From an uncultured Peptostreptococcaceae bacterium (GTDB taxonomy: Bacteria > Bacillota > Clostridia > Peptostreptococcales > Anaerovoracaceae): a stretch of 29,930 nucleotides of DNA. Position 1 is the stretch's first letter; the number at the start of each line of letters is the position of its first letter. Where the stretch lies: contig CAJOQI010000117.1 in NCBI GenBank assembly GCA_905236895.1, forward strand, positions 1 to 29,930, in the 5' to 3' direction. Below, one piece after another: positions 1 through 29,930 of the stretch. Both the position numbers and the translations under genes were made by a program. The notes beneath the pieces are model-generated. The model was not told where the DNA came from. It searched no databases and worked only from the letters and a program-made list of their open reading frames with translations.

Positions 1-501
1 CCTGAGGTGAGGAATCACGTGGAAGAGGGAATGGTAGAGGCAATTCGAGAAAACTATCCCGGGGCTGAAGTCCTTATGGGAACCGCAACTGCGGGAATCG
101 CCCACGCAGCAATTACGGCCCACCTGATGGGATTGCCCATGGGATATGTTAGAGGCGGAGCAAAGGACCACGGAAGAAAGAATCAAATCGAGGGACGACT
201 GGAACCGGGACAAAAAGTTGTAGTAATAGAAGACCTTATTTCAACCGGCGGCAGCGTAATTGAAGCTGCAGAGGTTTTACGAGAGGCCGGAGCCGATGTC
301 CTGGGAGTTGTAAGCATTTTCACATATGGAATGAAGAAGGGCGTGGAGAGACTTGAAGAAGCGGGACTTAAGAACATTTCCTTAACGGATTTCGATGCTG
401 TGGTTAAAGCCGCTGCGGAAGAGGGATATATCAAAGCCAAGGATGTATCAAGGCTCATGGCTTTCCGCGATAATCCCTCTGATGAAAGCTGGAATAAATA
501 G
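1..501 (+). CDS. pyrE: Orotate phosphoribosyltransferase, 5'-truncated by window edge
   Basis: The frame is open from base 1 ([11 protein letters not shown]...), so the gene begins before the window and the GTG at base 7 is an internal valine. PyrE transfers phosphoribose from PRPP to orotate, giving OMP, the fifth step of de novo UMP synthesis in the cytosol. The PRPP-binding loop is visible as [13 protein letters not shown], and the upstream [11 protein letters not shown] segment matches the family's catalytic loop with its Lys and Arg. About 166 residues are present, so roughly the first 50 are missing. It is followed 11 bp downstream by pyrB with a GGAGG ribosome site between them, indicating one pyrimidine operon. 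Confidence 0.93.
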
Positions 502-512
502 GAGGATATGCG

Positions 513-1640
513 ATGAGACATTTAATTGATATTTTGGATTTTTCCACCGAGGAACTTCAGGCTCTAATGGAGAAGGCCATTGATATTGAAAAACATCTTG
601 CCTCCTACAGCGAGGCTTGCAAGGGTAAGAAGCTGGCAACTCTGTTTTACGAACCATCCACCAGAACCAGACTCAGCTTTGAAGCCGCAATGCTGGAGTT
701 GGGCGGAAGCGTAATCGGTTTTTCCGGAGCTCAGAATTCCTCCGCATCAAAGGGAGAAAGCGTGGCAGATACAGCAAAGGTTGTAAGTAATTACGCCGAC
801 ATCATTGCCACCCGAACAACATTGGAAGGGGCGCCATTTGTTGCTGCCCTTAATTCCACAATTCCTGTTATCAATGCAGGGGACGGAAGTCATTTCCATC
901 CCACCCAGACCTTGGCAGATCTACTTACCATTTATAAGGAGAAGGGAAAGTTGGAGAATTTAACCATTGGTTATTGCGGAGACTTGAAATACGGTAGGAC
1001 AGTCCACTCTTTGATCAATGCCCTTGCCCGCTATCCGAGAATAAAAACATATCTGATTTCCCCCAAGGAGTTGATGGTTCCGGACTATGTTAAGAAAGAA
1101 GCCCTTACGTTGATTCAGGAAACCGCAGAGACCATCGTGGATGAGGATTCGATCTTTGTTGAAACAACTTCTTTGGAGGAGGCTTTGCCTAAACTGGATA
1201 TTCTCTATATGACCAGGGTTCAAAGGGAACGCTTTGATGACCCGGAAGTTTACGAACGCTTGAAGGACGGCTATATTCTGACCATGGAGAAGCTTAATCT
1301 TGGAAAGTCCGACACCTCTGTTCTGCATCCACTGCCCAGGGTAAACGAAATATCCGTTGCTGTGGATGATGACCCGAGAGCCTGCTATTTTCAACAGACA
1401 TTAAACGGAAAACTAATGAGAGCTGCTCTAATTCTGAAGCTGTTGGAAGAAGCAGAAAAGGACGGAAGTCCTTTAACGGTGCCTAAAGATGCAGTCACGG
1501 TGGAGGTAAATGCCACTGGCTACACAAGACAATGCACCAATCCAAAGTGCATCTCCTCAACGGAACAAGAATTGAAACCCCTCTTCAAAGAAACGGAAGA
1601 AGGATATAGATGTATCTACTGTGATGCGGAATTGCAGTGA
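513..1640 (+). CDS. pyrB: Aspartate carbamoyltransferase with fused PyrI-type zinc domain
   Basis: PyrB condenses carbamoyl phosphate with aspartate. The catalytic part (about residues 1-310) shows the carbamoyl-phosphate loop STRTRLSFE, the HPTQTLADL motif and HPLPRVNEI. At 375 residues it is about 65 longer than usual PyrB. The extra C-terminus carries Cys341-x4-Cys346-x20-Cys367-x2-Cys370 (CTNPKCISS ... RCIYC), closely resembling the zinc domain of the regulatory subunit PyrI (Cys109, 114, 138, 141 in E. coli). The nucleotide-binding allosteric domain of PyrI is absent and no separate pyrI follows. Start ATG has GGAGG about 8 bp upstream. A catalytic enzyme with a built-in zinc contact domain is the simplest reading. 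Confidence 0.95.
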
Positions 1641-1750
1641 GAAATGTATAAATAAAGGCTTTGATAAATAGTTGACTAACTACTGATCCAAGAAGATACA
1701 AGGCTAGTTTAGTGAGCAATTCTATGAGGTGATGGGGCAAATTGATATTG

Positions 1751-1784
1751 AAGCGATTTTTCCATGGGAAAATCGCTTTTTTTG
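1751..1784 (+). terminator. Rho-independent terminator downstream of pyrB
   Basis: A perfect 10-bp stem (AAGCGATTTT at 1751-1760, AAAATCGCTT at 1769-1778) closes on a TCCATGGG loop and runs into a T tract to 1783. It lies 110 bp after the pyrB stop and fits plus-strand termination of the pyr operon. The loop carries the CCATGG core that recurs several times in this island. Confidence 0.75.
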
Positions 1785-1827
1785 ATGGATGCCCCATGTG
1801 GATGGGAAAGAGAGGTTTTTTTCGTGA

Positions 1828-1841
1828 TTTCCCATGGGAAA
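1828..1841. repeat. CCATGG-centred 14-bp palindrome
   Basis: TTTCCCATGGGAAA is a perfect palindrome just beyond the 3' end of the nuclease-like gene. Related copies with the same CCATGG core lie at 1757-1772 (in the terminator loop), 2901-2913 and 2970-2985, with a half copy at 3001-3011. No T tract follows, so it is not itself a convincing terminator. Confidence 0.6.
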
Positions 1842-1874
1842 TAGCATGATTTTGAATCGTTCTCCCAGGATGTT

Positions 1875-2735
1875 TCATTTATCATTTGCCTTTTTATAAT
1901 GAGGGAGTATGAGAGCGTCCACTATCCTTGCAATCGTTTCACAGTTAATGCTGCCTTTCTGGTCATCCGAGGTGAGTATAAGATTATTACCAGGGGTGAT
2001 ATTGTTAATGGCGTAGAGATAGAGCTTCTCCCAACCTCTTAGAGAGTATTCTTTTCGAGAGAGTAATCCAAAATGCTCCCAACAAAAAACAAAACCGTCA
2101 GGACAGATAATAATAAAGTCGGGAGATTTGTACTCTTCCTGGCCTTCAGCACCTTCCAAACATATGAGGCGATCATAGAGATAACTAATACCTTTTGATT
2201 CAAGAATTGATCCAATCAAAGCTTCGGACTTTGATCGGACGATGCATCCCATTGTAGTGAAATGGGGCGTGTCTATAGAAAGCTTATTAACCATCTCAGT
2301 AATCACGATATTCGCTTTGTACTTTCTCTTCTTTGGATATAGGTTTTCACATAAATACAACCCTTTTCTAAATTCAGGATCAACCATTTCTTCTATACTT
2401 GGTTTATAGACTTTAGGCAAAGATGAAATGATATCATCAGGCTTACATGAAAGATATGATTTGGCTACATTCTTTAGAACGCTCTTGTTATTGTTAAGTC
2501 TTTTTAGTAGTTCAAACTTATAACGTGCAGTTTTGACCGAAGCTATTTCTTCGGACGACAAAAGAGTTCTGGTGCGAGCACCGTTTTTTCTTGCGGAACG
2601 TCTATAGAAGTTGACACCTTTTTTTGTAACGATACTTTCGTAGTTGCCATCAGGTTTACTGACAGCGCCTAGTAGATTTATCATATTTTGCACAGAGATT
2701 AATTCTTTTTCCGCATACTCCTTAAATCCGTTCAT
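1875..2735 (-). CDS. Orphan PD-(D/E)XK-like nuclease-fold protein
   Basis: A 286-residue protein of unknown role. The C-terminal half has the arrangement of restriction-endonuclease-like folds: a helix with Glu171 (RSKSEALIGSIL), then Asp206 in SPDFIII, then Glu220 in FCWEHFG, followed by PGNNLILT. The WEHFG form with His rather than the classic Lys resembles a clostridial family of orphan proteins that I recall but cannot name precisely. The N-terminus (1-140) is basic and unassigned. AAGGGG sits about 7 bp before the ATG, and a TATAAT lies at 2785-2790 upstream. It is isolated, AT-richer than its neighbours and flanked on both sides by CCATGG palindromes, suggesting acquired DNA. No methyltransferase or recombinase accompanies it. 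Confidence 0.6.
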   Translation of the reverse strand: MNGFKEYAEKELISVQNMINLLGAVSKPDGNYESIVTKKGVNFYRRSARKNGARTRTLLSSEEIASVKTARYKFELLKRLNNNKSVLKNVAKSYLSCKPDDIISSLPKVYKPSIEEMVDPEFRKGLYLCENLYPKKRKYKANIVITEMVNKLSIDTPHFTTMGCIVRSKSEALIGSILESKGISYLYDRLICLEGAEGQEEYKSPDFIIICPDGFVFCWEHFGLLSRKEYSLRGWEKLYLYAINNITPGNNLILTSDDQKGSINCETIARIVDALILPHYKKANDK

Positions 2736-2900
2736 ACTTATACCCCTTCGTTTTTACTGTTTTCGATTAATTCTAGGTGTAATGATTATAACCCTAAACA
2801 TGAAAGGGGATTTTCTGAATATTTGAATGGACGTGGTTTCTATGAAGATTATTATTTGACCATAAGAATTCGCTGGGGAAAAGCATAAAAAAACGTTGAA

Positions 2901-2985
2901 AACCCATGGGAAAGAGGAGTAAAAAATAAAAGGCCCCATATATATGGGGCGACTCTAAAAAAAGGGTGTTTTTCCATGGGGAAAA
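2901..2985. repeat. Two CCATGG palindromes flanking the 2933-2950 hairpin
   Basis: AACCCATGGGAAA at 2901-2913 and TTTTCCATGGGGAAAA around 2970-2985 share the core of the perfect copy at 1828-1841. They place the same motif on both sides of the nuclease-like gene. Confidence 0.5.
2920..2950 (-). terminator. Minus-strand rho-independent terminator
   Basis: The palindrome at 2933-2950 (GCCCCATA/TATATGGGGC) is followed on the minus strand by CTTTTATTTTTT. It would end minus-strand transcripts that leave the M20 gene at 3314 and cross the repeat array. Confidence 0.6.
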
Positions 2986-3023
2986 GGAAGAATTGTAGTT
3001 TTTTCCCATGAAGTATGTAATTC

Positions 3024-3251
3024 TCACGTGTGAAAAGCAATTATTTTTTTTGGATGGCTGTGTCTTTCACACGCGAAAAGCAATCTTTTCTTGAATGGCT
3101 GTGTCTTTCACACGCGAAAAGCAATCTTTTCTTGAATGGCTGTGTCTTTCGCACGCGAAAAGCAATTATTTTTTTTGGATGGCTGTGTCTTTCACATGCG
3201 AAAAGCAATTTTTTCTAGAATGGCTGTATCTCTCTCACGTGTGAAAAATCA
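3024..3251. repeat. Six-copy inverted-repeat array, 41-43 bp period
   Basis: Six copies of a short dyad of the type TTTCNCNNGNGAAA begin at 3024, 3067, 3108, 3149, 3192 and 3235, so starts are 43, 41, 41, 43 and 43 bp apart. Inner copies read TCACACGCGAAAAGCAA or close variants; the outer two read TCACGTGTGAAAA. The DNA between dyads is also conserved (a T-rich run then GAATGGCTGTGTCTT), so the whole ~42-bp unit is tandemly repeated. The period is close to four helical turns. The copy at 3149 has a clean TTTCGC/GCGAAA dyad. Confidence 0.85.
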
Positions 3252-3313
3252 GTTCTGTGTGTGATATGGTGAGGTTTGGCACGAGCTGTTGCACTTCTTT
3301 CCTTAAGTAATGC

Positions 3314-4501
3314 TTATTTACAAATCTCTTTCAGTAGTTTTAGCCCGACGGTTACCTCAATGGCAATGCCGGTTTTCATTGCTTCTTCCTTTGGAGCGTA
3401 GTGCTCGTTGTGGAGAGAATACCATTCCTCGCCAACAGGAGTAGTGCCTATATTGAAATAGGATCCGGGAACGAGGGAGTTAAAGAAAGCAAAGTCGTCT
3501 CCACCCAGACTGGGTTCGGGCATGAACCTTAATGCTTCTTCGCCAAATAGCTCTCGGGTACATTCCTCAATCAAGGAGGTAACCTGGTCATCATTAATAA
3601 GGGCAGGGTAGAAGTCATCATCCCAAGTAAGTTCAATTGAGCCACCGTAGGCTGAAGCGATGCCGCTTGAAATCTGCTCAAACAGCTCTTTGTTTCTATC
3701 CATAACGGAAGACTCCAGTGCCCTGAGAGTTCCTGTCATTTCAACTTCTCCTGCGACAATATTACCTGCGTTTCCGCCGTGGAAGGTTCCCACGGTTACG
3801 ATACAGGGAGTGGTTGGAGCATTATAGCGGCTTGGAATGGTCTGAAGGGCGGTAACCATTTCCGATGCCATAACGATGGCGTCGATTCCGCCTTCGGGAT
3901 GAGCACCGTGGCAGCTTTTGCCTATAACCTTAAGTCTAAAACCCTGGGTCTGGGCGTTCATGGCTCCGTACTTCAAAACCACGGTTCCAAGATCGTTGCT
4001 TGGATCCACGTGAAGAGCAATCACCCTTTCAACCTTTGGATTTTCCATGCAACCATCATTGATCATTGGCTGAGCACCGCCAATGCCTTCCTCCGCAGGC
4101 TGGAAGAAAAGTTTGATGGCTCCATCCATAGCATCGATCTCTTCCTCAATCTCCTTCAGCAAAGCTCCTGTGCCAAGAAGAATTGCAGCATGCATATCGT
4201 GACCGCAGGCATGCATTATACCGGGGTTAACCGAGGAATAATCCAAACCGGTATCTTCGCTAACGGGGAGGGCATCTATATCAGCCCTTATTCCAATGGC
4301 TTTGTTGCCGTGACCAATCTGAGCCACAACACCGTGGCCGCCAATTTCGGCTTTATATGAAATCCCAAGTTCATCCAGAATCGAGCAGATATATTTTGAT
4401 GTCTCAACTTCCTGGCCGCTAAGCTCCGGATGGGCGTGAAGATGTCTTCTCCATTCCACTGCTTGGGGGTATATGTTTTCAACAGATTTTAGAATATCCA
4501 T
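3314..4501 (-). CDS. M20-family amidohydrolase (N-acyl amino acid / hippurate hydrolase type)
   Basis: A 395-residue cytosolic metallo-amidohydrolase of the M20D type, which removes acyl groups from N-acyl amino acids or small peptides. Visible motifs are HAHPELSGQE near the N-terminus, GIRADIDALPV, MHACGHDMHAA and FQPAEEGIGG, which together supply the metal ligands and catalytic Glu. I choose the ATG at 4501 rather than an in-frame one nine codons upstream because AAGGAGG lies 5 bp before it, inside the longer frame. It is divergent from the aspartate racemase operon and shares its -35 region. The exact substrate is not readable from sequence. A second, related enzyme is encoded at 20044-21258. 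Confidence 0.9.
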   Translation of the reverse strand: MDILKSVENIYPQAVEWRRHLHAHPELSGQEVETSKYICSILDELGISYKAEIGGHGVVAQIGHGNKAIGIRADIDALPVSEDTGLDYSSVNPGIMHACGHDMHAAILLGTGALLKEIEEEIDAMDGAIKLFFQPAEEGIGGAQPMINDGCMENPKVERVIALHVDPSNDLGTVVLKYGAMNAQTQGFRLKVIGKSCHGAHPEGGIDAIVMASEMVTALQTIPSRYNAPTTPCIVTVGTFHGGNAGNIVAGEVEMTGTLRALESSVMDRNKELFEQISSGIASAYGGSIELTWDDDFYPALINDDQVTSLIEECTRELFGEEALRFMPEPSLGGDDFAFFNSLVPGSYFNIGTTPVGEEWYSLHNEHYAPKEEAMKTGIAIEVTVGLKLLKEICK

Positions 4502-4535
4502 GTCTTCCTCCTTGACCAAAAGGTCCATTAAAAGG

Positions 4536-4565
4536 ATTGTAGCATATTGATTGAACTATTGCCAA
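4536..4565 (-). promoter_or_regulatory. Promoter of the M20 gene
   Basis: Minus strand TTGGCA (4565-4560), 18-bp spacer, TACAAT (4541-4536). Its -35 box overlaps the -35 box of the plus-strand racemase promoter by five bases. Confidence 0.6.
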
Positions 4566-4587
4566 TGCAGGGCGATAAAGGTATAGT
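4559..4587 (+). promoter_or_regulatory. Promoter of the racemase-dtd-CARF-GNAT operon
   Basis: TTGCCA (4559-4564), 17-bp spacer, TATAGT (4582-4587), placing the start near 4594, about 30 bp before the racemase ATG. It overlaps the divergent M20 promoter at the -35 box. Confidence 0.6.
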
Positions 4588-4623
4588 AATAAATAAGTTA
4601 TTCAATAAGAAAGAGAGAAAGAA

Positions 4624-5328
4624 ATGCTTGGAATAATAGGTGGAATGGGGCCCATGGCTTCATCGCTTTTCTACGATATGATTACGGAAAAAACCGGAGC
4701 AGGGAGGGACCAGGAGAATCTGGATTTGATTTTGCTCAGTCATTCAACCATGCCCGACAGAACCATGGCTATCCTCTCCGGCGAAGAGAAGATGGTGGAG
4801 AATGTTAAAGAAAAACTGTTGGTGGACGCCAAATACATTGAAAAGACGGGGTGCGACGCCATTGCGGTTACATGCAATACGGCCCATTATTTTATAGACA
4901 TGATTGAGGATCAGGTGGGCATTCCTTTCATTCACATGATTAGGGAGGCGGCGAGAGAATGCGCCAAGCGATTCCCCTGGGGAAAGGTTGGGATTCTGGC
5001 CACGGACGGAACCATTAAGACGGAACTATATCAAAAGGCTCTCGACAATGTGGGTATAGAAGCATATGTTCCCACCCCGGAGACTCAGAAAAAGATTATG
5101 TCTCAAATATATGACAGAATCAAAGCCGGTCTTCCTGCAGATGGCTTTATCTGGTCTGAAATTGAAAAAGAAATAAAGGAAGCTGGGTGCAATGGAGCGC
5201 TCCTTGCCTGCACAGAGCTTTCGGTTATAAAGCTGCAATTAAAACTGGACGACTATTATATCGATCCAATGGAAGTTATGGCGGATAGAGCCATAGAGTT
5301 TTTCAGAGAAAAAGGCGAGATTAAATGA
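4624..5328 (+). CDS. Aspartate/glutamate racemase family protein
   Basis: A 234-residue PLP-independent amino-acid racemase, most like aspartate racemases, which interconvert L- and D-Asp with two cysteines. The N-terminal [11 protein letters not shown] matches the family, and both catalytic Cys lie in their expected motifs: AVTCNTAHY (about residue 86) and LLACTELS (about residue 198). Length is normal. The ribosome site is only a purine-rich AGAGAGAAAG. It overlaps dtd by four bases (ATGA) and leads a four-gene operon. Together with dtd it suggests local handling of D-amino acids. Glutamate racemase is a possible alternative, but the spacing and GGMGP motif favour the aspartate type. Confidence 0.88.
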
Positions 5329-5771
5329 AATTTGTAATTCAAAGAGTAAGTGAAGCTTCCGTAAAGGTGGATGGAGTAACAACAGGAGAAATAGGAAAGG
5401 GCTTTCTTGTTCTAATCGGCGTATCCAATGATGATACCAAGGAAATTGCCGATAAGTTGGTAGCAAAGCTCCTTAAACTTAGAATCTTCCAGGATGAAAA
5501 CGGCAAAACCAATTTGGACCTTGCTTCCGTTGGAGGGGAACTGCTTTTGGTTTCTCAGTTCACTCTCTATGCGGATTGCAAGCATGGCAATAGACCCAGC
5601 TTTACCAATGCGGGAAACCCCGTTTTGGCGGAAGAACTATACGAATACATAATCGAAGCCTGCAGAGCAGGTGGGGCTAAGGTTGAAACCGGCGTTTTCG
5701 GAGGGGATATGAAGGTGAGCCTCATAAACGACGGGCCATTCACTATAATATTGGATTCGGAGGAACTTTAA
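5325..5771 (+). CDS. dtd: D-aminoacyl-tRNA deacylase
   Basis: A 148-residue protein of standard Dtd length that hydrolyses D-amino acids (and glycine) mischarged onto tRNA. The N-terminal [17 protein letters not shown], the [17 protein letters not shown] motif and the C-terminal [11 protein letters not shown] are visible; the last carries the Gly-Pro pair that enforces D-chirality, with Phe where Val is common. It starts within the racemase stop codon and its own stop overlaps the next start by one base (TAATG). It is therefore translationally tied to a D-Asp/D-Glu producer upstream and a CARF nuclease downstream. Confidence 0.96.
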
Positions 5772-6916
5772 TGATTCAGTTGGATTTTTTCGATAAGGAC
5801 ATAGTAAGCACCTTGCTTCCGATTAACACCATGAAGCCCGACAAGGTTTTCTTCCTGGTGGACAAGAGAATAATCACGGGGAAGGAGGTCCGCCAGTTGA
5901 GCGAAGCAATAGAGAATATGCTCCCGGAGATTGACCTGGAGTTCAAACCTGTTGACGTGGATGACTTTGAAGACATCTATAGAGAAGCGGTGGACGTAAT
6001 CAAGAAAAACAACGGCGAAGAAATCTATGTGGATTTGACAGGCGGGACTGAGCTTATGTCTGCCTGCGGTTTTAGAGCAGCGCTTCAATATGATGTGATT
6101 CCAATTCATGTGGATGTTAGACGAGAGAAGGTCTTCAATGTTTCCACGGGCGAAATCATAAAACCTACGGAACATATTTCCTTGGAAGACTGCCTTACCG
6201 CTGTTGGAGCAAAGCGTCTAAAGGACTCCCACGATATTCCCGCAGAAGAAGAATTCGACAGAATCTTGGCCATGGGAGAAGTTCTCTTCCACAATGTAAA
6301 CGCCTGGCAAAAACTCTATCAGCATCTGGCCAATTCCGTTGGAGGGAAGAATCAGATGACCGCAAGGATCAAACTGGATAATTTCGGCAGAGATTCCAAG
6401 GGAGTAAAGAGGCTTTGCGAGGCCTTTGCCGAATACGGATTCTGGAAAGAAGTAGAAGAGGGCCAGTATGAATTCGCTGCGTCAAAGTATAAAAGATATA
6501 TGACCACCTTCGGCACTTGGTTGGAACTCTATATCTACATCAAAGCGAAGGAAGTCTTTGGTGATGCGGAGCTTGGGGTTGTAATCGATTGGTATGATGC
6601 GGACAACGTGGATACCCAAGACAATGAGATTGATGTGCTGGTAATGAAGAAGTCGGTGCCAATCTTCATCTCTTGTAAAATGAGAAAGCCCGTATCCTCG
6701 GATCTCTACGAGGTGGGCTATTTGGCAGAGAGGTTGGGAGGAGGCAAGGCAAAGGCGCTTCTTGCCACCACTTTCCCGGTGAAGGAATTGGGAACAAGCC
6801 CCAAGAGAATGTATCAAAGAATGAAGAAACTGAAAATCGGCTTAATAGAAACCGATAGCTTTAAGGATACGTCTGCTGCAGAGGTATTTAACCACGCGCT
6901 GCAGATGACGGAATAA
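5771..6916 (+). CDS. CARF-domain PD-(D/E)XK nuclease, Card1/Can2-like (DUF1887)
   Basis: A 381-residue protein with the layout of DUF1887/Card1: an N-terminal CARF domain (about 1-140), a linker/winged-helix-like middle and a C-terminal restriction-like nuclease. The CARF signature is FFLVDKR (27-33) and VDLTGGTELM (87-96). The nuclease core shows Glu252 in GTWLELY, Asp288 in NEIDVLV and Lys303 in FISCK. The (D/E)xK acidic residue is Ser301 here. Characterised relatives are switched on by cyclic oligoadenylates from type III CRISPR and cut DNA and/or RNA. No CRISPR array, cas10 or other cas gene is in this window. GGAGG lies just before the ATG, which overlaps the dtd stop. Ligand and target are unknown. 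Confidence 0.85.
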   Translation: MIQLDFFDKDIVSTLLPINTMKPDKVFFLVDKRIITGKEVRQLSEAIENMLPEIDLEFKPVDVDDFEDIYREAVDVIKKNNGEEIYVDLTGGTELMSACGFRAALQYDVIPIHVDVRREKVFNVSTGEIIKPTEHISLEDCLTAVGAKRLKDSHDIPAEEEFDRILAMGEVLFHNVNAWQKLYQHLANSVGGKNQMTARIKLDNFGRDSKGVKRLCEAFAEYGFWKEVEEGQYEFAASKYKRYMTTFGTWLELYIYIKAKEVFGDAELGVVIDWYDADNVDTQDNEIDVLVMKKSVPIFISCKMRKPVSSDLYEVGYLAERLGGGKAKALLATTFPVKELGTSPKRMYQRMKKLKIGLIETDSFKDTSAAEVFNHALQMTE

Positions 6917-6929
6917 TATGGGAGGAAAA

Positions 6930-7397
6930 ATGAAAGTAAGAAGAGCGGAGAAAAAAGACATAGATAGGATTTTGGTTTTGCTCGATCAGGTGAATCTGGT
7001 TCATCACAAGGGAAGACCGGATATTTTTAGACATGCAACCAAATATACCTCAGAGGAATTGGAAGAGGTTCTTACAAATGAAATGACTCCGGTTTTCGTT
7101 TGTGAAGATGAAGAGGGAAAGGTTGTGGGTCACGGCTTTACCATCTTTCAGCAGTGGAAGAATCACAATATTATGAAGCCGGTCAAGACCTTATACATCG
7201 ATGACATCTGCGTAGATGAAGAAGCCAGAGGAAAACATGTGGGAAAGGCTCTCTATGACCATATAGAAGCCTTTGCAAGAGGATCGGAATGCCACAATGT
7301 GACCCTGAATGTTTGGGCCTTTAACGAAAGCGCATATAAGTTCTATGAGGAGATGGGACTAACGGTCAGAAATATGACCATGGAAAAATTACTGTAG
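6930..7397 (+). CDS. GNAT-family N-acetyltransferase
   Basis: A 155-residue acetyl-CoA-dependent acyltransferase. The acetyl-CoA loop appears as VDEEARGKHVGKALYDHI, preceded by the LYIDDICV strand and followed by NVTLNVWAFNESAYKFYEEMG, all typical of GNATs acting on small molecules or protein amines. I place the start at 6930 because GGAGG sits 4 bp upstream; an ATG 12 bp earlier lies before that ribosome site. It is last in the racemase-dtd-CARF operon, 13 bp after the nuclease gene. The substrate is unknown. Confidence 0.88.
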   Translation: MKVRRAEKKDIDRILVLLDQVNLVHHKGRPDIFRHATKYTSEELEEVLTNEMTPVFVCEDEEGKVVGHGFTIFQQWKNHNIMKPVKTLYIDDICVDEEARGKHVGKALYDHIEAFARGSECHNVTLNVWAFNESAYKFYEEMGLTVRNMTMEKLL

Positions 7398-7421
7398 AAA
7401 GATTTCTATAGAAAAAGTTCC

Positions 7422-8282
7422 TCAAGAGAAAATCATACTGACTATGGCCAAGGCCATTACGATTAAGAGAATAATATTAAGCACTCCCGCACTTATGGTA
7501 AGAGCCAGGGTAACACCCATGAGTGCGCCGAGAGTTCCGAAGAAAGCCGCGCAAAGCGCGGTTTTTTGATGGTATTTTCCCATCTTCAAAATATTGAATC
7601 CACCGCTCATGGGGCCGAAATACCCAACGGATTGAACCATGGTAAGAGCGCTGATGGGAGAGAGCCCCAGAATCAAAAAGAGTGCGGTCCAAGTGGGCTT
7701 CATGGGAATGCCAAACATATTGATGAGGCCGGTGATAAAGCAAAGAACAACCGCAATAACAAGGCGAGGGCCAACCAGGGCAGTTGCGGTTCCCGTGGCT
7801 CCGGAAGTAACAATCATTTTAACTATCAAAGCGATAAAAGAGAAGATCAACGCCACCGTCATAAAGGTCTTAATCTTCTTGCCGTCGATTTTGCTTAAGA
7901 GTCTGCTTCCCAGGAAGCTCCCAAGGGCTACTGCAGCTGCGCAACAGATAAGTCCTCGCATATCCACACTTTCACCTCTGGATATAAAGGAGTAGGCGAA
8001 GATGGAGCAGGGAACCAAACAGCAGGCAACCAAAGTTCCCGGAAGCTTTTCGTCCTCCGTAAGCTTAAACCTTTTGATCATAAGAGTGTTCATGAGAAAA
8101 TCGGAGATTCCCGTTGAACCGATAAAATATATTAAAAACTCCCCGGGAGAAAGGGCGGCCAATTTGCCTCGTTCCTCCAGGAATGATTCTTTGCTTCGAA
8201 ATGCTCTGTAAAAAATATAAAAGAAATAGAAGACTCCGGAGCAGAGTATGAGGATGCTGATAATCTTCTGAACCACTGACAT
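7422..8282 (-). CDS. TSUP (TauE/SafE) family membrane permease
   Basis: A 286-residue, strongly hydrophobic protein with about eight predicted membrane segments, in two related halves, as in TauE/SafE transporters that move sulfite, organosulfonates or other small anions. Each half has a Gly/Pro-containing loop (STGISDFLMNT near 56 and FGIPMKPTWTALFL near 195). The region after residue 20 is a charged cytoplasmic stretch. An AGGA lies 8 bp before the ATG. It lies 18 bp downstream of the XRE regulator gene on the same strand, so the regulator may control it. It is convergent with the upstream GNAT; substrate unknown. Confidence 0.75.
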   Translation of the reverse strand: MSVVQKIISILILCSGVFYFFYIFYRAFRSKESFLEERGKLAALSPGEFLIYFIGSTGISDFLMNTLMIKRFKLTEDEKLPGTLVACCLVPCSIFAYSFISRGESVDMRGLICCAAAVALGSFLGSRLLSKIDGKKIKTFMTVALIFSFIALIVKMIVTSGATGTATALVGPRLVIAVVLCFITGLINMFGIPMKPTWTALFLILGLSPISALTMVQSVGYFGPMSGGFNILKMGKYHQKTALCAAFFGTLGALMGVTLALTISAGVLNIILLIVMALAIVSMIFS

Positions 8283-8300
8283 TTATATATCCTATAAAAC

Positions 8301-8705
8301 TTATTTACCCGTAAGGGCATCTATTACGTTTTCAATCAAGGTCTCAATGAAGGCTTCGCCGGTGCTCCCGCTTAAGGTGGTCATAACCGTTCTCTTGGTG
8401 TCGGAGTCAGCCTTGCGATAAAGTTCAACCAAACGTTTTTCCGTTGCGGTAACCTGCATGGAGCTTTTCTTTCCTGTGGAACCTAAAGAGGAAGATCCTT
8501 TTGCTGCATCCAAAAGGGATTTCTGGGTAACACCGGTAGCAGCGGCGATTTGCTTAAGCTGATCCTGAGTCAAATCCTTTTCCCCGCGCTCGGCTTTTCC
8601 AATATCCGACGCGGTGCAGTTTCTCACCTTTCGGGCAAGCTGCTCCTGGGTAAGACCTGCCTCCGTCCGGGCTTTTTTTATGAGATTGCCAACTTTCTTT
8701 CCCAT
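8301..8705 (-). CDS. XRE-family helix-turn-helix regulator
   Basis: A 134-residue DNA-binding protein. Residues 5-60 form an XRE/Cro-type HTH (IKKARTEAGLTQEQLARKV, then IGKAERGEKDLTQDQLKQIA). A Ser/Gly-rich linker (about 70-80) is followed by a helical C-terminal domain (about 83-134), which probably mediates dimerisation or effector binding. AAAGGAG precedes the ATG. It is the first gene of a two-gene unit with the TSUP permease, and its promoter overlaps that of the divergent hflX. Confidence 0.85.
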   Translation of the reverse strand: MGKKVGNLIKKARTEAGLTQEQLARKVRNCTASDIGKAERGEKDLTQDQLKQIAAATGVTQKSLLDAAKGSSSLGSTGKKSSMQVTATEKRLVELYRKADSDTKRTVMTTLSGSTGEAFIETLIENVIDALTGK

Positions 8706-8746
8706 GGTTTCTCCTTTATATGACTATTTAACTTATGCTCGGGGTT

Positions 8747-8773
8747 TTGAAATATTATATCATAGGTTATAAT
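8747..8773 (+). promoter_or_regulatory. hflX promoter, apparently leaderless
   Basis: TTGAAA (8747-8752), a short 15-bp spacer and TATAAT (8768-8773). Only six bases separate the -10 box from the ATG at 8780, so transcription should start at or next to the start codon. Confidence 0.5.
8754..8762 (-). promoter_or_regulatory. Extended -10 of the XRE gene
   Basis: Minus strand TGATATAAT, an extended -10. It lies between the -35-like and -10 boxes of the hflX promoter on the other strand, so the two promoters cannot both be occupied at once. Confidence 0.5.
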
Positions 8774-8779
8774 TTGATT

Positions 8780-9982
8780 ATGGAAAAATATGTTTTGTTT
8801 GCCGTATCCCAAGGGGATGAGGAGCGGGCGGAAAAGTCCTTGGCGGAGCTGGAGGCGCTCCTTGAAACCGCCGGAGGCGAGGCGGTGGGAACCATGATTC
8901 AGAACCTGCCAAAGCCTGACAATGCAACCTATATTGGGAAGGGCAAAATCGAAGAACTTAAGATAGTGATGGATTCTCTGGAGGCGGATGGAGTCATAGC
9001 GGATGACGAGCTCACTCCCGGTCAGCACAAAAATCTTGCGGATGCCCTGGACACCAAGGTGGTGGACAGGACCATGCTTATTTTGGATATCTTCGCAAGT
9101 CGTGCCACCACAAGAGAAGGCAAGATTCAGGTGGAAATGGCCCAGCTTAAATACAGGGCATCCCGCCTTACGGGAAAGGGAACGGCTCTATCCCGTTTGG
9201 GTGGCGGTATAGGAACGAGGGGCCCGGGAGAAACCAAATTGGAGTCGGACCGAAGGGTAATCCAAAAGCGAATTGCCAAGCTTTCCTCTGATATCAAAGC
9301 CATGAGAACTGTCCGTGACACCACCAGAAAGAAGCGGATGAAGAATCCGCTTCCCCTGGTTGCTATCGTGGGATATACAAATGCGGGGAAGTCCACCTTG
9401 CTTAATTATCTGACGAACTCGGATATTCTGGCGGAGGACAAACTCTTTGCTACCCTTGATCCCACAACAAGAAGATGCAAACTGCCGGGAGGGCAGGAAA
9501 TCCTTCTTTCCGACACCGTTGGCTTTATCAACAAGCTTCCTCACCAATTGGTGGATGCCTTTAGGAGCACCTTGGAAGAAGCAAAATATGCTGACATCAT
9601 CCTTCATGTGGTGGATTCTTCCGCAGAGGATGCGGAGATGCATATAGAGGTGGTGGAGAAGACCCTTAAAGACCTTGGCATATCGGATAAGCCCACCGTT
9701 CTTGCCCTGAACAAAATCGATGTGGGGGACCCGGGTTTTGTTCTGGGAAGAGGAAGAGGGGATATTCAGGTTGAAATAAGCGCCAAGGAAGGGAAAGGGA
9801 TGGATGAACTCTTCAAAGGGGTGGAAAAACTTCTGAAGGAAAGCAGAGAATATGTGGAAGAAACCATTCCCTATAGCGATGCTGCCAGAATGGCCTTCAT
9901 CAGAAAATACGGACAGATCGTCAGTGAAAAGTATACGGAAGATGGAATTGAAATAAGGGCCTATGTGTCCAAGAAAGGATAG
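8780..9982 (+). CDS. hflX: GTPase HflX
   Basis: A 400-residue ribosome-associated GTPase that splits stalled or hibernating 70S ribosomes under stress. The HflX N-terminal domain holds NATYIGKGK and the glycine-rich RLGGGIGTRGPGETKLE. The G domain follows with GYTNAGKSTLLN (G1), LDPTTR (G2), DTVGFI (G3) and NKID (G4). I choose the ATG at 8780, since family members begin close to this point and an upstream in-frame ATG (8735) lies before the promoter. No Shine-Dalgarno sequence precedes it, consistent with a leaderless message. It is followed 7 bp later by an alanine-racemase-like gene. Confidence 0.93.
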   Translation: MEKYVLFAVSQGDEERAEKSLAELEALLETAGGEAVGTMIQNLPKPDNATYIGKGKIEELKIVMDSLEADGVIADDELTPGQHKNLADALDTKVVDRTMLILDIFASRATTREGKIQVEMAQLKYRASRLTGKGTALSRLGGGIGTRGPGETKLESDRRVIQKRIAKLSSDIKAMRTVRDTTRKKRMKNPLPLVAIVGYTNAGKSTLLNYLTNSDILAEDKLFATLDPTTRRCKLPGGQEILLSDTVGFINKLPHQLVDAFRSTLEEAKYADIILHVVDSSAEDAEMHIEVVEKTLKDLGISDKPTVLALNKIDVGDPGFVLGRGRGDIQVEISAKEGKGMDELFKGVEKLLKESREYVEETIPYSDAARMAFIRKYGQIVSEKYTEDGIEIRAYVSKKG

Positions 9983-9989
9983 ATGAATT

Positions 9990-11075
9990 ATGGGAAAGAT
10001 ATATCCGCAGCTTGTGGTAAGGCCTAATAACATGAAAAGCAATATGGAAAAGATCATAGCCATAGCCCGTGAAGGGGGTATGGAGGTAACGGGAGTAGGT
10101 AAAGGCTTTCGTTGTATTCCTGAGTGTTGCCGTGCCATGGTTGATGCAGGCTGTATCAACATAGGCGGAGCCAGAGTTGGTGATCTTAAAAAACTGAAGG
10201 AAAGATACCCCGAAATAGAAACTCTCCTTACCAGAATCCCCATGATTTCCGAAGCGGATGAGGTCGTGGCTTGGGCGGATATTTCTTTGGTTTCCGAAGA
10301 AGAGACTTTGGAGGCTCTTAACAAAGCAGCCCTAAACCAAGGTAAGACTCATAAAGTCATTCTTATGAAGGACATAGGCGACAGAAGAGAGGGCTTCTTC
10401 CAAAAAGAAAAGATGGTGGAAACAGGGGTTAAAGTAGAGAGTGAAATGAAAGGCCTTCGCCTTCACGGGGTTGGAACCAATTTTGGCTGCTACGGTTCCG
10501 TCTGTCCCACTTGGGATAAGCTTACCGAATTAGTGGAATGCGCAGAGGCTATAGAGGAGAGAATCGGAAGAAAACTGGACATCATTTCCAGCGGCGGAAC
10601 CCAAACCCTTACTCTGGTTCCAACAAAGGAAATCCCCGATAGAGTTAACAATATTAGAGTGGGAATTGCATCCATAACAAAGGCAGCATATACCTGGCAT
10701 GATGACATAGAGGGAAGGCTTGATACATTTAGGCTTAGAGCGGAAATCGTGGAGTTAAAGGATAAACCCACCATGCCCTACGGAAAACTGGGAGCCGCAG
10801 CCTTAAACGAAACAAGAAAATACGAAGACCTGGGGATTAGAAAAAGAGCCATTGTTGCCATCGGTCGCCAAGACATTGGCGAGGACAAGGATTCAATAAT
10901 TCCCGTGGATGAGAATATAAGAATCTGGGGATCCAGCTCCGACCATACTATTCTGGATTTGGAAAACTGCGACAAAGAATATAAATTGGGTGACTATGTG
11001 GAGTTTAATATCAACTACGTGGCCTGCATGCACCTAACCATGTCTGCAGATGTAAACATCCTAATAGAAGAATAG
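9990..11075 (+). CDS. Ornithine/alanine-racemase-like PLP enzyme
   Basis: A 361-residue fold-type III PLP protein. The PLP-binding lysine is Lys38 in EVTGVGKGF, the form seen in ornithine-racemase-like proteins rather than the VVKADAYG of housekeeping alanine racemase. Other matching blocks are INIGGARVGDLKKL, GTNFGCYG and DIISSGGTQTL. Members interconvert L- and D-amino acids, for example L- and D-ornithine in clostridial ornithine fermentation. It lies directly after hflX, and its stop codon lies at the foot of a terminator stem. No other ornithine-pathway gene is nearby, so the substrate is open; D-ornithine would be relevant to the cell-wall idea developed for 22770-28336. Confidence 0.78.
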   Translation: MGKIYPQLVVRPNNMKSNMEKIIAIAREGGMEVTGVGKGFRCIPECCRAMVDAGCINIGGARVGDLKKLKERYPEIETLLTRIPMISEADEVVAWADISLVSEEETLEALNKAALNQGKTHKVILMKDIGDRREGFFQKEKMVETGVKVESEMKGLRLHGVGTNFGCYGSVCPTWDKLTELVECAEAIEERIGRKLDIISSGGTQTLTLVPTKEIPDRVNNIRVGIASITKAAYTWHDDIEGRLDTFRLRAEIVELKDKPTMPYGKLGAAALNETRKYEDLGIRKRAIVAIGRQDIGEDKDSIIPVDENIRIWGSSSDHTILDLENCDKEYKLGDYVEFNINYVACMHLTMSADVNILIEE

Positions 11076-11099
11076 CCGCTGTATCCACAGCGGCTTTTT
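11074..11099 (+). terminator. Terminator of the hflX-racemase unit
   Basis: AGCCGCTGT (11074-11082), a 4-base loop, then ACAGCGGCT (11087-11095) and TTTTT. The stem overlaps the racemase stop codon, and the next gene's stop codon on the other strand begins two bases further on. Confidence 0.85.
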
Positions 11100-11100
11100 G

Positions 11101-11760
11101 CTATCTCAGTTTCGCGGATTCTATGCCCTCCAGAGCTTCCAGCTTTGCCAGAATCTCGTTGGGGGCGATAGCCTTTGTTGCGATAACTCCTGTCTTAAGA
11201 TACCAATAACCATCTTCCTCCGCCTTGGAAATAATATTGTCGGACTGTCCGTAACCCATCTGATGGAAGAGGGTGGACACATCTTTGATTGAACCTTTGT
11301 CGTTCATTAAGATGAGAAGGTCCATGGTGGTTCTGGTAGATGAATAATTGAAATAGCGATAAACCAAAAGCTGAACGGCGATAATCAGAATGCCAACGAA
11401 GAAACCCAGGAGATAGAAGCCTGCACCGAAGCAAAGACCGAGGGCAGAGGTTGCCCAAATGCCTGCGGCAGTGGTGAGTCCAAGGATAAGATCGTGGCGA
11501 ACAAAGATTATTCCCGCACCAAGAAAACCGACTCCGGATACAACCTGAGCGGCAACTCTGGCAGGATCCGCAGCGCCGGAAAATGCGTACTGAGAAACAA
11601 TCATCAAAAGAGCGGAGGCGATAGCAACAATGGTGTGGGTTCGGATTCCCGCATCCTTTGATCTGGTATGTCTCTCATAGCCTATAAGAGCGCCCATAAT
11701 TGCGGCGCAAAGTATTCTAATAAACCATTCAAGTTCAATGTTTAGTACATGTTCTAACAT
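11101..11760 (-). CDS. MgtC/SapB family membrane protein
   Basis: A 219-residue protein of the MgtC family. The N-terminal ~145 residues hold about four membrane segments with the family motifs GALIGYERHTRSKDAGIRTH and VSGVGFLGAGIIF, and the C-terminus (about 150-219) is a soluble ACT-like domain. MgtC proteins are tied to growth in low magnesium or acidic conditions and modulate ATP synthase in some pathogens; the role in this organism is not evident. An AGGA lies about 9 bp upstream of the ATG. It follows a GNAT gene on the same strand by 35 bp. Confidence 0.9.
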   Translation of the reverse strand: MLEHVLNIELEWFIRILCAAIMGALIGYERHTRSKDAGIRTHTIVAIASALLMIVSQYAFSGAADPARVAAQVVSGVGFLGAGIIFVRHDLILGLTTAAGIWATSALGLCFGAGFYLLGFFVGILIIAVQLLVYRYFNYSSTRTTMDLLILMNDKGSIKDVSTLFHQMGYGQSDNIISKAEEDGYWYLKTGVIATKAIAPNEILAKLEALEGIESAKLR

Positions 11761-11795
11761 AGCGATTATTCCTATTCGAAGTTTAATTCAAGTGT

Positions 11796-12314
11796 TTATT
11801 CCAGTTCCAAGGCTTGAAGTGAAACCTTGATTGTATTGTCTCTCACATACTGAACCCCAACTTCTTTGAAACCCATGGCTTCGTGGAAGAGAAGGCTGAC
11901 GTTATTATATACAGGTTCAGTATCGATTTCTGCGGTGATTGTCTTTACCCCGGTTTCCTTGGCGTATTGGATCAGCTGATTGTAGAGGGCACGACCAAGA
12001 CCGATCCCTCTTGCAAAGTCGTCGATTACGATACGATCGATATAGAGAAATTGATCGTATTTCTGTGCAAAATAGCGATAGTTCTCACTACCGTAATCCT
12101 TGCCCTCTCTGAGAACAATCATATAGGCAGCAATCTTTCCGTCGACTTCCGCTACCTGGAAAAGCTCGGTGGTATCAACAAAATAGAGAAGCTTGTCCAT
12201 GTCCATGGGGGAGAGAACCTCCACATTAATCTCGTTAAGCTCAAGAACATAATCGTAATCTTTGGGCTGGATGTCTCTGATACAAAATCTTTCGTTTATT
12301 ATATGAACCTCCAA
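11796..12314 (-). CDS. GNAT-family N-acetyltransferase with non-AUG start
   Basis: A GNAT of about 168-172 residues: FLYIDRIVIDDFARGIGLGR is the acetyl-CoA loop, followed by VKTITAEIDTEPVYNNVSLLFHEAMGF. No ATG start is available. The coordinates given use TTG at 12314, but that codon is itself part of TTGGAGG, a strong ribosome site. A start 5-8 bp beyond that site would be the ATA at 12302 or 12299, and INERFCIRD is where GNATs normally begin. Upstream in-frame codons offer no better option. I therefore suspect AUA initiation or a lost AUG. Substrate unknown. Confidence 0.8.
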   Translation of the reverse strand: MEVHIINERFCIRDIQPKDYDYVLELNEINVEVLSPMDMDKLLYFVDTTELFQVAEVDGKIAAYMIVLREGKDYGSENYRYFAQKYDQFLYIDRIVIDDFARGIGLGRALYNQLIQYAKETGVKTITAEIDTEPVYNNVSLLFHEAMGFKEVGVQYVRDNTIKVSLQALELE

Positions 12315-12341
12315 TATATACAGAATATATAGCGATTAAAT

Positions 12342-12368
12342 CCGAGATGTGAGAACCTCGGGTTTTCT
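12342..12368. terminator. Possible terminator between HD-GYP and GNAT genes
   Basis: CCGAG (12342-12346) and CTCGG (12357-12361) form a short stem with a 10-base loop in the gap after the HD-GYP stop. The T tract is on the plus side; on the minus side only ATTT follows, so function is uncertain. Confidence 0.3.
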
Positions 12369-12393
12369 TTCGCGGTTTATTTGTGGGAAATGT

Positions 12394-14292
12394 CTACAAT
12401 TCCTTCAGAGTATTATAGGCCTCCCGATAGTTCATATTCCTAAGGTGGGTTAAACCCGCATTAAATTCGTTTCGAACCGATGGATCCTCAAAGAGGTCTA
12501 CCACATAGGGAGCGTATCGAGTGCCTCGGGTTTCTCTGAGCTCCTCAACAAATTCATCAAGGGTGGCACCTCTCTTATAGCTTCTTCCGATAGAATCCGT
12601 GGCGGCATCGAGACAGTCGGCCACTTCCACTATGGCTACCACCGTTGGATGCTCCGCTTTGGAATTCTTGAAGGACTTGGGATAGCCGCTGGAATCGTCG
12701 AACCAACGCTGGTGGCCGTTTGCCACTTCCACATAGTCCTTGGTGCTGTCGTAGAGAGACAGCATGGAAGCTCCCACGGCAGGGTGGGCCCTGACGATTT
12801 CAAACTCCGGCTTGATGAGGGAACGTCCGTAGGTGAGGATGGTCTCAGCTATATAGAGTTTACCAACATCATGGAGCAAAGCGGATTCGTAGACGAAGTC
12901 CAGGATATCCTTTCTCCTAACCACTACGTCGTCGGCATCAACCGCATCCGCAACCCCAATAAAGAGCTCAGGCTGCTTTTCTATTAGGTGGTGGGTTATG
13001 CGCCATGAAATATCCGCTACGTTTAATGAATGAACATATGTAGGGGGATGCATGGCTGCCATCAGCTTAAGACACATATCCCTAAAGCTTATTCCTCCCG
13101 GAACTTCCACATAGTGCTGAAGTATTTCCGTCAGGAATGTAATCATAAATGTGAATACGCCGGTTTTGGGCATATGATAGGCATATCTTGCCAGGACTTC
13201 GTAAATCTTCCTCAGAACGTCTTCGTCCTGGGCGGACATCTTTTGTCCTTCCAGGGAGAGGATATATTCCAGAGGAACGATAAAATTGATAAACATACTT
13301 CTGGCGGTGAAGTCATCCGAGTCACGGGATTTCATTATTCCAACAAGGGTCTTTCGATATGCTTCAGGTGACAGCTCGCCCACCAGATAACGATTTCTTG
13401 CCAGATAGAATTGCTGCTCCGATTCCGGACAACCTTCCTCCAGTTCAGGATGCTCATTCAAGAACTCTATAAGCTTCTTGGTATATCCAAGGATTTCTTC
13501 CAGCTCATCTCGGGTAAATCCATGACTGTTATTATGCTCCGTAAAATCGGAAATATATTGAAGGGTGCGGAAGATATGAACGTCCCATCTATAATTGGGC
13601 ATCATCTCTCTATAGAAGGGGTCCTCCGCAATGGCAAGAGCCTGCTTCATGAGACGCAGGTCTTCTTTATTGTGTTTTGCTCTGTCTTTTTTGTCGTCCC
13701 ACTCGAAGAGGGAGCGGATATATCTGGAATTGATAAGAACCAATTCTCTGCACTCGTCGTCGGGTAGAGAAGCGAATTTCTCAGGCTCCAGATAATCGAG
13801 TATCTTAAGAGCCGCTTTGATGCCCTCGTCTCTGTATTTATAGCAAACATCAAGATAAGGGTAGAGGCGTATGGTTAGGTTTACCATGGTATAGGTTGAA
13901 ATAACCATATTATCCAGGGCGAGAATGAGGGATCTGAGGTCACCGCTCTTCTCCGCCGCCTTAAGAATTGTCTTGGCCTGCAGATAAATAAGGTGAAGGT
14001 CGAAATTCTCCATATTGGTTGGATCCACCAAAAGAGAAGAAAACTCTCGCATTATGGCAACCTCTTCTTCCGTTGGTATTCTGTCTTTCTCTACCATGGG
14101 GAAGAAATACTCATTGAGAATCTGGTTGTTTTCTCGAGAAAGCTCTCCGATTTTTTGGAAGGAGGATTGGAGATGCAAGCGATATTCTTCCGAATTGTTA
14201 ATCCCCGTAACAAGGGGGGAAGAAAGCTCCAGAATCTCCTTGGTCCTTTCGATGTATTCTTTTAATTTTTCCAAGCAAATATGACTGTCCAT
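12394..14292 (-). CDS. HD-GYP-like phosphodiesterase with long helical N-terminus
   Basis: A 632-residue protein. The first ~415 residues are mostly helical, with no domain I can name and no signal peptide or membrane segment. The C-terminal ~215 residues form an HD-GYP-type domain: YVHSLNVADIS, ALLHDVGKLYIAE and IVRAHPAVGASML, as in enzymes that degrade cyclic di-GMP. The usual HHExxDGxGYP is altered to GHQRWFDDSSGYP, losing one His and the Glu and gaining two residues, so activity could differ. I start at the ATG at 14292; a possible start 18 bp upstream overlaps the -10 box. No Shine-Dalgarno site is visible. Confidence 0.8.
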   Translation of the reverse strand: MDSHICLEKLKEYIERTKEILELSSPLVTGINNSEEYRLHLQSSFQKIGELSRENNQILNEYFFPMVEKDRIPTEEEVAIMREFSSLLVDPTNMENFDLHLIYLQAKTILKAAEKSGDLRSLILALDNMVISTYTMVNLTIRLYPYLDVCYKYRDEGIKAALKILDYLEPEKFASLPDDECRELVLINSRYIRSLFEWDDKKDRAKHNKEDLRLMKQALAIAEDPFYREMMPNYRWDVHIFRTLQYISDFTEHNNSHGFTRDELEEILGYTKKLIEFLNEHPELEEGCPESEQQFYLARNRYLVGELSPEAYRKTLVGIMKSRDSDDFTARSMFINFIVPLEYILSLEGQKMSAQDEDVLRKIYEVLARYAYHMPKTGVFTFMITFLTEILQHYVEVPGGISFRDMCLKLMAAMHPPTYVHSLNVADISWRITHHLIEKQPELFIGVADAVDADDVVVRRKDILDFVYESALLHDVGKLYIAETILTYGRSLIKPEFEIVRAHPAVGASMLSLYDSTKDYVEVANGHQRWFDDSSGYPKSFKNSKAEHPTVVAIVEVADCLDAATDSIGRSYKRGATLDEFVEELRETRGTRYAPYVVDLFEDPSVRNEFNAGLTHLRNMNYREAYNTLKEL

Positions 14293-14298
14293 GGAATT

Positions 14299-14307
14299 AT
14301 TATACCA
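14299..14307 (-). promoter_or_regulatory. Extended -10 of the HD-GYP gene
   Basis: Minus strand TGGTATAAT, followed by only AATTCC before the ATG at 14292. Transcription would begin at or near the start codon, as for hflX. Confidence 0.5.
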
Positions 14308-14337
14308 CACTATAAATATATATATTCCTATTCATGA

Positions 14338-14343
14338 TATAAT
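14338..14343 (+). promoter_or_regulatory. -10 box of the aldo/keto reductase gene
   Basis: TATAAT, 38 bp before the ATG at 14382. No clear -35 box is visible in the AT-rich sequence upstream. Confidence 0.4.
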
Positions 14344-14381
14344 ACACCAAAGGTAGGAAAAAATCATTAGAAAGTTGGGAA

Positions 14382-15563
14382 ATGAAGTATAGAGAAGATA
14401 AATACGGCAATTTAATATCAATTCTTGGCTATGGATGTATGAGATTCAGTCGCTCAGGGACCGGAATCGACATTGCCAAGGCGGAGAAGGAAATAATGAG
14501 GGCCTTTGAAGAGGGGGTCAATTATTACGATACGGCATATATCTATCCGGGAAGCGAGGTCTGCCTTGGGGAGATTTTGGAGAGGAATGGAATCCGCCAA
14601 AAGATAAAAATCGCAACCAAACTGCCTCAGTATTTGATTAAAAGCCGTGGCGCCATAGATAGATATTTTTCCGAGCAATTGAAGAGGCTGAAGACGGATC
14701 ATATCGATTATTATCTGATGCATATGCTGACGGATATGGAGGCGTGGAACAAGCTTTGTTCCCTTGGAATCAAAGAGTGGATAGAGGAGAAGAAGGCTTC
14801 CGGAGAAATAGGACAGATTGGCTTTTCATTCCACGGCAACACTGAGATTTTCTTGGAAATCCTGGAGGCCTATGATTGGGACTTCTGCCAGATTCAATAT
14901 AATTATGTGGACGAGGTAAGTCAGGCCGGTCGTCGTGGCCTAATGGCAGCTGCGGAAAAGGGAATTCCCGTGATAATTATGGAGCCCTTGAGAGGAGGCA
15001 AGCTGGTTGATCTTTTGCCGGCTCTGGCTAAGGGAAAAATCGCCGCTCATCCAAGGAAGATGACGGCTGCGGAACTGGCCTTCCGTTGGCTTTGGGATCA
15101 AAAAGAAGTGACCTGCGTTCTATCGGGAATGAATAGCTTGGACATGGTGGAGGAGAATTGCAGAATTGCCGATACCGCGCCGGTTGGGGATTTAACTTCG
15201 GAAGACCGGGCTTTGATTGAAGATATTAAAGGCATAATCGAGTCCGTAACCAAGGTGCCTTGTACCGGCTGCGGATATTGTATGCCATGTCCCAAGGGCG
15301 TGGATATCCCCGGAACCTTCCGCTGCTATAACGAAATGTTTTCCGAAAGCAAAGGGGACGGACGCAGGGAGTTCTTCCAGGTCATTGGCCTTAGAAAGAA
15401 TACCTCCCTTCCATCTCAATGCGTGGCCTGCGGCAAATGTGAAAGTCATTGCCCCCAGCATATCTCCATTATTGAGGAACTGAAGGCTGCGGACAAAGCC
15501 TTGAGGCCCCTGCACTATAGAATCGCAACGGAAATTGCCCGCAGATGGGTTGTTGATAAATAG
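14382..15563 (+). CDS. Aldo/keto reductase with two 4Fe-4S clusters
   Basis: A 393-residue redox enzyme. Residues 1-285 form an AKR TIM barrel with the tetrad region visible as Asp50 and Tyr53 (YYDTAYIY), Lys80 (IATKLP) and His114 (YLMHML). The C-terminus adds two ferredoxin-like clusters: Cys294, 297, 300 and 303 (CTGCGYCMPC), then Cys347, 350, 353 and 357 (CVACGKCESHC). This combination is common in anaerobic Firmicutes, where the barrel is probably linked to an iron-sulfur electron relay; physiological substrates are mostly unknown. It is monocistronic and divergent from the HD-GYP gene. Confidence 0.92.
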   Translation: MKYREDKYGNLISILGYGCMRFSRSGTGIDIAKAEKEIMRAFEEGVNYYDTAYIYPGSEVCLGEILERNGIRQKIKIATKLPQYLIKSRGAIDRYFSEQLKRLKTDHIDYYLMHMLTDMEAWNKLCSLGIKEWIEEKKASGEIGQIGFSFHGNTEIFLEILEAYDWDFCQIQYNYVDEVSQAGRRGLMAAAEKGIPVIIMEPLRGGKLVDLLPALAKGKIAAHPRKMTAAELAFRWLWDQKEVTCVLSGMNSLDMVEENCRIADTAPVGDLTSEDRALIEDIKGIIESVTKVPCTGCGYCMPCPKGVDIPGTFRCYNEMFSESKGDGRREFFQVIGLRKNTSLPSQCVACGKCESHCPQHISIIEELKAADKALRPLHYRIATEIARRWVVDK

Positions 15564-15600
15564 CCCTGTAAAGGCTGTGGCGAGAAACCCATGGAGGGTG

Positions 15601-15606
15601 TATAAT
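15601..15606 (+). promoter_or_regulatory. -10 box of the peptidoglycan-binding-repeat gene
   Basis: TATAAT 45 bp before the ATG at 15651. The -35 region is weak (TGGCGA at 17-bp spacing). Confidence 0.4.
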
Positions 15607-15650
15607 ATATAAAGTTAGGCAGGTTATCACGTATTTTAGAGAGGTGAACT

Positions 15651-16085
15651 ATGGTATTAATCGACAAACTTAAAAAGAAAGAAGAAGAAGTTAAAACCGC
15701 CGTTAAGCTTGATGAGAAGAAGGCAGCTGAAATAGCAAAGAAGGCTGAGGCTAAGATTGCCGCAGCGAAGGAAAGAGCAGAGGCCGCAGCAGAAGCAGCA
15801 AAGACAGCCGTAAGCGAAGCTTTCAAGCTGGATGTAGATGGAGATTTCGGTCCTCTTAGCACCAAGTCTCTCCAGCACCTTCTTGGAGTAACCGAAGACG
15901 GTATCCTTGGAGCCGAAACAATTACAGCGCTTCAGAAGAAGGTTGGAGCTGAGCCTGATGGCGATTGGGGTCCTGAGACAACCAAGGCTCTTCAGAAATT
16001 CCTGGGTGTAACCGTTGACGGAGATCCGGGCCCCGAGACCTATACCGCTCTCCAGAAATGGATAAACAAGGAATTGGGATTCTAA
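15651..16085 (+). CDS. Small protein with coiled coil and peptidoglycan-binding repeats
   Basis: A 144-residue protein. Residues 1-57 are a Lys/Glu/Ala-rich helix, probably a coiled coil. Residues 60-144 hold four repeats of the form DGxxGxxTxxALQxxLG at about 20-residue spacing (near 63, 83, 103 and 123), matching the PG_binding_1 fold that binds peptidoglycan in hydrolases and phage lysins. There is no signal peptide, membrane segment or catalytic domain. GAGAGGTG lies just before the ATG and a hairpin terminator follows. How it would meet cell wall is unclear; it may bind precursors, leave by a non-classical route or be a leftover binding module. Confidence 0.75.
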   Translation: MVLIDKLKKKEEEVKTAVKLDEKKAAEIAKKAEAKIAAAKERAEAAAEAAKTAVSEAFKLDVDGDFGPLSTKSLQHLLGVTEDGILGAETITALQKKVGAEPDGDWGPETTKALQKFLGVTVDGDPGPETYTALQKWINKELGF

Positions 16086-16120
16086 GGAAAGCTGTCCCAA
16101 GAAAGCAAAACAAAAGAAAG

Positions 16121-16154
16121 ACCGCTGAAATCTTGAAATTTCAGCGGTTCTTTG
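16121..16154 (+). terminator. Terminator of the peptidoglycan-binding-repeat gene
   Basis: ACCGCTGAAAT (16121-16131) pairs with ATTTCAGCGGT (16138-16148) around a 6-base loop, followed by a T-rich tail. It lies 36 bp after the stop and just before the IS left end. Confidence 0.8.
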
Positions 16155-16162
16155 TATAGCAA

Positions 16163-16185
16163 AACCCCGCGTTAGACGCGGGGTT
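16163..16185. repeat. IS200-type left-end hairpin
   Basis: AACCCCGCG (16163-16171), TTAGA loop, CGCGGGGTT (16177-16185). Read on the minus strand it is followed by TTTT and could also act as a terminator. Confidence 0.75.
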
Positions 16186-16216
16186 CAGGAAAGGCTTCTG
16201 CCGTTGAACAGAAAAA

Positions 16217-16274
16217 CTCCTTCTATTAAACTTTGAATGCGGTCTGTCAGCTGCAAACAAAGAAACAGAAGGAG
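16217..16274 (+). promoter_or_regulatory. Ribosome-site-sequestering pairing upstream of tnpA
   Basis: CTCCTTCT (16217-16224) is complementary to AGAAGGAG (16267-16274), which is the tnpA ribosome site. Folding of the leader would hide that site, matching the known translational repression of IS200 transposases. Confidence 0.55.
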
Positions 16275-16282
16275 GCATCCAT

Positions 16283-16747
16283 ATGGCTATGAATGATATA
16301 CACAGTTTATCGCATTCAAAGTGGAACTGCAAATATCATATAGTCTTTGCACCAAAGTATCGACGAAAAGTATTTTATCAACAAAAGAGAATAGCGATAG
16401 GAAAAATACTTAGGCAGCTATGTGAATGGAAGGGCGTGAATCTGCTGGAAGCAGAGGCATGCCCGGATCATATCCACATATTGGTCGAGATACCACCAAA
16501 GATAGCAGTGTCGTCATTTATGGGATACCTAAAAGGTAAGAGCAGCACAATGCTATACGAACAATTTGGCGAACTAAAATACAAATATCGAAGCAGAGAA
16601 TTTTGGTGCAAAGGATATTATGTTGATACGGTAGGGAAGAATGAAAGAAGAATAGCAGAGTATATTCAAAAACAGCTTGAGGAAGACCAACTTGGCGAAC
16701 AATTAACGATGAGCGAAGTTGGCCCATTCAAGACAAAGAAAAAGTAA
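16283..16747 (+). CDS. tnpA: IS200/IS605 Y1 transposase
   Basis: A 154-residue HUH-type single-strand transposase, full length for the family. The metal-binding HUH pair is His63-Ile-His65 in DHIHILVEI, and the nucleophile is Tyr127 in AEYIQKQ, with Gln131 in the usual place. FWCKGYYVDTVG precedes it. AAGGAGG lies about 6 bp before the ATG. All catalytic residues are present, so the protein looks functional. Its product would excise the element as single-stranded DNA through the end hairpins. Confidence 0.95.
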   Translation: MAMNDIHSLSHSKWNCKYHIVFAPKYRRKVFYQQKRIAIGKILRQLCEWKGVNLLEAEACPDHIHILVEIPPKIAVSSFMGYLKGKSSTMLYEQFGELKYKYRSREFWCKGYYVDTVGKNERRIAEYIQKQLEEDQLGEQLTMSEVGPFKTKKK

Positions 16748-16823
16748 GCTACAAAAGCGCAGCTGACAGATGCGTTTACGCGTTTGACGTGTTCGCGAGG
16801 AGCATAGGGTTATACCCGCATGT

Positions 16824-16848
16824 GAAAAACCCCGCGTTTCACGCGGGG
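16824..16848 (-). terminator. IS right-end hairpin serving as tRNA-Ala terminator
   Basis: CCCCGCG (16830-16836) and CGCGGGG (16842-16848) around TTTCA. On the minus strand the stem is followed by TTTTTC and lies 12 bp after the tRNA CCA end, the form and place of a rho-independent terminator. Confidence 0.65.
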
Positions 16849-16859
16849 ATGCTTTTTTC

Positions 16860-16935
16860 TGGTGGAGTGTAAGAGGATCGAACTCTCGACCTCCAGATTG
16901 CGAACCTGGCGCTCTCCCAGCTGAGCTAACACCCC
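16860..16935 (-). tRNA. tRNA-Ala, anticodon CGC
   Basis: A 76-nt cloverleaf including an encoded CCA. Acceptor GGGGTGT pairs with ACACTCC and contains the G3:U70 pair that marks alanine tRNAs. D arm GCTC/GAGC, anticodon arm CCAGG-TTCGCAA-TCTGG giving anticodon CGC (codon GCG), T arm GAGAG-TTCGATC-CTCTT. The discriminator base is A. Confidence 0.95.
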
Positions 16936-16971
16936 GGGATATTGATCAATAATCTCCAATCCACAAACCGA

Positions 16972-17000
16972 ATTATACTCTTTTCTGTGAATCAATGCAA
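16972..17000 (-). promoter_or_regulatory. tRNA-Ala promoter
   Basis: Minus strand TTGCAT (17000-16995), 17-bp spacer, TATAAT (16977-16972), about 37 bp before the tRNA 5' end. Confidence 0.7.
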
Positions 17001-17080
17001 AAAAATGGAGGAAAGTCTGTGGCGGTGCAGGAGTTTTGTTGTCTTTAGCCATGGAAATTGAACTGAGGCAACTGCCTTTG

Positions 17081-17089
17081 TGATATAAT
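17081..17089 (+). promoter_or_regulatory. Extended -10 of the exonuclease III gene
   Basis: TGATATAAT, an extended -10, 71 bp before the ATG at 17160. A TTGAAC at 17058-17063 is at a long 20-bp spacing. Confidence 0.5.
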
Positions 17090-17159
17090 TAGGCCCTAAG
17101 ACAACAAATATCAAATATGTTGAGCAAGATACAATAAAAAAGGGAGAATAGCATATAGC

Positions 17160-17987
17160 ATGAAATATAAATTTGTATCCTGGAATGTTAACGGCTTAAG
17201 GGCCGTTCTAAAAAAAGGTTTCGAAGATGTAGTTAAGGATTTGGATGCGGATTTCTTCTGCATTCAGGAAACCAAGATGCAGGAGGGACAAGCGGTTTTG
17301 GACCTGCCTGAGTATCAGGAATACTATAGCTATGCGGAGAAGAAGGGTTATTCAGGCACTGCTATTTTTGCCAAGCATGAGCCCATCTCCGTTCAATACA
17401 ATTTCGGAGATCATCAGGACGAGGGTAGAATGGTCCAACTGGAGTATGATGATTTCTATCTTCTCTGCGTCTATGTACCAAACGCCCGCCTATCCCCAAA
17501 GGAATACGAGGAAGAAAAGAAGAGGGCGGAGAAGAAGGGTGAGCCGGTTCAGGATAGAGAGGAAGCTTTGGAAAGATTCAATTACCGCCTTAAGTGGGAG
17601 GATGATTTCCGTAAATACGTTACCAAGCTGGCAAAGAAAAAACACGTAATCATCTGCGGTGATATGAATGTGGCCCATAGGGAAATCGATCTTAAGAATC
17701 CCAAGCCCAATGTGGGTAATTGCGGATTCACCGACGAAGAGAAGGAGAAGATGGATAAGCTCCTTGCCGCCGGTTTCACCGATACATTCAGACATCTTTA
17801 TCCGGAGAAGGAGGATGCCTATAGCTGGTGGTCCTATCGATTTAATGCCAGAGCCAACAATTCCGGTTGGCGTATAGACTATTTCCTTACGGACAAGGGA
17901 ATGGAGCCTCACATAAAGGAGGCGGTAATCTATCCCGAAATCATGGGAAGCGATCACTGCCCCGTGGGACTTACGGTAGAAATATAA
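17160..17987 (+). CDS. Exodeoxyribonuclease III / AP endonuclease
   Basis: A 275-residue xth/exoA-family enzyme that cuts at abasic sites and trims blocked 3' ends in base-excision repair. Motifs in order are SWNVNGLRA (catalytic Asn), IQETKMQ (metal-binding Glu), YVPNAR, CGDMNVAHREIDL, SYRFNARANNSGWRIDYF and GSDHCPV (catalytic Asp-His). Length is normal for the longer bacterial members, with a Lys/Glu-rich insertion near 115-130. A GGGAG sits about 13 bp before the ATG, somewhat far. An amidohydrolase gene follows after 33 bp. Confidence 0.96.
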   Translation: MKYKFVSWNVNGLRAVLKKGFEDVVKDLDADFFCIQETKMQEGQAVLDLPEYQEYYSYAEKKGYSGTAIFAKHEPISVQYNFGDHQDEGRMVQLEYDDFYLLCVYVPNARLSPKEYEEEKKRAEKKGEPVQDREEALERFNYRLKWEDDFRKYVTKLAKKKHVIICGDMNVAHREIDLKNPKPNVGNCGFTDEEKEKMDKLLAAGFTDTFRHLYPEKEDAYSWWSYRFNARANNSGWRIDYFLTDKGMEPHIKEAVIYPEIMGSDHCPVGLTVEI

Positions 17988-18020
17988 ATAATTCATAATA
18001 TAAGTGTTTAAGGAGGAATC

Positions 18021-19184
18021 ATGAAAGCAATTGTTAACGGTAACATCATGACAATGGCTGGAAAGAATTACGAGAATGGAACTATTCTAATCGAGGGAAC
18101 CAAGATAAAAGCTGTTGGACCAAAGAGCAAAATCGGCATTCCCAAGAATGCGGAGGTAATCGACGCCAAGGGAAGATTGGTGCTTCCCGGCTTTGTTGAG
18201 GCTCACTCACATTTGGGACTCTTTGATGAAATCATTGGTTTCCGCGGTGCGGACGGGAACGAAATCACGGATCCCATTACGCCGCAGTTAAGGGCGATTG
18301 ACTCCATCTATCCCTTCGACGGACCTTTTGAAGAGACATATAAGAAAGGCGTCACCACCGTTGTAACAGGTCCGGGAAGCGCCAATGTAATCGGTGGTCA
18401 GTTCGCAGCAATCAAAACCTACGGAGTGTCCGTGGATGAAATGCTGATCAAAGCACCGGTTGCCATGAAGTGTGCTTTTGGCGAAAATCCCAAGGTTTGC
18501 TATAACGAACTTCGCAGAATGCCTACCACAAGAATGGGAGTTGCGGCTCTCTTAAGAGAGGCATTGTTCCAGACCAAGGACTATATGGCAAGAAAGAAGG
18601 CGGCCAAGGGGGATCCCGCAAAGATGCCCGCATATAACGCCAAATGGGAAGCCCTGATTCCCGTGGTTGAGGGTAAACTCCCCATCAAAGTTCACGCCCA
18701 CAGAGCCGACGATATTCTGACGGCTATCAGAATTGCAAAGGAATTCAAGCTTAAGATGACCTTGGATCACTGCACCGAGGGACATCTAATCGTTGACCAG
18801 ATTAAGGCTTCAGGCTTTAATGCAATTATCGGACCAAGCTATGGAGATAAGAGTAAGCCTGAGTTGAAGAATAAATGTTTTGAGACTGCTGCGGTTCTCA
18901 GCAAAGCGGGAATCAAGATTGCTATCATGACAGACAATCCGGTGCTGCCCCAGGGCGATCTCCCCATGTTTGCCTCCATGGCAGTTAAGGCGGGAATGGA
19001 TAGGAATGAGGCCCTTAAGGCCATTACCATCAACGCGGCGGAGATAACCGGAATCCAGAAATGGGTAGGAAGCCTGGAAGCAGGCAAAGATGCGGACGTG
19101 GTTATTTGGGATGACGATCCCTTTACCCTTAATCCTGATGCAGCGGTGGTTATGATAAGAGGTGAAGTGGTTCACAAAAAATAG
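18021..19184 (+). CDS. Amidohydrolase, imidazolonepropionase-like
   Basis: A 387-residue metal-dependent hydrolase of the amidohydrolase superfamily. LPGFVEAHSHLG carries the HxH metal pair (His62, His64); KVHAHRADD and DHCTEGH supply further ligands, and IMTDNPVL the catalytic Asp. The C-terminal GSLEAGKDADVVIWDDDP is the typical beta-sandwich return. Close relatives are annotated as imidazolonepropionase-like or peptidase/dipeptidase-like proteins; no histidine-degradation genes are nearby, so the substrate is open. AAGGAGG precedes the ATG. It is grouped with a beta-lactamase-fold gene and an M20 gene on the same strand. Confidence 0.88.
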   Translation: MKAIVNGNIMTMAGKNYENGTILIEGTKIKAVGPKSKIGIPKNAEVIDAKGRLVLPGFVEAHSHLGLFDEIIGFRGADGNEITDPITPQLRAIDSIYPFDGPFEETYKKGVTTVVTGPGSANVIGGQFAAIKTYGVSVDEMLIKAPVAMKCAFGENPKVCYNELRRMPTTRMGVAALLREALFQTKDYMARKKAAKGDPAKMPAYNAKWEALIPVVEGKLPIKVHAHRADDILTAIRIAKEFKLKMTLDHCTEGHLIVDQIKASGFNAIIGPSYGDKSKPELKNKCFETAAVLSKAGIKIAIMTDNPVLPQGDLPMFASMAVKAGMDRNEALKAITINAAEITGIQKWVGSLEAGKDADVVIWDDDPFTLNPDAAVVMIRGEVVHKK

Positions 19185-19225
19185 ATTTACAGAGGGGAAA
19201 GCTTTTCCCTGGTTTTCGAATTCAT

Positions 19226-20029
19226 ATGGCGACCAAAAGAGACGGGATATCTAACCGGTTATTTATGATGAAAGAAAAGATACTCCACAAACTGAATAAT
19301 CAAAAAGGCCACGTGGGTTTTTGGTTTAAGAATATGATTACGGGCGAAGAATGGGGGTTCAATGAAAATGATGAATTCCTCGCTGCCAGCGTAATCAAGC
19401 TTCCCATGTTCATGTATCTTTCCAAGCTGAATGCTGAGGGAAGGATATCCATGGAAGAGATGATTAAACCAAGGGAAGAGGACAGGGTTCCTATCTGCGG
19501 TGCCCTGACCTTGTTTCGGAAGCTGCCGGAGGTAAGCATAGGGACTCTGTGCAATCTTATGATTTCTCTTAGCGACAATATGGCCATCAATCTGCTTATA
19601 GACAGATTGGGAATTGAGGAGTATCAAAAGGGCTTTAAGGAAATGGGCCTTGAAGGTACGGTCTTAAGGCGCAAACTCTTTGATGAAGAGGCGTCAGCCG
19701 AGGGAGTTCAGAACACCATAGTGCCCGGGGAAATGGGAATGTTGCTGGAACAGATATACAGACGGGAGTTTGTGAATCCCAAAGTGTCCGAAGAAATTGA
19801 GGATGTACTTTGTCTCCAACAGATTGAGCACAAAATCTGCGGGCGAATCAGATGGAATTATCGGGTTGCCCATAAGACGGGGGAGGACGATAATATAAGT
19901 AACGATGTGGGTTTGGTCTATGGGCCGCAGCCCTTTGTTGTATGTTTTGTCGGTAACGACCTGCCAATCGTGGACTGGGAAGATTTTATCAGAAGAACCG
20001 TTGAGGAATTGGTTGTTTATTGCAGCTAA
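19226..20029 (+). CDS. Class A beta-lactamase-fold serine hydrolase, no signal peptide
   Basis: A 267-residue protein with the serine beta-lactamase/DD-peptidase triad motifs: Ser55-x-x-Lys58 (ASVIKLP), Ser116-Asp-Asn118 (LSDNMAINLL) and Lys217-Thr-Gly219 (AHKTGED). There is no signal peptide, lipobox or membrane anchor, and I find no class A ExxLN omega-loop glutamate, so a secreted resistance enzyme is unlikely. A cytosolic esterase or peptidase is more plausible. The ATG at 19226 lacks a clear ribosome site; an ATG at 19265 is an alternative. A short AGGGGAAA/TTTTCCCT dyad (19193-19210) lies just upstream. An M20 gene begins 14 bp after its stop. Confidence 0.78.
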   Translation: MATKRDGISNRLFMMKEKILHKLNNQKGHVGFWFKNMITGEEWGFNENDEFLAASVIKLPMFMYLSKLNAEGRISMEEMIKPREEDRVPICGALTLFRKLPEVSIGTLCNLMISLSDNMAINLLIDRLGIEEYQKGFKEMGLEGTVLRRKLFDEEASAEGVQNTIVPGEMGMLLEQIYRREFVNPKVSEEIEDVLCLQQIEHKICGRIRWNYRVAHKTGEDDNISNDVGLVYGPQPFVVCFVGNDLPIVDWEDFIRRTVEELVVYCS

Positions 20030-20043
20030 AGAAGGGAAAAGAA

Positions 20044-21258
20044 ATGGCACTTTATCACGGAATTATTAGCGATGAAGAACTGAAGAAATACGAGGGAGAA
20101 TTCATTTCTTGGAGAAGGGACTTCCACGAAAACCCGGATCTCTCGGGACAGGAGCAGAGAACCGCAGCCAGGGTTTCCGAGTTGTTGACGGAATTTGGAG
20201 TCGACCACCAGGTGATTCTGGATGGCACTTCAGTTGTGGGAATCATAAAGGGAGGAAAGCCAGGACCGACTATTGGACTTAGGGCCGACATGGATGCTCT
20301 TCCCATTAAGGAGTGCACAGGCCTTCCATACGCATCAAAGAATGAAGGTGTGATGCACGCCTGCGGACACGACATCCATACTACGGTGCTTCTTGGAGTA
20401 GCAAAGGTTCTTTCCCGGAAGACCCACCTTCTTTCCGGAAATGTAAAGCTTTTCTTCCAACCCAACGAGGAAAGGGATGGGGGAGCAAAGAGAATGATAG
20501 CCGCAGGGGTTTTGGAAAATCCCCATGTGGACTATGTGCTGGGAATGCATATAGATGCTTTTAATCCGGCGGGAACACTGGGAATTAAATATGGCATCAT
20601 GTATGCGGCAAACGATACCCTGGATATTACGGTTCACGGAAAAGGAGCCCACGGAGCCCATCCGGAGCACGGAATCGATAGCATTGCAATTGCAGCTGAA
20701 ATAATAACCAATCTTCAAATGATCGTAAGCAGATTGACCACCCCGCTTACCTCTGTGGTATGCACCATTGGAACAATTGAGGGTGGTAGCGTTCTGAATC
20801 AGATTGCGGATAGAACCAGGTTCACGGGAATCATGAGAACCTTAAACGAGGAAAATAGGGAAAAGGTTAAGACCGCCATCAAGAATATCGCCGAGAAAAC
20901 CGCTGAGATGTATGGCGCAACTGTGGATGTTATTATAAAATCCGGTTATGATGTTTTGGTTAACGACGATGAGGTTACGGCTTTGATGGAGAAGAGCTGC
21001 AGGGAAGCCTTGGGTGAAGGGAATGTCTATGTGGAAGAATTCCCGGAAATAAGCTCCGAGGACTTTTCCTATTTCACTCTTGAGAGGCCCGGCTGCTTTA
21101 TGCATCTGGGATGCGGAAGCCACGATCCGGAGTCGGTCAACGAACTTCACAACGCCTATTTCAGACCTGACGAGGATTGCATCCTTGCGGGAGTGAAGGC
21201 ACAAATCAACAATGTGCTGACTCTTATGGAGAGAGGACTTCCACAGGAGAAGAATTAA
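20044..21258 (+). CDS. M20-family amidohydrolase, second copy
   Basis: A 404-residue M20D-type metallohydrolase related to the one at 3314-4501. Motifs are FHENPDLSGQEQ, GLRADMDALPI, VMHACGHDIHTT, FFQPNEERDGG and GKGAHGAHPEHG (dimerisation domain). The family cleaves N-acyl amino acids, hippurate or short peptides. I use the ATG at 20044 because GAAGGG lies about 8 bp upstream; a TTG eight codons earlier lies inside the preceding gene and before that site. Its position directly after a serine hydrolase and an amidohydrolase suggests a peptide or N-acyl compound salvage unit. Confidence 0.9.
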   Translation: MALYHGIISDEELKKYEGEFISWRRDFHENPDLSGQEQRTAARVSELLTEFGVDHQVILDGTSVVGIIKGGKPGPTIGLRADMDALPIKECTGLPYASKNEGVMHACGHDIHTTVLLGVAKVLSRKTHLLSGNVKLFFQPNEERDGGAKRMIAAGVLENPHVDYVLGMHIDAFNPAGTLGIKYGIMYAANDTLDITVHGKGAHGAHPEHGIDSIAIAAEIITNLQMIVSRLTTPLTSVVCTIGTIEGGSVLNQIADRTRFTGIMRTLNEENREKVKTAIKNIAEKTAEMYGATVDVIIKSGYDVLVNDDEVTALMEKSCREALGEGNVYVEEFPEISSEDFSYFTLERPGCFMHLGCGSHDPESVNELHNAYFRPDEDCILAGVKAQINNVLTLMERGLPQEKN

Positions 21259-21283
21259 TGGGAAACAGCCGACCCCATAAGCG

Positions 21284-21312
21284 GTGACGAAATCATAGAA
21301 ATATGGTATAAT
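21284..21312 (+). promoter_or_regulatory. scpAB promoter
   Basis: GTGACG (21284-21289), 17-bp spacer, TATAAT (21307-21312) preceded by TGG, giving an extended -10. A small TAGCC/GGCTA hairpin (21320-21335) lies at the start of the ~70-nt leader. Confidence 0.6.
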
Positions 21313-21387
21313 ACGCCGATAGCCTTAGCGGGCTAAAAACATCTAACCCGGCAGTATTAAGATGACCGGAATATCTACGGAGAAGAA

Positions 21388-22170
21388 ATGAGCTATAAGG
21401 TAAGCTTGCCCCTGTTCGAAGGTCCCTTCGACCTTCTGGTATATCTAATCGAAAACGCTCGCATGAGCATCTACGACATAAGGATCTCGGAAATCACCGA
21501 GCAGTATTTGGCGTATATAGATGAGATGAAGAGTATGGATTTTGCCGTGGCATCGGAGTTTATGGTGCTTGCGGCAACTTTGATTGATATAAAGTCCAGG
21601 ATGATTCTTCCAAAAATGCAGGTTGAGAATCCGGACGGCACGGTTACGGAGGTCGAGGATCCGAGAAGCGAGCTGGTTGAAAAGCTGTTGGAATACAAGA
21701 GGTATAAGAATCTGTCGGAGATTCTTGGAGAAAGGGCAGAGGAGAATCGCCTGATTTACGAGAAACCTCAGGAAGACATCTCCGCCTATACGGATAATCC
21801 GGACGAATACCTGTCCCTCAATATCGACCAGTTTGTAAACGCCTTTGAGCTCTTCCTTCAGAAGGAGAGAAGGGTGGCGGATGTAAGGGCCAGATATCAA
21901 AGGATCGAGAGAGAGAAGGCTTCAATCGAAAGCAGAATATCTCTCATAAAAACCAAACTGGCAACCGCCTTAAGAAGCGGATTCAAAAGGCTTTCAATCA
22001 GGGAGCTTATTCCCAACAAAAAAGACAAATACGATATTATAGTAACCTTCGCTTCGGTGCTCCAGATGATGAAGGATAAAATAATCGACGCGGAGCAGAA
22101 GAAAACCTACGGAGAAATATTCATCACTCCGCCCACGGAAGGAGTAAAGGAAGTAGAAGATGTTCAATAA
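21388..22170 (+). CDS. scpA: Segregation and condensation protein A
   Basis: A 260-residue kleisin that bridges the two heads of SMC and recruits ScpB, compacting and separating chromosomes. The N-terminal FEGPFDLLVYLIENARMSIYDI is diagnostic and binds the SMC neck; MDFAVASEFMVLAATLIDIKSRMILP follows; and the C-terminal FASVLQMMKDKII winged-helix segment closes the ring. Length is normal. GGAGAAG precedes the ATG. It overlaps scpB by 11 bp, so the two are coupled. Confidence 0.97.
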   Translation: MSYKVSLPLFEGPFDLLVYLIENARMSIYDIRISEITEQYLAYIDEMKSMDFAVASEFMVLAATLIDIKSRMILPKMQVENPDGTVTEVEDPRSELVEKLLEYKRYKNLSEILGERAEENRLIYEKPQEDISAYTDNPDEYLSLNIDQFVNAFELFLQKERRVADVRARYQRIEREKASIESRISLIKTKLATALRSGFKRLSIRELIPNKKDKYDIIVTFASVLQMMKDKIIDAEQKKTYGEIFITPPTEGVKEVEDVQ

Positions 22171-22789
22171 GAAAATGACCAAATCCGCTCTTGAATCCCT
22201 GATGTTCATTTGGGGAGAGCCTTTGGAAGCAAAGGATGCAGCCGAGGCCTGCGGAATAACCAAAGAAGAAGCCATGGAATGCTTCCTGGAGCTCCAGCAG
22301 GAATACGACCAGGAGGGAAGGGGCCTGCTTATTCGCAGAATCAACAATAGCTTTCAATATGCCACCAGAGCTGAGAACGCTGACTATATCGAAAAGCTTT
22401 GCACTCCGGTTAAGACCCGCCGTCTATCTCAGGCAGCCCTTGAGGTGCTGGCAATCGTGGCGTATAAGCAGCCTGTAACAAAGTCCGAAATAGATTCCAT
22501 CCGCGGAATTAAATGCGATAGGGTAATCGAAGGCCTTGCGGCAAAGGATCTGGTATGTGAAAAAGGCCGCTCCGAGGGAATCGGCCGTCCAATTCTCTAT
22601 GGAACCACGGAAACCTTCTTGAAGCAGTTCGGTTTCACCTCTCTCAAGGAACTTCCGGAAATCGAAGACCTTGAAAGCGTGCTTCATATGGATGATCAAG
22701 ATGTGGAACGTATGGACATGCAGATTTCCATTGAGGAGATGGAGCATGTAATAGAAGAGGAAAACGATATTAACCGTTATGATCCATGA
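22160..22789 (+). CDS. scpB: Segregation and condensation protein B
   Basis: A 209-residue partner of ScpA in the SMC condensin complex, built of two winged-helix domains. Visible blocks are LESLMFIWGEPL, the conserved RRLSQAALEVLAIVAYKQPVTK core and IGRPILYGTTETFLKQFGF. The C-terminal ~35 residues are acidic, as is usual. It starts inside scpA. Its last 20 bases overlap the 3' end of the convergent gatD-like gene, so there is no room for a separate terminator between them. Confidence 0.96.
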   Translation: MFNKKMTKSALESLMFIWGEPLEAKDAAEACGITKEEAMECFLELQQEYDQEGRGLLIRRINNSFQYATRAENADYIEKLCTPVKTRRLSQAALEVLAIVAYKQPVTKSEIDSIRGIKCDRVIEGLAAKDLVCEKGRSEGIGRPILYGTTETFLKQFGFTSLKELPEIEDLESVLHMDDQDVERMDMQISIEEMEHVIEEENDINRYDP

Positions 22790-23492
22790 TGAATCGTGCG
22801 TCGGGCTTATGAAAGTATTCCATTCTTTTCTGATAGGCTTTCATAACCGGCTCTTCAAAATTCATTTGATCTATTCCAAGCAGTCCAAGCAGATATTTGG
22901 TAAAAAGAGGATTCATTATAAGAAATGGCCCCAATAGGTAGGTGGCAAAAAAGTTCTTGTAATGGATCCCTTCTATTTTAGAGTCGGTAGAGTCTATGTC
23001 GCTGCCGCTGCCGTCGGTAACCTGAATAAAGGGTTGCTCAATATTGTGGCATTTTGAAAACTGATTGCGGTGGCCGATAATTTCTATGTCATTAAACCAA
23101 CCCTTAACCCAAGATGCGTATTTAATGGTAAAGTCTTTTTCCACATAATAATTGAAAAGCCCAAGTCCTTCGGTCTTTTGGCCATTTTCAAGAATATAGG
23201 AGCCAAACAATTCAAGGGCATTTCCCGTAAGAAGGAAGATGGTTTCGTTTTCTATCATTTCCGCAAGACGGTCTTTGTACTTTTTCAATTCTTCCAGAAT
23301 CACATAGGTCTTTCCGTCTCTGATATTGGTCATATAGATCATATCGATCTTATGGTTGAGAAAATGAGGCTCCCGGTGAAGGGAAGTATAGACTACCTCT
23401 ATCTCCTCCGAAGCTTTGTCCAGGAACATGGCGTTATACACTTCTCCATACATATTTCCGAATTCGCTGTATAAGACTTCTATTGTTTTCAT
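22770..23492 (-). CDS. gatD: GatD-like amidotransferase subunit lacking glutaminase residues
   Basis: A 240-residue CobB/CobQ-type glutamine amidotransferase homologue paired with a MurT-like ligase. In S. aureus, GatD releases ammonia from glutamine so that MurT can amidate D-Glu of lipid II. The fold matches through TEGLGLFNYY and IHYKNFFATYLLGPF. However, the nucleophile motif (CGGYQxLG in active members) reads GNALELFG, with Gly90 for Cys, and the HGP histidine is Leu187 (LLGPF). The only Cys is Cys148, away from the site. It is therefore predicted to be inactive as a glutaminase. It overlaps murT by 4 bp and is co-transcribed with it. Confidence 0.85.
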   Translation of the reverse strand: MKTIEVLYSEFGNMYGEVYNAMFLDKASEEIEVVYTSLHREPHFLNHKIDMIYMTNIRDGKTYVILEELKKYKDRLAEMIENETIFLLTGNALELFGSYILENGQKTEGLGLFNYYVEKDFTIKYASWVKGWFNDIEIIGHRNQFSKCHNIEQPFIQVTDGSGSDIDSTDSKIEGIHYKNFFATYLLGPFLIMNPLFTKYLLGLLGIDQMNFEEPVMKAYQKRMEYFHKPDARFIMDHNG

Positions 23493-24829
23493 CTCTCTCC
23501 GTCCAATCTCTTCATGGTGCTGTTTGCAACATCAATACCCCATCTGTAGAAATCGATATCGCATATTAGATAAATATCGCTGTCGTCCAGACTTAAGTAT
23601 TTATAAGCTTCTTTATAGTCTTCGCAGATTATCAGCTTGCTTTCATCTACGCCGGCCAGCAGTAGTCTAACCATATAGTCCATGGTATTGTCGCCGGTTA
23701 TGATTATCTTTCTTACGGAATCGTCAGCCAATAGTTCAAAATCGTTATCGTAAAGCCAAGTCATTGTGGCGTGGGAGCTGGCACTGATTTCCGCATCCAT
23801 TATGAGAACCAATTCCTTGGGATTCTTGTTCTTCATAATGCTTTCGAAAATAATGGAAGGAGCGGTACCGTTCTGGCCCTTGCCGCATTTCCTGTAGATG
23901 TCTATACCCTTATAGGAATCAAAGCCCTCCCTGGTTTCGGGAATGGAAACGGTTTTAAGGAGTTCGTCGATTTTTTTCGGGGAATAATCCATCTCCCTGA
24001 AGAGGGCTATGGTCATTATCTCGTTATAGAGATTGAATATATCGTCGGAAATGATGTGATAGGATTCGCCGTTTAGGATGAGCTTGTCGCCCTGAACATC
24101 CTCCCAGATGTATTTGGAGGGATAGTTGGTGAAACCGCAATTGGGGCAGGTGTATTTACCCACATGCCTATAGTGCCTGTATTCGTATTCGATAGGTGCA
24201 TTGCACTCCGGGCAGGTAAGGAATTCGTTGGAGAAGCCTGCATGAGCACTTTCTTGAAAAATCCTATCGGTGCCAACAAAGATTCTCTTATTGTTCCGAC
24301 CAAGTCTTGAAGATATGGGATCGTTGGAATGGAGCAGAAGAGTGGTATTCCTGTCCGTGTCAATGGCCTGATCCATTATTTCAAATATATAGTCAGGGTA
24401 GGCGTTTCTGCGAATGGAGTCTCGACAAATATTGGTGATGAGAAGATACTGTGGATCAAAGGCGGAAAGACTTCTTTCCAATACCAACTCATCCGCCTCC
24501 AAAACGCAGGCGTCCACCTTGGGTTTATTGAAAATCGTTACGCAGTCCAATAGTGTCTTGATATGTCCCGCCAGCATATTGGCACCCCAATAGGAATATT
24601 CGGTCTTGTGACCGCTGTTCATAAGTATATGGGCAACCATATGGGTGGTGGTGGACTTACCGTTGGTTCCGGTAACCATAACTGTGGTCTTGGGCTTGGC
24701 GATTTTGCTTAAGAAATCCGGGCAAATCTTATAGGCCAGAACTCCGATTCTGTCGTTCTTGTGCTTGGCGAAACGCTCAGAGAAAAAAACATATATTTTT
24801 GCGAAAAATAATACCAACCAAAATCTCAT
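23489..24829 (-). CDS. murT: MurT-like Mur ligase (DUF1727)
   Basis: A 446-residue ATP-dependent ligase of the Mur family. A hydrophobic N-terminus (about 1-16) may touch the membrane. The P-loop GTNGKSTT is at 54-61, followed by WGANMLAGHIKTLL and LEADELVLE. The MurT-specific zinc ribbon is Cys206-x2-Cys209 and Cys228-x2-Cys231. The C-terminal DUF1727 domain has WLYDNDFE, matching the (D)xSWIWDxDFE region of MurT, but the leading Asp, reported to complete the GatD triad, aligns with Thr355. Known MurT/GatD converts D-Glu of lipid II to D-isoglutamine. Here the associated glutaminase looks dead, so the amine donor may differ. It is divergent from the SHMT-like/sbnA/sbnB operon. Confidence 0.88.
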   Translation of the reverse strand: MRFWLVLFFAKIYVFFSERFAKHKNDRIGVLAYKICPDFLSKIAKPKTTVMVTGTNGKSTTTHMVAHILMNSGHKTEYSYWGANMLAGHIKTLLDCVTIFNKPKVDACVLEADELVLERSLSAFDPQYLLITNICRDSIRRNAYPDYIFEIMDQAIDTDRNTTLLLHSNDPISSRLGRNNKRIFVGTDRIFQESAHAGFSNEFLTCPECNAPIEYEYRHYRHVGKYTCPNCGFTNYPSKYIWEDVQGDKLILNGESYHIISDDIFNLYNEIMTIALFREMDYSPKKIDELLKTVSIPETREGFDSYKGIDIYRKCGKGQNGTAPSIIFESIMKNKNPKELVLIMDAEISASSHATMTWLYDNDFELLADDSVRKIIITGDNTMDYMVRLLLAGVDESKLIICEDYKEAYKYLSLDDSDIYLICDIDFYRWGIDVANSTMKRLDGER

Positions 24830-24895
24830 TTTATATCCTATATCCCTTTTTTTTCAGTGAATTTTCATACCATATACTACGATAATTCCGTTGTA

Positions 24896-24924
24896 TTGAC
24901 AAGAGAAAAGTTATTCTGTAGAAT
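24896..24924 (+). promoter_or_regulatory. Promoter of the SHMT-like/sbnA/sbnB operon
   Basis: TTGACA (24896-24901), exactly 17 bp, TAGAAT (24919-24924), with a start expected near 24931. This excludes the in-frame ATG at 24925 as the translation start and leaves a leader of about 100 nt before 25033. No named riboswitch is evident in the leader. Confidence 0.75.
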
Positions 24925-25032
24925 ATGTGGAGATATGACAATATATTGGAATTTAGCCTGTTGCCATACAATAAGAATGGTATTTCGTCAATTGGATATG
25001 GGGATAGGTATTGTTTTTTTGAGAGTATAATA

Positions 25033-26391
25033 ATGGATGAAAAACATCGCATTTTTCGCGAGGGAGATCTGAAAACAGTCGACCCGCTTCTTTACGAAAT
25101 AATGAAAGGAGAAGGGGAGAGACAGAAGGAAAAACTCCTCCTCAATGCGGCTACCAGCATCACTCCTCGCAGCATCCTGGAAATCCAGGGATCCATATTG
25201 GACAATATAGATGCTGAAGGGTATATCCCTCGGTATATAGCGGATCAAAGCCTGGAGGAGCTGAAGGATATAGACAATTCCTTGGCTCTATACAAAGAAT
25301 ACAGAGATGACAGATTCAACAAATGTTGTGAATATGTCAATATAATTGAGGGGCTGGCCATAAAGAGACTGGCCAAGGCTTTTGAAAGCCGAAAGGCTCC
25401 TGCGGAAAAGATAAAAGTAAATGTACAGGTCCCCACCGGGGCTCTGGCAAATGAAATAGTCTACGAAGCTTTGCTTAATGGCGGGGATATTATCCTTTCC
25501 CTCGGAACTCAAGAGGGAGGCCATACTACTCACGGGGATAGGGAACATATTTCATACGACAGATACAAAGTAATCAACTATCATATTGATATGAATACCG
25601 GGGCCTTTGATTTTGATGAAATCGGAGAGCTTCTGGAAAAGCATAAGCCGAGGATAATGGTGGCCGGCGCCAGTTCCTATCCTTTGTCTATCGACTGGGA
25701 AAGACTTAGGGAAGAGGTGGACCGTCATTCTCCGGAGACTTTGCTCATGGCGGATATTGCCCATACTGCCGGATTGGTGGCAGGTGGCGCATTCAACAAT
25801 CCTCTGGGAATAGCCGATATCACCACCATGGTTGGATACAAGACCTTCTGTGGACCAAGGGCTGCGGCTATTATGACCACCGGCGAAGAACTGGCAAAGA
25901 TTATCGACGAAACCGTTTTCCCCAGGATTATGGGATCGCCTTTGCTGCTGGGAATCGGCGGACTGGCCGTTGCCGGAGGCATAGCAATGACGGAAGAGTA
26001 TAAAGCCATGCAGAAGGCTATAGTGGAAAACGCCAGAACTCTTTGCAAAGAACTGGTGGAAAGAGGCCTTGATGTAGTATATGGGAAGACGGATTCTCAT
26101 ATAGTATTGCTTGACTGTGAAGGATATGGCACAGGCAGAGAGATGATGGACATCTTGGAAGACTGCAATATCCTTGTAAATAGTGTTACGGTTCCGTCCA
26201 AGGGGGAATATCACGACGGACTGAGACTGGGAACAACTGCGATTACCCAATTTGGAATAAGCCAAGAGGGCATCAAAGAAATTGCGGACATAATCGCTGA
26301 AGTGTTCCAAGGAAAAAGGGAAAAGAGAGAAGTTAATTACGCGGAATTGAAGGAGAGAGTAAGCCGTGTAATGGAGAGGGAGATGGAATGA
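25033..26391 (+). CDS. SHMT-fold PLP enzyme, probably not folate-dependent
   Basis: A 452-residue fold-type I PLP enzyme of the serine hydroxymethyltransferase superfamily. Lys270 (VGYKTFCGPR) is the Schiff-base lysine, Asp241 and His244 (DIAHTAGLVAGG) bind PLP, and Arg398 (GLRLGT) fits the substrate carboxylate. Housekeeping features are changed: LIASENYTS is LNAATSITP, losing the catalytic Glu (Thr41 aligns), and AHGGHLTHG is QEGGHTTHG, losing the ring-stacking His. The THK motif is GYK. Such enzymes can act as aldolases, transaldolases or alpha-methyltransferases. The start is 25033 because the promoter overlaps the earlier ATG. It overlaps sbnA by 4 bp. Product unknown. Confidence 0.85.
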   Translation: MDEKHRIFREGDLKTVDPLLYEIMKGEGERQKEKLLLNAATSITPRSILEIQGSILDNIDAEGYIPRYIADQSLEELKDIDNSLALYKEYRDDRFNKCCEYVNIIEGLAIKRLAKAFESRKAPAEKIKVNVQVPTGALANEIVYEALLNGGDIILSLGTQEGGHTTHGDREHISYDRYKVINYHIDMNTGAFDFDEIGELLEKHKPRIMVAGASSYPLSIDWERLREEVDRHSPETLLMADIAHTAGLVAGGAFNNPLGIADITTMVGYKTFCGPRAAAIMTTGEELAKIIDETVFPRIMGSPLLLGIGGLAVAGGIAMTEEYKAMQKAIVENARTLCKELVERGLDVVYGKTDSHIVLLDCEGYGTGREMMDILEDCNILVNSVTVPSKGEYHDGLRLGTTAITQFGISQEGIKEIADIIAEVFQGKREKREVNYAELKERVSRVMEREME

Positions 26392-27350
26392 GATTATTTG
26401 ACTACATCGGAAACACCCCTTTGTACCAGGGGCATGATGAGAAAAACGACATTTATTTCAAGTTTGAGGGCATGAACAGCTTCGGCAGTTCCAAGGACAG
26501 AGCGGCTCTATACGTGCTTAACAAACTCTACAGAGAAGGAGTAATCAATAAGGAAACAACCATAATTGAGTCTTCTTCCGGGAATATGGGAATAGCCCTT
26601 GCGGCGGTTTGCAAGGATCTGGGCAATCACTTTATCTGCGTAATAGATCCTCATATCTCTGCCGTTAACGAGTTCATAATCACTTCTCTCGGAGCAGAAA
26701 CCCTTAAGGTTACCGAGGCGGATGAGAATAACAGTTATCTTAAGACCAGACTTAAGAACGTCAACAGACTTTTGGAAAAGATTCCAAACTCCTATTGGTT
26801 CAACCAATACGGCAATAGCCTTGTTTGCGAGGCATATGAATCCGTAGCGGAAGAAATGATTAGAGATGTTCCCGACGTAGAATACGTATTTATCGCCGTA
26901 AGCAGTGCGGGAACAATAGGCGGCGTATCCGCAAAGCTGAAGGAACACAATCCCAATATCAAGGTAATCGCTGTAGATGTATTGGGTTCCAAGGTCTTTG
27001 ATCCCAATGCAACCCAGAAGAGATATTTAAGCGGTATCGGATCCAGCATCAAAGCCGACAACCTGGAGCGTGCCGTAATAGATGAAGTTATGATGGTTGA
27101 CGAGAAGGATGGAGTCAAGGCTTGCTATGACCTACTTAATGACGAGTCCATCTTCGGCGGCGGATCCAGTGGCTGCGTTTACCACGCCATGCGCAAGTAT
27201 ATCGCAGACAATAATCTGGAAGGAAAGAAGATTATCGGCCTTCTGAACGACAGGGGAGACAGATATTTCAAAACCATCTATTCCAGCGAATGGGTTAAAG
27301 AGAAGTTCAATATCGACGTATATAATCTGATTTATAGTTTTGTAAAATAG
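26388..27350 (+). CDS. sbnA: SbnA-like N-(2-amino-2-carboxyethyl)-L-glutamate synthase
   Basis: A 320-residue PLP enzyme of the cysteine-synthase fold. SbnA joins O-phospho-L-serine and L-glutamate to form ACEGA, the first step to L-2,3-diaminopropionate in the staphyloferrin B pathway. Lys36 (SSKDRAA) binds PLP, IESSSGNMGIALA is the phosphate and substrate loop, and PNSYWFNQYGN, GSSAGTIGG-like and GGGSSGCVYHA segments match SbnA better than CysK. LNDRGDRYFKTIYSSEWV at the C-terminus is also SbnA-like. It is coupled to the SHMT-like gene by ATGA and followed 29 bp later by sbnB. A slightly different beta-substituted serine donor is possible given the upstream enzyme. Confidence 0.86.
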   Translation: MRLFDYIGNTPLYQGHDEKNDIYFKFEGMNSFGSSKDRAALYVLNKLYREGVINKETTIIESSSGNMGIALAAVCKDLGNHFICVIDPHISAVNEFIITSLGAETLKVTEADENNSYLKTRLKNVNRLLEKIPNSYWFNQYGNSLVCEAYESVAEEMIRDVPDVEYVFIAVSSAGTIGGVSAKLKEHNPNIKVIAVDVLGSKVFDPNATQKRYLSGIGSSIKADNLERAVIDEVMMVDEKDGVKACYDLLNDESIFGGGSSGCVYHAMRKYIADNNLEGKKIIGLLNDRGDRYFKTIYSSEWVKEKFNIDVYNLIYSFVK

Positions 27351-27379
27351 AGATTTGGATAGGAGAAAGGATTTATAAA

Positions 27380-28336
27380 ATGCTGTATGTATCTAAGAAT
27401 GAAGCTCAGCAGGTGCCCCTCGATTGGGACGTACTGCTAGACACAATAGAAAAGGCGACGGAAGTTATCGCCGCAGGTCAGAACAGTGAGCCGGAGCATC
27501 CCTTTGTTGATTTTCCGGATCCTGCCAACAGAATTATCGCTCTGCCTTCTTACGTAGGTGGGGATATCGATATTTCCGGTATCAAATGGATCGCCAGCTT
27601 CCCTGACAATATTAACCACGGACTTCCAAGAGCAAACAGCGTAACAATCCTTAATTCAACTGAGAACGGCGTTCCCTTTGCTATTTTCAATTCCACCCTT
27701 CTCAGCATCGTAAGAACAAGCTCCGTTACGGGAACCGTACTTCGTAAATTCTTCCGGTTCAGGAATGAAAAACTCAATGTGGGAATAATCGGTTTTGGCC
27801 CAATCGGACAGATGCATTACAGAATGCTGACAGAAGGATTCTCACAGTATATCAACCAGGTAAAGATTTTCGATATTCGTGAAATCGACTATCCATTTGA
27901 CGGAAGCATTCCAACAAACTTTGTTGGAACCTGGCAGGAAGCATATGAAGACGCAGATGTATTCATCAATGCAACCGTAACAAAGGAAAGATATGTGGAA
28001 GGTCAGCCCAAGGAAGGCGCTTTGCTGGCAGACATTTCCCTGAGAGACTATAAGGTTAGCATTTTCGATCATGTTAAGGATGGCATAATCGTAGATGATT
28101 GGGACCAGGTTTGCAGAAAGAATACGGACATCGAGTGGTTCCACAAAGAAAAAGGCCTCCAGAGAGACCAGGTTTATACAATCGCCGATACCATTCATGA
28201 TAAGGTTTTCGGAAAGGTGGATGCCAAGAATTTCTTCTTCAGCCCCTTCGGTACAGCAGCCTATGATATGGCAATCGGTAAATATTATTACGACAAGGTA
28301 AACGAACTGGGTCTGGGAACCAGATTGGAAGACTAA
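27380..28336 (+). CDS. sbnB: SbnB-like ACEGA dehydrogenase
   Basis: A 318-residue member of the ornithine cyclodeaminase/mu-crystallin family. SbnB uses NAD to oxidise ACEGA, releasing 2-oxoglutarate and L-2,3-diaminopropionate. The Rossmann motif is VGIIGFGPIGQMHY (about 133-146). The upstream GIKWIASFPDN block and RTSSVTGTVL are characteristic of the SbnB branch rather than of true ornithine cyclodeaminase. With SbnA it completes the two-step route to diaminopropionate. AGGAG sits about 14 bp before the ATG. No siderophore or peptide-synthetase genes are in the window. Its stop overlaps the stop of the convergent Crp/Fnr gene. Confidence 0.86.
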   Translation: MLYVSKNEAQQVPLDWDVLLDTIEKATEVIAAGQNSEPEHPFVDFPDPANRIIALPSYVGGDIDISGIKWIASFPDNINHGLPRANSVTILNSTENGVPFAIFNSTLLSIVRTSSVTGTVLRKFFRFRNEKLNVGIIGFGPIGQMHYRMLTEGFSQYINQVKIFDIREIDYPFDGSIPTNFVGTWQEAYEDADVFINATVTKERYVEGQPKEGALLADISLRDYKVSIFDHVKDGIIVDDWDQVCRKNTDIEWFHKEKGLQRDQVYTIADTIHDKVFGKVDAKNFFFSPFGTAAYDMAIGKYYYDKVNELGLGTRLED

Positions 28337-28986
28337 CTTAAGAGTTTGAACTCTCGACGGTTGCTTTCAAGCAAGCCTTCGTTACGCATAACCTTAAGCT
28401 CACGCATCATGGCGGAGCGATCAACACTTAAATACTCGGCTAATTCAGCCAGAGAAATAGGGATGGTAAAAGTTCCATCCTTTTTCTTTTCCACGGGACC
28501 ATTGCTTATATAACGCAGATAGGTAAGGAGCTTGGCCCTTATAGTTCCCTGATGAAGAATAGATAAATGTAGGGAAAGCTCCTGGGATTTCTGAGCCGCC
28601 AGAATAAAAAGATTACTGATTAGCTGGCTATGGTGCTTACAGAGATTCTCGCAGGGCTCGATTATGTGATTATAATCCACGAACATAACGCTGCAGTCAG
28701 ATGTGGCGGTTACGATATATTCAAAATTCTCCAAGGGCAGGGCAAACAATTCTCCGAAAATGTCCCCCTTACCGTAGGTTTCCATAAGAAGCATATCTCC
28801 GTCTTCCGTGAGGATATAAAGCTTTGCTGATCCTGATTCCAGAACCGCAATGCTATCGGGAACTCCCGCTTGATAGGTAAGAATGGTTTCGCCGGCCTTA
28901 AATGATTTCTGACCGGGATTAAAACAGGGACCCATAAGCCTTAAGGAAGTATCGGATATATTATCAAGTATATTTCTTTTTTCCAT
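28333..28986 (-). CDS. Crp/Fnr-family transcription regulator
   Basis: A 217-residue regulator. Residues ~20-125 form a cyclic-nucleotide-binding-type beta-roll (FKAGETILTYQAG, YGKGDIFGELFAL), followed by a dimerisation helix and a C-terminal winged HTH (ISLAELAEYLSVDRSAMMRELKVM). There is no N-terminal Cys cluster of the FNR iron-sulfur type. GAAGG precedes the ATG. It is divergent from the acyl-CoA dehydrogenase gene, in front of which a Crp-like dyad sits, and tail-to-tail with sbnB. The effector is unknown. Confidence 0.9.
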   Translation of the reverse strand: MEKRNILDNISDTSLRLMGPCFNPGQKSFKAGETILTYQAGVPDSIAVLESGSAKLYILTEDGDMLLMETYGKGDIFGELFALPLENFEYIVTATSDCSVMFVDYNHIIEPCENLCKHHSQLISNLFILAAQKSQELSLHLSILHQGTIRAKLLTYLRYISNGPVEKKKDGTFTIPISLAELAEYLSVDRSAMMRELKVMRNEGLLESNRREFKLLS

Positions 28987-29144
28987 AATAATACCTTCTT
29001 TATTAAGTCGCGGGCAATTTGCGGATTAATGTCCTACATAGCTCGCCTATATGGTAGCCCCAATAGGGAGCATGCCCAAATACTTGTGTAAATATACCTT
29101 GAAGATGGTTTTTCCACAAATTTCACATAGATTATACACTGGTT

Positions 29145-29160
29145 TGTTGCATTTGTCACA
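29145..29160 (+). promoter_or_regulatory. Possible Crp/Fnr-family operator
   Basis: TGTTG-CATTTG-TCACA, an imperfect match to the TGTGA-N6-TCACA pattern. It is centred about 41.5 bp before the start predicted from the -10 box at 29182-29187, the usual place for activation. A second TCACATA lies 33 bp upstream at 29123-29129. Confidence 0.35.
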
Positions 29161-29181
29161 TACTTTGCCCGCCAACTCAGA

Positions 29182-29187
29182 TATAAT
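29182..29187 (+). promoter_or_regulatory. -10 box of the acyl-CoA dehydrogenase gene
   Basis: TATAAT with no usable -35 hexamer at 16-18 bp, as expected if an activator such as the neighbouring Crp/Fnr protein is required. Confidence 0.5.
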
Positions 29188-29230
29188 ATTAGAAAATTGA
29201 GAAAATTATTTTTGAATGGAGGTAATAAAT

Positions 29231-29930
29231 ATGCTGTTTAAGACAACAGAGGCTCATGAAGAAATTCGTGCCAAAGTTAGAGCATTTGCTGAGAAGGAAA
29301 TTCAGCCCATCGCTTTCATGATGGATCAGAACAATGAATTCCCCACAGAGCAAATCAAGCAGCTTGGCAAGATGGGCCTGATGGGTATTCCATACCCAAA
29401 GGAATATGGCGGTGCAGGACTCGATGTTCTTAGCTATGCCATAGCAGTTGAAGAACTGGCAAGAGTTGACGGCGGCACAGGCGTTATCCTTTCCGCCCAC
29501 GTTTCTCTCGGTTCCTATCCAATCGCTGCATTCGGTACAGAGGAACAGAAGAAGAAATACCTTGTGCCACTGGCCAAGGGCGAGAAGATCGGTGCCTTTG
29601 GTCTTACGGAAGAAAATGCCGGTTCCGACGCAGGTGGAACAGAGACAACCGCAGTTGATAAAGGTGACCACTATCTCCTTAACGGCGGAAAGATCTTCAT
29701 CACAAACGCACCAAAGGCTGACACATATGTAGTCTTTGCTGTAACCACCCCCGACATCGGAACAAAGGGCATCAGCGCCTTCATCGTAGAGAAGGGTTGG
29801 AAGGGCTTCGAATTCGGCGATCACTATGACAAGCTGGGTATCCGTTCCTCCACAACAGCAGAACTCATCTTTAACGATGTAAAGGTTCCAAAGGAAAACC
29901 TTCTTGGCAAGGAAGGCGAAGGCTTCAAGA
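29231..29930 (+). CDS. Acyl-CoA dehydrogenase (butyryl-CoA type), 3'-truncated
   Basis: The frame is open to the window end, giving 233 residues of about 380. It is an FAD enzyme that oxidises acyl-CoA or, in fermenters, reduces crotonyl-CoA with electron-transfer flavoprotein. Visible are MLFKTTEAHEEIRAKVRAFA, YPKEYGGAGLDVLSYAIAVE, GAFGLTEENAGSDAGGT and LNGGKIFITNAPKADTY, all typical of short-chain enzymes of Clostridia. The catalytic Glu lies beyond the edge. GGAGGT precedes the ATG by 7 bp. etfB/etfA would be expected downstream in a butyrate-forming locus but cannot be seen. Confidence 0.93.
   Translation, partial: MLFKTTEAHEEIRAKVRAFAEKEIQPIAFMMDQNNEFPTEQIKQLGKMGLMGIPYPKEYGGAGLDVLSYAIAVEELARVDGGTGVILSAHVSLGSYPIAAFGTEEQKKKYLVPLAKGEKIGAFGLTEENAGSDAGGTETTAVDKGDHYLLNGGKIFITNAPKADTYVVFAVTTPDIGTKGISAFIVEKGWKGFEFGDHYDKLGIRSSTTAELIFNDVKVPKENLLGKEGEGFK

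Follow-up and report, generated by a model that had tools for sequence, protein, structure and literature searches.

What does a MurT/GatD pair do once its glutaminase subunit has lost its catalytic residues, and do the diaminopropionate-type genes that diverge from it take part? Both gene sets lie within a stretch of 29,930 nucleotides, here called the window (Table 1). As an earlier note on this DNA had laid out, murT-gatD (22770–24829, reverse strand) runs apart from an SHMT-like/sbnA/sbnB operon (25033–28336, forward strand), and the corresponding open reading frames were all found, with those of MurT and GatD overlapping by 4 bases. An intergenic region of 24830–25032 is plausible because homology in the SHMT-like protein starts only near residue 40, and Met37 falls at 25033.

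Table 1. Positions of the features discussed, numbered from the first letter of the window.
Feature	Positions	Strand	Remarks
GatD-like subunit, glutaminase residues erased	22770..23492	-	Cys to Gly90, His to Leu187; class signature T89-G90-N91..E94
MurT-like Mur ligase	23489..24829	-	GTNGK ATP motif, E111, Zn-ribbon cysteines; Thr355 at Asp349 equivalent; 2-residue insertion (KGQN for K-N-P)
Divergent intergenic region common to both operons	24830..25032	.	Promoter-like TTGACA-17-TAGAAT at 24896-24924 (+), consensus match only
SHMT-like PLP enzyme	25033..26391	+	Longest ORF from 24925; PLP Lys retained, changes at several active-site positions
SbnA-like PLP enzyme	26388..27350	+	Likely step 1 of L-2,3-diaminopropionate synthesis; TIGR03945 335 bits, cut-off 350
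SbnB-like dehydrogenase	27380..28336	+	Likely step 2 of L-2,3-diaminopropionate synthesis; TIGR03944 271 bits, cut-off 327
Crp/Fnr-family regulator	28333..28986	-	Convergent with SbnB-like gene
Orr-family (ornithine racemase-like) gene	9990..11075	+	One of two in the genome; the other at G000:C96

Ungapped alignment to known GatDs places the nucleophile cysteine at Gly90 of the window protein (FLLTGNALELFG) and the catalytic histidine at Leu187 (TYLLGP), in agreement with the dead glutaminase of the earlier note, while the GatD fold is kept. The same signature is present in other genomes, and the loss in the window GatD is therefore not a matter of chance. At the nucleophile position, Gly is found in 58/58 dead GatDs (the TGN of the pattern-collected set being partly by construction, because one scan pattern contained TGNALE) and Cys in 47/47 live ones. 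The catalytic His is likewise present in all 47 live GatDs, whereas the dead ones mostly have Ile, Leu or Thr (95%), and an E-N-H motif found in 47/47 live proteins is mostly K-S-Q in the dead. The dead type accounts for 21 of the 22 GatDs in the loci of relatives and of the window organism itself, and for 53/63 short loci found by profile, a set that includes some already seen and was ranked with profiles made entirely or mainly of dead sequences. The GatDs nearest to that of the window, from two genomes, are 68% identical to it. Judged from the sequences, the pocket residues of GatD are lost in concert and a new conserved set is in place. In S. aureus, amidation is abolished by GatD C94S and C94G, and abolished or strongly reduced by MurT D349N, as described in PMC6113224.

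The MurT partner conserves GTNGK, E111 and the cysteines C206, C209, C228 and C231 (its structure model has a pLDDT of 88), and has Thr355 at the triad-completing Asp349 position. That residue is Asp in 47/47 live MurTs and still Asp in 23/45 further members of the dead clade. In a MurT tree, the 47 live (amidating) proteins split with a support of 0.975 from 90 others, comprising 88 with a dead GatD and two with a third, 'INN' type. A 2-residue insertion follows the same division (90/90 versus 0/47), and the DNAAD motif, reported as stem-binding in live MurT, is not kept in the dead type. On the tree and the insertion, dead GatD and its MurT form a discrete clade. Relative to the lipid II isoglutaminyl synthase MurT/GatD of S. 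aureus and S. pneumoniae, the window pair is without the Cys, the His and MurT Asp349, carries the insertion and falls far under the NCBIfam equivalog cut-offs (57 of 400–450 and 148 of 800 bits), but it keeps the MurT ATP site, the Zn-ribbon cysteines and the GatD fold.

On balance, and by a modest measure, we favour the view that the glutaminase-dead MurT/GatD is a candidate ligase for the linkage of group B (2-4) walls, in which the D-Glu alpha-carboxyl bears a diamino acid. The window pair would act here as a member of the dead clade: MurT would bind ATP and activate a carboxylate, which homology suggests is the D-Glu alpha-carboxyl of the wall precursor, while GatD would retain its fold and its partner, yield no ammonia from glutamine and offer its old pocket with new conserved residues. 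Because such a GatD cannot make ammonia and its pocket is remodelled in this way, the nucleophile would most likely be the amino group of a diamino acid. The product would be the D-Glu(alpha)-diamino-acid bond of the group B (2-4) cross-bridge, the same bond as in the scheme of Schleifer and Kandler and in the B2alpha walls of Eubacterium. The donor may differ by lineage (diaminobutyrate with EctB; D-ornithine or a similar D-amino acid with Orr), and an ATP-grasp ligase that accompanies the pair may attach another residue. The acceptor, donor and bond are thus predictions, built on the observed loss of catalytic residues, the separate clade and the gene neighbours.

It is unlikely, in our estimate, that a MurT with a dead GatD still makes D-isoglutamine from free ammonium, GatD serving as a scaffold only. 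Such an enzyme would suit the ammonia-rich gut or rumen, and gut or rumen is the source in the titles of many records from the dead-GatD scan; the kept ligase half and GatD fold, together with the lack of a diamino-acid gene beside the pair in most dead loci, also agree with it. It sits less well with the conserved residues newly acquired in the pocket, with operons that contain EctB, Orr, Alr-like genes and ATP-grasp, and with a genome matching Acetobacterium woodii, in which the dead type is the only type and whose group is known for a cross-bridge on that carboxyl.

A few operons strengthen the case for the predicted diamino-acid ligase. EctB, the diaminobutyrate transaminase, stands beside the pair in 3/80 dead-GatD loci, each time over the TIGR02407 cut-off of 552.2 (562.9 in L050, 576.1 in L104 and 553.0 in L079). 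L050 is a tight EctB-MurT-GatD-Orr-ATPgrasp operon with gaps of 8–9 bases and is the one locus of the 80 with Orr beside the pair; among the loci of relatives, L037 has the order MurE-MurT-GatD(dead)-Orr. An Alr-like gene adjoins the pair in 1/80 (L101), and in 76/80 no diamino-acid or racemase gene was recognised beside it. ATPgrasp_ST, an ATP-grasp of peptide-ligase type, lies one or two genes away in 31/80 dead loci, but no ATP-grasp neighbour was seen in the 20 loci from the class-level set (18 dead, 2 INN). In the window's own genome, an ATP-grasp gene precedes, by 3 bases, a murG scoring over its cut-off.

These neighbours also bear on the nature of the donor. We regard it as rather improbable that the donor is a diamine, a polyamine or a single amino acid, in the way that cadaverine or putrescine is found on the D-Glu of Negativicutes. 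The precedent concerns the same bond, since polyamines are attached there to the D-Glu alpha-carboxylate (PMC10628300, whose main text does not contain the word 'transferase'). The carboxyl predicted here is thus substituted in those walls by an amine that is not ammonia, although theirs is a diamine and ours would be a diamino acid. Beside dead pairs, however, a diamino-acid transaminase and racemases are seen, and no decarboxylase was noticed by eye, from first residues, among the neighbours listed. Less probable again, indeed very unlikely, is that the dead-GatD MurT acts on a carboxylate other than that of the wall peptide. The acceptor is assigned by homology and the stem-binding motif of live MurT has gone, but MurE adjoins the pair in L037, GlmM- and GlmS-like genes lie near it in L222–L224 (by eye), and the companion ATP-grasp gene of the window's genome abuts murG.

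For Orr, proximity is not exclusive to the dead type, because an Orr gene is also close to the sole live pair among the relatives (L038). Across genomes, an Orr-family gene is present in 11/28 with a confirmed dead GatD and in 36/265 others (Fisher p 0.0015, uncorrected for kinship; the 265 include GatDs of unread type and the two 'INN' variants, G264 and G244). The window's Orr-like gene scores 352.5 bits, under the NCBIfam cut-off of 480. MurE was set aside as a marker: its DNPR motif was found in 0/12 readable dead-GatD genomes and in 16/26 readable genomes without a detected pair, with kinship uncontrolled and with a set drawn from 41 genomes by leaving out G006 and G012, where the gene is truncated, and also G042 and G045, and adding G025 from L037.

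Group B walls have been in use in bacterial taxonomy for decades, and the Microbacteriaceae are their best-known family. The group of A. woodii, this species included, is known for walls in which the alpha-carboxyl of D-Glu carries the cross-bridge. In the A. woodii-matching genome (G136) and in each of four others of its family (f58), the single GatD match is dead and an Orr-family gene is present, whereas in G337 of the same family GatD is live and Orr is without a match. A review lists B2alpha among the walls of Eubacterium, along with A-type walls (PMC11382707). Counted at the level of a class (that of G344) rather than of the family Microbacteriaceae, the best 30 GatD hits are all live and 151/345 genomes have no GatD match; a MurT/GatD pair on a Leifsonia plasmid is also of the live type. 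On these grounds, the group B cross-bridge of Microbacteriaceae may use another enzyme. The order of L050 consists of small genomes (0.6 to 1.6 Mb), with a GatD match in 60/193.

A broader proposal is more tentative, and we place it somewhat short of even: that dead MurT/GatD is the ligase of the D-Glu alpha-carboxyl cross-bridge in the group B walls of Bacillota, with GatD now binding an amino acid, the supply gene swapped between lineages (EctB, Orr, Alr, and in the window SbnA/SbnB, giving diaminopropionate) and the ATP-grasp enzyme extending the bridge. The earlier note had already suggested that the pair ligates a diamino acid to D-Glu, and this prediction gains from the MurT clade, the EctB, Orr and Alr-like operons, the ATP-grasp neighbours and the A. 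woodii-matching genome.

The supply of that amino acid by the divergent operon has fared worse. Its SbnA-like and SbnB-like proteins have these families as best matches, stand in the same gene order as in the staphyloferrin B system and keep the SbnA PLP-lysine motif, yet both score under the curated cut-offs. They also differ from that system in that an SHMT-like gene precedes them and no NRPS-size gene accompanies them in the window, where, as the earlier note had said, none was found (the largest complete frame listed is 638 aa, frames cut by the ends not being listed, and neighbours could be judged up to the contig end at 29930). The SHMT-like protein reaches 330.8 of 335 in its subfamily score, and its alignment shows the PLP Lys kept and several active-site positions changed; in Bacillus numbering, the residues kept are E53, H122, K226 and R357, and the changed ones Y51, Y60, Y61, H119 and H225. 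Its plasmid relatives are distant (all 271 records below 60% identity, the 8 matches listed below 40%). The most likely product of the operon is diaminopropionate or a compound derived from it.

SbnA/SbnB/SHMT-like genes were near the pair in 0/80 dead-GatD loci and 0/20 loci of relatives, and a close SbnB relative occurred in 0/50 named dead-GatD genomes, including the two with the nearest GatD. A general partnership between SbnA/SbnB and dead GatD is ruled out by this absence of co-occurrence, an outcome that the earlier note had named as a refutation, and the supply role given to these genes in the earlier note comes down to adjacency in one genome, on which the use of diaminopropionate by the window MurT is only a possibility. 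Among 293 Clostridia genomes, three have a close SbnB relative: the window's own, G038 and G191, the latter two without a GatD match. By eye, SbnAB lies near a thioesterase-like gene in G038 and between NRPS-like frames of 2432 and 1601 aa in G191. The operon thus probably has no link to MurT/GatD and happens to lie beside murT as a pathway of diaminopropionate type that makes a secreted small molecule, a reading compatible with the diamino-acid ligase; the divergence of both operons from a common 203-base region and the lack of an NRPS-size frame in the window weigh on the other side. D-ornithine from the Orr-like gene, the alternative donor of the earlier note, comes out better than SbnAB, given the L050 and L037 operons and the distribution of Orr across genomes. 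As donor in the window, a D-diamino acid from the two Orr-type genes appears at least as likely as diaminopropionate.

In the literature searched, we found neither an assigned enzyme nor a gene for the bond between the D-Glu alpha-carboxyl and a diamino acid, which defines group B walls. If the proposed ligation is correct, it would make this wall type predictable from sequence, by a single gene pair, in many uncultured bacteria, and would explain the many proteins that bear the annotation of glutamine amidotransferase yet are unable to hydrolyse glutamine. It would also show the conversion of an ammonia-supplying subunit into something else and bear on the wall fragments that gut bacteria present to their host.

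Two minor features of the locus complete its description. The promoter-like element between the operons matches at 11 of 12 positions and is oriented towards the SHMT-like gene, a weak match because the scan found 23 such sites where 14.3 were expected. Tetranucleotide composition has no clear break along the window, although segment 22501–25500 ranks second in deviation among 18 (0.235; range 0.163–0.245).

The locus layout described in the earlier note was borne out: gatD and murT, open reading frames with a 4-base overlap, and a set of SHMT-like, SbnA-like and SbnB-like genes diverge from a 203-base region that separates them, in a genome (G000) of 1.37 Mb which is fragmented into 174 contigs and 79% complete.

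Coordinates of the features discussed, in the window unless another contig or source is named
Feature	Contig or source	Position	Strand
gatD and murT	window	22770-24829	-
SHMT-like, SbnA-like and SbnB-like genes	window	25033-28336	+
Orr-family (ornithine racemase family) gene	window	9990-11075	
CARF/Card1-like protein	window	5771-6916	+
IS200-type transposase (Y1_Tnp)	window	16283-16747	+
tRNA-Ala(CGC)	window	16860-16935	
Second dead GatD (L202)	G000:C6	5201-5719	
Long protein before Orr-family racemase (L316)	G000:C96	311-4988	
Second Orr-family gene	G000:C96		
Live MurT/GatD pair and M15 peptidase (L328)	Leifsonia shinshuensis plasmid	3001-5950	

Dead GatD, in which the glutaminase Cys and His are both replaced, is a class and not a wreck. 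Of 22 additional GatD genes from relatives' loci and one further contig of the window's genome, a single one is live and the other 21 are dead; 63 short loci chosen by profile comprise 53 dead, eight live and two with a third form of GatD, the 'INN' type. These counts are not population frequencies, since the short loci overlap in part with loci already in the sample and the profiles derive entirely or mainly from dead GatDs. None of the 63 short loci encodes a GatD with just one of the two catalytic residues. Comparison of 47 live with 58 dead GatDs shows that the live signature (Cys, His and E-N-H) gives way in the dead proteins to a different conserved set (E5, P42, Y53, T89-G90-N91, E94, N126, Y220 and R223). 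Part of the TGN count in this set follows from the selection itself, as the 58 came from a two-pattern scan and one pattern includes TGNALE. The window GatD has Ala at position 126. In the third type (L185 and L194), INN stands where other GatDs have CGG or TGN, and the usual GP motif is missing. The second dead GatD of the window's genome is interrupted by a contig end.

The MurT partners divide likewise. In a tree of 137 MurTs, the 47 that partner live GatDs split with a support of 0.975 from the remaining 90 (88 partners of dead GatDs and two of the INN type), and a two-residue insertion in the KNP motif is present in all 90 and in none of the 47. D349 is a less strict marker: of the last 45 clade MurTs to join the comparison, 23 retain Asp.

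The proposal that SbnA and SbnB supply diaminopropionate to this MurT/GatD found no support in a check of co-occurrence. SHMT-like, SbnA and SbnB genes are found at none of 80 dead loci and none of 20 relatives' loci, and no close SbnB relative occurs in 50 named dead-GatD genomes, where four weak matches (84 bits or less) resemble generic relatives. In the closest relatives (L048 and L049, GatD 68% identical), an ATP-grasp gene adjoins the pair in place of SbnA/SbnB-type genes. Three of 293 genomes contain a close SbnB relative, namely the window's own, G038 and G191, the last two having no GatD match; by eye, SbnAB in G038 have a thioesterase-like gene nearby, and in G191 they are flanked by two ORFs, of 2432 and 1601 aa. 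The proposed partnership is therefore at best peculiar to the window's genome. The SHMT-like protein retains its PLP lysine, with several active-site positions altered.

What stands of the earlier note, besides the locus itself, is the idea that MurT/GatD may have been turned into a diamino-acid ligase, a testable hypothesis from sequence with independent genomic support far wider than the window. In a neighbourhood sample of 80 dead-GatD loci from named records, MurT adjoins GatD in 78, and a Pfam ATPgrasp_ST protein lies at a distance of one or two genes in 31, in some on the opposite strand. The ATP-grasp gene of the window's genome lies 3 bases 5' of murG (itself above its cut-off), a position that links it with the making of wall precursors. 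A diaminobutyrate transaminase adjoins the pair in three dead loci (L050, L104 and L079), whose group names differ; all three transaminases score above the TIGR02407 cut-off, one barely, and no ectoine partner genes were seen by eye beside them. The clearest case is L050, with EctB, MurT, GatD, an Orr-type racemase and ATP-grasp separated by 8 to 9-base gaps and one overlap; a relatives' locus (L037) has the order MurE-MurT-GatD(dead)-Orr, and an alanine-racemase-like gene adjoins at L101. However, a diamino-acid or racemase gene stands beside the pair in only 4 of the 80 loci, which counts against a diamino-acid ligase. Contrary evidence comes also from L038, the sole live pair among the relatives, which likewise has an Orr gene close by, and from 20 class-level loci (18 dead, two INN), none of which has an ATP-grasp neighbour. 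The main rival explanation is that free ammonium is used and GatD serves as a scaffold. At L024, L056 and L062, one ATP-grasp gene is flanked by two dead MurT/GatD pairs, as though one operon made two ligations.

The group B walls of Acetobacterium woodii and Eubacterium limosum carry a D-diamino acid on D-Glu. The class-wide search gave a GatD match in 152 of 293 genomes; the only match in the genome matching A. woodii (G136) is dead, as are the only matches in four others of its family label (G214, G231, G279 and G307), while that of G337, under the same label, is live. Each of the five genomes with a dead GatD also gave an Orr-family match, unlike G337. Across the class, an Orr-family gene occurs in 11 of 28 confirmed dead genomes vs 36 of 265 others (p 0.0015, uncorrected for kinship and with the GatD type of the others mostly unread). 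B2alpha walls are listed for Eubacterium, A types as well, in a review (PMC11382707).

The most likely mechanism predicted from these sequences and by analogy is that MurT/GatD would place a diamino acid on the alpha-carboxyl of D-Glu for a group B-like cross-link. MurT, by homology, would convert the carboxyl to an acyl phosphate, to be attacked by a diamino acid, a donor assigned from operon company in a few genomes and perhaps held in the rebuilt GatD pocket. ATP-grasp may append one further residue, and the free amino group of the attached diamino acid would, as in group B walls, be the later acceptor in cross-linking. With two Orr-family genes in the window's genome, a D-diamino acid is at least as likely a donor in this organism as diaminopropionate. 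A literature search that covered chiefly open-access papers, and is weak evidence of absence on that account, turned up none in which the D-Glu(alpha)-diamino-acid bond is given an enzyme or dead GatD is described, and passages of a MurT/GatD phylogeny (PMC11915815) that touch on the subject make no mention of the latter.

Directly 5' of the second Orr-family racemase lies a gene for a 1194-aa protein with two AMP-binding stretches, and a long protein likewise directly precedes an Orr-family racemase at L319 and L321; the downstream genes at all three loci resemble greA and lysS by eye, and an order common to three genomes suggests a function. On the Leifsonia plasmid, the M15 peptidase adjoining the live pair is predicted to be VanY-like. 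Within the window, the CARF/Card1-like protein (Pfam HFX_2341_N and Card1_endonuc above cut-off) is encoded by a gene that has dtd on one side and a GNAT gene on the other; inspection of the window's genes revealed none of a CRISPR system. The IS200-type transposase gene is close to tRNA-Ala(CGC).
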